Source: Bacillota bacterium (GTDB lineage Bacteria; Bacillota; Dethiobacteria; DTU022). Taken from it: 64,000 bases of DNA. Each line of letters starts with the position of its first letter. Within the stretch, counting starts at the first letter, position 1. The position numbers were made by a program, and so were the translations under genes. The stretch lies in NCBI GenBank assembly GCA_033549065.1, contig JAWSUE010000002.1:124001-188000 (forward strand). The letters run 5' to 3'. The notes below the pieces were generated by a model, which saw nothing but the letters and a program-made list of their open reading frames with translations, made no database searches and had not been told where the DNA came from. Shown piece after piece: positions 1-64,000 of the stretch.

Positions 1-1
1 G

Positions 2-1711
2 CTGCCCGCTCTCTCGGAGAGAGGGCCTGATCACCGGGGAGTAAACCTCGGTAGAAACTTCGCATTCGGTCACTCAAGGTTGAGTATTATTGACCTGACG
101 GAGCAGGGAAACCAGCCGATGGAAAATAAAGAACTGGGCTTGGTTATCACCTGTAACGGTGAAATATATAATTACCGTGAACTGCGGGAAGAACTAAAGA
201 ATTATGGATACAGCTTTACCTCCAATTCAGATATAGAGGTAATGATGAAGGCTTACGATCACTGGGGCGAGCGTTTCGTGGAAAGGTTAATGGGGATGTT
301 CGCTTTTTGCCTGTACGATCGCAAAAAAGATAAGTTTATCCTCGGCCGAGACCGACTGGGGAAGAAACCTCTTTATTACACGGAAAAAAACGGAACTTTC
401 TACTTTGCCTCAAATATCCAGGCTCTTAATGATGCCGGAGTAGTTGATCAAACTCTTGATCGCACCGCCCTGCACTACTATCTAACTTTTCATGCTGTTG
501 TTCCGGCTCCCCGGACCATTTTCAGCTGTGTAAAAAAAGTTGAGCCGGGTACTGTGATGACCATCGATAGGGACGGCCGAAAGAGCCTACAGCGTTACTG
601 GTCGCTGAAGATGGCTGTTAATAAAGATCTCTCAGAGGATGACTGGGTTGAAGCAATTCTGGATAAGCTGCGGATCAGCGTAAAAAGGCGGATGGTCAGC
701 GATGTTCCGGTCGGAGCTCTTCTCAGCGGAGGGGTTGATTCCAGTTTGATTGTTGCCCTGATGGCTGAGCTCGATATACCTGACCTGCGAACTTATTCAA
801 TTGGATTCGATACGGTAAACGGTGAAGAGGGTAATGAATTTTATTACAGCGATATTATTGCCCGTAAATATGGCACCAAACACGAAAAAATCTATGCTGA
901 CGGGGAAGACCTTCTACCCCGGGTTATCGACTGTCTGACCTTTATGGCAGAACCGATGGTCAGCCACGATGCTGTTGGCTTTTTCCTCTTAGCCCGTGAA
1001 GTGAGCAAAAAAAGCAGGGTAGTTCTCTGCGGCCAGGGTGCGGATGAAATTTTCGGCGGCTATCACTGGTACCCCCGGATCATGGAAAGTGAAGGGACCA
1101 GTTCTCCCGAACAGATCTACAGAGAACAATTTTTTGACCGTAACCATCAGGAAGTGCTCGATACCCTTGATGAGAAATTCCACCCGGAGGAAGATTACTC
1201 GTTTAAATATGTGAGCGATCACTTTGCCGGCAGTGAATCGGGAACAAGAGGGGTTGAGAAGGCCCTTCATATCGATACAACAGTGATGCTGATTGATGAT
1301 CCGGTTAAAAGAGTCGATAACATGACCATGGCCTGGGGGCTGGAAGCCCGTGTGCCATTCCTCGATCACGAGCTGGTCGAACTTGCCGCATCCATTCCGC
1401 CAGAAATGAAAGTTAAGGAAGGCGGTAAATATATCCTCAAGAAAGCAGCGGAACAGGTTATACCGCACGAGGTAATCTACCGCAAGAAAGGTTATTTCCC
1501 GGTTCCCGCCCTGAAGTACATGCGGGGTGAATTCCTGGAATATGCCCGGGATATTCTCTATTCTGATCAGGCAAAGGAACGCGGCCTCTTCAACAGTCAA
1601 TATCTGGATCGCCTATTTGAGAACCCCGCAGAGCAGCTAACCGCTTTGCGCGGAAATAAAATCTGGCAGGCGGCAGTTCTTGAAGCCTGGCTCCAGGGAA
1701 TGGAGGGGTGA
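2..1711 (+). CDS. asnO: NAGGN amidotransferase, asparagine-synthase family (5' end missing)
   Basis: This is an asparagine-synthase-type glutamine amidotransferase cut by the left edge. The reading frame is open from base 2, so the start and the N-terminal nucleophile Cys lie outside. Visible class II glutaminase blocks are RGPDHRG, GHSRLSIIDL and CNGEIYNY, followed by RDRLGKKPLYY. The synthetase half carries the PP-loop LSGGVDSS (near base 724) and CGQGADEIFGGY. About 569 residues are present. Known family role: transfer of glutamine amide nitrogen onto an acceptor carboxylate through an acyl-adenylate. The next two genes match the two halves of N-acetylglutaminylglutamine synthetase, so I infer that the acceptor is N-acetylglutaminylglutamine, giving the osmolyte NAGGN. 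A plain asparagine synthetase is the alternative, but the tight linkage to the next two genes argues against it. Confidence 0.85.
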   Translation: MPALSERGPDHRGVNLGRNFAFGHSRLSIIDLTEQGNQPMENKELGLVITCNGEIYNYRELREELKNYGYSFTSNSDIEVMMKAYDHWGERFVERLMGMFAFCLYDRKKDKFILGRDRLGKKPLYYTEKNGTFYFASNIQALNDAGVVDQTLDRTALHYYLTFHAVVPAPRTIFSCVKKVEPGTVMTIDRDGRKSLQRYWSLKMAVNKDLSEDDWVEAILDKLRISVKRRMVSDVPVGALLSGGVDSSLIVALMAELDIPDLRTYSIGFDTVNGEEGNEFYYSDIIARKYGTKHEKIYADGEDLLPRVIDCLTFMAEPMVSHDAVGFFLLAREVSKKSRVVLCGQGADEIFGGYHWYPRIMESEGTSSPEQIYREQFFDRNHQEVLDTLDEKFHPEEDYSFKYVSDHFAGSESGTRGVEKALHIDTTVMLIDDPVKRVDNMTMAWGLEARVPFLDHELVELAASIPPEMKVKEGGKYILKKAAEQVIPHEVIYRKKGYFPVPALKYMRGEFLEYARDILYSDQAKERGLFNSQYLDRLFENPAEQLTALRGNKIWQAAVLEAWLQGMEG

Positions 1712-1713
1712 AA

Positions 1714-2535
1714 ATGCAGGCGCAGAAGACTGCATCGATGCATAAAAGGCTTGAACGATATAACGAATTAAGCGGATTTATCGAAGAGGATAACGAAAAA
1801 AAGAAGCGGCTCAATAAGCCGATGAAAGAAAATATATCTCTCGACTGCGGTTGGGGTAATCTCCTTTTCGGCCAGACTTTTGCTGATCACGAAGCTTTGA
1901 TTAAACAATTTTCACGTGAACGGACCAGCTGCCGGGATATTGCAATCTACACACCCAATCACCATGTCTTGCTCTCTCTGGCTCCGGAGCTTCTTTTTGT
2001 CGATCCTTCCGATACTTATCGGCTATGGCTAAGCTTGTACCGCCCACCAGCCCGGCGGAGCAGGGCATTTACCGTGCGCATGCTCCAGAATCGTAATGAT
2101 GCCCGGGAGATCAATAAAATATATAGCCGGTGCGGCATGATCGAAGCGCCGGAAGATACTATCCTGAAAAACCAGTTTACCAGGGTATTCTGCTACTACC
2201 TGGCAGAGAGAACTTCTGACGGGAAAGTGATCGGAGTGGTAAGCGGGATTGATCATAAAGAAGCATTCAATGATCCGACAAACGGGTCGAGTCTATGGTG
2301 CCTCTGTGTTGATCCGGATGCGCGGGCCAGCGGTGTGGGCCGGACGCTCGTCCGCGAGGTTGCCGAACATTTTATAGCGCGCGGCCGTGAATATCTTGAT
2401 CTGTCGGTAATGCACGATAACAAAAAGGCAAAAAATCTTTATCGCTCACTCGGTTTCCGTAAGATCCCGGTCTTTGCGGTCAAGAAAAAAAATACTTTTA
2501 ACCGCAAGCTCTATCTCGGGGGCCCGAAAAAATGA
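1714..2535 (+). CDS. ngg: N-acetylglutaminylglutamine synthetase, GNAT half
   Basis: GNAT-family acetyltransferase of about 274 residues. The region LWCLCVDPDARASGVGRTL is the acetyl-CoA-binding motif A, and LDLSVMHDN...LYRSLGF is the characteristic C-terminal block of the trio-type GNAT proteins found in NAGGN operons. The N-terminal part (LDCGWGNLLFGQTF, RDIAIYTPNHHV, FVDPSDTYRLWLSLYRP) also matches my memory of the first half of Ngg. In proteobacteria this domain is fused to an ATP-grasp ligase; here it ends at a stop codon and the ligase is a separate overlapping gene. I take ATG 1714, which has GGAGG seven bases upstream; GTG 1708 overlaps the previous stop but has poor spacing. Inferred role: N-acetylation of glutamine or of the dipeptide. 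Confidence 0.82.
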   Translation: MQAQKTASMHKRLERYNELSGFIEEDNEKKKRLNKPMKENISLDCGWGNLLFGQTFADHEALIKQFSRERTSCRDIAIYTPNHHVLLSLAPELLFVDPSDTYRLWLSLYRPPARRSRAFTVRMLQNRNDAREINKIYSRCGMIEAPEDTILKNQFTRVFCYYLAERTSDGKVIGVVSGIDHKEAFNDPTNGSSLWCLCVDPDARASGVGRTLVREVAEHFIARGREYLDLSVMHDNKKAKNLYRSLGFRKIPVFAVKKKNTFNRKLYLGGPKK

Positions 2536-3467
2536 ATAAAATGAATATGTATGCCCAGCTGCTGATCGATGAGGCGAAAAGACGGAATATTGAAGTTGAT
2601 GAGATTGACTACCAATTTAACCTTTTTGCTCTGAAGTTCAGGGATAAAACCATCCACTGCCGCGAATCACTGACTGAAATGACTTCGGCCTATACGATGA
2701 CGATTTGTTCGAATAAGTGGCTGACCTTAAAATTTTTGCGTGAAAAAGGATTAAGCGTGCCTCGCCAGCATCTTTGGCAGGAGAGGGAGAAGGGCCTGGA
2801 ATTCCTGAGAAGCTGTAATAACCGCCTGGTAGTCAAGCCACTTAACGGCGAACAGGGCAGGGGTATCACGGTTGATGTGCGTACAGCAGCAGAACTGGAC
2901 GAAGCTGTAGCGGAAGCGCTTAAATACGACAGCACAGTATTACTTGAGGAATTTAAATCCGGTCGGGATCTGCGAATAATCGTGATCGACTATAAATTTG
3001 TGGCAGCTATTGAAAGAATACCTGCTACTGTAACCGGGGACGGTACAAAAACCCTGGAGGAATTGATCATTAACCGCAATGAAGAACTGCTGGAAGCCAC
3101 CGATGGCGAATCAAAAATTCCTGTTAATTCGGCGACTGCTCTGCTAGCCGAAGAGCAGGGGCTGGCCATGGATGAAATTCCTGCGGTCGGTAAAGCGGTA
3201 AAAGTTTGCCGACTGGCCAACTTCCATTCAGGGGGGACGATCGAAGATGTTACCGAAGCGGTGTCGAAAAAACTAAAAGATGCCGCGGAAGAGGCAGCCC
3301 GGATCCTTAAGATACCGGTAGTCGGACTTGATTTACTGGTGCCGGATATATCCGGAGATGATTACGAGATCATTGAAGCCAATGAACGGCCCGGGCTGGC
3401 CAATCACGAACCACAGCCCACAGCCGAAAGATTTATCGATTTTCTCTTCCCCGAAACAGCCGGTTAA
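2532..3467 (+). CDS. ngg: N-acetylglutaminylglutamine synthetase, ATP-grasp ligase half
   Basis: ATP-grasp ligase of 311 residues, overlapping the GNAT gene by ATGA. The sequence has the ATP-grasp pattern: LVVKPLNGEQGRGITVDV (nucleotide-binding lysine and glycine loop), VLLEEFKSGRDLRIIVID, and the C-terminal Mg2+/ATP residues in VVGLDLL...EIIEANERPG. The N-terminal block (YAQLLIDEAKRRNIEV, CRESLTEMTSAYTM) resembles the second half of Ngg. Inferred reaction: ATP-dependent joining of glutamine units to make N-acetylglutaminylglutamine, which the upstream amidotransferase then amidates. The M42 peptidase often found in this cassette is absent: the next gene is on the other strand. The stop codon lies in a palindrome shared with the convergent ybaK-like gene. 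Confidence 0.82.
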   Translation: MNKMNMYAQLLIDEAKRRNIEVDEIDYQFNLFALKFRDKTIHCRESLTEMTSAYTMTICSNKWLTLKFLREKGLSVPRQHLWQEREKGLEFLRSCNNRLVVKPLNGEQGRGITVDVRTAAELDEAVAEALKYDSTVLLEEFKSGRDLRIIVIDYKFVAAIERIPATVTGDGTKTLEELIINRNEELLEATDGESKIPVNSATALLAEEQGLAMDEIPAVGKAVKVCRLANFHSGGTIEDVTEAVSKKLKDAAEEAARILKIPVVGLDLLVPDISGDDYEIIEANERPGLANHEPQPTAERFIDFLFPETAG

Positions 3468-3477
3468 CCGGCTGTTT
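3454..3477. terminator. Perfectly palindromic bidirectional terminator over two stop codons
   Basis: A 24-base perfect palindrome centred on CCGGTTAACCGG, with A-rich left and T-rich right flanks. It can form a 10-12 bp hairpin in transcripts from either strand. The central TTAA supplies TAA to the + strand ligase gene (3465-3467) and TAA to the - strand deacylase gene (3464-3466), so the convergent genes overlap by four bases inside their shared terminator. Confidence 0.8.
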
Positions 3478-3955
3478 TATCTTCTTTCTTTATATCAACG
3501 AACTGGCCGCCGGTTACCTCGATAAGCTGGTTTACCTTGATCGGCAGCAGCGAATAATCTGTTCCCGCAGAGGTATAAACAGTTTCAAATCGTTTCATCG
3601 ACAGGTCGATATAGATAGGGATAGTCTTGTCGATATCAAATGGACAGACTCCCCCGACCCGGTAGCCGGTGATCTTTTCGACCTCTTCCGGCTTTGCAAT
3701 TTTAGCCCTGCCCCCGCCGAGCAGTTCCCGCACCTTTTTATCGCAGATCCGGATATCACCGGTGGCAACAAAAAGGCCGTACCGGTCACCGGAGCGAAAA
3801 AGAATCGACTTGGCGATCTGACCCAACTCAACATTGAGAGCCTTTGCCGCCTCCGGCGACGTTTTCGTTGCCTCTTCATGCTCGTAAGGCACCAGGTCCA
3901 AGTCAAACTTCTCTAAAAATTTTCGAGCCCTCTTTAGAGCCGGGTTCTCAGCCAT
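3464..3955 (-). CDS. ybaK: YbaK/EbsC-type Cys-tRNA(Pro) deacylase
   Basis: Small YbaK/ProXp-type editing protein of 163 residues. Known family role: hydrolysis of Cys mischarged on tRNA-Pro in trans. Family blocks visible are YEHEEATKTSPEAAKALNV, QIAKSILFRSGDRYGLFVA (with the conserved lysine), the glycine-rich GYRVGGVCPF and the C-terminal SAGTDYSLLPI. I chose the ATG at 3955 because a GGGGTGG ribosome-binding sequence sits at normal spacing and homologues start near this point; a start at 3988 would add 11 unlikely residues running into a dispersed repeat. Its 3' end overlaps the convergent NAGGN ligase gene. Exact tRNA specificity cannot be told from sequence alone. Confidence 0.85.
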   Translation of the reverse strand: MAENPALKRARKFLEKFDLDLVPYEHEEATKTSPEAAKALNVELGQIAKSILFRSGDRYGLFVATGDIRICDKKVRELLGGGRAKIAKPEEVEKITGYRVGGVCPFDIDKTIPIYIDLSMKRFETVYTSAGTDYSLLPIKVNQLIEVTGGQFVDIKKEDKTAG

Positions 3956-3970
3956 AAAAACCACCCCACA

Positions 3971-4005
3971 ATAATTTCCGGGACACATTAGTTAATTATA
4001 TTTTC
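3971..4005 (+). repeat. Dispersed 34-35 bp repeat, family 1, copy 1
   Basis: This element contains GGGACACATTAGTTAATTAT and continues into ATTTTC. The same sequence occurs inverted at 15983-16016 and in this orientation at 19184-19217, with one or two differences in the left part. Here it lies between the ybaK-like start and the end of the GPH symporter gene. Its outer ATAATT and AATTAT arms are complementary, so it could fold as a small hairpin. Confidence 0.85.
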
Positions 4006-4021
4006 CGACAATTATTTTGCC

Positions 4022-5341
4022 CTATTCTACCCGCTGATAAGCGCGAACCTCTTTTTCCGGGTAGCGGGCAAAGACAATAATACCGATTAAAATAAAAAGT
4101 GCCGAAACCGGACCGGTCAACTGTATGCCCAGGGGCTGGGCGGCAGTGCTGCCGAAAAGCTGCAGGAGCAATCCTGTAATCAGAGTCGAAACACCCAAAG
4201 CCAGTTTCAGGATAAAACCCTGGGCTCCGAAATACATCGCTTCCCTGCGCTGTCCGGAAAGCGTTTCTTCCAGATCAGAAACCGCTGCTACAATCGCATC
4301 GGGTACGATAAAAATAACCGAGAGGGGAAGACCGGCCAGGGCCATCAGGATATAGGCCACCGTTTCCGGTGGCATCCCGAGAAGAGGTTGACCGAGGAAG
4401 TAGAATAGAGGCAGCAGCACAAAAAAGGCCACCAGGGCAAACATCATATTGATTTTCAAACCCAGTTTTTTCGATAATATATTAACAACGGGAAAAAAGA
4501 GAAGGGCAACTACGAAGGCAAGTCCGAAATAGATAGATGTATCATCTTCGGTCCCCTTGAGTAAGATCGTCACGTATAGCGGGATATTCAAAGTTATAAT
4601 ATTAAAGCCGAGCCAGAAAGTTACGTTGCCGATGAGGTAAATAACAAAAGCTCGGTTCTTAAAAGTTGTGCTTACTGCTTCAACTAACCCCAGCGTTGCC
4701 GGCTTGGATTGGGCGTAGTCTCTTTCTTTGATCAGCAGCGGAATGTAGAGCAGTATAAGTCCTATAACGGCCATAATCCAGATCATTCCGATAAAACTTG
4801 TCAGGCCGATTAATATTCCCGCTCCAATCAGGGCAACCCCGACACCGAGCAGGCTGAAAACAGCTTTATAGGTTGCCAAATCGACCCTGTCCCGGTTTGT
4901 GCGAGCCAGTTCGGGGAGCAGGGCCAGATAGGGGCAGACATAGGCAGTGAACAGGGTAAAGTAAAGACCGAGCATTACAGCAACATATATACTGTTCCAG
5001 GCCGAAATTTCAGCCACAGGAGGATAAAAAAGAAGAATAAAGACTGCAGAATAGGCGATACCGCTGAACAGCATAAATGGCATCCTTCTTCCGAAACGCC
5101 CGCTGTAGTTATCTGACCAGCGGGATATCAAGGGATCAGCGACAGCATCTACTACCCTTCCAAAAAACATGATTACCCCAAAAAGAAATGGAGGCATCAA
5201 GGCCTCGACCCCTTCCAGCGGACTGGTAATATAAAAATAGAAGAGCCAGGTAATCAAGACCCGGTCGATGATACTAAATCCGCCCGCTCCTGCACCGTAA
5301 GCGATTTTCCCCCACAAAGTAAGTTTTTTCAATTCAGCCAT
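4022..5341 (-). CDS. GPH-family (MelB-like) sugar:cation symporter
   Basis: Polytopic membrane protein of 439 residues with about twelve hydrophobic segments. It begins KLTLWGKIAYGAGAGGFSI, and DAVADPLISRWSDNYSGRFGRRMPFML is the MelB/GPH signature after the second helix (aspartates of the cation site, then an RxGRR-type loop). Known family role: cotransport of glycosides, pentosides or hexuronides with Na+ or H+. It lies 24 bases downstream of a glycosidase gene on the same strand, so the pair is probably one operon for uptake and hydrolysis of a glycoside. The substrate cannot be read from the sequence. Confidence 0.85.
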   Translation of the reverse strand: MAELKKLTLWGKIAYGAGAGGFSIIDRVLITWLFYFYITSPLEGVEALMPPFLFGVIMFFGRVVDAVADPLISRWSDNYSGRFGRRMPFMLFSGIAYSAVFILLFYPPVAEISAWNSIYVAVMLGLYFTLFTAYVCPYLALLPELARTNRDRVDLATYKAVFSLLGVGVALIGAGILIGLTSFIGMIWIMAVIGLILLYIPLLIKERDYAQSKPATLGLVEAVSTTFKNRAFVIYLIGNVTFWLGFNIITLNIPLYVTILLKGTEDDTSIYFGLAFVVALLFFPVVNILSKKLGLKINMMFALVAFFVLLPLFYFLGQPLLGMPPETVAYILMALAGLPLSVIFIVPDAIVAAVSDLEETLSGQRREAMYFGAQGFILKLALGVSTLITGLLLQLFGSTAAQPLGIQLTGPVSALFILIGIIVFARYPEKEVRAYQRVE

Positions 5342-5365
5342 ATTTACCGACCTGCTTTCTTATGG

Positions 5366-7243
5366 TTAGTAATTGCTCTTATCATTGTCCCGGCAAAAAG
5401 AATTTTCATTTATATTCGCCAGTGCATAAGCTAAAAAGCCGGCTGCAGAGGCAAAAGCAGCGCCGGTTGATACCCGGCCGGTTTCCGGATCGACTGTCTC
5501 GCAGAAAAATCCATTATCCATCTCAATATCTTTGAAAAAGTCTACACCGCCGATGTTGCAGGCCAGTAAGTCATTACAGGCGCCCATCGGCCAGGGGTTG
5601 GAAGAGTGCAGTGAACCGGCTTCCTCAAAGCGGCTGTCACGGTGAAAATACTCATTATCTGTTGAACGGATCCAGCGTACGGTGTTGATCAATTCAGAAT
5701 CCTTCAGGGAGCAGAAACCGTAATGAGCCAGCAGTTGCAGGCTGCCAGGCGGGTTGTCGTATACGAAAAAGCGACCTTCTCCGTCAACAGCCCAGGCGAA
5801 CATGGTTCCAAAAGGGCCCTTGATCATACAGTGTTCGTAGATTGAATGCTGAAGTTCCAGGGCTAAAACGGCAAAATCGCCCTTATTCTGCCAGAAATCA
5901 TCAGCTTGAAGCCTGCCCAAAAAACTGAAGGCACACTGCAGAAGTGCGTTATTGTAGGTAAGGTAAGGGAAGGGAACAGGATCATCTGAAGGGTCAAGGA
6001 AAGTGCTGTAAAGACCGGAATGCGGGTCAAAGTATTCAAGCGCTTTTTCACTTAGCATATTCAAACCCTGCTGGATATGATTGCTTTCAAGAATTGTATA
6101 ATCCTCGGATTTCTTAAGGTAGTGGGCAAGGGCAATAATAAAAGCGGCCAGCTGATCTAGCTCAAAACCGGGGTAGAGCACAGTGCCATCAATGTAGTGA
6201 GCATGTTCACCGGCATTTCTGATGTGCCTTTTAAATACCGCCAGCAGCAGCTCCCGGGCAGTTCCACGGTCTGTCATCAGGACAGCAGGAAAATTCCAGA
6301 GCAGGGCATCCCTGCTCCAGAATGCGGCACTCACGTAATAGCGAGGGCTGCGCGAGGTAACTGAAACAAGCTCTTCACCATCAAGCGTGCGTCCCAGGGC
6401 AAAAAAGTAACTGAAAAACATGTTACGGTTTAGCAGCGCATCCAGCTCAGGCCTGTTGGTTTCAACCCGGCGATTCTCCAACCAGTTTACAGTTCTTTTT
6501 TCAAGGTTTGCCTGACCATGCCTGCGCAGATCAACATTGCCTGTGCCGGCACCGGCTGCTTCAAGATTTACAGAAGCAAATAGAGTAATATCATATTTTG
6601 CCCCGGGCTCTATAATGACCGAAGTCGATATGCTAAAGAGGTTCCCCGGGTTTTCAACAGTCATTTCAGCTTTTGGTTCTGCTGCCAGAGCCAAAGCGCT
6701 TAAAGGCAAACCGGCTGAACCTTCAAGTATTATCGTGTTGGTCCACTTGTCTATAAATAAATTTTGACGACTTTCAAGGGGTTTACGCATGAACGTTATC
6801 AAACTGAATTGATTCCAGGCACCCTGCCATCCAATCCTGATTGCAGTTTTTTCCATACCCCTGTTCTCGAAACAGAGTTTGTAATAAAAACCTTTAAATC
6901 CCGGAGGAGCAGCTATCTCACCGCTCAGTTTCCAGTCTGACTGATCATCGATATTAAAAGTAGGGATCCAGTCCAGCCTGTAATGCAAATCGATTTTACG
7001 GTTTAAAACTATTTCCTTACCATCAACTTCCAGCAGTGGGGCTATCAGCGGCTTATCATCACTGTTGCCGAATTCAAGCAAGCCGCGATGGTCAAGGCGC
7101 AAAACATTAACCGAAGTTATGGCAGCTTCATCATTAATCCAGGGTAGGGAAACATACTCATTTCCGGTTAAATAAACTGGAGACTCTTCGGTTACCAGTT
7201 CAGGAACAGTCAACAGAGCATTCGTTTCAGGATGACGTTTCAC
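5366..7243 (-). CDS. Six-hairpin glycosidase, GH125-like
   Basis: Soluble protein of 625 residues with no signal peptide. The N-terminal third looks like a beta-rich domain. The C-terminal part has an (alpha/alpha)6-barrel pattern: AAFWSRDALLWNFPAVL, LYPGFELDQLAAFI, PYLTYNNALLQ, SSNPWPMGACNDL and GFFCETVDPETGRVSTG. The order and spacing of these blocks recall GH125 metal-independent mannosidases, but the match is divergent; GH63 or another (alpha/alpha)6 family remains possible. Being cytoplasmic and upstream of a GPH symporter, it probably hydrolyses an imported glycoside. The start is GTG 7243, eight bases after AAGGAG. Catalytic residues cannot be assigned with certainty. Confidence 0.6.
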   Translation of the reverse strand: MKRHPETNALLTVPELVTEESPVYLTGNEYVSLPWINDEAAITSVNVLRLDHRGLLEFGNSDDKPLIAPLLEVDGKEIVLNRKIDLHYRLDWIPTFNIDDQSDWKLSGEIAAPPGFKGFYYKLCFENRGMEKTAIRIGWQGAWNQFSLITFMRKPLESRQNLFIDKWTNTIILEGSAGLPLSALALAAEPKAEMTVENPGNLFSISTSVIIEPGAKYDITLFASVNLEAAGAGTGNVDLRRHGQANLEKRTVNWLENRRVETNRPELDALLNRNMFFSYFFALGRTLDGEELVSVTSRSPRYYVSAAFWSRDALLWNFPAVLMTDRGTARELLLAVFKRHIRNAGEHAHYIDGTVLYPGFELDQLAAFIIALAHYLKKSEDYTILESNHIQQGLNMLSEKALEYFDPHSGLYSTFLDPSDDPVPFPYLTYNNALLQCAFSFLGRLQADDFWQNKGDFAVLALELQHSIYEHCMIKGPFGTMFAWAVDGEGRFFVYDNPPGSLQLLAHYGFCSLKDSELINTVRWIRSTDNEYFHRDSRFEEAGSLHSSNPWPMGACNDLLACNIGGVDFFKDIEMDNGFFCETVDPETGRVSTGAAFASAAGFLAYALANINENSFCRDNDKSNY

Positions 7244-7577
7244 GTTTATTTCTCCTTCGGAGAACTCATCGATGGGCGAAAGTCGAAAAAACGTAAATCA
7301 ATGGGTTGTATGTATAATGATAAATCTTTTTGCTAACGTTCGCTTTTTGTGCGAAAAAACCTTTAAAAAGTGCTGATTTTTACAAAGTAAAAAGCTATTG
7401 TGAACTAAAATAAAAATATATGGAACAATTTGAATGTTGTCAAGCTTTTACAGTTGTGCTATAATTCAGCCTATATAGAACTATCAATCAGTGCTTCTCT
7501 GAGGAGGGATGCCGAGCCGTTTTAACCCAATTATTTTCGGTAAAATTTAGCTTGAATAAGAAGAGGAGGTAAGTTGA
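7244..7577. other. Divergent intergenic region (334 bp) between glycosidase and ABC-transporter genes
   Basis: AT-rich region with no credible gene. It contains a small inverted repeat, TTCGC (7339-7343) and GCGAA (7351-7355) around a T-rich loop, which could be an operator or a short hairpin. It also contains the promoter of the rightward transport operon. A GAGGAGGG sequence near 7501 resembles a ribosome binding site but has no reading frame after it. I saw no convincing promoter for the leftward glycosidase gene. Confidence 0.5.
7437..7465 (+). promoter_or_regulatory. Sigma-A promoter of the branched-chain transport operon
   Basis: TTGTCA (7437-7442) and TATAAT (7460-7465) are separated by 17 bases. 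This predicts transcription starting near 7472 and a leader of roughly 105 bases before the lipoprotein gene. Confidence 0.75.
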
Positions 7578-8954
7578 TTGAAAGGTAAATATTACCTGTT
7601 ATTAACTTTGGTGGCAACTCTTGTTTTACTTCTGGGATTAGTAGGTTGTACCCCTGCAGCAGATGATACCGCTCCACCGGTAAATGGAGAGGAAGAAGAG
7701 CCGGGCCCCGAATTTGACGGTGAGATAAAAATAGCCGTAACCGGTCCGATGACCAATATTCAGGGCGAAATGATGTGGTGGGGAGCCACGATGGCGATGG
7801 AAGAAATCAATGAAGCCGGCGGCGTGGCTGTAGGTGATGAAAAATATTCTATACGTCTGATTCAGGTGGAAACAGATGAAATTATGGACCCGCTTGGTGC
7901 CGTATCTGCCGTTGAAAATGTTATTGTTTCCGAAGATCCTGATTTTCTGATTGGTGGATTTCGCACAGAGGCTGTTACACCCTATACCGATTTAGTGGCC
8001 AGAGATTACCAGAAAATATTCCTCATCTGTGGTGCCGCGACAAATGAACTTCTCCAGGGTAGGGTTGATGAAGATTATGAAACCTGGAAATACCTCTTCA
8101 GAGTTACGCCGATCCGCTCTACAGACCTTGTCAGGGTGACCATGTTAATGCTTCATGAAGTGGCCATGGCCGTTCGTGAAGAACTGGGAATTGCCGCTCC
8201 CAAGGTGGCTATTTTGGCTGAAGCGCTTGAATGGAATGAAGCCCTGGTTCAGGGCGCTCCCGCAGTTTACTTCCCGCAGCTTGGACTGGAACATGTAGGA
8301 ACATTCAGGCCGTCGGCGACAGCTTCCGATGTGACAACCGAGTTAAGGGGTATTGAAGCCTCCGGAGCTCACATCATCTATACTATCATGTCCGGTCCTG
8401 TCGGTATCCCCTTTGGCAAGCAGTGGGGTGAACTTGAAATCCCGGCCTGTCCGGTGGGTATCAATGTTGAAGCCCAGAAGTCCGGCTATTTCCCGGCAAC
8501 TGATGGGTTTGGAGACTATGATTATACTCTTAACACATTTGCCCTGAACGCCAACATTACGGACCAGACCATTCCCTTTATGACCAAGTTTATGGATAAA
8601 TACGGCCAGGTACCCAACTACAATGCTGACACATATACTGCTGTTTACCTGCTAAAAGAGGCGGTCGAACGTGCCGGCACGATGGATACCGATGCCGTAA
8701 TTGTAGAGATGGAGAAAACAGATCGGGTTGGCCCGGCTGGAAGAATCGTTTTTGACGAAATCCATGATGTAATCTGGGGTCCCGGTTATGTTACAGCCGT
8801 GGGTATTCAGTGGCAGGAAGGCGACCTGGTTGCCTGCTGGCCATATGAGTGGAGGCCCGATCCACAGAATGCTCCGGACCTGGTGGTTGGCTTTGATGGA
8901 GTAGTTCCCTACCAGATACCTCCCCACGTATTAAGACAGTGGAGGGGTGAATGA
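7578..8954 (+). CDS. Branched-chain-amino-acid-type ABC transporter substrate-binding lipoprotein
   Basis: LivJ/AmiC-type (Peripla_BP_6) binding protein of 458 residues. The N-terminus is a lipoprotein signal: two lysines, a hydrophobic stretch and the lipobox LVGC at about residues 21-24, followed by an acidic linker. The mature part starts EIKIAVTGPMTNIQGEMMWWG and contains AMEEINEAGGV, typical of this fold. It anchors outside the membrane and delivers ligand to the LivHM-like permeases encoded next. The start is TTG 7578, seven bases after GAGGAGGT. The ligand may be a branched-chain or aromatic amino acid, an amide or a carboxylate; the acyl-CoA ligase beside the ATPase genes would suit a carboxylate. 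Confidence 0.85.
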   Translation: MKGKYYLLLTLVATLVLLLGLVGCTPAADDTAPPVNGEEEEPGPEFDGEIKIAVTGPMTNIQGEMMWWGATMAMEEINEAGGVAVGDEKYSIRLIQVETDEIMDPLGAVSAVENVIVSEDPDFLIGGFRTEAVTPYTDLVARDYQKIFLICGAATNELLQGRVDEDYETWKYLFRVTPIRSTDLVRVTMLMLHEVAMAVREELGIAAPKVAILAEALEWNEALVQGAPAVYFPQLGLEHVGTFRPSATASDVTTELRGIEASGAHIIYTIMSGPVGIPFGKQWGELEIPACPVGINVEAQKSGYFPATDGFGDYDYTLNTFALNANITDQTIPFMTKFMDKYGQVPNYNADTYTAVYLLKEAVERAGTMDTDAVIVEMEKTDRVGPAGRIVFDEIHDVIWGPGYVTAVGIQWQEGDLVACWPYEWRPDPQNAPDLVVGFDGVVPYQIPPHVLRQWRGE

Positions 8955-9001
8955 TCTCGGTAACAGTAACGCAGTAAAAATATAAATGCAACTGGCTCTA
9001 G

Positions 9002-9028
9002 CGGGGAGCTCCTTTTCGGGGCTCCCCG
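9002..9028 (+). promoter_or_regulatory. Intercistronic GC-rich hairpin without a T-tract
   Basis: CGGGGAGCTCC pairs with GGGGCTCCCCG around a TTTTC loop, an 11-bp stem with one wobble and no following U-run. Such hairpins between a binding-protein gene and its permease genes usually protect the upstream mRNA 3' end, giving more binding protein than permease. Confidence 0.65.
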
Positions 9029-9069
9029 GATTAAGAAGCATATTCAGTAACTGGTGAGAGGATTGTGTT

Positions 9070-9942
9070 ATGCTGCTCAGTGATATTTTGGTATATGGTT
9101 TAATGAATGGCGCTGTCTATGCGATGCTGGCTATCGGTTTCTCTCTCATTTTTGGTTCTGCCCGGATTATTAACCTGGCTCACACCGCTTTTTTTATGCT
9201 CGCCTCGTACGCAGTTTTTTATTTCGGTTCAAACCTTGGGCTGAGTCCGTTTTTATCAATTCCTGTATCCATTATATTAGTAGTCCTGATCGGTGTTTTT
9301 GTCTATTATGTATTCATGGAACCGATCAGGGAACATGAAACAGCGGTTTTGATTGTAACCGTTGCTATCGCACTTGTATTTCAGGAGGCAGTTCTGATCA
9401 TCTTTGGTGGCCATTACAGGGGTGTATCCAGTATCATATCCGGATACATCAGCCCCTTCGGAATCAGGATATCCTACCAGTATCTTTTGACCCTCGGCGT
9501 CGTCAGCCTCGCCTTGCTGACAGTCTGGCTGCTTTTAATGAAAACCCGTCTTGGGATCGCAATTCGCTCTTCAGCCCAGGACCGTGAAGTGGCCAACCTG
9601 ATGGGTATGAATGTGGCCCGCATCGCGGCGGCGACCATGGCCATCTCGGTTGCTCTCGCTGCTGTAGCCGGTGTTATGGTTGCACCACTCTATACCCTTG
9701 AGCCGCACATGTGGCTCAATCCGCTGGTTCTGGTTCTGGCTATTGTTATCCTAGGCGGTCTCGGCAGCGTAAAGGGCAGTTTTATCGGGGCAATGATTCT
9801 CGCTTTTATTGAAGTAACCGTTGTATTTCTTCTGCCCGGTGGAGCCTTTCTTAAAGTGGCCATTGCCCTGGCAATAATGCTGGTTATTCTTATAGTCAGA
9901 CCCGAAGGCCTCTTCGGAGTTTACCTGGAAGGGGAGCGATAA
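9070..9942 (+). CDS. livH: LivH-type branched-chain ABC permease
   Basis: Integral membrane permease of 290 residues with about eight hydrophobic segments. GLMNGAVYAMLAIGFSLIFG and ARIINLAHTAFFMLASY are the LivH N-terminal signature. The cytoplasmic coupling loop SSAQDREVANLMGMNVARIAA contacts the ATPases. GGLGSVKGSFIGAMILAFIE is the conserved block before the last helices. It forms the membrane channel with the LivM-like protein encoded four bases downstream. The RBS is GAGAGG before ATG 9070. The matching ATPase genes are not downstream but convergent at 11063-12580. Confidence 0.9.
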   Translation: MLLSDILVYGLMNGAVYAMLAIGFSLIFGSARIINLAHTAFFMLASYAVFYFGSNLGLSPFLSIPVSIILVVLIGVFVYYVFMEPIREHETAVLIVTVAIALVFQEAVLIIFGGHYRGVSSIISGYISPFGIRISYQYLLTLGVVSLALLTVWLLLMKTRLGIAIRSSAQDREVANLMGMNVARIAAATMAISVALAAVAGVMVAPLYTLEPHMWLNPLVLVLAIVILGGLGSVKGSFIGAMILAFIEVTVVFLLPGGAFLKVAIALAIMLVILIVRPEGLFGVYLEGER

Positions 9943-9946
9943 AACA

Positions 9947-10975
9947 ATGAATTTGATCAGGATAGCCTTACGCTATATCCGAAATGAAATACTTGTTCTG
10001 CCTACCAGGGTTATTGCCATTCTATTCGTTATCGGCCTGCTCGTGCTGCCCCTTCTGACCCAGGATATGTATATCCTCCGCATCCTGGCCATAGCTGCAA
10101 TCTTTGCCATCTATGCTGCCAGTTGGGATCTGCTCTCAGGTTTTGTCGGTCAGGTCAGCTTTGGCCATGCCCTCTTTTTCGGAGTGGCGGCCTATACAAC
10201 TGCCCTGCTCAACCTGCGATTCGGAATATCGCCCATCCTGACCATTCCAATCGGTGCTCTGGCCTCAGTTCTGGTCGGCTTGCTGGTCGGCATTCCCTGC
10301 CTGCGCCTGAAAGGGCCTTATCTCGGACTGGCCACTCTTGCATTCCCGATAATGCTGATGGGAATTATCTTTATCTTTCCCGGTTTCTTTGGAGGTGAGC
10401 TGGGCATTTCGGGAATTACCAGGCTTGCTGCAGCCCGCCTCAATGAATACTATATTGCTGTTGTTTTTATGCTGATCCTCTGCTTTGTCATGTGGAAGAT
10501 TACCGACTCGAAAGTCGGAATCATTTTTCACGCGATCAGGGAAGATGAAATAGCGGTGCGCGCCTCGGGAATCAATACAATCAAGTATAAACTCTTTGCC
10601 TTCTGTCTCAGCGGTTTTTTTGCCGGCCTCGCCGGAGGGCTCTATACTCACTTCCTACGAATTGCCGGGCCGTCAATGCTGGCTGTTTTAATGTCGTTCC
10701 AGGCGATTATCTGGACTATCTTCGGCGGCGTAGCCACCATCTACGGAGCGGTAACCGGTGTTTTTATTCTTTTCCCAACCCTGGAAATACTGCGCACCTT
10801 TTCAGATTATCGCATGCTGATTTTTGCGCTCATCGTTTTGCTGGTTTTGCGTCTAATGCCACAGGGCATTACGGTTTTTGTTCGGGACAAGTTGGAACGT
10901 GAATGCCCCCGCTGCAAGGTCAGAAATGTTTTTACCAGGAAAGAATGCCGAGTCTGTTACTCATCCATGAAATAG
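9947..10975 (+). CDS. livM: LivM-type branched-chain ABC permease with C-terminal zinc-ribbon tail
   Basis: Permease of 342 residues. The LivM features are YAASWDLLSGFVGQVSFGHALFFG near residue 60, RLKGPYLGLATLAFP, and the coupling loop AIREDEIAVRASGINTIKYKL. It pairs with the LivH-like protein. The last 30 or so residues are unusual: ECPRCK...ECRVCY gives two CxxC pairs, a small rubredoxin-like or zinc-ribbon knuckle on the cytoplasmic side that ordinary LivM proteins lack. It starts at ATG 9947, four bases after livH, and ends just before a bidirectional terminator. Confidence 0.88.
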   Translation: MNLIRIALRYIRNEILVLPTRVIAILFVIGLLVLPLLTQDMYILRILAIAAIFAIYAASWDLLSGFVGQVSFGHALFFGVAAYTTALLNLRFGISPILTIPIGALASVLVGLLVGIPCLRLKGPYLGLATLAFPIMLMGIIFIFPGFFGGELGISGITRLAAARLNEYYIAVVFMLILCFVMWKITDSKVGIIFHAIREDEIAVRASGINTIKYKLFAFCLSGFFAGLAGGLYTHFLRIAGPSMLAVLMSFQAIIWTIFGGVATIYGAVTGVFILFPTLEILRTFSDYRMLIFALIVLLVLRLMPQGITVFVRDKLERECPRCKVRNVFTRKECRVCYSSMK

Positions 10976-10986
10976 GTTATTGGAAA

Positions 10987-11022
10987 AACAATTCCCTCCC
11001 CGTTGTGGTGGAGGGAATTGTT
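10987..11022. terminator. Bidirectional terminator between convergent livM and livF
   Basis: A 13-bp perfect stem, AACAATTCCCTCC with GGAGGGAATTGTT, around a 10-base loop. The A-rich left and T-rich right ends make it usable in both directions. It separates the two halves of the transporter locus. Confidence 0.85.
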
Positions 11023-11062
11023 ATAAATATCAATTGAGATTATTTTCTACTGGTTTATCTAT

Positions 11063-11812
11063 TTACAAACCCAGGTACGATTGACGCACAGTTTCATCCT
11101 TCAGCAGTTCAGCACTGGTTCCCTCGGTTACAATCTTTCCGTGGGATAAGATATAATTCCGGTCGGCCATGGCGAAAGTCATGCTTACATCCTGCTCAAC
11201 CAGTAGGATTGTTATTCCAGAAGCCTGAATTGCTTTGATTTTTTCGAAAACCTGCTGTTTAATCTGCGGAGCCAGTCCCGTTGAAGGTTCATCAATACAG
11301 AGCAGGAGCGGTTCGACCATCAGTGATCGGCCGATTGCCAGCATCTGTTGTTCTCCTCCTGACAGAGTTCCCGATACCTGCTTGCTCCGTTCTTTCAAAA
11401 TGGGGAAAATGCTGTAAACCTTTTCCAGGTTTTCATGAACTTCTTTTTTATTCTTAATCAGGTATGCTCCGGCCATCAGGTTTTCCAGGACGCTCATCTC
11501 CGTAAAGGGTCTGCGTCTTTCGGGGCAGTGGATCAAGCCTTTCTCGACGATCCTGTGCGCCGGTAAATTAATAATTTCTTCGCCGTTGAAAGAAACGTTT
11601 CCCTCAATGGTTATATCCCCGTACCTGGTTCCTTTCAATGTCTCTTTCTCCCAGCGGACCAGGCCGGTAATGGTTCTGATAAAGGTCGATTTCCCGGCTC
11701 CATTCGGACCGACCAGGCTGACCAATTCTCCCCGGTCGACGGAGATACTTACTTCATTTAAGATCATTGCTGTATCATATGAAACAGTCAGATTTTTTAC
11801 TTCTAGCAGCAC
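11063..11812 (-). CDS. livF: LivF-type branched-chain ABC transporter ATPase
   Basis: ABC ATPase of 249 residues. Walker A is GPNGAGKS, the signature is LSGGEQQMLAIGRSL, Walker B is LLLCIDEPSTGL and the switch histidine is replaced by the LivF-typical LLVEQD. It energises the LivHM permeases together with LivG. The start is GTG 11812, immediately after the livG stop codon, with AAGGAGGTG positioned inside the end of livG, so the two are translationally coupled. Confidence 0.92.
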   Translation of the reverse strand: MLLEVKNLTVSYDTAMILNEVSISVDRGELVSLVGPNGAGKSTFIRTITGLVRWEKETLKGTRYGDITIEGNVSFNGEEIINLPAHRIVEKGLIHCPERRRPFTEMSVLENLMAGAYLIKNKKEVHENLEKVYSIFPILKERSKQVSGTLSGGEQQMLAIGRSLMVEPLLLCIDEPSTGLAPQIKQQVFEKIKAIQASGITILLVEQDVSMTFAMADRNYILSHGKIVTEGTSAELLKDETVRQSYLGL

Positions 11813-12580
11813 TTAGCCCACCTCCTTGCCGATGTAGGCCTCAATAACTGCTTCGTTTTTAATTATCTCCTCCGGAGTTCCGGTGGCGATAACCTTTCCG
11901 AAGTGCATGACAATCACCCGATCAACTATTTTCATCAGTTCATGGAGTTTATGTTCAATGATGATCATCGCTGCTCCTTCGCTGTGCAGGCGCCCGAAAC
12001 GGCCACCCTTGTGCAGGCGGCGAACCGATTTGGCCATCAGTTCTGTTTCCGTTGGGGTTAGCCCGCCAAAAGGCTCATCGAGGATCAACAGTTCCGGTTC
12101 TGTGGCTATCGCCCGGGCGACTTCGAGCCTTTTCAAATCACCCTGGGAAAGGCGGGAGGCCGGTTCCATGGCCAGGTCTGATATGCCGGCAAATTCAAGG
12201 GCATCCATGGCCCTTGATTCGACTCTTTTAACCCATTCACCCCGCTTTGATGTGCGCGGGCCGAGGCAGGGGACCATCACGTTGGCAATAATCGGCAGCC
12301 TTCTGAAAGGGCGGGTTGTCTGAAACGTTCCGGCTATACCTTCTTCGACGATACTCCATGTTCGCATTTTGGTCAGTTCCTTGCCTTTAAAACGGATTGA
12401 ACCGCTGTCTGGTTTCAGGATTCCCATGATCAGGCGGACCATCGTTGTTTTGCCGGCTCCGTTTGGTCCGATAAGCCCAACCATTTCATCCCTGGACATC
12501 TGGAAACTGACGTTATCTATCGCCGTCAGGCCGCCAAATCTTTTAGTTACGTTCTCAACTTCGAAAAATGGTGCAGCCAA
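11813..12580 (-). CDS. livG: LivG-type branched-chain ABC transporter ATPase
   Basis: ABC ATPase of 255 residues with Walker A GPNGAGKT, the LivG-specific insert EEGIAGTFQTTRPFRRLPI, signature LSQGDLKRLEVARAI, Walker B LLILDEPFGGL and switch IIIEHK. In many LivG proteins the signature reads LSYGxQRRLE; here it is LSQGDLKRLE, still compatible with function. The start is TTG 12580, seven bases after AGGAGGT. It is transcribed after the acyl-CoA ligase gene and before livF, apart from the permease operon. Confidence 0.92.
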   Translation of the reverse strand: MAAPFFEVENVTKRFGGLTAIDNVSFQMSRDEMVGLIGPNGAGKTTMVRLIMGILKPDSGSIRFKGKELTKMRTWSIVEEGIAGTFQTTRPFRRLPIIANVMVPCLGPRTSKRGEWVKRVESRAMDALEFAGISDLAMEPASRLSQGDLKRLEVARAIATEPELLILDEPFGGLTPTETELMAKSVRRLHKGGRFGRLHSEGAAMIIIEHKLHELMKIVDRVIVMHFGKVIATGTPEEIIKNEAVIEAYIGKEVG

Positions 12581-12582
12581 GT

Positions 12583-14295
12583 CTATACCTCCTCATCCAG
12601 TTCTTCGCGCAGTTCCCGTCTCGATATTTTTCCCACATCGGTTTTCGGTAGTTCTCCCCTGAACTCAACAACTTTCGGAACCTTGTAGTGGGCCAGTTTC
12701 TCCTTACAGTAGTCGATGATATCTTCTTCAGAGACTTTGCCCCTTGCTTCAGGGTTCAGAACAACATTGGCCTTGATATACTGGCCAACCTTTGGATCAG
12801 GCACTCCGATTACTCCCACGGCCTTAATCTGGGGATGCTGGTATAGAACCTCCTCGATCTCCCGGGCGAACACGGAATAGCCCTTGAACTTGATCAGGTC
12901 TTTGGCCCGGTCGTAGAAAATGAAATAACCTTCTTCATCCATGCGGACCAGGTCACCGGTTCGCATGAAGCGCATACCGTCAATATCTAAAAAGGTCTTT
13001 TTGTTTTCCTCGTTGCGGTTCCAGTAGCCCTGCATGATATTTGGCCCATGCAGAATCATTTCCCCTGTTTCACCGACAGGTAGGAATTCATTCGTGTCGG
13101 GGTCGATAACCGCCGCTGTAATATTGGGCAGGGGGAGCCCGAAAGAACCCGGTTTGTGTCTTCCCAGGGGGTTAACGTGGCTAACTCCACTGGTTTCGGT
13201 CATCCCGTAACCTTCGGTAATTTCACTGCCGGTGCGCCGTTTCCAGTCCTCAAGGGTTGTTTTGTGCAAGGTATCAGCGCCGCAGACAATCATTTTCAAT
13301 CTTTTCCAGTTAACCCGGTCAGTTTTTTCGTACTCTTTAAGGTATTCAAAAAAGGTGGGTACACCGAGGAATGTACTTGCCTGGTATTTTTCGATAGAGA
13401 AGAGTATGTCATCTATATCGGGCGTGGTAAAGAGGATCAGTGTTCCGCCGGTCAGCATGGTATTCAGCATGACGACCACCTGACCATAAATGTGGTAGAA
13501 AGGCAGAAAAGCCAAAATAACTTCTCGACCTTCTTCAAGGATTGGCCAGGATGCCTGAACCTGGACCTGGCAGGAAGTCATATTACGGTGGGTAAGCATG
13601 GCGCCTTTTGGCTGGGCTGTTGTTCCTCCGGTGTAGGGGAGAACAGCCAGGTCAACAGCCGGGTCAATTTCGACTGCCGGGGGATTCGGTTCTGTTTTTT
13701 TGATAAGGTCCTTCATCCGGTAAAAACCTTCTTTTTCATCGATCTTTGGAACAGGTACCTCAAGTTCACTAAAAGCTTTGCGCAGGACACTTCTACCGAT
13801 CATTCTCCTTATTGTCGGCAGGTAGTCGCTTATGCCTGTCAGGAAAACCTTGTCCAGTCTGTGTCCGGTTTTGGCCACATTGTCATAGAGAATATCCTGG
13901 CAGACGATCATCCTTGCTTCACTATCAGTAAGCTGGTGCTTAACCTCGCTACTGGTATAAACCGGACTAATCGGTGTAACCGTTCCTCCAACCTTAAGGA
14001 TGGCAAAATAGGCGACGATATACTGGGGGCTGTTAAGCAGGTACAGGGCTACCTTTTCACCCTTCTTGACACCCAAATTTGAAAGAGCCGTGGCGAAGCG
14101 ATTTACTTCGTCCTGCAGCTGTTTGAAAGTGATTTTGTTGCCATAAAAAATAACCGCCGTGTGATTGGCGTATTTTTGGGCTGACTGATCAAAAAGTTCA
14201 ATCAGCGATTGTTCAGGAACCTCTGTTGTCGGTGGAACATCTTTGTGGTAATACTTCAGCCATGGTTTCGACAAATAAAGTTCTTTATTTCCCAC
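12583..14295 (-). CDS. AMP-forming acyl-CoA synthetase (long-chain or aryl acid type)
   Basis: Adenylate-forming enzyme of 570 residues. The AMP-binding P-loop is YTGGTTAQPKGAMLTHRN, followed by GYGMTET, the hinge region TGDLVRMDEEGYFIFYDRAKDLI and the C-terminal catalytic-lysine segment (ELPKTDVGKISRREL). It activates a carboxylic acid with ATP and CoA; chain length cannot be read from the sequence, although the overall pattern is FadD-like. It is cytoplasmic. It precedes livG with two bases between them, so uptake by the Liv-type transporter and CoA activation are probably co-expressed. This hints that the transported ligand is a carboxylic acid. The probable start is GTG 14295, with GGAGGG about 12 bases upstream. 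Confidence 0.88.
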   Translation of the reverse strand: MGNKELYLSKPWLKYYHKDVPPTTEVPEQSLIELFDQSAQKYANHTAVIFYGNKITFKQLQDEVNRFATALSNLGVKKGEKVALYLLNSPQYIVAYFAILKVGGTVTPISPVYTSSEVKHQLTDSEARMIVCQDILYDNVAKTGHRLDKVFLTGISDYLPTIRRMIGRSVLRKAFSELEVPVPKIDEKEGFYRMKDLIKKTEPNPPAVEIDPAVDLAVLPYTGGTTAQPKGAMLTHRNMTSCQVQVQASWPILEEGREVILAFLPFYHIYGQVVVMLNTMLTGGTLILFTTPDIDDILFSIEKYQASTFLGVPTFFEYLKEYEKTDRVNWKRLKMIVCGADTLHKTTLEDWKRRTGSEITEGYGMTETSGVSHVNPLGRHKPGSFGLPLPNITAAVIDPDTNEFLPVGETGEMILHGPNIMQGYWNRNEENKKTFLDIDGMRFMRTGDLVRMDEEGYFIFYDRAKDLIKFKGYSVFAREIEEVLYQHPQIKAVGVIGVPDPKVGQYIKANVVLNPEARGKVSEEDIIDYCKEKLAHYKVPKVVEFRGELPKTDVGKISRRELREELDEEV

Positions 14296-14476
14296 GATGA
14301 ATAGAAGCCCTCCTTTGAATAAGGCGAGTAAGTTTGTAAATTACTTAATATTATAATAAAAATTACTTAATTATACAATATAAAATATTTTGTTCATTTA
14401 AAACCTTCAATTAACTTTCAACTTCCATCCATTTTCTCTATGCTCTTTAAATGCTGACTTTTATCGCTCATTCTGC

Positions 14477-14505
14477 TTGACTGAAAAGGGGCAAACCCTT
14501 ATAAT
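14477..14505 (+). promoter_or_regulatory. Promoter of tRNA-Leu
   Basis: TTGACT (14477-14482), 17-base spacer, TATAAT (14500-14505). The predicted start is about 14 bases before the mature tRNA 5' end. Confidence 0.85.
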
Positions 14506-14525
14506 CTAATTTGACACATTAACAT

Positions 14526-14610
14526 GTCGGGGTGGCGGAATAGGCAGACGCGCACGTTTGAGGGGCGTGTGGTAAATACCGTGGGGGTTCAAGTCCCCCT
14601 CCCGACACCA
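14526..14610 (+). tRNA. tRNA-Leu, anticodon GAG
   Basis: An 85-base class II tRNA with encoded CCA. The acceptor strands GTCGGGG and TCCCGAC pair, with discriminator A. The anticodon stem-loop is CACGT-TTGAGGG-GCGTG, giving anticodon GAG, which reads CUC and CUU. The long variable arm and the T-arm GGGGGTTCAAGTCCCCC are visible. Confidence 0.96.
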
Positions 14611-14619
14611 GAGCAAAAA

Positions 14620-14647
14620 GCGTGGAGATTTCTCTCCACGCTTTTTT
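14620..14647 (+). terminator. Rho-independent terminator after tRNA-Leu
   Basis: GCGTGGAGA pairs with TCTCCACGC (9 bp, loop TTTC), followed by six T and preceded by a matching A-run. Confidence 0.93.
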
Positions 14648-14703
14648 AAGAACTTGATCACTTGATATACAGCTTACATATAAGGCCGCTTTTTTCTTTC
14701 TAT

Positions 14704-15090
14704 TTAAAAATAAACACTGAGGGCAAGGTAAATATGCACCAAGGCAAAGGCGGTTCCAAGCAAAGCAAGCAGTCGGTGGACTTTCATCTTTGATTTAGGT
14801 TTTACAAGGGTTTTTTTAATCATCATAACCGATGCAGCTAAAAAAAGAAGGGCTGCTATAATCCCAAACCATATAAAAAACGGCAGGTAGGGCAGGTAAA
14901 CAGTTAGAGCTATAATAATGTGGACAAGAACAAAGGCTGCAGCAATCTTGATAAATGTATGATGGGCTTTGATTCTTACTTTTGGTTTAAACAGTTTTTT
15001 ATAAAATGCAATTAGTATTGTCATTAAGAAAAATAATGCTGCTATCAGCCCGAGCCATCCAAAAAAAGGAAAATTTAAAATTATGGACAC
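14704..15090 (-). CDS. Small four-helix membrane protein with internal duplication and paired histidines
   Basis: I do not recognise a named family. The protein has about 128 residues and four hydrophobic helices arranged as two copies of a two-helix unit. The first reads FFGWLGLIAALFFL...KPKVRIKAHHTFIK...LVHIIIALTVYL, the second FFIWFGIIAALLFL...KPKSKMKVHRLLAL...LVHIYLALSVYF. Each unit keeps a histidine after a basic loop and another in the second helix, the arrangement of bis-histidine haem-b membrane proteins, so a haem or electron-transfer role is possible but unproven. The start is unclear: GTG 15090 directly abuts GGGGAGG, and ATA or ATT just inside would have better spacing. It has no operon partner. 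Confidence 0.7.
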   Translation of the reverse strand: MSIILNFPFFGWLGLIAALFFLMTILIAFYKKLFKPKVRIKAHHTFIKIAAAFVLVHIIIALTVYLPYLPFFIWFGIIAALLFLAASVMMIKKTLVKPKSKMKVHRLLALLGTAFALVHIYLALSVYF

Positions 15091-15422
15091 CTCCCCGGTT
15101 ATATGAGGTATTTAGAAAAGCATACCTTTTAATTAACTGCTAAAACTGTGATATATAATATAATTCGTTATTTTTATATTATATCCTCCGATATAACTTC
15201 AGTACAGCATTTCCTTAAACTAATATAAGGTACAAGTATTTGTTCGTTATTACTGATGCCCGGTTATAACCAGTTCTGCTACAATATAATTGTGAATAAC
15301 TTGATAACTTAAAACACCCCTTGAAATTGACAGCTTATTAGAGAAAATCATTACTGATTGTGCTCTATATTGGGTATAATAGATTCAGCATTAAATTTTA
15401 ATAACCTAAAGGAGAGTACATC
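15091..15422. other. Divergent AT-rich intergenic region (332 bp)
   Basis: No coding sequence is seen. It holds the GGGGAGG ribosome binding site of the leftward membrane-protein gene at its left end, several TATAAT-like words without good -35 partners, and a GGTTATAACC palindrome near 15262. The best rightward promoter is annotated separately at 15351-15380. Confidence 0.4.
15351..15380 (+). promoter_or_regulatory. Probable promoter of the nitroreductase gene
   Basis: TTACTG (15351-15356) and a consensus TATAAT (15375-15380) are separated by 18 bases, about 40 bases upstream of the start codon. The -35 match is only moderate. Confidence 0.5.
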
Positions 15423-15992
15423 ATGGAGATTTATGAAGCGATTGAAAAACGAAGGACTGTCCGCGGTTTTAAAGAGAAGGTCTCAGAAGAGACATTAAAG
15501 AAAATGATTACTGCCGGAACCAAAGCGCTTTCGGCCGGAAACAGCCAGCCCTGGGAATTTATTATAATTGATGATCAAAAGCTATTGGAAGAGATTGGCG
15601 AGAACAAGTACCAGCAGAACCGCAGCTTGGTCGCTAAAGATGAAAAGGCAAAAGCGGCAATAGAAGCAGCTGCTCTTGTCCAGAAAAAGTCTTACCAGAA
15701 CTGCAGCGCAATAGCTGTATGTTTCAAAGAGGGGCATAACCAGGTTGCCAGTGCCTGGTCATGTATTCAGAACATGGCTCTTGCTGCAACAGCCGAGGGA
15801 GTGGGAGTGGTAACCTCGAGTTTCTGGGGGGAACACCAAAAAATAGTAGAGAGGCTTTTAGGCCTCCCTGAAGGATATAAAGTGGCTACCGTTATGCTGG
15901 TTGGCATGCAGGATGGACCACCCAATGAAAAAATTCTTCGTCCTGAATCGAGCCTGGTGCATCGCAATAAATTTGGTATTCAGAAAATATAA
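15423..15992 (+). CDS. Nitroreductase-family flavoprotein
   Basis: FMN-dependent nitroreductase-fold protein of 189 residues. The N-terminal block AIEKRRTVRGFKEKVSEETL supplies the phosphate-binding arginines, and ALSAGNSQPWEFIII is the usual flavin-contacting segment. The middle AWSCIQNMALAATAEGVGV and the C-terminal block LGLPEGYKVATVMLVG match the family. It likely reduces nitro, quinone or related electrophilic substrates with NAD(P)H; the true substrate is unknown. It has its own promoter. Its stop codon (15990-15992) lies inside a dispersed repeat that also ends the convergent DUF1667 gene. Confidence 0.88.
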   Translation: MEIYEAIEKRRTVRGFKEKVSEETLKKMITAGTKALSAGNSQPWEFIIIDDQKLLEEIGENKYQQNRSLVAKDEKAKAAIEAAALVQKKSYQNCSAIAVCFKEGHNQVASAWSCIQNMALAATAEGVGVVTSSFWGEHQKIVERLLGLPEGYKVATVMLVGMQDGPPNEKILRPESSLVHRNKFGIQKI

Positions 15993-16016
15993 TTAACTAA
16001 TGTGTCCCCAAATTAT
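15983..16016 (-). repeat. Dispersed 34 bp repeat, family 1, copy 2 (inverted)
   Basis: Reverse complement of the element at 3971 and 19184, sharing the GGGACACATTAGTTAATTAT core. It carries the TAA of the rightward nitroreductase gene and the TAA of the leftward DUF1667 gene. With the copy at 19184-19217 it forms inverted repeats around the two-gene flavoprotein unit. Confidence 0.88.
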
Positions 16017-16390
16017 AGGGAGCGGGTGGCGATGACATTGATGCCGGTGTTGAGCAGGTTTTCGATGATGATATCGCCCATTTTTACCGGGGCTTCCATT
16101 TCCACCCGGGCTATCTCCTCGACGGCGGGGAAGATCAAATCTTTCGGGATCGGTTTGTCGGTCTTCACCGGAAGGCGGGGGAGGGAGGCGTTGTGAATTA
16201 CTACCGTTGAGGTAAGGATCCTGGTCGGGTTATAAAATTCGTCATAAGCATATTCCTTGCCGAGCTTGCACTGCTGCCCGCGGACCGACAGTTCGCCTTC
16301 CTTGTCTGCTTTCTCCTTAACCTGCATTTTGCACCCCAGTGGGCAGAGGATACAGATCATCTCTTTTTCCTTGGTTACGCTGGCCATCAT
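16013..16390 (-). CDS. DUF1667 small iron-sulfur-like protein
   Basis: Protein of 125 residues with an N-terminal MICILCPLGCKM motif (CxxCxxxC) and a further conserved cysteine in RGQQCKLGKEYAYDEF, characteristic of DUF1667. Family members are normally encoded next to two flavoproteins, one GlpA-like and one disulfide-oxidoreductase-like; here both are fused in the gene immediately upstream, and the two genes overlap by ATGA. The cysteines probably bind an Fe-S cluster that relays electrons to or from the flavoprotein; this is inference. The final stop codon is provided by a dispersed repeat. Confidence 0.85.
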   Translation of the reverse strand: MMASVTKEKEMICILCPLGCKMQVKEKADKEGELSVRGQQCKLGKEYAYDEFYNPTRILTSTVVIHNASLPRLPVKTDKPIPKDLIFPAVEEIARVEMEAPVKMGDIIIENLLNTGINVIATRSL

Positions 16391-19170
16391 GAATCCCCCT
16401 TTATTACATCTACTTTTAATTCTTTAAAACTTTCCACAGGCAGGTCAGACTTTTTCAGTTTGATCATAACCATTTCTCCCGGAGAGAGAACCTTTTTCCG
16501 GATTGTCTTGATCACTCTATCTCCGGCTGATATTACAAGGTCCGCCTCCTCATGTTGACCCCTGACCCGCAGGTAGAGATCGAGGCTGTCACCGATCAGG
16601 CCGCTGTTTACCCGATGAGGGACGATATAGCTGATGCAGCCCGCCGGTTTCGTTTCAAAGCTGAAGCCTTCAGGTTTCCCTTTCTGCTGTTTTATAAAAG
16701 AAGCGGCGCCCTTGCCGGCTTTTATACTCTCCTCGGTGACCCAGTCAACCAGGTCGTGAACATGGACAACGTTACCGCAGGCAAAAACACCCTCGATATT
16801 TGTTTCCATCGATTCGCTGACTACCGGACCGCCCGTGACCGGATCGAGTTCAACACCGGCGCCCTTCGAAAGCTCGTTTTCGGGAATAAGTCCCCGTGAA
16901 AAGAGGATAGTATCACATTCCAGATCTTGTTCAGTGCCGGGAATGGCCTGCTTGTTGCGGTCGGTTTTGGCAATGGTGATTCCTTCAACCCTGTTTTTGC
17001 CCTTGATATTGACTATAGTATGCTCCAGGAGCATGGGAATTCCATAATCTTCCACGCACTGCACGTAATTCCTGACTAACCCTTCGGAATATGGTTTGCG
17101 TTCGATTACAGCCACCACTTCGGCACCCTCGAGGACCATCCGGCGGGCCATGATCAGTCCAATATCACCGGAACCGAAAACGACAACCTTACGTCCCACC
17201 ATGTAGCCTTCGATATTGACGATGCGCTGGGCCGTGCCTGCGGAAAATATCCCCGCCGGCCTGGTTCCCGGAATATTAATAGCCCCACGGGTTCTCTCCC
17301 GGCAGCCCATGGCCAGAACAACCGCCTTAGCCTGGACAGTGGTCAGGCCGTCCTTGCTGTTGATAAAGGTTACCTGCCTGTTTTTTCCGACAGAGAGGAC
17401 CATGGAATCGAGCTTGCAGCAGATCCCCTTCGCTTTTAGCATTTCAATAAAACGTTCGGCATACTCCGGACCGGTCAGCTCTTCCCTGAACTGGTGAAGG
17501 CCGAAACCGTTATGGATGCACTGGTTAAGGATCCCTCCCAGTTCATGATCGCGTTCGATTACCAGTATATCGCTCACACCGTTTTCCCGGGCTCCGACGG
17601 CTGCAGCCATACCGGCCGGCCCACCGCCGATGATCACCAGGTCATAGGCGCTTTTAAGTTTATCTAAGTTGATATCTACCGGTTCGACAACCGGGCAGTA
17701 GCAATCGACAGGTGTGCCCGGTTTCGGATCAACCCGCTTCTCCTTGGTGGTCCCGGTAAGAATGTGTGAGCCCCGGTTATCCTTATTTACTTCCGGCATA
17801 GTTATGCCCAGCTCCCGCGAGATAATCTGGATTACCCGCGGCCCGCAGAAACCACCCTGGCATCGTCCGCCACCCGGCCGGGTCCGCCTCTTGATCCCGT
17901 CTACCGTCCTTGCTCCGACGGGACCCTGGATGGCCCTGACAATCTCACCCTCGGTGATACTTTCACAGCGACAGATCACCCGTCCGTAACGGGGATCTTC
18001 TTTGATCAGCTTTTCCCGGGCTTCTTTATCAAGGTCGAGAAAGTGGGTGTGGCTTTTCGGCCGGGCGATAAAATCGCTCTTTTTCTCAAATCCGCCGGCC
18101 GCCTTACTCAGCAGCTCCACAACATAACAGGCTATGGCCGGCGCAGAGACCAGTCCGGGTGATTCGATTCCGGCTACATTGAAAAATCCGGGCGATTCTT
18201 CGGCCTCTTCGATTATAAAGTCACCACGGTCGGTCTTAGCCCGCAGCCCGCTGAAAGTAGTGATCACTTCGTGGTAGGGCAGACCGGGTTTTATTTTTTC
18301 AGCATGCTCCCGCACATAGGCAAGCCCGTCAACAGTGGTTTCGGTCGCTTCGGGTGATTGGACGGGTTCGGCGTTTGGGCCGATTATCAGGTTACCGTGG
18401 GCGGTAGGGGAAATCAGAACACCTTTACCGAGAGCAGTCGGGCAGGGGAAGATAACATGATTGGCCCACCGGTCGGACCCTTTATCCAACAAAAAATATT
18501 CCCCACGGGTTGGTGTAATCTTGAAAGAAGGGGAGTTGACCAATTCGTTTATCCGGTCGGCATACAAACCGGCTGCATTGACCACGAACCTTGTTTCAAC
18601 CGGCCGGCCTCCGCAGTTCAACTGGAATCCTCCGGCGCTTTTCTTGATTGTGGTTACCGGAGAATCGAGCAAAATTTCAACTCCGTTGGCCATGGCGCTT
18701 TCGGCCAGGGCAATGGCAAGGAGGTAGGGATCGGTAACCCCTCCGGTCGGCGAGTAGTGGGCACCCACTGCTTTTTCGCTCAGTCCCGGCTCGATTTTGT
18801 GCAGCTCATCCCTGTCGATCAATCTCTGTCCGGGAACGCCGTTAGTCAGGCCATTATCGTAAAGTTCCTGCAGCGTATCCAGTTCTTCCTCACTGAAGGC
18901 GACAACCAGCGAGCCGATCATCTTCAGCGGTACATCAAGCTCGCGGCAGAGCTCTTCGTACATGGCGTTACCTTCAACGTTGAAGCGGGCTTTAAAAGAA
19001 CCAGGTTTCGGGTCAAAACCGGCATGCACGATAGCGCTGTTCGCCTTGGTCGTCCCATTGGCCACATCGCTGTCCTTTTCAATGAGGATCACCTTGAGTT
19101 TATATCTTGCCAACTCTCTTGCGATGGAAGTACCGTTAATCCCTGCTCCGATTATTGCTATGTCGTACAT
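16387..19170 (-). CDS. Fused GlpA-like dehydrogenase / BFD Fe-S / pyridine nucleotide-disulfide oxidoreductase-like flavoprotein
   Basis: A 927-residue fusion. Residues 1-370 are a DAO/GlpA-like FAD oxidoreductase (GAGINGTS near residue 8, ANSAIVHAGFD, VVNAAGLYADRI). Residues 395-460 are a BFD-type [2Fe-2S] domain (CRC near 400, then CQGGFC near 437). Residues 508-830 are a second FAD/NAD(P) reductase (VIIGGGPAGMAAA and the nucleotide loop VVFGSGDIGLIMARR). The C-terminal hundred residues are an accessory domain. In other anaerobes the two flavoproteins are usually separate genes beside DUF1667. The first domain resembles glycerol-3-phosphate dehydrogenase or hydroxyglutarate oxidase; the substrate is not certain. 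I chose ATG 19170, with AGGAGG nine bases upstream. The unit is bracketed by inverted 34-bp repeats. Confidence 0.85.
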   Translation of the reverse strand: MYDIAIIGAGINGTSIARELARYKLKVILIEKDSDVANGTTKANSAIVHAGFDPKPGSFKARFNVEGNAMYEELCRELDVPLKMIGSLVVAFSEEELDTLQELYDNGLTNGVPGQRLIDRDELHKIEPGLSEKAVGAHYSPTGGVTDPYLLAIALAESAMANGVEILLDSPVTTIKKSAGGFQLNCGGRPVETRFVVNAAGLYADRINELVNSPSFKITPTRGEYFLLDKGSDRWANHVIFPCPTALGKGVLISPTAHGNLIIGPNAEPVQSPEATETTVDGLAYVREHAEKIKPGLPYHEVITTFSGLRAKTDRGDFIIEEAEESPGFFNVAGIESPGLVSAPAIACYVVELLSKAAGGFEKKSDFIARPKSHTHFLDLDKEAREKLIKEDPRYGRVICRCESITEGEIVRAIQGPVGARTVDGIKRRTRPGGGRCQGGFCGPRVIQIISRELGITMPEVNKDNRGSHILTGTTKEKRVDPKPGTPVDCYCPVVEPVDINLDKLKSAYDLVIIGGGPAGMAAAVGARENGVSDILVIERDHELGGILNQCIHNGFGLHQFREELTGPEYAERFIEMLKAKGICCKLDSMVLSVGKNRQVTFINSKDGLTTVQAKAVVLAMGCRERTRGAINIPGTRPAGIFSAGTAQRIVNIEGYMVGRKVVVFGSGDIGLIMARRMVLEGAEVVAVIERKPYSEGLVRNYVQCVEDYGIPMLLEHTIVNIKGKNRVEGITIAKTDRNKQAIPGTEQDLECDTILFSRGLIPENELSKGAGVELDPVTGGPVVSESMETNIEGVFACGNVVHVHDLVDWVTEESIKAGKGAASFIKQQKGKPEGFSFETKPAGCISYIVPHRVNSGLIGDSLDLYLRVRGQHEEADLVISAGDRVIKTIRKKVLSPGEMVMIKLKKSDLPVESFKELKVDVIKGDS

Positions 19171-19183
19171 AGAAAACCTCCTA

Positions 19184-19217
19184 ATAATTTCGGGACACAT
19201 TAGTTAATTATATTTTC
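19184..19217 (+). repeat. Dispersed 34 bp repeat, family 1, copy 3
   Basis: It has the same GGGACACATTAGTTAATTAT core and ATTTTC tail as the copy at 3971, and is inverted relative to the copy at 15983-16016. It lies directly upstream of the AGGAGG site of the fused flavoprotein gene. Confidence 0.88.
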
Positions 19218-19330
19218 TGTCAATTCTCTACAGCTTTTTCAACATATTTTTGATCACATAGCTGAAGCAGCTAACCCATGCTCGGGTAAATCACAATGAT
19301 GAATATTAAATTCCATTTCCTATTTCACGG

Positions 19331-20521
19331 TTATTCCAGCTCGCTTAAGAAAGCCTCAAGGCGGTCCAGCCCCTTAATGATATTTTCCATTGAAGTGGCG
19401 AAAGAGAGGCGCATGTAGTTCGGCGCTCCGAAGCCGGAACCGGGAACCACGGCCACATTCTGAATTTCCAGCATTAATCCGGCAAACTGATCACTGTTTT
19501 CGATGATCCGGCCCCTGTATTTCTTACCTACCGCTTCACCCAAACCGGCAAAGAGGTAAAATGTACCCATCGGTTCCAGGGCATCAAGGTAAGGCATGTT
19601 TATAATCCGCTCATACATGTATTTACGCCTTTCATCAAAGGCTTTCAACATTTCCCCGACACATTCCTGGGGTCCTGTCAGGGCGGCCAGTGCCGCTTTC
19701 TGGCTGATTGAGCACGGATTCGATGTAGTCTGGCTCTGGATGCTGGTCATTGTTTTTGCCAGTTCGGCATTAGAAGCGGTATAACCGATTCTCCATCCCG
19801 TCATGGCGTAAGTTTTGGACACACCGTTTACCACGATGGTCAGGTCTTTGATCTTCTCGTCGAAAGTGGCGATACTGATGTGGCGTTCTTCGCCATAGAT
19901 TAGGTGCTCGTAAATTTCATCGGCAATGATATAGATGCCGCGGCTCAGGCAAAACTGAGCAATTCCTTTCAGTTCTTCCCGGGTTAAAACCTGTCCCGTC
20001 GGATTGGAAGGAGAGTTTAGGATCAACGCCTTTGTGCTGGGGGTAGCCGCCTGGCCTAGGACATCAAGGGTCACTTTCAGGCAGTTACTTTCAGCACTTT
20101 CCACGGCAACGGGAATACCGTCGGCCAGTTTGACCATTTCCGGATAACTGACCCAGTAGGGGACAGGAATAAGCACTTCGTCACCCGGATTGAGGAGGGC
20201 ACAGAGCACGTTGTAGACTGAATGTTTTGCCCCGTTGCTGACCACGATCTCTGCCGGGCTGTACTCAAGTCCGTTTTCAACTTTTAATTTGTTACAGATT
20301 GCCTCTTTCAGTTCAGGAATTCCTGCTGCCGGGGTGTATCGGGTATAACCCTCATTGATCGCCCTGATTGCCGCCTCACGAATATGCTCCGGAGTATCAA
20401 AATCGGGTTCGCCAGCCCCGAAGCCGATAACATCAAGGCCCTGGCTTTTCATTTCCTTGGCTTTGCTGTCGATGGCCATGGTCGGAGATGGATTGATACT
20501 GAGCGCTTTTTTGGATAACAT
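19331..20521 (-). CDS. Class I pyridoxal-phosphate aminotransferase (aspartate/aromatic type)
   Basis: Fold-type I aminotransferase of 396 residues. FGAGEPDFDTPEHI and RYTPAAGIPELKEAI are the N-terminal substrate-binding blocks, NSPSNPTGQV and DEIYEHLIY hold the PLP-contacting Asn, Asp and Tyr, and VNGVSKTYAMTGWRIGY carries the Schiff-base lysine. The near C-terminal MRLSFATS includes the carboxylate-binding arginine. It moves amino groups between amino acids and 2-oxoglutarate or oxaloacetate, and could feed 2-oxo acids to the IorAB enzyme encoded at 55.7-58 kb. I prefer ATG 20521, eight bases after AGGGG, over GTG 20530. Donor specificity is not resolved. Confidence 0.9.
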   Translation of the reverse strand: MLSKKALSINPSPTMAIDSKAKEMKSQGLDVIGFGAGEPDFDTPEHIREAAIRAINEGYTRYTPAAGIPELKEAICNKLKVENGLEYSPAEIVVSNGAKHSVYNVLCALLNPGDEVLIPVPYWVSYPEMVKLADGIPVAVESAESNCLKVTLDVLGQAATPSTKALILNSPSNPTGQVLTREELKGIAQFCLSRGIYIIADEIYEHLIYGEERHISIATFDEKIKDLTIVVNGVSKTYAMTGWRIGYTASNAELAKTMTSIQSQTTSNPCSISQKAALAALTGPQECVGEMLKAFDERRKYMYERIINMPYLDALEPMGTFYLFAGLGEAVGKKYRGRIIENSDQFAGLMLEIQNVAVVPGSGFGAPNYMRLSFATSMENIIKGLDRLEAFLSELE

Positions 20522-20568
20522 CCGAATCACCCCTATTAAATTAATATGAATTGGTATAATTTATTATT

Positions 20569-21588
20569 TTACCATAAATAATCTTTTTGGTATGCAGGAG
20601 GGATCCATAAAAGTTCATTGGCCATCAGCTGCCCGGGATTAACCGGGGTCTGGCCGATATTGACTTCCCAGTGCAGGTGATTGCCGGTAGCATAACCGGT
20701 CATCCCCACCGTGCCGATTAAATCGCCCCGTTCAACAATATCTCCAACCTCTACATTTATTGTATGCAGGTGCAGGTAGGTACTTGAAAGGTCCATGCCG
20801 TGATCGATAATTACCGAATTGCCTCCGGACAGCAGAAACTCAGCCAGCCTGACTATCCCGCGATTGGGGGCTATAACCGGAGTTCCTTCATCGACAGCGA
20901 TGTCAATTCCGGCGTGACGACGAGGCGGATTGTTATTGATTACCCGTATAGCGGCATATTCAGAAGAAATTCGTCCCTCCAGCGGCGGAATAAAAGTTTG
21001 AACCCAGAGCGGGTGAGGTTCGGTCGTTTCCCGGGCAATGCGGACTTTCTCGCGATCTTCGGCCAGTCGGGCAGCGGTCCAGCCGGCAGTCCTATCTGCC
21101 GGCATACTGAACCGGGAAAACTTGAACTCTTTCGCGGCGATTTCAACCTGACCTTCGGCCAATGCAGCTCCCTTTGCAGTTGCATTTTCCTGAACAGGTA
21201 CAACAGCTACTTTGTATGTTCCGGGATTGATATCCCAGTTGACCGCAATCACGGCGAATAAAAGGTTACCCACATGATAATAATCCGAGAGCACCCCAAA
21301 AAAATCAAAATCGATCTCGAAGTCTTCGCCCTGGGGGAGAGGACCGGCTTCAACAATAAGGAAATCGCCGGGAGCGGGTGATAGAGGGTAGAAAAATATT
21401 TGGGGTTCAACCTCAGATCCCTCCCGGGCTGAATTGTAGGGCACGATCGTGTCAGCCCTTACCGGTTCGGTAACGCCGCTGTCTCCCCCCGGGCCGGTAA
21501 GATAGAGATATGCAGCGCTAATTACTGCAAAGGTGGTCAAGGCCAGCACAAGCCAGTAATAGCCGGTGTTTCTTCTCTGGTTGCTCAT
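20569..21588 (-). CDS. Membrane-anchored M23 (LytM) metallopeptidase
   Basis: Protein of 339 residues. One N-terminal transmembrane helix (about 10-30) anchors it facing outward, an all-beta linker domain follows, and the C-terminal 120 residues are a peptidase M23 domain. The zinc ligands are visible in RRHAGIDIAVDEGTPV (HxxxD) and GNHLHWEV (HxH), and STYLHLHTINVEVGD lies between them. Known family role: cleavage of peptidoglycan cross-bridges or regulation of other hydrolases. It lies four bases downstream of the transaldolase gene, probably in the same transcript, with no evident functional link. Confidence 0.9.
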   Translation of the reverse strand: MSNQRRNTGYYWLVLALTTFAVISAAYLYLTGPGGDSGVTEPVRADTIVPYNSAREGSEVEPQIFFYPLSPAPGDFLIVEAGPLPQGEDFEIDFDFFGVLSDYYHVGNLLFAVIAVNWDINPGTYKVAVVPVQENATAKGAALAEGQVEIAAKEFKFSRFSMPADRTAGWTAARLAEDREKVRIARETTEPHPLWVQTFIPPLEGRISSEYAAIRVINNNPPRRHAGIDIAVDEGTPVIAPNRGIVRLAEFLLSGGNSVIIDHGMDLSSTYLHLHTINVEVGDIVERGDLIGTVGMTGYATGNHLHWEVNIGQTPVNPGQLMANELLWIPPAYQKDYLW

Positions 21589-21592
21589 TTAA

Positions 21593-22249
21593 CTACTTGC
21601 CCCTGGATTTCTTTGCCTTTTCCCAGTCACTTAAGAAGCTTTTGATCCCCAGGTCGGTCAGCGGGTGTCTGAACATCTGCTGCAGAACTTTAAAAGGCAT
21701 GGTGGCAATATGTGCGCCTGCCAGGGCAACGGCAGTAACATGTTCTGGGTGGCGAATGCTTGCGGCAATCACTTCCGTATCCAGATCATGCAGGTCGATT
21801 ATATCGACAATATCGCGAACCAGATCGACACCGGTATGGCCGATATCATCCAGCCTTCCTAAAAAGGGACTCACATAAGACGCTCCGGCCCGCGCCGCCA
21901 GCATAGCCTGGTTGGCGGAAAAGATCAGCGTAACATTTATTCGAATCCCCTCTGCTGATAAAGTTTTCACTGCCCGCATTCCTTCTGGAATGATTGGTAT
22001 CTTGACCACAACATTCGGGTGGACCGAGGCCAGTTTCCTCGCTTCTTTCAGCATTCCTTCGTATTCCAGCGAGAGTACTTCAGCGCTGATCGGTCCGTCA
22101 ACCAGCCTGCATATTTCGGGCAGGATGTCTGTAAATTCCATATCTTCCCTTGCCGCCAGCGAAGGGTTGGTAGTGACCCCGCAGATCACTCCCCACTCAG
22201 CCGCCTGGCGGATTTCATCAACATTTGCCGTATCTAAATAGAGTTTCAT
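21593..22249 (-). CDS. Fructose-6-phosphate aldolase / small transaldolase
   Basis: Single-domain (beta/alpha)8 aldolase of 218 residues, the short TalC/FSA type. The N-terminus [20 protein letters not shown] and GVTTNPSL are diagnostic. [17 protein letters not shown] carries the Schiff-base lysine region, and [15 protein letters not shown] is the phosphate-binding block. It either transfers dihydroxyacetone in the non-oxidative pentose pathway or cleaves fructose-6-phosphate. I use ATG 22249, which follows GGAGG by seven or eight bases, instead of the adjacent TTG. Confidence 0.9.
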
Positions 22250-22429
22250 CAAAATTCCTCCTCTGAATTCTTATCCAGCACTATTATTTGGTTATTCTAC
22301 CAACATGATACCATCAATGCAACTCCGGGACTACCCGTACTTTATATTATACACTGCTCAATCCCTTTTTGTTTCTGTTGCCACTAACTGCCAAGACTGA
22401 TAAAATTAAGCTCAGGAAGGTGATCGGCC

Positions 22430-24310
22430 ATAGATACTTACGAAGAACTGCAAAAAAAATTCCCGACAAAGTTTGCTTCGACCAATGAAATATTCTGCAA
22501 AATCAGGGCTGGTGACCGCATTTTTATCTCAACCGGCTGCGGCGAACCTCAACACCTTGTTCAGCTCCTCGTTGAATACGTGGAGTCAAACCCGAAAGCC
22601 TTCTTCGATACCGAAGTTTTGCACGTCTGGACCCTGGGGGTTGCTCCCTATAATGACGAAAAGCTGAAAAATAATTTTCGCCAAAACTCTTTTTTTATCA
22701 GCAATCTTACCCGACAGGCAGTGAATGAAGGAGCAGCCGACTATACACCCATTTTCTTATCCGAAGTACCCGCTCTCTTCAGGCGCCGCCAGGTTCCTGT
22801 CGATGTAGCCCTTATCCAGGTTTCTCCGCCCGACGAACACGGCTATTGCAGCCTGGGAATTAGCCTCGACATTACCCGTGCCGCTGCCGAAAATGCCCAG
22901 CTGGTCATTGCCCAGGTTAATCCGGCTATGCCGCGCGTGCACGGAGACACATTCATCCACATTGATGAACTCGACTACCTGGTTTTTCACCATGAACCGA
23001 TTCTCGAATTCAGAAGCCCCGGGCTCGATCCTGAAATTGTGAACAAGATTGGTCACTATGTTAGCCAGATTATCGAAGATGGTGACACGATCCAGGTAGG
23101 TTACGGAAGTGTGCCCAACGGAATAGTATCCTGCCTCTGTGACAAGAAAAACCTCGGCGTGCATACCGAACTGCTCGGAGACGGGCTGATTGAATTGATG
23201 AAAAAAGGGGTAATCGACAATAGTAAAAAGGAGCGGAACCGGGGTAAACTGGTCGCGTCATTCTGCATGGGTAGCCGGGAAACATACGAATATATTAACG
23301 ATAACCCGGCTATTCTCTTCAAGGAGATCGATTACACCAACAGCCCCATGGTTATCGCCGGCCATGACCATATGACTGCCATAAACAGCGCCCTCGAGAT
23401 CGACTTGAGCGGACAGGCTTCGGCAGAATCGCTCGGAAGCACCTTCTACAGCGGTATAGGTGGGCAGGCCAACTTTATGCGCGGCTCTGTCCTCGCGCCT
23501 TACGGTAAAAATATTCTGGCCCTCCTTTCAACAACCCGCGATGACGAGGCATCGCGTATCGTTCCTGCCCTGAAAGAGGGAGGAGGGGTTACCCTGACCC
23601 GTGGCGATATTCATTATGTGGTTACCGAGTACGGAATCGCCTACCTGCATGGCAAAAATATCAGGGAGCGAGCCATGAGTCTTATTGCCATCGCCCATCC
23701 CAAATTCCGGCCATGGCTAATTGAAGAAGCGAAAAAACGCTCGCTTATTTACAAGGATCAGGCCTTTTTCCCCGGTGCCCAGGGTGAATATCCCGAGCAT
23801 CTCGAAACATACCGCACAACCAGGCACAATTTCAGCATTTTCCTGCGGCCGGTGAAAATCAGCGATGAACCGCTGATGAAAGATTTCTATTATTCGCTGT
23901 CCGAAAAGAGTATCTACAGCCGTTTTCTCTCGATCAGGAGACATATCCCGCACCCCGAGCTGCAGAAACACTTTGTTGTCATTGACTACACCAGGGAAAT
24001 GGCTATTCTCGCTGTTGTTAAGAGCGCCGGGCAGGAAGAGATTGCCGGTCAGGCCCAGTACTGCATTTCCGAAGATACATTGTCAGCGGAAATCTCCATC
24101 GTTGTTCGCGATGAGTACCAGGGCAAGGGAATCGGTTTTGAACTTTTTTCCTACCTGGTAACCGTGGCCAAGAACCAGGGGTTGCATACCCTGACGGCTG
24201 ATATTTTGCCCGACAACCTGGCCGTATTCCGCATGATCGATAAATTGGGCTTGAAATTCGACCGGAAATGGGACAGCGGTCTGATCAACGTTATCATCTA
24301 TTTAAAATAA
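22430..24310 (+). CDS. Acetyl-CoA hydrolase/transferase fused to GNAT acetyltransferase
   Basis: A 626-residue fusion. The first 430 residues are a 4-hydroxybutyrate/acetyl-CoA CoA-transferase-type protein: GDRIFISTGCGEPQHLVQLL, VALIQVSPPDEHGYCSLG, VHTELLGDG and FYSGIGGQANFMRGS. The last 160 residues are a GNAT domain (SIVVRDEYQGKGIGFELFSY, DNLAVFRMIDKLGL). Such fusions exist in other anaerobes; the GNAT may sense or use acyl-CoA. The start is unusual. The conserved N-terminus extends upstream of the first in-frame GTG (22580) to a TGA at 22421, and the only well-placed initiator is ATA 22430, just after AGGAAGGTGATC. CTG 22448 is the alternative. Confidence 0.85.
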   Translation: MDTYEELQKKFPTKFASTNEIFCKIRAGDRIFISTGCGEPQHLVQLLVEYVESNPKAFFDTEVLHVWTLGVAPYNDEKLKNNFRQNSFFISNLTRQAVNEGAADYTPIFLSEVPALFRRRQVPVDVALIQVSPPDEHGYCSLGISLDITRAAAENAQLVIAQVNPAMPRVHGDTFIHIDELDYLVFHHEPILEFRSPGLDPEIVNKIGHYVSQIIEDGDTIQVGYGSVPNGIVSCLCDKKNLGVHTELLGDGLIELMKKGVIDNSKKERNRGKLVASFCMGSRETYEYINDNPAILFKEIDYTNSPMVIAGHDHMTAINSALEIDLSGQASAESLGSTFYSGIGGQANFMRGSVLAPYGKNILALLSTTRDDEASRIVPALKEGGGVTLTRGDIHYVVTEYGIAYLHGKNIRERAMSLIAIAHPKFRPWLIEEAKKRSLIYKDQAFFPGAQGEYPEHLETYRTTRHNFSIFLRPVKISDEPLMKDFYYSLSEKSIYSRFLSIRRHIPHPELQKHFVVIDYTREMAILAVVKSAGQEEIAGQAQYCISEDTLSAEISIVVRDEYQGKGIGFELFSYLVTVAKNQGLHTLTADILPDNLAVFRMIDKLGLKFDRKWDSGLINVIIYLK

Positions 24311-24340
24311 GAGTTGGGTTGATAAGAGGATTTAGCAATT

Positions 24341-25339
24341 ATGACCATAGAATTTAAAAAAGAATCTTTTGATTCACTACATAAATACTGGAAAGGGCCG
24401 GAGCATCAACTGAACTGGCCCTCAGTTTTTACCATGCCCCTATGGCAAAAAACCTGGTGGGATAGCTTTGGTGCCATTTCCGGTTTCGATCTCTTACTGC
24501 GCTCAGCATGGGAAAAGGCCGAATTGATCGGGATTGCTCCCCTGGTCCGCCGGGATAAAACAGCTTTCCTCATCGGCAGCCCTGAGGTTTTTGATTATCT
24601 AGACTACGTATTGCAACCAGACCGGGAAAAGGCCTTTTTTCAGGCCCATCTTACCCACCTTAAAGAAGAAGGAATAGAAAAACTTGTGCTGCAGGCTCAA
24701 CGGCCTGATGCTGCTGCATTCAAAGGGCTTTTCAGTAAGAACAGTAAGAACTTTGAAAGTATTGTCGGGATTAAAGCCGTCTTTGAAGCAGAAAACGAAT
24801 CATCAGAGATAATTTTACCTGCCACCTGGGAAGATTATCTCAGTTTGTTAAACAAAAAACAGCGTCACGAAGTAAGGCGCAAGCTGCGTCGTCTTGGCGA
24901 CGAAACCGAGACTTTCAGCTACCGGGTAATCGAACTAAAGGAAGATGTTATCGACTACCTGCCCCGGTTTCTCGAACTATTCCTGCAGAACCCCGAGAAG
25001 GCCGATTTTATGACCGGCCCGATGGAAAACTATTTCAATAAACTGATTGAATTAACGGCTGAATTAAACATGGTTCGTTTTGGAGTTCTTGAAATAGATG
25101 GTATCGATACCGCCATCGTCTTATATTTTGACTACGCCAATCATATCTACCTCTACAACAGCGGTTACAGTTCCGATTATGCTTCTTTAAGTGTGGGGTT
25201 GCTTTCAAAAGTACTCTGCATAAAGGATAGTATTGAAAAAGGCCGCCGGGTATTTGATTTTCTAAAAGGACGGGAAGTATACAAGAGCCGTCTCGGCGGC
25301 ACAGCAGTGCCCATCTATCATATCGTGGTCAATTTGTAA
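24341..25339 (+). CDS. BioF2/CelD-like GNAT-fold acyltransferase
   Basis: Protein of 332 residues with the Acetyltransf_6 (BioF2-like) pattern. The middle has KKQRHEVRRKLRRLGDE and the C-terminal GNAT-like half has MVRFGVLEIDGIDTAIVLYF, YLYNSGYSSDYASLSVGLLS and the final FDFLKGREVYKSRLGG block typical of the family. Relatives include FemAB-like aminoacyl transferases and polysaccharide-modification acyltransferases. It sits between the CoA-transferase fusion and an MshA-like glycosyltransferase on the same strand, so it could acylate or aminoacylate the product of the downstream glycosyl transfer. The acceptor is not identifiable from the sequence. It is cytoplasmic, with no signal peptide. 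Confidence 0.72.
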   Translation: MTIEFKKESFDSLHKYWKGPEHQLNWPSVFTMPLWQKTWWDSFGAISGFDLLLRSAWEKAELIGIAPLVRRDKTAFLIGSPEVFDYLDYVLQPDREKAFFQAHLTHLKEEGIEKLVLQAQRPDAAAFKGLFSKNSKNFESIVGIKAVFEAENESSEIILPATWEDYLSLLNKKQRHEVRRKLRRLGDETETFSYRVIELKEDVIDYLPRFLELFLQNPEKADFMTGPMENYFNKLIELTAELNMVRFGVLEIDGIDTAIVLYFDYANHIYLYNSGYSSDYASLSVGLLSKVLCIKDSIEKGRRVFDFLKGREVYKSRLGGTAVPIYHIVVNL

Positions 25340-25396
25340 TAGTTCTATACGGGAAAATATCATTAGGGCAAAAATCGGGGGAAAGGGGTTATCGGA

Positions 25397-26611
25397 ATAG
25401 ACTCTCTGCGTTTTGCGTTCCTGAGCATTCACAGCTCACCTGTCGGCAGGCTCGGCACCAAGGATGCCGGAGGGATGAGCACCTATCAACTTGGTCTTGC
25501 CTCCGCACTCTCCGATGCAGGGCACCTGGTCGATATTTATACCCGTAAAACAGACCCGGAAGCTCCCGCTGTCCTAAAAGTATTCCCTGGAGTTCGCCTG
25601 CTTAATATTGATGACGGACAGGGAAACCTGGCGAAAAATGAAATTTACCCCTGCAGTTCACAGGTTGCATCAGCCATTTACAGGTTTATCGAGCTGGATA
25701 CTACTCAAACAAAAGGTGGTTACAATATACTTTTCAGCCATTATTGGCTCTCCGGCGTGGCTGGACAGCTGCTTAAGCAAAAGTTTAAACTGCCGCACCT
25801 GGTCATGTTTCATACCCTGGGAAGGGCAAAAAATGAAGCCTGCTTGGAGGAAAAGGAGCCTCCGGAACGGATTAGGGAAGAGGAAAACCTGGCCCGAAAC
25901 TGCGATCTGCTGGTTGCAGCAGCCGAGAGTGAAAAGGAAAGGCTGTGCAACTATTACAATCTTTTACCTGGAAAAGTTGCCCGGATTTACTGCGGCATCG
26001 ATCGCCGGCTTTTCAAACCCCACGATCCTTTTCAGGCGAGAAGAGAACTGGGATTGGGCAGCGAAAAAATCATTCTTTTCGTCGGGCGTACCGAGCCGGT
26101 CAAGGGGCTGGATCTGTTGATCAGGGCCGCTGCCCTGCTGCCCCTGGAAGATAATTTTAAAGTCATTTTAATCGGCGGTGATTCTGCCGGAGAACCTTTA
26201 ATTGCCGGGCTGAAAGAGCTTGCAGCCGGTCTCGGAATTCCGGAAAGGATAATTTTTATGGGAACAGTTGATCATCAAAGGCTGCCGCTGTTTTACAGCG
26301 CCGCCGCGGTGACCGCCATACCTTCATATTATGAAAGCCTCAGCCTGGCTGCCCTGGAATCGCTGGCCTGCGGGACACCTCTGGTTGCCGGCAGGGTTGG
26401 TATCATTCCCGAACTGCTGACCGCATACACCGAAAGCCCTCTCGGCTGGATGATTGAAAAGCGCGATCCGGCGCTCTGGGCTTCCAGCCTCCGTTCGGCT
26501 TTATTAAGAAATGAAAAGATTAATCAATCGATAATTGATCACGTTCTTGCCCCGTTTAACTGGACGGCGGCAGCCGACCACCTTGATGCCCGGTGCCGGG
26601 AACTGCTGTGA
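25397..26611 (+). CDS. GT4 glycosyltransferase, MshA-like
   Basis: GT-B glycosyltransferase of about 404 residues. The N-terminal RFAFLSIHSSPVGRLG and TKDAGGMSTY closely parallel the MshA (inositol-3-phosphate GlcNAc transferase) N-terminus. The C-terminal half has ILFVGRTEPVKGLDLLIRAA, the donor-binding PSYYESLSLAALESLACGTP and WMIEKRDPALW. Known relatives transfer GlcNAc or mannose from nucleotide sugars. Neighbouring PIG-L deacetylase and inositol-3-phosphate synthase genes favour an inositol-based acceptor. The first ATG (25475) would delete the donor-side N-terminal motif; the frame is open back to a TAG at 25364 and contains no ATG, GTG or TTG there. ATA 25397, eight bases after AAAGGGG, or CTG 25406 is therefore the likely start. 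Confidence 0.83.
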   Translation: MDSLRFAFLSIHSSPVGRLGTKDAGGMSTYQLGLASALSDAGHLVDIYTRKTDPEAPAVLKVFPGVRLLNIDDGQGNLAKNEIYPCSSQVASAIYRFIELDTTQTKGGYNILFSHYWLSGVAGQLLKQKFKLPHLVMFHTLGRAKNEACLEEKEPPERIREEENLARNCDLLVAAAESEKERLCNYYNLLPGKVARIYCGIDRRLFKPHDPFQARRELGLGSEKIILFVGRTEPVKGLDLLIRAAALLPLEDNFKVILIGGDSAGEPLIAGLKELAAGLGIPERIIFMGTVDHQRLPLFYSAAAVTAIPSYYESLSLAALESLACGTPLVAGRVGIIPELLTAYTESPLGWMIEKRDPALWASSLRSALLRNEKINQSIIDHVLAPFNWTAAADHLDARCRELL

Positions 26612-26620
26612 TCTAACTCT

Positions 26621-26650
26621 TTGACATTCGGTGCAGGTATTCATTATAAT
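26621..26650 (+). promoter_or_regulatory. Promoter of the PIG-L deacetylase gene
   Basis: Consensus TTGACA (26621-26626) and TATAAT (26645-26650) with an 18-base spacer, beginning ten bases after the glycosyltransferase stop codon. Confidence 0.85.
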
Positions 26651-26704
26651 TACATAATCGACAGCAGTAATGAATCAGTGGTAAAAGCTTAAAGGAGCGG
26701 TAAA

Positions 26705-27451
26705 ATGGTAAAAGCGAATAAAAATACGGCAAAGAAGCCGGTAAAAGATTTAACCGAAGAAATTAAAGCCGATATAATGATTATCAGCCCCCACCCTGAT
26801 GACTCAGAATTTGGTGCCGCCGGTTCCGTGGCTCGCTGGGTCAGGGAAGGGAAAACCGTGGTATATGTTATCTGTACCGGCGGGGAAAAGGGAACCAGCG
26901 ATCCTGCAGTTAAACCTGAAGAACTGGCCAAAACCCGTGTGAAAGAGCAGCAGGCCGCTGCCGATCTACTTGGGGTTAAGAAAGTGATCTTTCTCGGCTA
27001 TGAAGACCAAACCCTGGAGGATACTCCCGAATTCCGCAAGGAAATCGTTCGCTGGATCCGCACCTTTAAGCCTGATGCACTGGTCACTGCCGACCCCTAC
27101 CGGCGTTATATCTGGCACCGTGATCACCGGATCACCGGCCAGGTTGTACTGGATGCCGCTTTTCCCTATGCCCGCGACCATCTATCTTACCCAGATTTCT
27201 ATGAAGAAGGGTTGATGCCCCATAAAGTAAAGGAGATCTTCCTCTGGGCGAGTGAAGATCCCAACTACTTCTCCGATATCACCGATACATATGAAACCAA
27301 GCTTGCCGCCCTGCAGTGCCATGAGAGCCAGGTGGGTGGGCATCATTTCCCATCAATCAAACAGTGGTTGACCCAACGTGCCCGTGATGCTGCCCGCGAC
27401 CAGGAATTCGAGCTGGCTGAAGCTTTTCACCGGGTGGAAATTCCCTGGTGA
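26705..27451 (+). CDS. PIG-L (LmbE/MshB/BshB-type) deacetylase
   Basis: Zinc-dependent N-deacetylase of 248 residues. IIISPHPDDSEFGAAGSV has the AHPDD-type motif with zinc ligands His and Asp plus the catalytic Asp, and YIWHRDHRITGQV supplies the second histidine pair. VYVICTGGEKGT and RVKEQQAAADLLGV match the family. Members deacetylate GlcNAc-inositol (MshB), GlcNAc-malate (BshB) or cleave thiol conjugates (Mca). The MshA-like gene immediately upstream and the inositol-3-phosphate synthase gene 0.9 kb downstream make GlcNAc-inositol the most attractive substrate, but this is inference. The gene has its own consensus promoter. The N-terminal 25 residues are a lysine-rich extension. Confidence 0.85.
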   Translation: MVKANKNTAKKPVKDLTEEIKADIMIISPHPDDSEFGAAGSVARWVREGKTVVYVICTGGEKGTSDPAVKPEELAKTRVKEQQAAADLLGVKKVIFLGYEDQTLEDTPEFRKEIVRWIRTFKPDALVTADPYRRYIWHRDHRITGQVVLDAAFPYARDHLSYPDFYEEGLMPHKVKEIFLWASEDPNYFSDITDTYETKLAALQCHESQVGGHHFPSIKQWLTQRARDAARDQEFELAEAFHRVEIPW

Positions 27452-27474
27452 TCATAATTCATAATCAGGTGGTT

Positions 27475-28128
27475 CTAAATCTCCATCCAGGTAACATCAC
27501 CGCAGATTTTTTCGCCGAGCTTCCTTGATTCAAAAGACTTGATCTGTTCACGTTCTTTCTTCAGTTCCGTAGATTCGCCATGTCCGGGCAGGATCTCTGT
27601 CTCATCGGGCAGGACGAGAACTTTGTTTTTGATAGATTGCAGAATCTGACGGAAATCATCAGGTGTTGAAGTTTTACCCGGGCCGCCTGGGAAGATGGTA
27701 TCGCCTGCTATCAGGTAATTGCCTACCTTAAAACATAACCCGCCGATAGTGTGTCCCGGAGTGTGGAGAACTTCTATCTTGTAATCACAGAATTCTATAG
27801 AATAGCCATCCTTCAAGAGCTTGTCCGGTTTCACCGGTAGTGTTCCGGCATCACCCTCGTGTGCCGCCAGTGGCGCGCCGAGAGCCTCGTAAATTTCATT
27901 CAAAGCCATGACGTGATCCCCGTGACCGTGGGTAATCAGGATATATTTTACGTCCGTTCCCGCAAGTTTTTCAATTATTGTTCCGGCATTGCCGGGGGCA
28001 TCGACCAGGATGCTTTCATTGTTATCTGTACAGATCAGCACATAGGCATTTGTCCCGAAAGGCTCGGTCTCCAGCCTGTATATTTCCAGGGTTCCCGTTT
28101 TGCCGACCAATTCAAATGTTTTGCTCAT
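27475..28128 (-). CDS. MBL-fold (glyoxalase II-like) metallohydrolase
   Basis: Metallo-beta-lactamase-fold hydrolase of 217 residues. ILITHGHGDHVMAL carries HxHxDH, EVLHTPGHTIGGLCF the next histidine, NYLIAGDTIFPGGPG the bridging aspartate, and EILPGHGEST the final histidine. The short glyoxalase II-like form usually hydrolyses thioesters or related substrates. It stands between the PIG-L deacetylase and inositol synthase genes on the opposite strand. I take ATG 28128, eight bases after GGAGGTGC. A role in hydrolysing thiol adducts would fit a low-molecular-weight thiol pathway but is not demonstrated. Confidence 0.85.
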   Translation of the reverse strand: MSKTFELVGKTGTLEIYRLETEPFGTNAYVLICTDNNESILVDAPGNAGTIIEKLAGTDVKYILITHGHGDHVMALNEIYEALGAPLAAHEGDAGTLPVKPDKLLKDGYSIEFCDYKIEVLHTPGHTIGGLCFKVGNYLIAGDTIFPGGPGKTSTPDDFRQILQSIKNKVLVLPDETEILPGHGESTELKKEREQIKSFESRKLGEKICGDVTWMEI

Positions 28129-28268
28129 TCTGAGCACCTCCGCTCTTCATCTCTATCTTTTATATATAATTCTAAATCGTCAGGGCATTGTCCTTCCTCT
28201 AATTGCGGACCCCATTTCTGATAATCTATATTTTCTATAGCTTATTTCCCTAAACTTGCATCATAGGT

Positions 28269-28274
28269 TATAAT
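28269..28274 (+). promoter_or_regulatory. Candidate -10 element of the inositol-3-phosphate synthase gene
   Basis: A consensus TATAAT about 64 bases upstream of the start codon. The matching -35 region (TTCCCT, 28246-28251) is poor, so the promoter may need an activator. Confidence 0.4.
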
Positions 28275-28337
28275 ATTTTCTGTGAACAATTAATCCGGGA
28301 TTACGGTTCCAATCAAAGCAGGAAGAGGGAAAGTGTA

Positions 28338-29435
28338 ATGTCCAAAGTAAAAGTTGCAATTGTCGGCGTCGGCAACTGTGCCAGCGCCCTGGTCCAGGGA
28401 ATCCACTACTACAGGGATAAAACAGCAGAAGACGCGGTCGGTTTATTGCATTGGGAAATAGGCGGTTATCGCCCTTTTGATATTGAGGTAGTCACGGCAT
28501 TTGATATTGACAAACGTAAAGTCGGGGAGGATGTGAATTCCGCCGTCCTGGCTCCTCCCAACTGCACAACCCTTTTCTCTCCCGATCTGCCTTCGACCGG
28601 AGTGAAAGTCCGGATGGGTCGTGTGCTTGACGGGGTTTCCGATCATATGCTTAAGTTTGAAGATGAGTATACTTTTGTTCTCAGCGAAGAAAAAGAACCG
28701 GAAAAAGAAGAGATAATCAATATCCTGCGTGAAACCGGGGCAGAAGTGCTCCTTAACTACCTGCCGGCTGGTTCGGAAGAAGCAGCCCGCTTTTATGCCC
28801 GCTGCGCACTTGAAGCCGAAGTAGCCTTTATCAACAACATCCCGGTTTTTATCGCCAGTAACCCCGAATGGGAAGCCCTCTTCAAAGAAAAAAATATTCC
28901 CGTTATCGGCGATGATATTAAATCCCAGATGGGGGCGACTATTATTCACCGTGCCCTGGCCGAGCTATTCAGCAAGCGCGGGGTTAAGCTTGATCGTTCC
29001 TACCAGCTGAACACCGGAGGAAATACCGATTTTCTGAACATGACTAACCATGAAAGACTGGCCACCAAAAGGATCTCGAAAACCGAAGCGGTCCAGTCGG
29101 CCGCGGCCAAAAGGCTTGCCGACAGGGATATTCATATCGGGCCGAGTGATTACGTGCCCTGGCAGAAAGATAATAAAGTTTGCTTCCTGCGCATGGAAGG
29201 CCAGATTTTCGGAAATGTGCCCATCAACCTTGAAATGCGTTTAAGTGTTGAAGATTCTCCCAACTCGGCCGGTATCGCCATCGACACCATTCGCTGCTGT
29301 AAACTTGCCCTCGACAGGGAAGAGGGAGGAGTGCTTGAAGGTCCGTCAGCCTACTTTTCCAAGCATCCGCCCCGTCAGTACCCCGATCACGTGGCCTATC
29401 AGATGACCGAGGATTTTATTCGCGGTAAAAGCTGA
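28338..29435 (+). CDS. ino1: Inositol-3-phosphate synthase
   Basis: Myo-inositol-1(3)-phosphate synthase of 365 residues, the short bacterial/archaeal type. VAIVGVGNCASALVQGIHYY is the NAD-binding loop, PVIGDDIKSQMGATIIHRAL and LNTGGNTDFLNM are hallmark blocks, and KVCFLRMEG and LSVEDSPNSAGIAID complete the catalytic domain. Reaction: glucose-6-phosphate to inositol-3-phosphate with tightly bound NAD. In actinobacteria the product feeds mycothiol and phosphatidylinositol; here an MshA-like transferase and a PIG-L deacetylase gene lie less than 3 kb upstream. It could instead serve di-inositol-phosphate osmolyte or inositol lipid synthesis. It ends before a bidirectional terminator. Confidence 0.93.
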   Translation: MSKVKVAIVGVGNCASALVQGIHYYRDKTAEDAVGLLHWEIGGYRPFDIEVVTAFDIDKRKVGEDVNSAVLAPPNCTTLFSPDLPSTGVKVRMGRVLDGVSDHMLKFEDEYTFVLSEEKEPEKEEIINILRETGAEVLLNYLPAGSEEAARFYARCALEAEVAFINNIPVFIASNPEWEALFKEKNIPVIGDDIKSQMGATIIHRALAELFSKRGVKLDRSYQLNTGGNTDFLNMTNHERLATKRISKTEAVQSAAAKRLADRDIHIGPSDYVPWQKDNKVCFLRMEGQIFGNVPINLEMRLSVEDSPNSAGIAIDTIRCCKLALDREEGGVLEGPSAYFSKHPPRQYPDHVAYQMTEDFIRGKS

Positions 29436-29487
29436 TTTTAAAAGAGAAGACGTCCGCAATTTAATAATACTGACCTGATTTATTAAA

Positions 29488-29519
29488 AACACCCCGCCGA
29501 TAAATTACGGCAGGGTGTT
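29488..29519. terminator. Bidirectional terminator between ino1 and the OYE-type gene
   Basis: AACACCCCGCCG pairs with CGGCAGGGTGTT (12 positions, one mismatch) around an eight-base loop. It separates two convergent genes. Confidence 0.75.
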
Positions 29520-29578
29520 AATTGTATTTCAGGCTGTACCTCAATAGTTTATAAAGCCGATCATTTTTATGGTGAGTA

Positions 29579-31570
29579 TTAAAGGCTCCGGGCCAAATCG
29601 AAACCTTCACGGACAGCTTCAGTTATTTTACGCGGCTTTTTTGCATCGCCAATCAAATGCAGTTCGTTGACCTTTCCCTCAAGTTTTTCAAAAAGCTTGT
29701 TATTGGCGGCGGCACCGATAGCGAGGATTACGGTATCGGCCGGAAGAGTCTTGACAGCGCCTTCTTTTTCGATGGTCACTCCTTCAGCGCTAACCTCTTT
29801 CACGGTCCATTGGTCGAGGACCTTTACGCCCAGGCGGTGCAGGCACTTGATCGTTACCCAACGGGTGCTGATTCCCATATCGCGCCCCACTCCTTTTTCC
29901 ATTTCCACCAGGGTAACCCGGCGTGTTCCACGGTTAAGCAGCTCTTTTAATCTTTCAGGAGTTTCGGCATCGTTTTCCATCAAAAATTTAAGCGTTTCAG
30001 CCGAGATGGCGCCCATTTCAGCCACCGCGACGGCTGTTTCGCAGCCGACGGAACCTCCGCCGATTACCACCACCTCTTTGCCGGGTATAACTGAACCGTC
30101 CAGTACTTCCTGAGCGCTTACGACCGGAATAGAATCTTTTACCGGAAATGGTGCCGCCAGCGGCCTGCCACCGGTTGCTACAATCACAACGTCTGCTTCG
30201 AAACCGGCAATTTCCTCTGCCGACGCCTCCCGGTTCAGGATGATCGTCACACCGTTGCGGGCCAGCTGATCTTCATAAAAATCGAGGAAGGTGTTGAAAT
30301 CTTCTTTGCCCGGTGGCATGGCAGCATAAAGCAGGTTGCCACCGAGCGTTTGCCCCTTCTCCCAGATTGTTACCCTGTGCCCTCTCTCGGCAGCTATTCT
30401 TGCTGCTTCTAAACCGGCCGGCCCGCCGCCGACGACTAGCACCTTTTTCGATTCATCGGCAGGTTTTACCTCAACCTCAAATTCCCTTCCAGCAAGCGGG
30501 TTAACTGTGCAGTGCACATCCTGAAAAGTAAAGACCATATCGAGACAGCCCTGGTTGCAGGCAATACAGCGTCTTATCGAGCCCAATTCACCAGCCAGGG
30601 TTTTGTTGGGTAGATCGGGATCGGCAATCAGAGGGCGGCCCATATTAACCATATCGGCCAGATGGTGGCGGAGGATTCCCTCGGCAACCAGGGGGTCGTT
30701 GATCCGGTTGCTGGCGATAACCGGCACAGTGACTGCTTCTTTAATGCCTCTTGCCAGGTAAGCAAAACCGCCTCTGGGCAGATCTCCGGTTATCTGGGGC
30801 ACCCGTGACTCATGCCACCCTCCGGTTACATTAAAGCAGTCAACGCCTGCTTTCTCCAGTTCAGTGGCAAACATGGCTGCTTCTATGTTGGTATTGCTCC
30901 CCGGCATGAAATCGTGGCCGGAGAGCCTGACGATTATGGGGAAATCAGGACCAACCTTTTCCCTCACTCTCCCGACAACTTCCACTCCGAAGCGGATTCT
31001 GTTTTCCCAGGATCCTCCGTACTGATCTGTTCGCTCGTTGGTGATAGGTGAAAGAAACTGGCAGATCAGGTAACCGGCGCTGGCGATAATTTCCACTGCA
31101 TCGAACCCCGATTCCTTAGCCCTTCTCGCCGCTTCACCGAAACTTTCAATAACTGTTTCGATGTCATTGGCGCTCATTTCCCGCGGGGTCTCCCTCGTCA
31201 GACGGGAGGCGATCGGTGAGGGGGCCACCGGCTGATTACCGCTCATCATGCTGTGACTGTATCGGCCTGCCTGGTAGAGCTGGGCTGCTACGGCCGCCCC
31301 GCCTGCCCTGACGGCTGCGGTCAGATTTTTCAGGCCTTCAATAAATTTATCGTCGTGCAGGCCGACCATCATTGGGCCCGGTCCCAGCATATCGATAGTG
31401 CAGCCGCCGATAGTGATTAACCCTGCTCCGCCGTGGGCTCTGGTTTCGTAATATTTAATCAGCCTGTCGTTAACAAAACCATCAGGAGTATAGCAGTGAT
31501 GAATCGCCGGCATGGCGATCCTGTTTTTAAGTTCCAGGTTTCCGATTTTTATTGGCTCAAACAATTTCAT
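29579..31570 (-). CDS. OYE-family FMN/4Fe-4S/FAD oxidoreductase (2,4-dienoyl-CoA reductase type)
   Basis: Protein of 663 residues in three parts. Residues 1-330 are an old-yellow-enzyme TIM barrel (KLFEPIKIGNLELKNRIAM, HGGAGLITIGG). Residues 335-360 hold the 4Fe-4S cysteines in CIACNQGC plus a later Cys. The rest is a FAD/NAD(P) domain (VLVVGGGPAGLEAARIAAERG; second loop VVVIGGGSVGCETAVAVAEMG). Relatives reduce dienoyl-CoA, enoates, bile-acid intermediates or trimethylamine, so the substrate is open. It stands alone on its strand; ADP-forming acyl-CoA synthetase begins divergently 175 bases away. It is cytoplasmic and probably works as an NADH-dependent enoate or enoyl reductase. Confidence 0.88.
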   Translation of the reverse strand: MKLFEPIKIGNLELKNRIAMPAIHHCYTPDGFVNDRLIKYYETRAHGGAGLITIGGCTIDMLGPGPMMVGLHDDKFIEGLKNLTAAVRAGGAAVAAQLYQAGRYSHSMMSGNQPVAPSPIASRLTRETPREMSANDIETVIESFGEAARRAKESGFDAVEIIASAGYLICQFLSPITNERTDQYGGSWENRIRFGVEVVGRVREKVGPDFPIIVRLSGHDFMPGSNTNIEAAMFATELEKAGVDCFNVTGGWHESRVPQITGDLPRGGFAYLARGIKEAVTVPVIASNRINDPLVAEGILRHHLADMVNMGRPLIADPDLPNKTLAGELGSIRRCIACNQGCLDMVFTFQDVHCTVNPLAGREFEVEVKPADESKKVLVVGGGPAGLEAARIAAERGHRVTIWEKGQTLGGNLLYAAMPPGKEDFNTFLDFYEDQLARNGVTIILNREASAEEIAGFEADVVIVATGGRPLAAPFPVKDSIPVVSAQEVLDGSVIPGKEVVVIGGGSVGCETAVAVAEMGAISAETLKFLMENDAETPERLKELLNRGTRRVTLVEMEKGVGRDMGISTRWVTIKCLHRLGVKVLDQWTVKEVSAEGVTIEKEGAVKTLPADTVILAIGAAANNKLFEKLEGKVNELHLIGDAKKPRKITEAVREGFDLARSL

Positions 31571-31744
31571 CTGTGTGATCGCTCCTTTTCGGGGGAGAAT
31601 AAATATTAATTCGCCACAAATATTTTAAAGCCTGCCGAAATGGTGGCACAAATTATTCATCTTTGGAAAAACGTATAAAAGGTATAAAAAGAAGGAAGGA
31701 ATATAGACAAAATATCTTGAATTTTACCAGGGGAGGCGATAATA

Positions 31745-33892
31745 ATGACGAGCAGTCCGCTGCAGCAGATCCTGTATCCCCGTTCAATAGCCACCGTAGG
31801 CGCCGGTAACAACCCGATGAAAATGGGCGCTATCCAGGCATTGAGCATTGTTAAAGATGGTTTTCCGGGTAAATTTTACCCGGTTCATCCCACCGAAAAA
31901 GAAATTTTCGGCTATAAAGCATACCCGACGGCGCTGGACCTGCCTGAGGCTCCCGACCTGGTTATGTTCGTTCTGCCGGCCCAGCTGGTGGTTCAACTTC
32001 TCGACGATTTCGGCCGGATCGGCACAAGGAGAGCTATTATCATAACAGCCGGTTTCAGGGAAACAGGGGAAGAGGGGCACAAACTGGAAGAACGGCTTAT
32101 TGAAGTTGCCGAACGCCACGGCATAAGGTTTCTCGGCCCAAACTGTATGGGTATTATTAATACCGAGATCAATTTAAATGTAACCGTGATGCCTCTTGCT
32201 GCAATGCCCGGAAGCCTTGGCATGGCTTCGCAGAGCGGGACATATATTACCCAGACCCTGCCTTACCTGCAGCGGCGGGGGATCCGTTTCAGCAAAGCGA
32301 TAAGTGTCGGTAATGAAAGCGACCTGAATATCATTGATGCTCTTGAATTTTTAGGCTCCGATCAGCAGACAAAGGCAATCGCCCTTTATATTGAGGGGAT
32401 CAGGGACGGAAGTCGTTTTCTTGAAGTTGCCAGAAAAATTACCCCCCAAAAGCCGATCATTGCCCAGTATGTGGGCGGTTCAAAAGCCGGCGCCAGGGCC
32501 GGTTCAAGCCATACGGGAGCGATGGCCGGGCCTGATTACCTTTATGACGGGCTCTTTAGGCAGGCCGGAATTCTAAGAGTCGACTCGGTTGAAGAGCTTT
32601 ACAACCAGGGTTGGGTCCTGGCTACCCAGACGCCGCTTAAAGGCAGCAGGATTGCAGTATTAACCAATTCGGGAGGCCCCGGCACAGCAATTTCCCATAC
32701 TTGCAATGCCGGTGGGCTTGATATACCGCAATTCAGTGAAGGCCTGCAGGAGAAGATCCGGGAGCTGATCCCGCCTTATGGCGCTGCCGGCAATCCGGTG
32801 GATCTAACCTTTCACCTTGATGCCGAAGTGCTCAGCAACCGACTACCCGAGCTGCTAATGGGCAGTGGTGAAATTGATGGAATGATTGCCCACGGACTGA
32901 TGAGCAGCGGGTTTCTGCGGGCGGTTTTCCCCCATATCAAGGAATTGCTCGGGTTTGAAGATGAAGAGCAGTTTATCAGCCAGTTCAGCCGTGATCTTAC
33001 CGGTCCCGTTTCACTGCCGAAAAAATATGGCATCCCGCTCATCCTCTCCTCATTTTTCGGGAGAGAGGATAACTACACGACTGCTTACCAGGACAATGAC
33101 ATCCCAGTTTTCGATGCACCGGAAAAAGCAGCCCGGGGCATGCTCGCCCTTCACCGTTATAACCTGGTGAAAAGAAGATCTCCCTTCCAGCCGGCCGAAA
33201 TTCCATCAAAATCCGAGCAGGTTGAGGAAATAATTAAAAACGGACTGGAGCATGGTGAGTTTACCCTCAACGAATACTGCTCCAAAAAAATACTCGCTGC
33301 CTACGGTGTGCCGATCAGCCGGGAGATGCTCACCTTTAACGAAGAGGAGGCTGTTGCTTCGGCGATAATAATCGACTTTCCCGTGGTCTTAAAAGCCTGT
33401 TCGTCTGAATATGTCCATAAAACCGGAAAAGGCTTGATTCAGCTAAATCTGAACAGCGTGGATGAGGTGCGGAACGCTTTCCGGTCGATCATCAAGGCAG
33501 CCGGGAAGGATATACCGGTCCTGGTATCGAAAATGGTCAAGGGTGAGCGTGAAGTCATGGCCGGGATGGTCCGGCACCCGGGATTCGGTCCCTGTGTCCT
33601 CTTCGGCCTGGGTGGAATCTTTACCGAAGCTCTCCACGACAACACTTTCAGGTTAGCTCCGCTCAGCCGGGATGAAGCGGCAGAAATGATTGGTGATATC
33701 CGGTCTGCTGAAATTCTAAATAACTACCGGGGATTACCGGAGGTTGATCGGGCTCTCCTTGGAGCTATCCTGCAGGCCATCGGCAGTATAGCCATCCTTC
33801 ACCCGGATATTGCCGAAATCGACATCAACCCGATCATGATCAGCGGTAATCAGCCCGTTGCCGTTGATGCCCTGGTTGTGCTTGAAAAATAA
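31745..33892 (+). CDS. ADP-forming acyl-CoA synthetase, fused alpha-beta type
   Basis: NDP-forming acetate/acyl-CoA ligase of 715 residues. The order is a CoA-binding Rossmann domain (LYPRSIATVGAGNNPMKMG), a succinyl-CoA-ligase-like domain (GPNCMGIINT; SQSGTYITQ; the catalytic-His block SSHTGAMAG near residue 260) and a C-terminal ATP-grasp beta domain (VLKACSSEYVHKTGKGLI, MVKGEREVMAG, EIDINPIMI). It converts acyl-CoA, ADP and phosphate to acid, CoA and ATP, the main energy-conserving step in peptide-fermenting anaerobes. The linked chemistry is plausible with IorAB at 56 kb. The RBS is GGGGAGG before ATG 31745. Acyl specificity is unknown. Confidence 0.92.
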   Translation: MTSSPLQQILYPRSIATVGAGNNPMKMGAIQALSIVKDGFPGKFYPVHPTEKEIFGYKAYPTALDLPEAPDLVMFVLPAQLVVQLLDDFGRIGTRRAIIITAGFRETGEEGHKLEERLIEVAERHGIRFLGPNCMGIINTEINLNVTVMPLAAMPGSLGMASQSGTYITQTLPYLQRRGIRFSKAISVGNESDLNIIDALEFLGSDQQTKAIALYIEGIRDGSRFLEVARKITPQKPIIAQYVGGSKAGARAGSSHTGAMAGPDYLYDGLFRQAGILRVDSVEELYNQGWVLATQTPLKGSRIAVLTNSGGPGTAISHTCNAGGLDIPQFSEGLQEKIRELIPPYGAAGNPVDLTFHLDAEVLSNRLPELLMGSGEIDGMIAHGLMSSGFLRAVFPHIKELLGFEDEEQFISQFSRDLTGPVSLPKKYGIPLILSSFFGREDNYTTAYQDNDIPVFDAPEKAARGMLALHRYNLVKRRSPFQPAEIPSKSEQVEEIIKNGLEHGEFTLNEYCSKKILAAYGVPISREMLTFNEEEAVASAIIIDFPVVLKACSSEYVHKTGKGLIQLNLNSVDEVRNAFRSIIKAAGKDIPVLVSKMVKGEREVMAGMVRHPGFGPCVLFGLGGIFTEALHDNTFRLAPLSRDEAAEMIGDIRSAEILNNYRGLPEVDRALLGAILQAIGSIAILHPDIAEIDINPIMISGNQPVAVDALVVLEK

Positions 33893-33941
33893 TCATAATT
33901 CCTTCCTGTAAACAGGAGAGAAGAGAAGACGGTGTATAATA

Positions 33942-34259
33942 ATGGCTGAAGCTGAAGCTGAAGTGGAAGTCTGCGGTTTCGGAAAACTATTCTTCCTCTT
34001 TAAGGAACGCGGCTGGGAAAATCCACATATCCATAAGATGTCCGGATCGCTGACGGCCAGGGAGCTGATGGACGAGCTCGATATCCCTGCAGAAAGCGTG
34101 GAAGTGGCTTTTATCAACAGGGCGATTATGCCGCTGTCCACCCGGCTTAAAGATGGTGACCGGGTTGCCTATGTCCCTCCGGGAGTCCCGAGTATTCACC
34201 GTTTTAATCTTGGGTTTTACGATGCCAAAGAAACAGACAGGCGGGCTGAAAAGAAGTAA
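33942..34259 (+). CDS. MoaD/ThiS-like ubiquitin-fold protein without C-terminal GG
   Basis: Beta-grasp protein of 105 residues. The pattern GSLTARELMDELDIPAESVEVAFINR...LKDGDRVAYVPPGVPS matches MoaD/ThiS. In true sulfur carriers the chain ends in Gly-Gly shortly after the PP segment; here it reads YVPPGVPSIHRFNLGFYDAK and continues 25 residues with a charged tail, so it cannot be adenylated and thiocarboxylated in the usual way unless processed. It follows the acyl-CoA synthetase gene by 49 bases. A scaffold or divergent carrier role for tungsten/molybdenum cofactor work is only speculative. The ribosome binding site is weak. Confidence 0.7.
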   Translation: MAEAEAEVEVCGFGKLFFLFKERGWENPHIHKMSGSLTARELMDELDIPAESVEVAFINRAIMPLSTRLKDGDRVAYVPPGVPSIHRFNLGFYDAKETDRRAEKK

Positions 34260-34297
34260 GCAGGTTTCTGAATCGCTATCCCGAGAGGTTATAGATA

Positions 34298-34972
34298 ATG
34301 TGCGGAAGATTTGCTCTGGCCACGGAAAAACATATTCTTGATCTGCTTTACGAGCTTGAAGCGCGGTCCGATCTTGAACTGCAGCCCCGGTACAATATTG
34401 CGCCTACCCAGGAGACGTTGGCCCTGCGTCTATCGCCTAACGATAATAAACGGGAGCTTGTTTCACTCAAGTGGGGACTGGTTCCTTTCTGGGCGGATGA
34501 CAAGTCGATTGGCAGCCGGATGATCAATGCCCGCTCCGAAACGGTGGCCGAGAAACCCTCTTTCAGAGATGCTTTCAGGAAGAGGAGACTGCTCGTACCG
34601 GCCAGCGGATTCTACGAGTGGAAAAAAGAAGACGGTGGCAAACAGCCCTATTTTATCACTCAGAAGGACAAGCATCCCTTCTCCTTTGCCGGTCTCTGGG
34701 AACGCTGGGATAAGGGAGACAGTCCGCTCGAAACCTTTACTATCCTCACTACCGAACCGAATTCACTTCTTGCCGAGCTCCATAACCGTATGCCGGTGAT
34801 TATCCCCGAAAAGGATTATGCCCGGTGGCTAGATCCTTCTGCCGGAGTTGAAACCCTTCAACAGCTGCTCATTCCCTATCCTGCCGAAGAGTTGAGCGCC
34901 TACCCGGTTTCCCGACTGGTTAACAGCCCTGCCAACGATTCATCGGAACTGATCAACCCTCAATCGAAATAA
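34298..34972 (+). CDS. yedK: SOS-response-associated (SRAP/HMCES/YedK) protein
   Basis: SRAP-domain protein of 224 residues. MCGRFA places the catalytic Cys at position 2, where it crosslinks to abasic sites in single-stranded DNA once the initiator Met is removed. ARSETVAEKPSFRDAFRKRRLLVPASGFYEW holds the conserved Asn/Arg/Glu region, and LHNRMPVII the catalytic histidine. Known role: protection of abasic sites during replication. It is the last gene before the methylamine promoter. The start at ATG 34298 is fixed by the Met-Cys requirement. Confidence 0.93.
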   Translation: MCGRFALATEKHILDLLYELEARSDLELQPRYNIAPTQETLALRLSPNDNKRELVSLKWGLVPFWADDKSIGSRMINARSETVAEKPSFRDAFRKRRLLVPASGFYEWKKEDGGKQPYFITQKDKHPFSFAGLWERWDKGDSPLETFTILTTEPNSLLAELHNRMPVIIPEKDYARWLDPSAGVETLQQLLIPYPAEELSAYPVSRLVNSPANDSSELINPQSK

Positions 34973-34993
34973 TTGCAGAATAACAAAAATGAA

Positions 34994-35022
34994 TTGACGT
35001 TCATTATCTCATCAATTATACT
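34994..35022 (+). promoter_or_regulatory. Promoter of the mtbBC operon, with adjacent palindrome
   Basis: TTGACG (34994-34999), 17-base spacer, TATACT (35017-35022). The transcript would start near 35029. A ten-base palindrome, TCAACGTTGA (35043-35052), lies about 15-25 bases inside the leader and could be an operator for control by methylamine. The leader is about 110 bases long. Confidence 0.75.
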
Positions 35023-35138
35023 AATTATTTGGGGCTAAGATCTCAACGTTGATCAATACCCTTCAAGTTTAGAGCAAATTTATATATACAGATTTACATC
35101 TGACACAATAACAATAAGGGTAAAGGAGGGCACGAAAA

Positions 35139-36530
35139 ATGAGTGAGTTTTTCACCAGGATGGGTGATGGATCCGGCGTCTACATGACTGCCGAAGAAAT
35201 CAGGGAAGATATCCGGAAAGGCGTAAAAGACGCGGCTGATCGCGGAAAAATCCCCGAACTCACCGAGGAAGAGATGGATAAGCTCTTCGACATTGTTACC
35301 ATGCCCGGTAATATCGTTGGAGTGGAGCGGGGTAGAGAGGTCGTCAGCACCTCTGATTCCGGAAGCTGTAAAATTACCTACCATGCAAACATTGCCATGG
35401 AGCGGTCGATGGCAGTCATGGTTAGTGAAAAAGTTTTGGGTGCCGACTCTGTCGATATTGGCAACATGGACTACAGCTACAAAGCGGTCAAACAGATTGT
35501 CCACAACGAAACACCTGTAATGGAGCTGGCCCAGCTAAATGCTGTAATGCCGGTTCTTTACGGTTCCATGCCGAACCTTGGACTTTACACAAAGCCTGAC
35601 GGGCCGGTTGAAAACTGGTCGGAACTTCTGCCCATGGCCAAGATCGAAGAAGCCCGGGCAGCACAGGAAGAAGCAGTTGAGCACGCAGTGCGCGACATGG
35701 TCTTTGTTGCCGGTGAAATGTATGCTGCCGGGGCAGACGGGATAAACCTTGATACCTGCGGAGCATCCGGAGATGCTGATTTTCTCGCCGGACTGCTGGC
35801 TATCGAAAAAATTAAGGAAAAATATCCTGACCTGGGAGTCGAAATGGGAGCAGCAGGTGAATTTGTCCTCGGCATGCATGGTAAGCTTGAGTATGACGGG
35901 ACAAAAATAGCCGGGCTGTACCCACACAAACAGGTTAAACTGGCTGAGAAAGCCGGGGCAAATATTTTCGGCGCAGTCGTTAATACCAACACCAATATGT
36001 CATTTCCCTGGAACATTGCCCGGACAGTCACCTTTGTTAAGGCCTGCATCGACGCGGCCGATATTCCGGTACATGTCAATGTGGGGATGGGCGTGGGTGG
36101 GATACCGATGAGCGAGATTCCTCCCATCGATGTTGTTACCAGGGCTGATAAAGCGCTGATCGAAATCGGCAAAGCCGACGGGTTATAGATAGGCGTAGGC
36201 GACACATTCAGCCTCGAAGTTGCGCACGCCGTATCTTCCTGCATGAGTGGGATTCGCACAGCCGGAGATCTGGTTCTGCGGATGCAGCTCGCAAAAAGCA
36301 TGAAGATAGACGATGCCAAGAAATACGTAGCAGATAAACTCGGGGTTGAACCTATCGATTTAAGTGATTCGGACCGGATGGCTGAAATTCGGGCCAAGAA
36401 CGGCCTGGGACGGTCGTTTGACCTGAATAATGCGCCAAAAGGCATTGAAGCAAAATTTAATATTGCCAGGATTTTGGGGATCAGGATCAACTCGGTCGAG
36501 CTCTTCAAACAGAGAGCTGGCCTTAAATAA
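35139..36530 (+). CDS. mtbB: Dimethylamine:corrinoid methyltransferase with in-frame UAG (pyrrolysine)
   Basis: MtbB-family TIM-barrel methyltransferase. A UAG at 36186-36188 (codon 350) interrupts what is plainly one gene: before it the family sequence runs DKALIEIGKADGL, and after it, in the same frame, IGVGDTFSLEVAHAV...GIRTAGDLVLRMQLAKSM continues to TAA at 36530. The total is 463 residues, as expected for MtbB, where the amber codon encodes pyrrolysine that binds and activates the methylamine at the barrel centre. Reaction: transfer of a methyl group from dimethylamine to the cobalt of the MtbC corrinoid protein encoded 17 bases downstream. The genome must supply pylT, pylS and pylBCD, which are not in this window. 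Ending the gene at 36188 would be an annotation error. Confidence 0.94.
36186..36188 (+). other. In-frame amber codon decoded as pyrrolysine
   Basis: TAG within mtbB at codon 350. Homologous sequence continues in frame for 113 codons, and the position agrees with the amber site of MtbB proteins. The true terminator is TAA at 36528-36530. Confidence 0.93.
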
Positions 36531-36547
36531 TTTTAGGAGTGTGAACC

Positions 36548-37192
36548 ATGAGCTTAGAATCAATTATTGCAGATGCAAAGCAGGCAATCCTCGATATCGA
36601 TGAGGATAAATCAGTTGAAGTGGCCAAGCAGGCCATATCCGAAGGCGTTGATCCCGTCAAAGTCCTGACTGAAGGCTACAGTGCGGGAATCCGCGAAATT
36701 GGCGACCTTTTCAGCAGGGGTGAAGTATTCATGCCCGAGATGATACTTGCTGCCGAAGCTATGAAAGCTGCCGCAGCAGTGCTGGACGAAGCGATCGGCG
36801 AGGAAGCAGCCGAAAAGATCGGTAAAATGATTTTTGCCACTGTTGAAGGCGATGTTCACGATATCGGCAAAGGGATCGCTATTGCCCTTATTCAGACCCA
36901 GGGGATCGAAGTGATAGATCTCGGCCGTGATGTTCCCGTTGACAAGATCATTGAAGAAGCAGAAAAACACCAGGCTCAGGTGATTGGCACCAGCGCACTG
37001 CTGACCACCACCATGCCGAACCAGGAGAAACTGGAAGCAGAACTGCGCAACCGCGGCCTGCGAGATAAATACAAAACCATCGTCGGCGGTGCCCCCTGCA
37101 CCCAGCGCTGGGCCGATAAAATCGGCGCCGACGCTTATGCAGAAGACGCAGCCGAAGGAGTCACAAAAATCCTCGAAATGCTCCAAAAATAA
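36548..37192 (+). CDS. mtbC: Dimethylamine corrinoid protein
   Basis: Cobalamin-binding protein of 214 residues. The N-terminal four-helix cap (IREIGDLFSRGEVFMPEMILAAEAM) precedes a Rossmann B12-binding domain with TVEGDVHDIGKGIAIALI, whose DxHxxG histidine is the lower cobalt ligand, then GTSALLTTTMPNQ and GGAPCTQRWADKIGAD. It carries the methyl group from MtbB to a methyltransferase that passes it on to coenzyme M or tetrahydrofolate. In a bacterium the acceptor is probably tetrahydrofolate. The RBS is AGGAG before ATG 36548. It is cotranscribed with mtbB. Confidence 0.93.
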   Translation: MSLESIIADAKQAILDIDEDKSVEVAKQAISEGVDPVKVLTEGYSAGIREIGDLFSRGEVFMPEMILAAEAMKAAAAVLDEAIGEEAAEKIGKMIFATVEGDVHDIGKGIAIALIQTQGIEVIDLGRDVPVDKIIEEAEKHQAQVIGTSALLTTTMPNQEKLEAELRNRGLRDKYKTIVGGAPCTQRWADKIGADAYAEDAAEGVTKILEMLQK

Positions 37193-37222
37193 CCAGACAA
37201 GGGGACAGGGACTTGTCTGTAC
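37193..37222 (+). repeat. REP-like hairpin repeat, family 2, copy A
   Basis: An element of the form CAGACAAG-GGGACAGGGA-CTTGTCTG, an 8-bp stem with a G-rich 10-base loop, with flanking CC and TAC. Identical or near-identical elements occur inverted at 37435 and 43482 and direct at 43358. It starts one base after the mtbC stop codon. Confidence 0.9.
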
Positions 37223-37245
37223 CAAATCAGTTAAATATCAATGTC

Positions 37246-37280
37246 AAACAGGACACACTGATAGAAAGTGAGTCCTGTTT
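37246..37280 (+). terminator. Terminator of mtbBC
   Basis: AAACAGGAC pairs with GTCCTGTTT and, beyond an A-A mismatch, CACT pairs with AGTG. A T-rich run follows directly. Confidence 0.85.
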
Positions 37281-37434
37281 TTCTTTTTCGGGGATGCTCC
37301 GTTTGTTCTAATTAATTATTAAAGTAATCCTTAAGCAGATGGATTATTATTGCTCTTTGCTCTGGAACAATCAAAGCCGGCGGATTAATGGAAGGAGAAA
37401 TCGGAAAAATAGTATTGGATCTCACTTGATGAGT

Positions 37435-37461
37435 CAGACAAGTCCCTGTCCCCTTGTCTGG
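37435..37461 (-). repeat. REP-like hairpin repeat, family 2, copy B (inverted)
   Basis: Reverse complement of copy A: CAGACAAG-TCCCTGTCCC-CTTGTCTG, then G. With copy A it forms a 269-bp inverted pair of the type called BIME in enterobacteria. Confidence 0.9.
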
Positions 37462-37640
37462 TATTATTAATAGAAATATTTTAAAATACAGTTTATAATA
37501 ATAAAACATATTTATTGATTTTTGCACTTAGGCTAATCCAGGATCCTGAAAGGGGAAGAAATTCCGTTGTTCTTGACGTTAATCGATACATAAAGATACT
37601 GCCAATCACTTAGTTCGGTTTCCGAAAGAGGTGACGCATC

Positions 37641-40583
37641 ATTAATCAGAACAAATATAAAAAAATGTTGCCCTATCTGGCCCTTGCAGTCTTGCTTGTC
37701 TGCTCTGTTTTTATCTGGCGTTTTTATGAAAGCTATTCTTTGCAGCGGGATAACCAACGGTTCAATGAACTTGTTAATGAAATTGAAAATGATCTAGTCG
37801 ATAAAATCTTCAGATATGAGATGATCCTTCAGGGCGGCGCCGGTGTATTTGCTGCTTCTGAAGAGGTTACCAGGCAGGAATGGAAGGCTTATTGCGAATA
37901 TCAACAAACGGTGGATCTTTATCCGGGTGTTCAGGGTATAGGATATGCAAAAATTATTCAACCCGAAGAACTTAATCAGCATATCGAAGAGTTCAGGGCA
38001 GATGGATTCCCTGAGTATGATATATGGCCCGGTGGTAATCGCGAAATATATACATCAATCATTTACCTCGAACCATTTGACGAACGAAACCAGCGTGCAT
38101 TTGGTTACGATATGTTTGCCGAACAGGTGCGCCGTAGTGCCATGGAAAGGGCGCGCGACACCGGTGAAGCATCGATATCAGGTATGGTTACACTGGTTCA
38201 GGAAACCGAAGTTGATCAGCAACCGGGCTTCCTCATGTACGTTCCGGTATACAGGAAAAATTCGCCGCTGGATATGCCCGATCAACACGAAGAGGCCATT
38301 GAAGGCTATGTTTACGCGCCTTTTCGAATGTACGATCTGCTCGGTAATATCTTCCCCGAACCAATTGACTTGATTGATTATGAGATCTACGACGGCATCG
38401 AAATTGATCCTGAAAGTTTAATGTTTGCAAGTCAGTTGTCCCGGGAACCTGCCGCCGATAGAAAACCGATATTTACCAGCACAGAGATAATCAATCTTTA
38501 CGGCCACCAGTGGACCATGGTATTTCGTTCCACACCGGCCTTTGAAACAATATCATTCGGGCTGTTTTCACCAAAAGGGCTGCTTACTCTTGCTGCCAGC
38601 CTACTGCTTAGTTTTATAATCTTTTTTTATCTGCGGACTCTCGAAATAAACAGTAATCGCGTTCAGGAGATGAATTTGGCTTTACAGGATAGTGAAAAGA
38701 AATATCGTTTTCTTACTGAAAATATTGCCGATGTGATCTGGACGGTTGATCTGGACGGCAGGCTGACCTATATGAGTCCGGCAATCGAAAACTTAATTGG
38801 CTACTCGCAGCAAGAGATCTTGGACATACCTATTAATAAATACATAGTTCAGGAAGACTACGAAGCGCTACGGGCTAAACTTACTGAGGAACTGGCCAAA
38901 CCGTTGGAAGATAGAAATCTGACAGCAACAATGCCGGTTAGACATATAACGAGAGAAGGCCGCATTATCCATGCCGAGTTCAGCGCAAGCTGGTTGAATA
39001 ATGATCAGGGTGAAATTATCGGTGTTCAGGGCACAACCCGGGATATCAGCGAGCGTAAAAGAGCGGAAGATGCTTTGCTCGAAAGCTACAGCCTACTGCG
39101 TTTAGCCGGAGAAACTGCAAATTTTGGCGGCTGGAGCGTAGATTTGAACACAAATATTATAACCTGGTCAGATCAGGTTGCCAAAATACATGATATGCCC
39201 GTCGGTTATTCACCGTCTGTAAGCGAAGGAGTAAATTTCTATGCCCCCGAATGGCGAGATAGGATTACCGATATATTTACTGCCTGCGCCGAAAAGGGCA
39301 TACCCTATAACGAAGAGATGGAAATAATCACTGCCAGAGAACGCAGGGTATGGGTTAGAACAACCGGAGAGGCCGTTCGAGATCAAAACGGGAATATCAT
39401 CAAGGTCCACGGGTCATTCCAGGATATTGATAAACAAAAAAGATATGAAATTTCAATGCGTGAGAGTGAACGGAGAATTATCACCCTGTTAAAAAACCTG
39501 CCGGGTATGGCTTACCGCTGCCTGATGAATCGTGATTGGACAATGGAGTTTGTATCCGAAGGGAGTTTCTCATTGACCGGGTACTCTCCGGCGGATTTGA
39601 TCAACAGTAAGCGTATAACTTATGCAGAACTGATTCACCCTGATGATCGGCAACATGTTTGGGATAACATCAGCTTAGCGGTTAAAAGAGGCGAACCATT
39701 TACACTTGAATACAGGATAACTGATGCAGCAGGTAATATAAAATGGGTTTGGGAGCGGGGTCAGGCAGTGCCTGACGATGAAAATAATTTGAGCGTGCTT
39801 GAAGGTTTTATTTCAGATATTACCAGACGCAGATTGGCTGAAGCAGAAATTCGCAAGTTCAACAAGGAACTTGAACAGAGGGTAAGGGAAAGAACTATCC
39901 AGCTGGAAGCGGTCAACAAAGAACTCGAATCCTTTGCCTATTCAGTTTCGCACGACCTGCGGGCACCTTTGCGGGCTCTTGATGGATTCAGTGAGGCCTT
40001 GTTAGAAAAATATGCCGAGGATATGGACGAACAGGGGAGGCACTATCTATACCGCATTCAAAGGTCAGCAATGCATATGAGCCATCTGATCGATGATCTA
40101 TTGACCCTATCCCGGGTTACTCGCTCAGATTTTAGCAAAAAAGAGGTCAACCTGAGCCAAATTTGTGACAAGGTGCTATCTGATTTGCAGGAAGGAGAAC
40201 CGGATCGCGAAGTAAAGGTTAATCTTGCCCCGGGACTTCATACTCGCAGCGATCCTCACCTCCTGCAAATAGTTATGGAAAATTTGATTGGGAACGCCTG
40301 GAAGTTCAGTTCAAATGAACCAGCAGCAACTATTGAAGTAGGTCAAACCAAATTTGATGGGGAAGTTGTTTATTTTGTGCGCGACAATGGAGTCGGCTTT
40401 GATATGACCTACGCAGATAAACTATTTGGCGCCTTCCAGCGCCTGCACGGGGCAGATGAATTTCCTGGTACAGGTGTAGGTCTTGCTACTGTTCAGAGGA
40501 TCATCAACCGGCACGGCGGGCGGATCTGGGCGGAAAGCGAAGTGGGGAAGGGCGCAACTTTTTATTTTACCCTTCCGTCATGA
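37641..40583 (+). CDS. CHASE-domain multi-PAS sensor histidine kinase
   Basis: Membrane sensor kinase of about 980 residues. A transmembrane helix near residues 10-30 is followed by an extracellular CHASE domain (YPGVQGIGYAKII, YDMFAEQVRRSAMERARDTG), a second helix near 315-335, three PAS domains (KYRFLTENIADVIWTVDLDG; FGGWSVDLNTNIITWS; MAYRCLMNRDWTMEFVSEGS) and then a kinase core. The H-box is YSVSHDLRAPLRALDGFS, the N-box ENLIGNAWKFS, the G-boxes DNGVGFD and GTGVGLATVQRII. No receiver domain is fused. Start: ATG 37665 lies 30 bases after the AGAGGTGA site, whereas ATT 37641 lies six bases after it and adds INQNKYKK before the first helix, so I favour ATT. The partner is probably the diguanylate cyclase encoded next. 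Confidence 0.85.
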   Translation: MNQNKYKKMLPYLALAVLLVCSVFIWRFYESYSLQRDNQRFNELVNEIENDLVDKIFRYEMILQGGAGVFAASEEVTRQEWKAYCEYQQTVDLYPGVQGIGYAKIIQPEELNQHIEEFRADGFPEYDIWPGGNREIYTSIIYLEPFDERNQRAFGYDMFAEQVRRSAMERARDTGEASISGMVTLVQETEVDQQPGFLMYVPVYRKNSPLDMPDQHEEAIEGYVYAPFRMYDLLGNIFPEPIDLIDYEIYDGIEIDPESLMFASQLSREPAADRKPIFTSTEIINLYGHQWTMVFRSTPAFETISFGLFSPKGLLTLAASLLLSFIIFFYLRTLEINSNRVQEMNLALQDSEKKYRFLTENIADVIWTVDLDGRLTYMSPAIENLIGYSQQEILDIPINKYIVQEDYEALRAKLTEELAKPLEDRNLTATMPVRHITREGRIIHAEFSASWLNNDQGEIIGVQGTTRDISERKRAEDALLESYSLLRLAGETANFGGWSVDLNTNIITWSDQVAKIHDMPVGYSPSVSEGVNFYAPEWRDRITDIFTACAEKGIPYNEEMEIITARERRVWVRTTGEAVRDQNGNIIKVHGSFQDIDKQKRYEISMRESERRIITLLKNLPGMAYRCLMNRDWTMEFVSEGSFSLTGYSPADLINSKRITYAELIHPDDRQHVWDNISLAVKRGEPFTLEYRITDAAGNIKWVWERGQAVPDDENNLSVLEGFISDITRRRLAEAEIRKFNKELEQRVRERTIQLEAVNKELESFAYSVSHDLRAPLRALDGFSEALLEKYAEDMDEQGRHYLYRIQRSAMHMSHLIDDLLTLSRVTRSDFSKKEVNLSQICDKVLSDLQEGEPDREVKVNLAPGLHTRSDPHLLQIVMENLIGNAWKFSSNEPAATIEVGQTKFDGEVVYFVRDNGVGFDMTYADKLFGAFQRLHGADEFPGTGVGLATVQRIINRHGGRIWAESEVGKGATFYFTLPS

Positions 40584-40644
40584 TTCTATAAAATACATGG
40601 GTAATACTTCCATTCGATAATTGGCTCTACAGGAGTTGTTCAGC

Positions 40645-43392
40645 TTGAGTAGAAGTGAAGAAAAATACCGTAAACTACTGGAAGCAATGCCGGACGCGTT
40701 TGCCTATCATCAGGTATTATATGATGCGGATGAAAACCCGGTAGATTATATTTTCCTAGAAATCAATGATGCCTTTGAAAAACTTACCGGCCTAAAGCGT
40801 GAAAAGGTAATCGGTAAAAAAGTAACTGAAGTACATCCGGATATTGGTGAATCGGAATTTGATTGGATCGGAGTTTATGGTAAGGTTGCCAACGATGGGG
40901 AGACAATCCGTTTTGAACAGTATTTTGAACCGGATGATCGCTGGTATGACGTCAGCGCTTTCAGTGATGAACAAGGTTATTTTGCTGTATCTTTTCGCGA
41001 GATAACCTTGCAGAAAAATGAAAACCTGGCATTGGCCAGGTTGGTGGGAGTATCACAGGAAGTTTTGAATTTTCCTGCCGGGGATATTAGTTACCAGGTT
41101 ATTTCCGACCGCCTGCTGGAGCTTTCGGGTGCGAAATTTGCGGGGATCAATGTCTATGATCATGAAAAAGGCACGTCTGTCACCATGGCTATATCGGGAT
41201 TAAGTGATAATATCAGGAAAGTTGTTGCATTATTGGGTTTTGAACTGGTTGGGAAGGCCTGGGATATCATTCCCGAAAGAGTTAACGCCATCAAGGAAGG
41301 GCGGCTCTTGCAGTTTGGTAACATCTATGACTCTGCTTCCGGGGCACTATCAAAAAAAATGGCAGTAATTCTAGAACGCATATTTGGCATCGGGAAGGTA
41401 TATGTTATTGAAATCGGCTATGAAGGAGAAACTATTGGTGACCTGATTATCTTCATGCCACGCTATAAAACTATTTCTAATCCACAGGTAATCGAGCTTT
41501 ACGCTGCCCAAGTTGGATTTGCCCTGATGCGTTATCAGGTTGAAGAAGAACTGCGAATAAGCTGGGATCAATATCAATCCCTGACCGACAATTTGCCGGG
41601 CACAAGTTACCGCTGCCTTTATGATGAACAATGGACCATGATCTATATGAGCAGTGATATTGATAACATAACCGGTTATCCTTCAAGCGATTTTATTAAT
41701 AATAAAGTCCGGTCTTATGCAAGTGTGATTTGTAAAGACGATAATGACAATGATGAAATTATTAAGGAGGCAATCAATGCCGGTGAAAATTGGGACATCG
41801 AATATCGGGTGATCCACAGTGACGGAAGCATTCGCTGGGTTCACGAAAAGGGAAGGGCAGTCACCGATGTGCGTGGTAACGTTGCCTATATTGACGGGCT
41901 GCTACTCGATATTTCAGATCGTAAAAAAATCGAAGAAGCACTTAAAGAAAGTGAACTGCGTCACCGGGCATTGGTGGAAGCGATCCCGGACCTGCTATTC
42001 CGCTACAATGAGGCCGGGGAGTATCTTGACGTGGTTGTCAAGGATGCCGGCCAGCTTCATCAAAAAGCCCGGGAGTTGTACCGGCAGGATGAACTAATTG
42101 GCAAATCATTATTTGAAGTGTTACCGGAAACAACAGCCCGGACAATTGTAAACGGTATTAAAGAAGCTATTAGTACCGGTGAGATGCAGTTTATTGAGTA
42201 CAGTTTCCCTGTTGGAGAGCGTAATTACTACTATGAAGCACGATTGGCTCCGATAGGCCATACCGAGGTAGTATCTATTGTCAGGAATATCACGGAAAGA
42301 ATTAATTACCAGACCGAGCTGGAACGGATAAGTCTTCATGATGGACTCACGGGCCTTTTTAACCGCCATTACTTTGACATTGAACTCGGAAGACTCGGGC
42401 TATCCCGCGATTATCCGATAACAATTATCTCAGCAGACCTTGATGGGTTAAAACTTGTCAACGACACGCTGGGTCATTCAGAGGGAGACAGTTACCTGCA
42501 AAACGGAGCGTCAATTTTGAAAAACACTCTGCGTATTTCAGATATTTTGGCCCGGGTTGGCGGAGATGAGTTTGCCATAATCCTTCCCCGGACAGATCGT
42601 GAAACTGCTGTAGAGCTCGTAAAAAGGATGCAGGCCGGGATTGCTCGTTTTAATCAGGATAATACTGGTTTACCGATCAGTATTTCCATCGGATATGCGG
42701 TATCGGAAAGCAGCGATAGACCTCTTGAAGAAGTCTACAAAGAAGCTGACAACAATATGTATAAGGATAAACTTAAGCGTGGTCAACAAGCCAGAGCGGA
42801 TATTGTTGGCGCACTGGTTGCCACACTTAGCAAGCGTAACGATCTTGGGGAAGGCAACAGAAAAGAAGTAGAGAAACTGGCAAAAGAATTCGGGCGCTAT
42901 CTGCAGCTTGATGAAACCAAATTAGAAAATTTAATACTACTTTCCAAAGTCTACGACATCGGCAAGGTTAACATGCCGGATCGGCTTGTTCATAGCAGTC
43001 TTTACCTTGAAGAAGGAAAGTTTACAGATGCCGAGAAAGAAACTATCCGTCGCCATCCAGAGATCGGTTTCCGAATTGCATCCTCATCACCGGAACTTGT
43101 TGGAGTGGCTGAGTTAATTATGTACCATCATGAACGATTTGACGGAAGTGGTTATCCTCTCGGGTTGAAGGGAGAAGAGATACCTCTCGAATGCCGGATT
43201 CTGGCGATTGTCACCGCCTACAGTTCAATGATTTCTTCCCAGACCGATGGGAAAAAACTAAAACCAAACGAGGCCCTGACAGCAATCAAGAACAATACCG
43301 GTTCCCACTTTGATCCAAAGTTAGTAGACGCTTTTCTCAAGCATAAACAAGGGGATACCAGACAAGGGGACAGGGACTTGTCTGTACAATAA
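40645..43392 (+). CDS. PAS/GAF diguanylate cyclase with degenerate HD-GYP domain
   Basis: Cytoplasmic protein of about 915 residues: PAS (1-125), GAF-like (130-300), PAS (310-430; SYRCLYDEQWTMIYMSS), PAS (435-560), GGDEF (570-720) and a C-terminal HD-GYP-like domain (730-895). The cyclase site ARVGGDEFAIIL is intact, and RISD five residues before it is a full inhibitory c-di-GMP site. The HD-GYP part keeps HHERFDGSGYPLGL, but the HD motif reads VYDIGK (His to Tyr) and the usual DxxDA reads TAYSSM, so hydrolase activity is doubtful. I chose TTG 40645, nine bases after AGGAG. The last residues, QGDTRQGDRDLSVQ, are encoded by a REP-like repeat. It is probably cotranscribed with the kinase. Confidence 0.88.
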   Translation: MSRSEEKYRKLLEAMPDAFAYHQVLYDADENPVDYIFLEINDAFEKLTGLKREKVIGKKVTEVHPDIGESEFDWIGVYGKVANDGETIRFEQYFEPDDRWYDVSAFSDEQGYFAVSFREITLQKNENLALARLVGVSQEVLNFPAGDISYQVISDRLLELSGAKFAGINVYDHEKGTSVTMAISGLSDNIRKVVALLGFELVGKAWDIIPERVNAIKEGRLLQFGNIYDSASGALSKKMAVILERIFGIGKVYVIEIGYEGETIGDLIIFMPRYKTISNPQVIELYAAQVGFALMRYQVEEELRISWDQYQSLTDNLPGTSYRCLYDEQWTMIYMSSDIDNITGYPSSDFINNKVRSYASVICKDDNDNDEIIKEAINAGENWDIEYRVIHSDGSIRWVHEKGRAVTDVRGNVAYIDGLLLDISDRKKIEEALKESELRHRALVEAIPDLLFRYNEAGEYLDVVVKDAGQLHQKARELYRQDELIGKSLFEVLPETTARTIVNGIKEAISTGEMQFIEYSFPVGERNYYYEARLAPIGHTEVVSIVRNITERINYQTELERISLHDGLTGLFNRHYFDIELGRLGLSRDYPITIISADLDGLKLVNDTLGHSEGDSYLQNGASILKNTLRISDILARVGGDEFAIILPRTDRETAVELVKRMQAGIARFNQDNTGLPISISIGYAVSESSDRPLEEVYKEADNNMYKDKLKRGQQARADIVGALVATLSKRNDLGEGNRKEVEKLAKEFGRYLQLDETKLENLILLSKVYDIGKVNMPDRLVHSSLYLEEGKFTDAEKETIRRHPEIGFRIASSSPELVGVAELIMYHHERFDGSGYPLGLKGEEIPLECRILAIVTAYSSMISSQTDGKKLKPNEALTAIKNNTGSHFDPKLVDAFLKHKQGDTRQGDRDLSVQ
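43358..43387 (+). repeat. REP-like hairpin repeat, family 2, copy C, read into a coding region
   Basis: Matches copy A (37193) over 30 bases and overlaps the 3' end of the diguanylate cyclase gene. The stop codon lies just beyond the repeat. A partial ACAAGGGGA duplicate precedes it at about 43348. Confidence 0.9.
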
Positions 43393-43481
43393 AAATCAAG
43401 TGTAGCTGTAAAATAGAGGTCACTTTTTTCGCTCCTGCTTGTTTCCCCCGGAAATATTTTTATGATTAAAGAAATATCTTT

Positions 43482-43508
43482 CAGACAAGTCCCTGTCCCC
43501 TTGTCTGG
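43482..43508 (-). repeat. REP-like hairpin repeat, family 2, copy D (inverted)
   Basis: Matches copy B (37435) over 27 bases. With copy C it makes a 151-bp inverted pair in the convergent gap between the diguanylate cyclase and CvpA genes, where it may also act as a terminator. Confidence 0.9.
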
Positions 43509-43514
43509 GAGGGG

Positions 43515-44369
43515 TTAGTTGCAGACGGGGCAGGGGCCGCTGGGGCGGATGTAGTTGTAGTTGGTCCATATCCCGCAGTCGAGGCGGTAGCCCTGGTTGC
43601 CCATGGTTACCGGGCATTTGTCGTAGAGCAGATGGTAGCCTTCGTAGGTCTGGCAGCCATCGCTGGTTCGACCGCATCCGGGGCAGACAAATTTCGGCGA
43701 GATTGAACCTTTACCGTTTTCCAGGAAACCGACAAACTCAACATCGTTGCCGCAGGCAAAGCAGGTAGAGCCTTCAAGTGTCAGAAAGTCCACGCTGGCT
43801 TGTTCACCATTATAAGTCAAGCTGTCGTACAGCAGGTTCATCTCTTCCGGTTGGAAATTAATTTTCGGTAGGTTAATCGGCAGGATAGTATCCAGCTTGT
43901 CATAAGCGTAGGTGGCTGTTTCCACAATCGGTGAGCCGAGGAACGAGTTTTCAACTGTATCACGGAAATCTTCAACCACCGGGAATGAGATCAGCAGGCT
44001 CATAATGATCCCGATCACCAGCAAACCGATAGCCAGGCCAATCAGACCGCCGCCAATTTTATTCAATGTTTTAAATATGCCAATATTAATAATGCTATGA
44101 ATCAATAAGCCAACCAGGTGAATTAAAACAGCGATAACAGAGAAGATCGCAATAAAACTTAAAACATAGGCAGCCGTGTGGGGCATACCCGTCTTTTCAG
44201 CCAGCCAGATCCCGGGGACGATATAAAACAAAATAGCTGCAACAATCCCCAAAACTGTACCGACTATACCGAATATGCTCCTGATTAGACCCGATCTGAT
44301 TCCCAATAGTAAAGCTAAGGCCAGGACAACCACAATTACGATATCAAGCCAGTTCAGCCCGAAAGACAC
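43515..44369 (-). CDS. CvpA-family membrane protein with C-terminal zinc-ribbon module
   Basis: About 284 residues. The first 150 form a CvpA-type four-helix membrane domain: WLDIVIVVVLALALLLGIRSGLI, then TAAYVLSFIAIFSVIAVLIHLVG and the glycine-rich IGGGLIGLAIGLLVIGII. CvpA proteins are linked to colicin V production or envelope homeostasis. The C-terminal 70 residues are unusual: CFACGNDVEF, CPGCGRTSDGC and a final CPVC give at least three cysteine pairs, probably zinc-binding. The start is uncertain; GTG 44369 has GGTGG upstream at good spacing, while TTG 44399 would add ten residues. It converges on the signalling genes and ends six bases from a REP-like repeat. Confidence 0.78.
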   Translation of the reverse strand: MSFGLNWLDIVIVVVLALALLLGIRSGLIRSIFGIVGTVLGIVAAILFYIVPGIWLAEKTGMPHTAAYVLSFIAIFSVIAVLIHLVGLLIHSIINIGIFKTLNKIGGGLIGLAIGLLVIGIIMSLLISFPVVEDFRDTVENSFLGSPIVETATYAYDKLDTILPINLPKINFQPEEMNLLYDSLTYNGEQASVDFLTLEGSTCFACGNDVEFVGFLENGKGSISPKFVCPGCGRTSDGCQTYEGYHLLYDKCPVTMGNQGYRLDCGIWTNYNYIRPSGPCPVCN

Positions 44370-44653
44370 CTTACAACACCACCAGTTTATATTCAACAAA
44401 AGTAAAATTTGCCATCTGCCAGGTTATATTATACCATTTAATTAATCAATAGCATTTCTCTATGAATCCTTAAAAATTTCTGCTGATTTTATTAGAAAGT
44501 ATACCGAATAAGCAGGAATAACCAGGGTGATGGAGAAATATATTTTGGTTAACACCTTAGAAAAGAAAGGAGGCATCAAAGACTATAATTAATGTTTCTA
44601 AACTGTAGGCTGCCCTAAACAAGGGCTAATAACAGTCAGGAGGTAACGTTTAT

Positions 44654-46219
44654 ATGGAATATGGATTTTTATCTATTTTACCGCCGCTACTAGCTATCGT
44701 TTTAGCTATTGCGACAAGACAAGTCATTGTATCATTATTTATTGCCGTGTGGTTGGGTGCGAGTATTCTCCACGCCAGCCCGATAGATGGATTCTTCCGT
44801 TCAATTGATGTTTACATGCTTGAAAGTTATGCCGATCCGTGGTATGCAGCGATTCTGGTCTTCACCATGATCATTGCCGGAACACTGGGTCTGGTCACCA
44901 AGGCCGGTGGAGCTCAGGCTATAGCCACCGCTCTGACCAAAAAGGCAAAGACCGCCCGCGGCGGCATGCTGGCAGCATGGCTAATGGGTATGATTATCTT
45001 TTTCGATGATTACTCCAGCTGTATCATTGCCGGTAACACCGCCCGCCCGATTACAGACGCCGTTAAAGTATCCAGGGAGAAACTCTCCTACATTATTGAC
45101 TCCACGGCGGCACCTGTAGCTACCTTTGCCCTGATTTCGACCTGGATCGGTTTCGAACTCGGAGTTATCGGGGAAGGTTTTGCAGCGATCGGCCGGGAAA
45201 ATGTTCCCGTTTACCTGATCTTCCTGCAGAGCATTCCTTACAGATTCTATAGTTTCTTTGCCCTGGCCCTGGTGTTGATAACATCAATCACCATGAAAGA
45301 CTATGGGCCAATGTATAACGCAGAAGTTAGAGCCCGCACCACCGGAAAATTGCTTCGTGACGGAGCAGAGCCCCTCTCGGCTACTGATACCGAAGTTCTC
45401 CAGCCGAAGGAAGGTACCCCAATGCGCTGGTATAACTTCGTAGTTCCCATCATCGTAATTATTGCCGCTACTTTCATCGGCCTTTATGTGGCCGGTGGCG
45501 GGTCAGAAGTCGGTATGATGGCTGCCTTCGGTGATGCCGACTCCAGCGTTGTGCTCCTATGGGCATCAAGCCTCGGTGCACTGGTTACCATTATCATGGT
45601 AATTGCCCAGCGGATTGTCGGTCTCCAGGAAGCTATCGACACCCTGATCAACGGTGCCAAGTCTGTTTTCCCGGCTCTGATCATCCTGGTTCTCGCCTGG
45701 TCACTCAGCTACATCTCCGGTGAACTTGGTGCAGCGGAATATCTGGTTGGATTGGTTGAAGCAGCAGGTATCTCTGCAGCTATTCTGCCCCTGTTGATAT
45801 TCCTGATCTCCTGCTTCATGGCCTTCGCCATGGGCACATCATGGGGAACCATGGGTATTGTGGTTCCGCTGGCTATTCCGATTGCAGCCGCAATCGGTGG
45901 CGAGCCTTTCCTGATCCCGACCCTTGGTGCTGTTCTTACCGGTGCCATCTTCGGTGACCACTGCTCGCCTCTGTCCGACACCACCATTCTTTCCTCAACC
46001 GGTGCCGGTTCAGACCATATCGACCACGTTCGCACCCAGATTCCATACGCCCTTACAGGCGCTGTGGTTGCCGGTGTATTTGGATTTATTCCCGCCGGAT
46101 TGGGTGTACACCCGCTAATTTCGCTGGTTCTCGGTATTGTTGTGCTGATCGTCTTCGTCCGCCTGGTTGGAAAACCAACAGGCAATCCTGAATTGATCGA
46201 AGCGAGCCTGAAAAAGTAA
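44654..46219 (+). CDS. nhaC: NhaC-family Na+/H+ antiporter
   Basis: Membrane protein of 521 residues with about 11-12 helices. WLMGMIIFFDDYSSCIIAGNTARPITDAVKVSREKLSYIID is the family core with the buried acidic pair, and SCFMAFAMGTSWGTMGIVVPLAIPIA and GDHCSPLSDTTILSSTGAG are equally diagnostic. Known family role: Na+ export in exchange for H+, or malate/lactate exchange in related members. AGGAGGTAAC precedes ATG 44654. The 250-base leader contains a small GCCCT/AGGGC hairpin (44612-44626) of unknown meaning. The gene ends at a good terminator, so it is probably monocistronic. Confidence 0.92.
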   Translation: MEYGFLSILPPLLAIVLAIATRQVIVSLFIAVWLGASILHASPIDGFFRSIDVYMLESYADPWYAAILVFTMIIAGTLGLVTKAGGAQAIATALTKKAKTARGGMLAAWLMGMIIFFDDYSSCIIAGNTARPITDAVKVSREKLSYIIDSTAAPVATFALISTWIGFELGVIGEGFAAIGRENVPVYLIFLQSIPYRFYSFFALALVLITSITMKDYGPMYNAEVRARTTGKLLRDGAEPLSATDTEVLQPKEGTPMRWYNFVVPIIVIIAATFIGLYVAGGGSEVGMMAAFGDADSSVVLLWASSLGALVTIIMVIAQRIVGLQEAIDTLINGAKSVFPALIILVLAWSLSYISGELGAAEYLVGLVEAAGISAAILPLLIFLISCFMAFAMGTSWGTMGIVVPLAIPIAAAIGGEPFLIPTLGAVLTGAIFGDHCSPLSDTTILSSTGAGSDHIDHVRTQIPYALTGAVVAGVFGFIPAGLGVHPLISLVLGIVVLIVFVRLVGKPTGNPELIEASLKK

Positions 46220-46257
46220 CTGTTTTGGATGAAACAGATACGCATGGTAATAATATA

Positions 46258-46281
46258 AAAGCCGGTCTTCGGGCCGGCTTT
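46258..46281 (+). terminator. Terminator of nhaC
   Basis: AAAGCCGG pairs with CCGGCTTT around an 8-base loop, with A- and T-rich flanks. Confidence 0.85.
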
Positions 46282-46330
46282 TATATTGCATAAAACTCTA
46301 ACCGTTAACAGGTTATTTTGTGTAAAACCT

Positions 46331-46359
46331 TTGCCCGCAGCCGACCGATCTGTTACAAT
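46331..46359 (+). promoter_or_regulatory. Promoter of the GNAT/kamA operon
   Basis: TTGCCC (46331-46336), 17-base spacer, TACAAT (46354-46359) with an extended -10 TG (TGTTACAAT). Confidence 0.75.
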
Positions 46360-46403
46360 AGTTAAGGTGCTTAAGTGATCTGAGAAACGGAAAGGAAATT
46401 TGC

Positions 46404-46847
46404 ATGGAAGTCAGATTGGCTACAGCAAAAGATGAAGATGCCGTTGTTCGCCTCTGGACTATGCTTCTGAATTTCTACAAAAAAGCGACTACAGAGGAAA
46501 TCATGCGCCGCAGTTATCGTTATGCAATTGAACATCCCCACAAGGTTCTTGTCTTTATTATCCTCATCGAAGGTGTGGTAACCGGTACCGCCAGCCTGCA
46601 CCTGGGGCATTATTCTACATGGAACGACAACTTTTACGGCCACATAGAAGATGTAATCGTTGACCCTGCTTACCGGGGTAAAAGTGCGGCCTACAGTCTG
46701 CTGAAGCATGTGCTTGAAGTTGCCAGAGAGAAAAATCTTGGCCGTGTAGAATTAAACTGCCTTGAAGACAACCACACAGCTCGAAGGCTATACGAAAAAC
46801 TCGGTTTTAAAACCGACTCAGTAGCTTACGACCTCAAATTGAACTAG
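46404..46847 (+). CDS. GNAT acetyltransferase next to lysine 2,3-aminomutase
   Basis: Single-domain GNAT of 147 residues. MEVRLATAKDEDAVVRLW opens the fold, VDPAYRGKSAAYSLLKHVLEVA is the acetyl-CoA-binding motif and LNCLEDNHTARRLYEKLGF the C-terminal motif. It is followed 60 bases later by lysine 2,3-aminomutase on the same strand and has the operon promoter, so acetylation of beta-lysine to the osmolyte N-epsilon-acetyl-beta-lysine is an attractive idea. However, the known AblB acetyltransferases are clearly longer, so this may be an unrelated GNAT. AAAGGA lies eight bases before ATG 46404. Confidence 0.82.
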   Translation: MEVRLATAKDEDAVVRLWTMLLNFYKKATTEEIMRRSYRYAIEHPHKVLVFIILIEGVVTGTASLHLGHYSTWNDNFYGHIEDVIVDPAYRGKSAAYSLLKHVLEVAREKNLGRVELNCLEDNHTARRLYEKLGFKTDSVAYDLKLN

Positions 46848-46907
46848 ATTCCGTGGTTTATAAGATATAAACTTTTGAAAACTCAATCCTGGAAAGGAGT
46901 AATTTTC

Positions 46908-48149
46908 ATGCGTGATTACCGGGAAATACAGTTATGGAAAGATGTAAAGCCGGAGGAGTGGAACGATTGGCACTGGCAGGTGCGCAACCGGATCACCACC
47001 CTTGATCAATTGGAGCAGGTTATCGAATTAACTACAGAGGAAGCTGAAGGGGTCGAGAAGTGCCTCAAGCAGTTCAGAATGGCCATAACCCCTTACTATG
47101 CCTCGCTGATGGATCCTGTTGACCGTGGATGCCCCGTCCGCCTGCAGGCAGTGCCGACCTATCACGAACTGCATAAAGCCGACTCTGATATGACCGATCC
47201 CCTGCATGAAGATGTCGACTCCCCGGTGCCCGGACTGACCCATCGCTATCCCGACCGGGTGCTCTTCCTGGTTACCGACCAATGCTCAATGTACTGCCGA
47301 CACTGCACCCGGCGCCGCATGGCCGGGCAGACTGACAAACCGAATAAACGCGATAATATTGACGCGGCCATCGAGTATATCCGCCGCACGCCGATTGTCA
47401 GGGATGTTTTGATCTCCGGTGGCGATGGGTTGCTCATCGGTGATGACCTGATTGAATACATCCTGAAAAAACTGCGCGAAATTGATCATGTCGAAATGAT
47501 CCGTTTCGGCAGCCGCACACCGGTTGTAATGCCTCAACGCATTACCCCCGAACTCTGTGCGATGCTAAAGAAATACCATCCCATATACCTGAATATGCAT
47601 TTCAATCACCCGAAGGAGTTCACCAGAGAATCGGCAGAAGCATGTGCCCGCCTGGCTGATGCCGGAATACCGCTCGGCAACCAGTCAGTTCTCCTTGCCG
47701 GGGTTAACGACTGCCCGCAGGTGATGAAAAAGCTGAGCCATGAGCTTCTGAAAAACAGGGTCCGCCCCTACTATATTTACCAGTGCGACCTTTCGCAGGG
47801 TATCGAGCACTTCCGCACATCTGTTGCAGCCGGAATCGAAATTATAGAAAACCTGCGCGGACATACTACAGGTTTGGGGGTTCCCACATTTGTTGTCGAC
47901 GCCCCCGGCGGAGGCGGAAAAATTCCTGTTATGCCACAGTATCTGGTCAGCCAGTCGCCGCACCGTGTTGTGGTCCGTAACTTTGAGGGAGGGCTTTATT
48001 CCTACACCGAACCGCACCGCGAGGTTAACCCGGAAGAGCCCTGTGCCCTCTGCGGAGGAACCCACAACAACTACGATGTTGGTGTGGCCTCCCTGCTTAA
48101 CGGACAGGCCGTAGCTATGGAACCGGCCGTTAAAAAAGAGAAAAACTGA
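46908..48149 (+). CDS. kamA: Lysine 2,3-aminomutase
   Basis: Radical SAM/PLP enzyme of 413 residues converting L-lysine to beta-lysine. The cluster motif is CSMYCRHCTRRR near residue 126. DVLISGGDGLLI is the SAM-binding GGD region. YYIYQCDLSQGIEHFRT and FVVDAPGGGGKIPVMPQY carry the two aspartates and the PLP lysine that distinguish lysine from glutamate aminomutases. The ending CALCGGTHNNYDVG is a short extra Cys-bearing tail. I use ATG 46908, nine bases after AAAGGAG, instead of TTG 46875. No other lysine-fermentation genes are adjacent, so an osmolyte role with the preceding GNAT or a link to the following MttB-family gene is possible. Confidence 0.93.
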   Translation: MRDYREIQLWKDVKPEEWNDWHWQVRNRITTLDQLEQVIELTTEEAEGVEKCLKQFRMAITPYYASLMDPVDRGCPVRLQAVPTYHELHKADSDMTDPLHEDVDSPVPGLTHRYPDRVLFLVTDQCSMYCRHCTRRRMAGQTDKPNKRDNIDAAIEYIRRTPIVRDVLISGGDGLLIGDDLIEYILKKLREIDHVEMIRFGSRTPVVMPQRITPELCAMLKKYHPIYLNMHFNHPKEFTRESAEACARLADAGIPLGNQSVLLAGVNDCPQVMKKLSHELLKNRVRPYYIYQCDLSQGIEHFRTSVAAGIEIIENLRGHTTGLGVPTFVVDAPGGGGKIPVMPQYLVSQSPHRVVVRNFEGGLYSYTEPHREVNPEEPCALCGGTHNNYDVGVASLLNGQAVAMEPAVKKEKN

Positions 48150-48218
48150 AAAAATAAAATAAGTATAAAGAAGTACTCCGAGTACTGTTTATTAACTTAT
48201 TGAGTTAGGAGAATTTAA

Positions 48219-49700
48219 ATGGAAAAGTATACATTCACCGGTCAGCCCAAACTGCGCATTTTAACTGATGAGCAGATCAAGCTGATTCACCTGGAAGCAC
48301 TGCATGTGCTCGAGAAGACCGGTGTAAAATTTGAATCGGAAGAAGCGTTGAAAATTCTTAAAGACAACGGAGCCGTTGTCGATTTTGATAAAAAAATTGC
48401 CAAGATCAACCCCCAGATGGTTGATGATGCGGTAAAAAAAGCCCCCAACGGTTTCAGACTTTACAACCGTGAAGGCGAGCTTGCCGCTAATATGAGCAAC
48501 AACAACGTGCATTTTGATCCCGGTTCTTCCATGATCAAGTTCATGGAATCGGATGGTAAAACAGTGCGCAAGACCGAATCGAAAGACTTAATCGAGATCA
48601 GCAGACTCAATGATGCCATGCAGAATATCCACCTCCAGTCGACCTCGGTGGTCTGCTACGATGTTCCCGAATTGATCGGTGACAGCTATCGTCTCTATCT
48701 CTGTCTGAAGAATTCGCCGAAAGCGATCATCACCGGGGCTTTTTCTGTCCGCGGAGTGACCCACATGCGCGAAATGCTCGCCGCTGTAGCCGGAGGCTAC
48801 GACCAGCTTCGTGAAAAACCGCTGGCCGTATTCGATATTTGCCCGTCACCTCCGCTCAAGTGGACCCACATCAGCGCCCAGAACATAATCGACTGTGCCC
48901 GTTACGATCTGCCGCTGGAGACTGTCGCCCTGCCCATGCCCGGAGCCGGCACACCGGTAACTCTGGCCGGTTCAGTCGTGGTCCATACCGCTGAAACTTT
49001 GAGCGGTCTGGTCCTCGCCCAATGTATCAACCCCGGTGCCCGTGTTGTTTACGGTGGCGCACCGGTCCAGTTCGATATGCGTTTCGGAACAACACCGTTC
49101 AGCGCTGTCGAAGCAACCATGATGGCCGCTGCATATGCCCAGATGGGTAAATATTTCGGCATGCCGACCCACACATACGCCGCTCTGAGCGACTCCAAAA
49201 CAATTGATACCCAGGCCGGAATAGAGACAGGTATGAGCGGGATTATCGCCCAGCTGGCCGGAATAAACATGATTTCAGGCCCCGGTTCACTCGATTTTGT
49301 TAATACTTTCAGCCTGGAGAAACTGGCTATCGATAATGAAGTTTGTGGAATGGCCCTGCGGATGCAGAAGGGCATAGACTGCTCACCTGAATCACTGGCC
49401 ATCGATGTTATCGACGAACTAGGACCCGGCGGTGCCTACCTGGAAGCGGAACATACCTTCCGGTGGTTTAAAAAAGAGCCTTATATTCCGTCCCTGATAA
49501 TTGACCGTCACGACCGAAAGAACTGGGAAGACGAGGGAAGCAGGAGCGCCTTCCAGCGAGCGCAGGAGCGGGTTAAAGAAATCAAAGAAACTCATACTCC
49601 CCTGCCCCTGGGAGATGATAGGGAAGAGAAACTTGATACGGTTACACGTGAAATCATGAAAGAGCTGAAGATCAGCGAGCTCCCCCAGGGCCCGAAATAA
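48219..49700 (+). CDS. MttB-family methyltransferase lacking pyrrolysine
   Basis: COG5598/MttB superfamily protein of 493 residues with no internal UAG. Family blocks include LTDEQIKLIHLEALHVLEKTGVKFE, NVHFDPGSSMIKFME, VAGGYDQLREKPLAVFDICPSPPLKW and ALSDSKTIDTQAGIETG, the last spanning the region where true trimethylamine methyltransferases hold pyrrolysine. Non-pyrrolysine members demethylate quaternary amines such as glycine betaine, proline betaine or carnitine and pass the methyl to a corrinoid protein. No corrinoid gene is adjacent; MtbC at 36.5 kb is the only one in the window. It lies 69 bases after kamA, so its natural substrate may be a methylated amine linked to lysine or beta-lysine; this is speculation. 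AGGAG precedes ATG 48219. Confidence 0.88.
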   Translation: MEKYTFTGQPKLRILTDEQIKLIHLEALHVLEKTGVKFESEEALKILKDNGAVVDFDKKIAKINPQMVDDAVKKAPNGFRLYNREGELAANMSNNNVHFDPGSSMIKFMESDGKTVRKTESKDLIEISRLNDAMQNIHLQSTSVVCYDVPELIGDSYRLYLCLKNSPKAIITGAFSVRGVTHMREMLAAVAGGYDQLREKPLAVFDICPSPPLKWTHISAQNIIDCARYDLPLETVALPMPGAGTPVTLAGSVVVHTAETLSGLVLAQCINPGARVVYGGAPVQFDMRFGTTPFSAVEATMMAAAYAQMGKYFGMPTHTYAALSDSKTIDTQAGIETGMSGIIAQLAGINMISGPGSLDFVNTFSLEKLAIDNEVCGMALRMQKGIDCSPESLAIDVIDELGPGGAYLEAEHTFRWFKKEPYIPSLIIDRHDRKNWEDEGSRSAFQRAQERVKEIKETHTPLPLGDDREEKLDTVTREIMKELKISELPQGPK

Positions 49701-49745
49701 GCCGGGTAAAGAGCTCAATATAAAATCAAGATGATTATAAAAGAA

Positions 49746-49790
49746 AATAAGTTGACGAAAAGTGGACAGGCTTTAAATCGTCAACTTATT
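49746..49790 (+). terminator. Terminator after the MttB-family gene
   Basis: AATAAGTTGACGA pairs perfectly with TCGTCAACTTATT (13 bp) around a 19-base loop, followed by TTT. Confidence 0.75.
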
Positions 49791-49845
49791 TTTGTTAAAA
49801 AGCTGAACATGATATGATAAAGGAAAAGAAGAAGAGGAGAAACCG

Positions 49846-52077
49846 ATGATTTCCCCTGGTTCAGATTTTCAGGACAGAAGAGCGGTTATTGTTTCCAACA
49901 GGCTGCCGGTAACCGTTACCAGAAAAGGTGGGATAATAAAAGTCGCACCCAGCGTGGGCGGGCTCGCTACCGGTTTGTCATCTTTTCATCGAAGCAATGA
50001 CGGATTATGGGTCGGCTGGCCCGGATTCAGCCCCGGAAGCCAGGCGATACAGGAAGAAACTGAGGAAATACTCCGCAATGAACAAAACTGTGTTCCTGTT
50101 TACCTCTCTGCATCTGACCTTAAAAAATATTATAATGGCTTCAGCAACGGAACTCTTTGGCCTCTCTTTCACTATTTCACAACATACTGCTCGTATAAGA
50201 TCTCAGAATGGGAAGCCTACAAAAAGGTTAATCAAATGTTTTGCCGCAGGTTAAAAGAAGTGGTCCAGCCCGATGACATGGTATGGATTCATGACTACCA
50301 TTTACTCCTTCTCCCGGAACTCCTGCGCCGGGAAGTGCCTGATGTGACCATCGGATTTTTTCTACATATTCCCTTCCCTTCCATGGAAATCTTCCGTCAA
50401 CTGCCCTGGAGAGAAGAGATCCTGAACGGGATGCTCGGGGCCGACCTGATCGGCTTTCACACTTACGATTACACCCGGCATTTCTTGAGCTGTCTGCTGC
50501 GAATACTGGGTAAGGAGCAGTCATACGGGAAACTGGTTGTTGATAACCGAATGATCACGGTTGATACTTTTCCCATGGGGATCGATACAGAAAAATTCGC
50601 TTCAGCATCTGCATCTCCGGCAGTATCTATTAAAAAGGAGCATCTCCTGAAAAAAGTTAAAACAGAAAAAATCATTCTCTCCGTCGACCGTCTTGATTTC
50701 TCAAAGGGAATTCCGGAACGGCTTAAAGCTTTTGAACTCTTCCTTGATCAATACCCGCAGTGGCAGGGGCGGGTAACCTTCATCATGCTCTGTGTTCCAT
50801 CCAGGACCAAGGTTAGGGAATACCGTATGTTAAAAAGCGAAATCGATGAACTGGTTGGAAGGATTAATGGCCGTTTCGATACACTGGAATGGCTGCCCAT
50901 CCTTTACATGTACCGATCACTCCCCTTTGAAGAGCTGGTATCTCTATATACTTCAGCTGATCTAGCCCTCGTAACCCCCTTGCGAGACGGGATGAACCTG
51001 GTTGCCAAAGAATATCTGGCCTGTCAGAGCCATACTGCCAAAGGTGCGCTTGTTTTAAGTGAAACTGCCGGCTCTGCCGCAGAACTTGGCGAGGCTATAT
51101 TGGTCAACCCGAATGACCTTGAAATGATGGCCGGAGCCATTGCCCGGGGGTTATCGCTTACGGATGAAGAAAAGAAGTATTCAATTGATACCATGGTCGA
51201 CCGGCTCAACAAATATAATATATACAGATGGGCGGAGGACTTTATTACTACCCTTACCCAGACCAAGGAGAACCAGGTTAACAGCAAACAGCGTTTTATG
51301 GTTCGGCAGTATGAGAAAAAATTGCAGGAAAAATATCAGCTGGCAGACCGCAGATTATTGCTGCTCGACTATGACGGCACCCTGACCTCCATCAGGAAAA
51401 GACCGGACCTGGCCAATCCCGATGCTGAACTCATAGAGCTGTTGGCCGGATTGAAGAATGACAGTAAGAACACGGTAGTGATTATCAGCGGCAGAGACAG
51501 GGAAACCCTTACCCGGTGGCTGAGCGAAACAGGGGTTGATTTAGTTGCAGAACATGGTACCTGGCTTCGTGAATCCTCCTGGGAATCCTGGAAACCGACT
51601 ATCGAAGGGCTGACAGACGATTGGAAACAAAATGTTCGGCCTATACTCGATCAATTCAGTATCAGGACGCCAGGCTCATTCATCGAAGAAAAGGCGCATG
51701 CCCTGGTTTGGCATTACCGAAAATCAGACCCCGCGCTCGGTGACCTGCGGGCCAAAGAATTAAATGATGCTTTACACGACATTCTCTCAGGGACTGACCT
51801 TCAGGCGCTCCCCGGCAGAAAAGTATTGGAAATTAAACCGGTAGGTGTCAATAAAGGGCGGGCAGCCCAGCACTGGCTGGAAAAAGCTGACATTGCTGAC
51901 AGCTGGGATTTTATCCTAGCCATGGGTGATGACCTGACGGACGAAGATATTTTTTCAATCGTTCCTGAATATGCCTGGAGTATCAAAGTCGGGTTGGCTT
52001 CGTATACCAGGGCTGGTTTCTTCCTGGAATCGCCTGATCAGACCAGGAAGTTGCTGCAAAATCTTGAAAAATCGTAG
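49846..52077 (+). CDS. otsAB: Trehalose-6-phosphate synthase/phosphatase fusion
   Basis: Bifunctional protein of 743 residues. Residues 1-475 are a GT20 synthase: [70 protein letters not shown] and [12 protein letters not shown]. Residues 495-740 are a HAD phosphatase: [23 protein letters not shown] and [14 protein letters not shown]. It makes trehalose from UDP-glucose (or another NDP-glucose) and glucose-6-phosphate in one chain, as in some archaea and bacteria. It is cytoplasmic. GGAGA precedes ATG 49846. A phosphorylase and phosphoglucomutase pair encoded convergently nearby may recycle the disaccharide. It probably provides an osmoprotectant. Confidence 0.93.
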
Positions 52078-52162
52078 TAAGATTTAAGTGAGTGGTCGCG
52101 CTGTCTTGACAGAACACGATCATTTCCAAACGAACATACAATATATCTGGGAGTGTTGGACA

Positions 52163-52586
52163 ATGGCAAAATACAAAAAATATCACCCAGTTGATTCCTC
52201 TGTTATTTCCCGATTTTGAAGACCTGGGTTTTCAAGTTATCACAGCTGTACAGCTTCATCAACTCGGTTTAGATCAGGTGGGTCGGATCATTAATGAGCG
52301 GGTTGGCGACAAGAAGGCGTTTTTGACCTTTGATATTGACTTTTTAGATCCTGCCTATGCCCCTGGTACTGGTACCATTGAAGTTGGTGGTTTTACCAGT
52401 TATGATACATTGTATCTTTTACGACAGACCAAAGATATCAATTATGTAGCCTGCGATGTAGTAGAGATTCTTCCGGCGTTTGACCCTACACAAATTACTG
52501 CCTATATGGCCGGATGTATTATTCACGAGTTTATTGCAATGTTAGCATATCGTAAGAAGAAAGAGCTTGAAGCGCAGAATTTTTGA
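52163..52586 (+). pseudogene. Agmatinase gene with a large internal deletion
   Basis: Two pieces of one ureohydrolase gene joined out of frame. The first, from ATG 52163, encodes MAKYKKYHPVDSSVISRF and then meets TGA at 52217. This is the expected agmatinase N-terminus. In another frame from about 52211 the C-terminal 125 residues continue: LGFQVITAVQLHQLGL, FLTFDIDFLDPAYAPGTGT and DVVEILPAFDPTQITA. The DxD metal pair in FDIDFLD survives, but the first metal-binding histidine and DxHxD motifs are gone, so about half of the protein, including its active site, is missing. The junction falls near CGATTTTGAAGAC. It is probably inactive. An assembly error is the alternative explanation. Confidence 0.85.
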
Positions 52587-52620
52587 CCAGGTATTCCTTA
52601 GTTGCCAAAAGCCGGATAAA

Positions 52621-53277
52621 CTAACCAAAAATATCTTCGAGTCTGATTGCCGCTACTGAAGGATAGACAAAGTCAGCATCTCCCACCCGCTCGGGAGGGC
52701 CGATACCGATCGTAGCCATTCCGGCCTGCCGGGCAGCTGCAATGCCCGCTTCCGCATCTTCCACCACGATGCACAACTCCGGTGGCACATTGAGCTTTTT
52801 GGCGGCATAGAGAAATAGATCCGGCGCCGGTTTGGTCCTTTCAACACTGCTGCCGTCGGCAATTACCTCAAAATAGGAAGCTATCCCCAGAGCATCCACC
52901 ACCGTTGGGGCATTTTTACTGGCTGAGGCAAGGGCAAGCCTGAAACCTTTTGATTTTAGCTCCCGAAGCAGGTCAACTGCGCCGGGCAGTAAGTCTTTCC
53001 CGGAAACCGATTCCAGATAATCACGGTAGTAACCATTCTTGCGGGCCATTAGTTCCAGCATTTTTTCTTCAGGTAAACTGCGGCCTTTCAGGATCAATTC
53101 AAGTGAAGCCCTTCGCGAAACTCCGCGCAGTTTCTCGTTATCCTCCCTGGTGAAAGGCAGGTTTTCTTCGTCAGCGAGGCGTTTCCAAGCCCGGTAGTGA
53201 TACTCTGCCGTATCGGTTATGACTCCATCCAGGTCAAAAATAAAAGCTTCTATTTTTTTCTTGATCTCTTTTCCCAT
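52621..53277 (-). CDS. pgmB: Beta-phosphoglucomutase
   Basis: HAD-superfamily enzyme of 218 residues. FIFDLDGVITDTAEYHYRAWKRLA contains the nucleophile and acid/base aspartates. LRGVSRRASLELIL is the cap-domain substrate block, ALASASKNAPTVVDALGI is motif II, and DGSSVERTKPAPDLFLYAA and VVEDAEAGIAAARQAGM are motifs III and IV. It converts beta-glucose-1-phosphate to glucose-6-phosphate, the partner step of GH65 inverting phosphorylases, encoded directly upstream. I prefer ATG 53277, preceded by GGTGGTGG, over TTG 53310, which would overlap the phosphorylase stop. Confidence 0.92.
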   Translation of the reverse strand: MGKEIKKKIEAFIFDLDGVITDTAEYHYRAWKRLADEENLPFTREDNEKLRGVSRRASLELILKGRSLPEEKMLELMARKNGYYRDYLESVSGKDLLPGAVDLLRELKSKGFRLALASASKNAPTVVDALGIASYFEVIADGSSVERTKPAPDLFLYAAKKLNVPPELCIVVEDAEAGIAAARQAGMATIGIGPPERVGDADFVYPSVAAIRLEDIFG

Positions 53278-53306
53278 ACTTACACCACCACCAAAGCTTA
53301 ACTTAT

Positions 53307-55685
53307 TCAATGTGAGTTGATTTGTTGTTTCTGGCCAGCCAGTTTAAAATTGACAGTTTCGCCCTCGGACAGCGTAACCCAGGTCCCCTGGTGAGCAAAA
53401 CTGATACTTTCCCCTTCCAGAAGTTTATACCTGGCCTTTCGCTTCCTTACAATTACTTCCAGCAAACAACCTCTGACTCTGATTCTGAATCGATACTGTT
53501 TAAGGTTATCAGGCATATAAGGATTAAAGCTCACAGAGCCTTCCGAAATGCGCATTCCGGCAAACCCACTGACCAGGCACATCCAGGACCCGGCCATGTT
53601 GGCCATATGAATGCCGTAGTGAGTAACCTTCATTATATTCTCCAGGTCCAGCCGCGCCGACATGAGGAAATATTGATAGGCATCTTCACAGTAGCCCAGT
53701 TCAGAGGCAACGATACTGAAGATGGAAGGGGAGAGGGATGAGTCATGAGTGGTGATCGGTTCGTAATAGTTATAATCGCGCCGTTTTTGCTCAAGACTGT
53801 AGCGCTCACTCAATAAGAGGTGGGCAAGAATAACATCCGGCTGTTTGCAGACCTGGAACCTGTAGATCACCAGGGGATGATAATGCAGAAGCAGGGGGTA
53901 GTTGTCTGCCGGTGTCGACTTAAAATCCCAGACTTCTTTATCGAGAAAGCCGTCATCCTGGGGATGGATCTGCATCACTTCATCGTAAGGAATATACATG
54001 TATTCAGCCGCCCGCTGCCATGCCTTTAACTCCTCTTCGCAAAGCTTGATTTTTTTTGCCAACTTGCTGAATTCATTTGGATGGTTTTGCTGCAGGTAAC
54101 GGGCGGTTTGATAGGCATACCGAAGGTGCCACTGTGCCATCAGGTTTGTATAACAGTTATTATTGACCAGTGCGGAATACTCATCGGGGCCGGTTACCTC
54201 GTTATAGCAGAACCGGTTTCCTTTCCTGGGGACATATGTGCCCAGATCTTCCCACAAACGTGCAGTTTCAAAAAGAATTTCTGCTCCGAAATCGAGCATT
54301 AAAGAAAAATCTCCGGATATTTCAATATATCTGTGCATGGCAAAGGCAATGGCGGCGTTGATATGGTACTGTGCCGTACTGGCCGGAAAATATGATGAAC
54401 CCTCTTCACCGGCAATGGTTCGCCAGGGGTAGAGAGCGCCTTTCTGATGCGATAATTCACGAGCTCTGCTGCGGGCATGATCAAGAATACTATACCGGAA
54501 TTCAAGAAGCTTGCGGGCTTGCTCCGGCTTGATCGAAGTAAAAAAGGGAACCATGTAAATTTCCGTATCCCAAAAATAGTGACCGTCATATCCCTCACTG
54601 GTCAGACCCTTGGCCGGGATACCTGTTGTACCGTTGCTTCCAGACGCCTGTAAGAGGTGGAAAAGGTTAAAGCGCAGTCCCTGTTCAGCTTTTGGATCTC
54701 CTTCCAGGTAAACTCCTGCGGAATCCCAATATTTTTTGCAGTGTTCTTTCTGTTCGTCGCACAAAGATTTGAAACCGATTTTTTGCGCCTTCCCGACTGT
54801 TTCCAGGGCCATGTCAGGTATCTTTTCCGCTGGGTAATCCCGCGATGTAAAGTAAGCCACATATTTGAGCAGGGTGATCTTTTCATTTTCATTGGCAGTT
54901 AGCTGGAAAGTTGTAGTAGCCTGCTGATCAGTTCGCCCGGTATCTGCCTTGAGCAGTTTTCCACCTTTAAGCCGGTTTTCCATGGCACAGGCCATGGCCA
55001 GTTGGGAGCGGACAGTCTCCTGAATGATAACTGCCCCTGTATCCTCCAGCTTTATATCGCTTACCTGCAGACGGAGATCGCCAAGAGATGCCGAGAATCG
55101 TTGATCATATTCAACATGGGTATGGTTATCAACATTTCCGTCCAGTGAAGAACGGAGCGTAATTTGGCCGGAAAAATTTAGCGGTATAACCTGGTAGTTG
55201 AAAACAATCAGATGGCGGTGTTTGAAGGGAACCAGGCGTGTAACCGTGATCTGTACTTCCCGGCCTTCCGGAGATTTCCAAACCACCTTTCTTTCCTGAC
55301 AACCCTCTTTCATGTTGAGAATTCGCCTAAAAGATAAAATGGCTCCGCTGCCGAGACTGAAGCGTTCACCATCCAGGTAAAGCTCAATAATTTTACTGTC
55401 GGTAACATTCAACAGGGTTTGGGTATTCTGCGCAAACCCATAGCCTCTTTCGGCATGGGGGATCGGCACTGATTCAAAAAAACCATTCAGGTAAATACCG
55501 CCAATCGTCCGGTCGGGATGTTCGAAAAGCCCTTCCTCGAAACTTCCCCTGATCCCGATATATCCGTTGCTAACGGTAAATAAGGTTTCACTGAGCATAT
55601 TATTTTCCGGAGAGAATTTATCCTCGATAATTCTCCACGGATCAACCCTGTAAGCCGGCGGGTGTTTAAAGTTCAGCAGTTTCAC
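53307..55685 (-). CDS. GH65 disaccharide phosphorylase (trehalose, kojibiose or maltose type)
   Basis: Glycoside hydrolase family 65 protein of 792 residues. The N-terminal beta-sandwich begins with NNMLSETLFTVSNGYIGIRGSFEEG-type sequence. The (alpha/alpha)6 barrel carries YDGHYFWDTEIYMVPF, KGALYPWRTIAGEE, the catalytic-acid block NEVTGPDEYSALVNN and the phosphate-binding THDSSLSPSIFS. Family reaction: inverting phosphorolysis of an alpha-glucosyl disaccharide to beta-glucose-1-phosphate and glucose. With pgmB downstream and an OtsAB fusion gene nearby, trehalose is the favoured substrate, but kojibiose or maltose cannot be excluded. The start is GTG 55685, with GGAGG about 14 bases upstream, which is long. 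Confidence 0.9.
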   Translation of the reverse strand: MKLLNFKHPPAYRVDPWRIIEDKFSPENNMLSETLFTVSNGYIGIRGSFEEGLFEHPDRTIGGIYLNGFFESVPIPHAERGYGFAQNTQTLLNVTDSKIIELYLDGERFSLGSGAILSFRRILNMKEGCQERKVVWKSPEGREVQITVTRLVPFKHRHLIVFNYQVIPLNFSGQITLRSSLDGNVDNHTHVEYDQRFSASLGDLRLQVSDIKLEDTGAVIIQETVRSQLAMACAMENRLKGGKLLKADTGRTDQQATTTFQLTANENEKITLLKYVAYFTSRDYPAEKIPDMALETVGKAQKIGFKSLCDEQKEHCKKYWDSAGVYLEGDPKAEQGLRFNLFHLLQASGSNGTTGIPAKGLTSEGYDGHYFWDTEIYMVPFFTSIKPEQARKLLEFRYSILDHARSRARELSHQKGALYPWRTIAGEEGSSYFPASTAQYHINAAIAFAMHRYIEISGDFSLMLDFGAEILFETARLWEDLGTYVPRKGNRFCYNEVTGPDEYSALVNNNCYTNLMAQWHLRYAYQTARYLQQNHPNEFSKLAKKIKLCEEELKAWQRAAEYMYIPYDEVMQIHPQDDGFLDKEVWDFKSTPADNYPLLLHYHPLVIYRFQVCKQPDVILAHLLLSERYSLEQKRRDYNYYEPITTHDSSLSPSIFSIVASELGYCEDAYQYFLMSARLDLENIMKVTHYGIHMANMAGSWMCLVSGFAGMRISEGSVSFNPYMPDNLKQYRFRIRVRGCLLEVIVRKRKARYKLLEGESISFAHQGTWVTLSEGETVNFKLAGQKQQINSH

Positions 55686-55713
55686 AACTTAGTAAGCAAA
55701 CCTCCATCTGTAA

Positions 55714-56304
55714 TTATTTACTGTTTGAAAGGACATACTGCCAGCCGGCTTCAAAGGACTGCTTGTTAATCTCCACCAGCTTGGCCTTGATCTCCTGTTC
55801 CATCACTGTCAGCCATTTACCTTTGTCGAAGGGCATGATATGGGCCAGGATACCCAGTAGAAAAGTGTTAACCATGCGCGGGTTCGCTTTAACCGGTTCA
55901 ATGGAGAGGGCGTCGACAGCAATCAGCTTTTTCACCTTGCTCCCGATCTCTTCCAGAATTCCGGTAAGATAATCCACCTGCCCGGTCAACACCGGCAGCG
56001 GTTCCAGCTCCTGGGTGTTGACGATTACTGTCCCCTTTGGTGAAAGGAAGGGCAGCCAGCGCAGGGCCTCCAGCTTTTCGAAGGAGAGCAGGATATCACC
56101 GTCCCCCTGGGGGATCAGTGGTGAGTAAACCTTTTCACTGATTCGGACATGGGTAATCACACTTCCACCCCTCTGAGCCATCCCATGGGTTTCAGCAGTT
56201 TTAACATCCAGCCCCTCGGAAATGGCCAGGGCGGCGATCACTCTCCCGGTAAGTATAGTTCCCTGCCCGCCAACACCGGCAATCAATATATCGGTCTTAT
56301 TCAT
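55714..56304 (-). CDS. iorB: Indolepyruvate:ferredoxin oxidoreductase, beta subunit
   Basis: Gamma-type catalytic subunit of 196 residues. DILIAGVGGQGTILTGRVIA is the conserved glycine-rich start, and VKTAETHGMAQRGGSVITHVRI the family signature. With IorA it oxidises aryl-pyruvates (indole-, phenyl- and hydroxyphenylpyruvate) to aryl-acetyl-CoA and CO2 while reducing ferredoxin. The start ATG 56304 lies inside the end of iorA (eight-base overlap) and follows GGTGA. It is the last gene of the ACT-paaK-iorA-iorB operon. Confidence 0.92.
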   Translation of the reverse strand: MNKTDILIAGVGGQGTILTGRVIAALAISEGLDVKTAETHGMAQRGGSVITHVRISEKVYSPLIPQGDGDILLSFEKLEALRWLPFLSPKGTVIVNTQELEPLPVLTGQVDYLTGILEEIGSKVKKLIAVDALSIEPVKANPRMVNTFLLGILAHIMPFDKGKWLTVMEQEIKAKLVEINKQSFEAGWQYVLSNSK

Positions 56305-58075
56305 TATCTTCACCGGCCTCTCCTACAGGATATTTAATGGCATCAAAGCGGCATAACTGTTCACAGAGACCGCAGGCGTTACAGATTGTGCTGTTGATAA
56401 TCGCCTTGTCATCTTTAAAACTGAGAGCGGGGCAGCCCAGGGCAATACAGGCTTTACAGCCGTTGCAGAGATCCTCATCAATATAGAGCGGTTCGTCAAA
56501 AGAAGTAAGCAGGAATATACAAGGCTGGCGGGCGATTATTACCGACGGCTCTTTTACTTCTATTTCAGTATTAATGACCGCACGTACCTCCTTCAGGTCA
56601 AAGGCATCGACGGCAGTTACCCGTTTTACACCAAGCGACCGACAGAGGGTTTCCAGTTCAACAGCCGGAGCGGCTTCGCCCTGCAGAGTTGTTCCGGTGC
56701 CCGGGTGTTCCTGGTGTCCGGTCATGGCCGTTATTCCGTTATCAAGAATCATCAATGTTATTGGAGCCTGGTTATAGACTGCATCAAGCAGCGGGGTGAT
56801 TCCAGAATGAAGAAAGGTGGAATCCCCGATTACAGCCACTGTCTTTTCAGCAGAATCGGGATTGGCCCGGGCCATACCGAGCGCTGTTCCCACGCTGGCT
56901 CCCATGCAGATACAGGAGTCGATCGATTCCAGCGGTTTAAGAGCTCCCAGGGTATAGCAACCAATATCGCCCATTACGTTCAGCTTCAACTTGCGCAGCG
57001 TGTAGAATACACCGCGGTGTGAACAGCCGGGACACATCACCGGCGGCCGGGCCGGAATGTCGCCATCGATCTTGATCAGCTCCGGCTTGATATTATAGAT
57101 TTTCTCACGGATAATCTCCACTCCCAGTTCGCCGAGAAGGCTGAATATATCTTTGCCTCTGACCGGCACATCAAGGTGCATGGCCAACAGCTGCTCTTCA
57201 AAGAAAGGATCGAGTTCTTCGATGACCAGGATTTCTTTGACCATGGAAGCGAACTGGCGGACCATTTTTTTCGGCAGCGGGTGGCTGAAACCGAGTTTCA
57301 GGAAACTTGCCTCAGGCAGCGCCTCTTTGGCATACTGGTAGGCGATACCGCTGCAGACGACTCCCAGCTCACCTGAGCCCTTTTCGATCCGGTTGAGCGG
57401 GTTCTTTTCGGCTTCAGTCTGCAGGTCAATCAGTCGCTGTTCTACTATGGGGTGACGCATGCGGGCAAAGCCGGGCAGCATAACATACTTGGCCGGATTT
57501 TTCTTGAAACCGGGAATTTCCATTTCTTCCCGCTCTCCGGGAATAAGGGTGCTCCTGGAATGGGAAATTCTCGTTGTTGTACGCAGAATTACCGGCGTAT
57601 CGAAACGTTCGCTCAAGTCCAGGCCGTATTTCACAAAATCTCTTGCTTCTTCACTATCGGACGGCTCGAGCAGGGGGATCTTGGCGAAACGTGCGTAATG
57701 GCGGTTATCCTGTTCGTTTTGTGAACTGTGCATCCCCGGGTCGTCGGCGGAAACCAGCACCAATCCACCGCCCACTCCGGTGTAGGATAAAGTCATCAGC
57801 GGGTCGGCAGCAACGTTTACACCCACATGCTTCATTGCCGACAGAACCCGCGCTCCCTCCATGGATGCGCCGATGGCCGTCTCTAAGGCAGTCTTCTCGT
57901 TGGATGACCAGTTACAGTTCACCCCCGGATAACGGCTCAGGTTCTCCAGAATTTCGGTACTCGGGGTGCCCGGGTAAGCTGTTCCCACCCGCACACCGCC
58001 TTCATAAGCCCCGAGGGCGATCGCCTCGTTGCCGGTCATAATTAATCTCTTATTGCTCAAGGCTTTGATCCTCAC
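56297..58075 (-). CDS. iorA: Indolepyruvate:ferredoxin oxidoreductase, alpha subunit
   Basis: Protein of about 592 residues. LIMTGNEAIALGAYEGGVRVG and AYPGTPSTEILENL open the pyruvate-binding domain. The TPP domain has CPGCSHRGVFYTLRKL, GDIGCYTLG and GDSTFLHSGITPLLDAVYNQ. Two C-terminal 4Fe-4S clusters are in DEDLCNGCKACIALGCPAL and TICNACGLCEQLC. It is the larger partner of IorB in oxygen-sensitive aromatic 2-oxo-acid oxidation. Its start overlaps the end of paaK by 26 bases if GTG 58075 is used; TTG at about 58060 is the alternative. The aryl-CoA produced could be used by the ADP-forming synthetase encoded at 31.7 kb to make ATP. Confidence 0.94.
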   Translation of the reverse strand: MRIKALSNKRLIMTGNEAIALGAYEGGVRVGTAYPGTPSTEILENLSRYPGVNCNWSSNEKTALETAIGASMEGARVLSAMKHVGVNVAADPLMTLSYTGVGGGLVLVSADDPGMHSSQNEQDNRHYARFAKIPLLEPSDSEEARDFVKYGLDLSERFDTPVILRTTTRISHSRSTLIPGEREEMEIPGFKKNPAKYVMLPGFARMRHPIVEQRLIDLQTEAEKNPLNRIEKGSGELGVVCSGIAYQYAKEALPEASFLKLGFSHPLPKKMVRQFASMVKEILVIEELDPFFEEQLLAMHLDVPVRGKDIFSLLGELGVEIIREKIYNIKPELIKIDGDIPARPPVMCPGCSHRGVFYTLRKLKLNVMGDIGCYTLGALKPLESIDSCICMGASVGTALGMARANPDSAEKTVAVIGDSTFLHSGITPLLDAVYNQAPITLMILDNGITAMTGHQEHPGTGTTLQGEAAPAVELETLCRSLGVKRVTAVDAFDLKEVRAVINTEIEVKEPSVIIARQPCIFLLTSFDEPLYIDEDLCNGCKACIALGCPALSFKDDKAIINSTICNACGLCEQLCRFDAIKYPVGEAGEDNE

Positions 58076-59351
58076 TTTCGATTATCCTTTTTGCCTTACC
58101 GGTAGTTCTCTCCAAAGATTTTGGTTCCATTAATTTTATCTTAGGCGCCAGTGATAATGTGGAGCGCAATTTGGTGCGGATCCGCCCTTCCAGTGCTTCC
58201 AGATCTTTAAAACGATCAGTGAAGCCATCGGGGGTCAGTTCAACCTGAACTTCCATATCCCTGATAAAGCCCTTCTGCTTGTGCAGGACGAGCAGGTAGT
58301 GCGGCGATACCTCGCGGAATCCGGCCAGAACCTCCTCGATCTGTGAGGGGAAGACATTAACACCCTTGATGATGATCATGTCGTCGCTGCGGCCGGTGAT
58401 ATAATCCATGCGCCGGGTAGTCCTTCCGCATGGGCAGGCTTCGGCGATCAGGCGGGTAATGTCACCCGTGCGGTAGCGCAGTACCGGAAAACCTTCTTTG
58501 CCAAGCGGGGTTAGCACCAGTTCACCGGTTTCTCCGTCTTTTAGAACGTTGCCGCTGATCGGATCGATTATTTCCGGATAGTAAATATCCTCCAGGATAT
58601 GCATTCCCGCCCGCTCGGAACATTCGCCTGATATACCGGGGCCGACAACCTCGGTCAGTCCGTAATTAACCGTTGCTTTCAGCTGCCACTGCCTCTCGAT
58701 ATCTTCCCGCATCGCCTCCGAGCATGGTTCGCCTCCGAAAAGGCCAAGCCTCAATCCGAATTCAGCCGGATCAAAACCCATGTCCCTGGCTACTTCGGCC
58801 ATATAGATGGCAAAGGAAGGGGTACTGACCAACACGGTTGTCCGGAAATCCTTCATCAGTGATAGCTGGCGTTCAGTGTTTCCGCTCGAAAAAGGCACGA
58901 CGGTTGCGCCCAATCTCTCCAGGCCGTAGTGCAGGCCGAATCCACCGGTAAAAAGACCGTAGCCGAAAGAGATCTGGGCAATATCGCCTGCAGTCACACC
59001 GGCCATTTCGCAGATCCGGGCCACCGCATCCGCCCAGTCATCCAGGTCGCGCTTCGTGTAACCGGCGACAATCGGCTTGCCGGTAGTTCCAGAGGAGGCA
59101 TGAATTCTTAAGATCTGTTCCAGCGGAACAGCCGCCATTCCGTAGGGGTAGGCATCCCGCAGGTCTTTTTTAGTGGTAAAAGGGATGGACCTGAAATCTT
59201 CAGGTTTCCCGAAATCCTCCGGTTTCAGGCCGGCTTTCTCAAACAGCTGGTGGTAAAATGGGCTGTTGCTGTAAGCATGTTCAATAGACTGCTGAAGGCC
59301 GTTTTTCTGCCTGAGCAGACGCTCTTCAGCGGTCAGGTGATCCTTCTGCAT
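58050..59351 (-). CDS. paaK: Phenylacetate-CoA ligase
   Basis: Adenylate-forming enzyme of 433 residues. IHASSGTTGKPIVAGYTKRDL is the ATP-binding loop, FSFGYGLFTGGFGLHYG-like sequence lies in the substrate region, VNYGLTEVVGPGISGEC follows, and RTGDITRLI and GRSDDMIIIKGVNVFPSQIE form the hinge and the C-terminal domain. It makes arylacetyl-CoA from the acid with ATP to AMP. In IorAB operons it probably activates or recycles arylacetates. I choose ATG 59351, nine bases after AGGAG, rather than the adjacent TTG 59360. Confidence 0.93.
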   Translation of the reverse strand: MQKDHLTAEERLLRQKNGLQQSIEHAYSNSPFYHQLFEKAGLKPEDFGKPEDFRSIPFTTKKDLRDAYPYGMAAVPLEQILRIHASSGTTGKPIVAGYTKRDLDDWADAVARICEMAGVTAGDIAQISFGYGLFTGGFGLHYGLERLGATVVPFSSGNTERQLSLMKDFRTTVLVSTPSFAIYMAEVARDMGFDPAEFGLRLGLFGGEPCSEAMREDIERQWQLKATVNYGLTEVVGPGISGECSERAGMHILEDIYYPEIIDPISGNVLKDGETGELVLTPLGKEGFPVLRYRTGDITRLIAEACPCGRTTRRMDYITGRSDDMIIIKGVNVFPSQIEEVLAGFREVSPHYLLVLHKQKGFIRDMEVQVELTPDGFTDRFKDLEALEGRIRTKLRSTLSLAPKIKLMEPKSLERTTGKAKRIIESEDQSLEQ

Positions 59352-59382
59352 CTGTTTCAACTCCTGTAGGTTTTAGCTGCGG

Positions 59383-59811
59383 TTAGAAGCTGTAAATGCG
59401 GTCACTGCCGACGAGAGGAACGTTATTTTTCTCCAGCACGGCTATGGCATCATCAATTCGCTCAACACGCATCATTATTATAGCATTATGAGTCGGTTTT
59501 TCGATAAAGGAATAGAGGTATTCAATGTTGATACCTGCTTCCTCAAGGAAAGAGAGGACTTTGGCCAGGCCGCCAGGCGTATCAGGCACCTCCATGGCAA
59601 CAACCTCGGTTACCGTGGCCATGATGCCTTTGTCTTTCAACTCCTTGATGGCCTTATCGGGTTGATCGACGATCAGGCGCAGGATGCCGAAATCGGAAGT
59701 GTCGGCAATGGAAACCCCGCGGATATTGATCTCTGCCTCGCCGAGCACGGTTGCCACCCGGACCAGTCTGCCCGATTTATTCTCCAGGAAGACTGAAATC
59801 TGTTTGATCAT
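59383..59811 (-). CDS. Tandem ACT-domain protein
   Basis: A 142-residue protein made of two ACT domains: IKQISVFLENKSGRLVRVATVLGEAEINIRGVSI-type sequence in the first and VVAMEVPDTPGGLAKVLSFLEEAGINIEYLYSF in the second. ACT pairs bind amino acids and regulate enzymes or transcription. This form is commonly the first gene of paaK/ior operons in anaerobes, where it may sense aromatic or branched-chain amino acids. There is no catalytic domain. The start is ATG 59811, eight bases after GGAGGT. Confidence 0.9.
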   Translation of the reverse strand: MIKQISVFLENKSGRLVRVATVLGEAEINIRGVSIADTSDFGILRLIVDQPDKAIKELKDKGIMATVTEVVAMEVPDTPGGLAKVLSFLEEAGINIEYLYSFIEKPTHNAIIMMRVERIDDAIAVLEKNNVPLVGSDRIYSF

Positions 59812-59975
59812 GTAATTTTACCTCCGTAACATTCAAGTAATAACAGGGCACAAAATTAAAAATTCAATATTTAACAGGTCTTTTCCTGCCCCGGGGTGAC
59901 TTTTTGTTCAGTTCTTAAGGCTTGCGCTTTATTCTCTCATACTGTAAAATGTTTCCATAGAGACCAAGGAGAGGT

Positions 59976-60899
59976 GTGAAGAAGATCCCTCCCAAAGCCA
60001 GATTTATACCAGCTTACCTGAAGATGAATCCTGCTGACCGGAAAAAACGTGTTGAGCGGTTTTACCAGATCATGAGCCGCTGCCGGATCTGCCCACGCGA
60101 TTGTCAGATTAATCGTTTGCTTGGGGTTCGCGGAAAGTGCGGCGTTGCCGATGAGCTGGTCATCAGCAGTTATGGCCCGCATTTTGGTGAAGAGAGAGAA
60201 CTGGTTGGTCCCGGCGGATCAGGCACCATCTTTTTTACCCATTGTAACCTTGAATGCTGTTTCTGCCAGAACTGGACGATCAGCCGCGGGGCAGAAGGTG
60301 GGGAGCCAATCACAATCGAAGAACTGGCTGGTATAATGATCGATCTCCAGAAACGGGGCTGCAGCAACATCAACCTGGTCAGTCCCACACCTTACCTCTA
60401 CCAGATTACAGCAGCAATCGACCTCGCTGCCCAAAGAGGCCTTAACCTGCCGACAGTCTACAACTGCGGAGGCTACGAATCCGTCGAATCCCTGCGGCTT
60501 CTCGAAGGATTTATCGATATCTACATGCCCGATGCCAAGTACGGATTCGATGCAGCCGGAGAAAAATATTCTGGTGTGAAAGACTACTACACCCGTCTGA
60601 AAGAAGCCTTATTAGAAATGCAGTGCCAGGTGGGAGATCTGCAAATCGGTCCCGGCGGCCTTGCCACCCGCGGTTTGCTGGTCCGTCACCTGGTAATGCC
60701 GGAAGACCTGGCAGGGAGCGCGGAAATTGCTTGCTTCCTCGGTGAAAAAGTATCCCCAAATGTTGCGGTCAATGTGATGGCCCAGTACTACCCGGCCTAC
60801 CGGGCGATGAAGTATCCCGAACTCTCAAGGCGTATCACCTCCGCTGAATTCACTGCTGCCTGTGAAGCATTCAGAAAAGTGGGGCTTCGCCTGCTCTGA
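59976..60899 (+). CDS. PflX-like radical SAM protein
   Basis: Radical SAM protein of 307 residues related to pyruvate formate-lyase activating enzymes (COG1313, PflX). A first cysteine cluster, CRICPRDCQINRLLGVRGKCG, resembles a ferredoxin-like knuckle. The SAM cluster motif follows in THCNLECCFCQNW (CxxxCxxC). GCSNINLVSPTPYL and YNCGGYESVESLRLL match the family, as does GLLVRHLVMP. No glycyl-radical enzyme gene is nearby, so the target is unknown. The start is GTG 59976, after AAGGAGAGGT. Confidence 0.88.
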   Translation: MKKIPPKARFIPAYLKMNPADRKKRVERFYQIMSRCRICPRDCQINRLLGVRGKCGVADELVISSYGPHFGEERELVGPGGSGTIFFTHCNLECCFCQNWTISRGAEGGEPITIEELAGIMIDLQKRGCSNINLVSPTPYLYQITAAIDLAAQRGLNLPTVYNCGGYESVESLRLLEGFIDIYMPDAKYGFDAAGEKYSGVKDYYTRLKEALLEMQCQVGDLQIGPGGLATRGLLVRHLVMPEDLAGSAEIACFLGEKVSPNVAVNVMAQYYPAYRAMKYPELSRRITSAEFTAACEAFRKVGLRLL

Positions 60900-60932
60900 T
60901 CTCTTTAAATTAACCCAATTTACCTGATCCGG

Positions 60933-60962
60933 TTGACCCTGCCGGAAGGGCTGGTGTAGAAT
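60933..60962 (+). promoter_or_regulatory. Promoter of trxA
   Basis: TTGACC (60933-60938), 18-base spacer, TAGAAT (60957-60962), about 50 bases upstream of the thioredoxin start codon. Confidence 0.7.
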
Positions 60963-61018
60963 GATAATAAGCAAAGCCAAAGGTTTGGCTTTACTGAAAT
61001 ACTGAAGGAGGTAGTGCT

Positions 61019-61345
<327 letters not shown>

Positions 61346-61463
61346 TCGATACGTAAAACCTGGACAATCCGGGCCTTCCGGGACTAATCTCACCGGTGGG
61401 CAGGAACTAGATTTCGGTTGGCGAATAACAGTTTAAATATTCCGAAAGGATGTGTTGTTAGCC

Positions 61464-61715
61464 ATGGAACGACAGGTAATCGGCCAGGTAACCCATTTTT
61501 ACAGTAAGATCGAGGTGGCCATTATCGAGCTCGAAGGCCCCCTGAAAGTAGGAGACCAGATTGCGATTGTCGGCTCGACATCCGATCTGGAACAGCCGGT
61601 CAAATCGATGCAGGTTGAACACCAGAATATCGAGGAGGCAAATGCAGGCGACCTGGTCGGCCTGAAGGTAAAAGATAAGGTCCGGGCCGGAGATACAGTT
61701 TTCAAGTTAATCTGA
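61464..61715 (+). CDS. EF-Tu domain 2-like small protein
   Basis: An 83-residue protein consisting of one translation-factor beta-barrel: VGDQIAIVGSTSDLEQPVKSMQVEHQNIEEANAGDLVGLKV is the domain 2 pattern of EF-Tu-like GTPases, but there is no GTPase domain. Stand-alone forms are known in bacteria and archaea with unclear function, sometimes near U32 peptidase genes. The start is uncertain: ATG 61464 matches the usual MxxxVGxVTHxYSK beginning, although AAAGGA sits closer to GTG 61452 or TTG 61455. Confidence 0.75.
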   Translation: MERQVIGQVTHFYSKIEVAIIELEGPLKVGDQIAIVGSTSDLEQPVKSMQVEHQNIEEANAGDLVGLKVKDKVRAGDTVFKLI

Positions 61716-61780
61716 ACAATAAATAAGTTGGAGTGTCTAACCGGGATTAACCGACTTATTTAGTACCCCAAGGTGATTTT

Positions 61781-62554
61781 TTGGATTTTAAGAGAGCAAA
61801 TGAAACCTCGGCCTCATCTGAAGAGGCTGCAGCCGGGGTTAAAGGTGAGCAAAGAAATCAAGCCCTGATCGGGATGATCAGGGCTGTTCCAATTATGCTC
61901 GGTTACCTGCCCATCGGCTTTGCCTTCGGTGTACTTGCCGTTACAAACGGGTTAAGCATCTACAGCGCGGTGGCCATGTCAGTATTCGTTTTTGCCGGTT
62001 CATCCCAGCTTATTTCAGTAGGCATGATCGGAGCCGGTGCCGGCATAGCCGCCATAACCATGACTGTTTTTCTTGTAAACCTGCGTCACATGCTGATGAG
62101 TGCCTATCTTGCCCCCTACCTGAAGTTATTCAGCCCGCTGCAGCTCGCCCTCTTCAGTTACGAGGTAACAGACGAATCTTTCGCCGTCCATTCCGCCTAT
62201 TTCCGTTGTGGCGGGATCCCTCCGGCTGCACAACTCTTTGCTCTCAATGTATCAGCCCAGCTATCCTGGGTGATCGGCACCCTGCTTGGAGCGTGGATCG
62301 GCGGTCGTCTCTCCTTTGATATCGCCACATACGGAATAGACTATGCCCTGCCGGCAATGTTTATTGCCCTGCTGGTGATGCAGATCGACGGCTTACGCCG
62401 CGCTTATATTGCTCTTCTTTCCGCTGCAATTGGCCTTACACTTTACTTGGCTGGTATGAGTCAGCTCTATATAATTGTAGCCACCGTGGTAGCTGCTGCC
62501 GTCGGTGCTGCTGTCGAATACAGGAATGAAAAGAAGGGAGTGGAGGCAACCTGA
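61781..62554 (+). CDS. azlC: AzlC-family branched-chain amino acid exporter subunit
   Basis: Membrane protein of 257 residues. A hydrophilic N-terminal stretch of 25 residues precedes the AzlC core: MLGYLPIGFAFGVLAVTNGLS, FAGSSQLISVGMIGAGA, VNLRHMLMSAYLAPYL and FSYEVTDESFAVHS. AzlC and the small AzlD form a branched-chain amino acid efflux system. The start is TTG 61781, six bases after AAGGTGA. The gene overlaps azlD by one base (TGATG). Confidence 0.92.
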   Translation: MDFKRANETSASSEEAAAGVKGEQRNQALIGMIRAVPIMLGYLPIGFAFGVLAVTNGLSIYSAVAMSVFVFAGSSQLISVGMIGAGAGIAAITMTVFLVNLRHMLMSAYLAPYLKLFSPLQLALFSYEVTDESFAVHSAYFRCGGIPPAAQLFALNVSAQLSWVIGTLLGAWIGGRLSFDIATYGIDYALPAMFIALLVMQIDGLRRAYIALLSAAIGLTLYLAGMSQLYIIVATVVAAAVGAAVEYRNEKKGVEAT

Positions 62555-62874
62555 TGCCTGAAATCGCCCTTTTAATCTTTCTCATGTCTCTGGTCACTTA
62601 CCTGCCCCGGGTAATCCCCATGATTTTACTCTCCAGGCGCACCCTGCCCCGGGCAGTTGAACTCTGGCTTTCCTATGTCCCGGTAGCCGTCCTGGCAGCC
62701 CTATTGGCTCCCGGACTTTTCGTGCCCGATAGCCGTTTTGAACTGGCCCTGCCGGCCAACCCGGCCTTTTGGGTCTCCATCCCGCTCTTCATTATCGCCT
62801 TCCTTACCCGCAATCTTTTTATCACTGTCCTCAGTGGAATGGTTTTGATTGCAGCCTTACGTTTATTTATCTGA
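62554..62874 (+). CDS. azlD: AzlD-family exporter subunit
   Basis: Small four-helix membrane protein of 106 residues. LMSLVTYLPRVIPMILLSRRTLPRAVELWLSYVPVAVLAALL-type sequence is the AzlD signature. It is the partner of AzlC, translationally coupled through TGATG. It may export leucine, isoleucine or valine when peptides are fermented. Confidence 0.92.
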   Translation: MPEIALLIFLMSLVTYLPRVIPMILLSRRTLPRAVELWLSYVPVAVLAALLAPGLFVPDSRFELALPANPAFWVSIPLFIIAFLTRNLFITVLSGMVLIAALRLFI

Positions 62875-62924
62875 ACTGAAAATAGGTTAGTTATATGTTG
62901 GAAAAGAATGCTAATAATTAGCAA

Positions 62925-62954
62925 TTGACCGACAATTTACGCTTATGCTATACT
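62925..62954 (+). promoter_or_regulatory. Promoter of the aldehyde:ferredoxin oxidoreductase gene
   Basis: TTGACC (62925-62930), 18-base spacer, TATACT (62949-62954). It implies a leader of about 165 bases. Confidence 0.75.
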
Positions 62955-62960
62955 AGACGA

Positions 62961-63125
62961 AGATTATGGTAAGGCGGATGATAGGCTGCCAAAAAGTGAT
63001 CTTAATCCTCAAAGTAACCGCATCAAGTAGCACATCTAAATTTAGTTGATTTCCAGCAGCGCAGTATAATTTCTGAGTTAAACATACCATCCGTCAAGCC
63101 AAAAAATGTTCAAGGAGGAGCTCGT
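62961..63125 (+). promoter_or_regulatory. Long leader of the aldehyde oxidoreductase gene, possibly structured
   Basis: GGCGGATG (62973-62980) can pair with CATCCGTC (63088-63095), closing a domain of about 123 bases just before the AAGGAGGAG ribosome binding site. Inner segments contain further G/C blocks (AGGCTGCC at 62983). A cofactor-sensing riboswitch (molybdenum or tungsten cofactor) would make sense upstream of this gene, but I do not recognise the consensus. Confidence 0.4.
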
Positions 63126-64000
63126 ATGGACAAAATTGTTCGCGTCAATATGACGGACAAGAAGGTAACGGTTGAACCGGTTCCGGATAAGTACAAAGGT
63201 AAAGGTGGACGCTGGCTGACCTCTCTGATGGTATCCGATGAGGTACCGGCCGGAGCACACCCCCTGGGACCGAATAACAAGTTATTCTTCGCCCCGGGGA
63301 TGGTTACCGGCACCCATGCGCCCAACTCGGGACGCATCTCGGTCGGTGGCAAATCTCCTCTCACCGGTGGGATCAAGGAAGCCAATGCCGGATCTCCCTT
63401 CCCCCAGAAATTGGCCCGGATGGGCTATGCAGCCCTGGTTCTTGAAGGCCTCGTGGAAGATGACAAACGCTGGTTGCTCAAGCTTGGATTGGACGGCGGA
63501 GAACTGCTGCCGGCAGATGACCTTAAAGACAAGGGAACTTATGAATGTGCGAAGATGTTATGGGATAAATACGGAGAAAAAACTGCCTTTTGCGTAAACG
63601 GTCCGGCCGGAGAAGCAAAAATGGCCATGGCCGGGATAGCATTTAATGACCCCGAGGGAAGGCCCGCACGCTATGCCGGGCGAGGCGGACTCGGAGCCGT
63701 TATGGGCAGCAAGGGGCTGAAAGCAATTGTTCTCGAAGATGAAAATGCCCCGGCAGTTAAGCCAAAAGATCCTGAAATGTTCAAGGCCGGTCAGAAAAAA
63801 CTGGCTGATGCCATCCTTTCTCATGATGTAACCAAGAAGGGCGGAGCGCTGAACAGCTACGGTACTGCAGTGCTGATCAATATCCTCAATGAAGCAGGCG
63901 GTCTACCGACCAACAACTTCCGCACCGGCGTTTTCGACGGCGCCCAGAAAATCAGCGGTGAAGCCCTGGCCGAGGCAGCCAAGACGAGAGGCGGCGCCGG
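63126..64000 (+). CDS. aor: Aldehyde:ferredoxin oxidoreductase (3' end missing)
   Basis: The first 291 codons of a tungstopterin aldehyde:ferredoxin oxidoreductase, cut by the right edge. MDKIVRVNMTDKKVTVEPVP opens the family, and APGMVTGTHAPNSGRISVGGKSPLTGGI, ARYAGRGGLGAVMGSKGLKAIV and the later YGTAVLINILNEAGGLPTNNF are diagnostic pterin-binding and substrate blocks. The 4Fe-4S cysteines lie beyond the edge. It oxidises aldehydes from amino acid breakdown to acids with reduction of ferredoxin, or runs backward on acids. The start ATG 63126 follows AAGGAGGAG. It has its own promoter and a long leader. Confidence 0.94.
   Translation, partial: MDKIVRVNMTDKKVTVEPVPDKYKGKGGRWLTSLMVSDEVPAGAHPLGPNNKLFFAPGMVTGTHAPNSGRISVGGKSPLTGGIKEANAGSPFPQKLARMGYAALVLEGLVEDDKRWLLKLGLDGGELLPADDLKDKGTYECAKMLWDKYGEKTAFCVNGPAGEAKMAMAGIAFNDPEGRPARYAGRGGLGAVMGSKGLKAIVLEDENAPAVKPKDPEMFKAGQKKLADAILSHDVTKKGGALNSYGTAVLINILNEAGGLPTNNFRTGVFDGAQKISGEALAEAAKTRGGA

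Follow-up and report, generated by a model that had tools for sequence, protein, structure and literature searches.

A bacterial mtbB gene with an in-frame UAG codon that is probably read as pyrrolysine, and an RNA hairpin conserved downstream of it

Does an in-frame UAG codon inside a bacterial methyltransferase gene end the protein or encode part of it, and if the latter, as which amino acid? The question is raised by a putative mtbB gene, encoding dimethylamine:corrinoid methyltransferase, at positions 35139-36530 of the window (the whole stretch of 64,000 nucleotides of a Bacillota genome that was analysed here). Features of mtbB and of the gene directly downstream all lie on the forward strand.

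One methyltransferase frame across codon 350

The region 35139-36530 translates as 349 sense codons starting with ATG, TAG, 113 further sense codons, and TAA at 36528-36530, which places the UAG at 36186-36188 (codon 350), to the base where the original prediction had put it. A Shine-Dalgarno-like sequence, AAGGAGGG, can be read directly ahead of the gene at 35123-35130. With the UAG taken as pyrrolysine, the 22nd amino acid, MtbB would be 463 residues long. This read-through product scores 522.7 bits against TIGR02368 (cut-off 369.1; profile positions 3-464 of 466) and 641.2 bits against Pfam PF09505 (Dimeth_Pyl), and by these profile scores it is an equivalog-level MtbB, in agreement with the dimethylamine methyltransferase identity first proposed. 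When the two parts are aligned separately, residues 1-349 match Dimeth_Pyl positions 2-353 (483.5 bits) and residues 351-463, encoded with the TAA at 36189-36530, match positions 355-462 (139.9 bits). Family sequence thus runs on for 113 codons past the UAG, as had been claimed, and because the two pieces match adjoining parts of the profile, a single profile position falls on the UAG itself. A sequence search of the PDB returned no solved structure of any MtbB relative. A standard gene caller would drop the C-terminal 113 codons or label them an orphan, and annotation that split or truncated mtbB in this way would conceal the methylamine metabolism of the organism.

The frame is intact and is under selection on both sides of the UAG. 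In comparisons with eight close homologues (77-81% nucleotide identity), dN/dS past the UAG is 0.05-0.09 and synonymous changes are 1.8 to 3 times as frequent as non-synonymous changes; by this measure, the codons 3' of the UAG are under purifying selection. Of 86 homologous mtbB matches from bacteria and archaea, 85 have TAG at the aligned codon, as do all 22 further complete matches found across the phylum beyond the window's family. Given the dN/dS values and this conservation, neither chance nor an assembly error explains the UAG.

The only complete mtbB homologue recovered that departs from this pattern has a leucine codon, TTG, where the others have UAG. It comes from a Clostridia bacterium Soudan_22 MAG (locus L088, 6001-7377), is full-length (TIGR02368, 495.7 bits) and otherwise intact, and its host genome has pylS. 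It may represent an MtbB that naturally lacks pyrrolysine, or the TTG may have arisen by recent mutation or through an error in sequencing.

UAG is used in this organism both as a stop and as a sense codon. A census of 831 kb of sampled genome sequence counted 614 ORFs of 150 codons or more that do not overlap one another; TAG ended 117 of them (19.1%; about 18% with recoded genes removed), so that translation probably stops at codon 350 some of the time. That UAG ends about a fifth of genes sharpens the question of how the mtbB UAG is distinguished. On inspection of the sequences, nearly all TAG-ending ORFs with long extensions look like adjacent in-frame genes; a GNAT acetyltransferase gene followed by a lysine 2,3-aminomutase gene in the window is one such pair and was rejected as read-through. 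The candidates left among the TAG-ended ORFs are the methyltransferases and one gene for a DUF2254 membrane protein (locus L116, 13100-14512, minus strand, on contig C11), which has an isolated in-frame TAG followed by 265 intact codons. A relative (locus L141) has Asp at that position, where TAG is not conserved, and this TAG is either read through and tolerated or a nonsense mutation of recent origin.

That the mtbB UAG is likewise a true nonsense mutation, which would make mtbB a pseudogene or end its product after 349 residues, could draw on the use of TAG as a stop in about 18% of genes and on the DUF2254 case, but it is extremely improbable and already refuted at the sequence level by purifying selection that continues past the codon, by retention of TAG at the same codon across bacteria and archaea, by a UAG common to three mtbB paralogues and by a complete pyl cassette.

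Pyrrolysine machinery and proposed methyl transfer

The genome is about 98% complete, in 61 contigs. It was searched for the genes on which pyrrolysine decoding had been predicted to depend, namely pylT with a CUA anticodon, pylS and pylBCD, and every one of them lies in a single cassette on contig C5, a different contig from that of the window mtbB. The order is pylT-pylSc-pylB-pylC-pylD-pylSn, within 4.5 kb (locus L020, 5200-9691), and pylTScBCDSn is the usual gene order in bacteria (PMC3941956). ARAGORN reports a tRNA-Pyl (cta) at L020 5200-5271 with a cloverleaf fold and a small variable loop. PylSc scores 351.4 bits against TIGR02367 (cut-off 178.15) and PylSn 124.8 bits against TIGR03912 (cut-off 51.15), while PylB, PylC and PylD, at 508.1, 433.8 and 250.4 bits, respectively, each exceed their NCBIfam cut-offs.

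Reading of the UAG through near-cognate suppression or by some other suppressor tRNA, which would insert a standard amino acid, has some room in that we infer pyrrolysine at codon 350 and that tRNAs were scanned for in the window and in the surroundings of the other UAG methyltransferase genes. Within that range, however, no second CTA tRNA was found; the tRNA-Pyl (CUA), a dedicated synthetase and the biosynthesis genes sit together; and at the same codon of archaeal MtbB, the mass of pyrrolysine has been demonstrated by mass spectrometry (PMC2933860). We give insertion of a standard amino acid hardly any weight.

The distribution of mtbB among relatives points to pyrrolysine as well. Among the 60 relatives searched, 16 carry mtbB; pylS is above cut-off in 14 of these 16, with a pylS fragment at a contig end in one more, compared with only 4 of the 44 that lack mtbB (Fisher p about 2e-8 when only pylS genes above cut-off are counted, 14/16 vs 4/44). 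One relative (G027) has three complete UAG mtbB genes in an assembly rated 96% complete, yet none of its genes reaches the pylS cut-off; an assembly gap is the probable cause, and otherwise pylS has been lost. Across the phylum, mtbB was found in 16 of 398 sampled genomes. The closest named homologues, at 86-93% identity, come from Bacillota MAGs, several of them labelled Syntrophomonadaceae or just Bacillota bacterium. In 2014, mtbB was described as almost exclusive to Methanosarcinales (PMC3941956); contrary to that view, mtbB and the pyl cassette are common in one uncultured Bacillota family. The wording "a few bacteria" in the original prediction is dated by the 16 mtbB-carrying relatives. 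Bacterial pyrrolysine MtbB genes have already been published, and the window mtbB is ordinary as a kind.

Two known systems offer a comparison. MtbB of Methanosarcina (mtbB1-3) is similarly a full-length family member with UAG at the aligned codon and a cognate corrinoid protein (PMC2933860), at about 48-52% amino acid identity to the window MtbB; its archaeal host has a one-piece PylS, whereas the synthetase here is split into PylSc and PylSn. The Bacillota organism 'Ca. Formimonas warabiya' DCMF likewise has pylT, pylSc, pylSn, pylBCD and UAG methyltransferases including mtbB, with 96 methyltransferase genes, 23 of them with pyrrolysine (PMC6778437), compared with the five UAG methyltransferase genes found in the present genome. 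All five exceed their family cut-offs once read through. They include three mtbB genes with one TAG each and two of the nine MttB-superfamily genes, which, read through, score as true TMA methyltransferases; mtmB was looked for in the genome and was not found.

A corrinoid protein gene, which the original prediction did not include, starts 17 nt past mtbB (36548-37192). Its mtbC-like product scores 227.2 bits against TIGR02370 (cut-off 215.3) and 207 bits against the best specific model, MtbC NF041607, which is under the cut-off of 350 and leaves the type of partner uncertain. The position of this gene supports methyl transfer from MtbB to a cognate corrinoid protein, and the mtbB copy on contig C8 is also adjoined by a corrinoid gene.

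The family score, dN/dS, the conservation of TAG, the pyl cassette and the co-occurrence of mtbB and pylS together make it very probable that this is a bacterial mtbB in which codon 350, a UAG, encodes pyrrolysine and whose product carries out dimethylamine:corrinoid methyl transfer. What had been observed about the interrupted frame is confirmed, and its interpretation is supported. We infer pyrrolysine insertion, dimethylamine as the substrate and eventual transfer of the methyl group to tetrahydrofolate. During translation, the UAG would be read by tRNA-Pyl(CUA), which the two-piece PylSc/PylSn synthetase would load with pyrrolysine produced by PylB, PylC and PylD. The 463-residue MtbB would bind and activate dimethylamine through the pyrrolysine ring and would hand the methyl group to the corrinoid protein encoded directly downstream. 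Pyrrolysine lies in the active site and activates the methylamine for transfer to the Co(I) of the cognate corrinoid protein, as described for MttB (PMC9842639), and this role holds for the methylamine methyltransferase family (PMC2933860). The methyl group would then most likely pass to tetrahydrofolate via a pterin-binding methyltransferase, as in other bacteria, where it is thought to reach that carrier (PMC8318568). The genome encodes three Pterin_bind proteins, which might carry out the later methyl transfer, and two proteins with a RACo C-terminal domain, which might reactivate the corrinoid.

A covarying RNA hairpin 3' of the UAG

A second feature beyond the original prediction is an RNA element. 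The stretch 36186-36285 matches Rfam PYLIS_2 (RF02509), the mtbB pyrrolysine insertion sequence, at 45.5 bits (gathering 36, E 5.4e-10), and other mtbB genes in this genome and in relatives also match. Within it, a stem-loop at 36252-36283, 66-98 nt 3' of the UAG, covaries in bacterial mtbB, and its near-invariant core GCCGGAGATCTGGT (36261-36274), which forms the apical stem and loop, is under the strongest synonymous constraint in the gene. Another hairpin, right after the UAG (36187-36236), was rejected as it is not conserved even in close relatives.

The stem-loop was analysed in 41 dereplicated bacterial mtbB genes with less than 80% nucleotide identity to each other, with expected codon counts taken from each gene's own codon use. 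Synonymous constraint peaks at codons 372-379, where GGA is found in 40/41 genes against 11.6 expected, CTG in 34/38 against 11.5 and GCC in 30/35 against 11.8. The third positions of these codons pair mutually in the stem-loop, and the pairs change in step: 72-93 occurs as C-G, G-C, U-A, U-G and A-U, and 75-90 as U-A, A-U, U-G and C-G. The wobble base in the loop (the A of GGA) is unpaired yet conserved in 40/41. Overall, 85.2% of cells are paired compared with 77.3% in shuffles, and both sides have changed in 52 cells compared with 21, neither value being reached in any of 500 shuffles; sliding the partner strand by 1-3 columns reduces pairing to 29-41%. Since the shuffle p-values are inflated by shared descent, the hairpin was also ranked against all other wobble-wobble helices in mtbB. 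With 33.4 it has the top score among 2,492 helices, in a tree-free ranking of the same sequences, followed by overlapping shifted versions of itself, by 364-373 at 16.8, which shares codons with it, and by a best score of 13.4 elsewhere in the gene. Of 196 loci, 52 contain the core CCGGAGAYCTGG, none of them more than once, at coordinates that fit the mtbB site. The window has one copy of GCCGGAGATCTGGT against 0.05 expected with one mismatch allowed. These comparisons indicate that the hairpin 66-98 nt past the UAG is under RNA-level selection in bacteria. Twelve archaeal mtbB genes showed no covariation at the bacterial helix; in archaeal mtbB, synonymous constraint is instead strongest around and directly after the UAG (codons 349-355, peak 351-355).

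Part of the bacterial hairpin is already contained in RF02509. The window fits the full model above gathering, with the model's 3' hairpin in the same register, but the pairs of the model run over 73-92 and break at 78-87, whereas the bacterial stem reaches 67-98, pairs at 78-87 and covaries strongly. RF02510 (PYLIS_3), from mttB, matches both of the mttB genes with a UAG found here; it is a different family with a different sequence and was not found at mtbB. A review reported no PYLIS-like element in mtbB and little covariance in the mtmB element (PMC2933860). A 2013 paper put forward a consensus structure for mtbB (PMC3639795). The structural detail of that proposal aside, we did not find the extended stem or the strong bacterial covariation in the publications consulted. 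The covarying hairpin bears on an old dispute over whether message structure matters for pyrrolysine (PMC2933860).

What the hairpin does can be stated with less confidence than that it is selected. A role in mRNA stability, in translational coupling to mtbC or in protein control, with RF02509 a decoding element in name only, is the somewhat favoured explanation. The hairpin lies past the stretch of mRNA that a ribosome halted at the UAG would occupy; L088 has lost the UAG, perhaps recently, and still retains a PYLIS_2 match at 43.2 bits; PYLIS is non-essential in archaeal mtmB (PMC2933860); and the UAG mttB genes found here do not contain the core motif. Against such roles, the hairpin was found together with the UAG in all but one bacterial mtbB examined, and in bacterial and archaeal mtbB alike the peak of synonymous constraint falls in the 100 nt that follow the UAG, although at different places. 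That the hairpin is a lineage-specific cis element favouring pyrrolysine insertion over termination is a tentative proposal, which we would not ourselves expect to hold. As it begins 66 nt past the UAG and L088 keeps its PYLIS_2 match, we offer an effect on decoding as a hypothesis only, and some other function of the RNA is no less likely. If the decoding role were true, bacteria that use UAG both ways would have a message-specific recoding signal.

Other genes of the window and genome

Several further genes deserve mention. A RACo C-terminal-domain match at locus L140 (contig C12, 72230-73012) has an in-frame TAA and may be a pseudogene or contain a frame break. In the window, an MttB-superfamily gene at 48219-49700 has no UAG and scores 438 bits against the TMA methyltransferase cut-off of 525; its product is possibly a betaine-type methyltransferase. 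The region 44654-52077 contains, at short distances, a Na+/H+ antiporter gene, a GNAT acetyltransferase gene beside that for lysine 2,3-aminomutase, and a trehalose synthase/phosphatase; the grouping resembles a set for osmoadaptation through N-acetyl-beta-lysine and trehalose and hints at a saline habitat.
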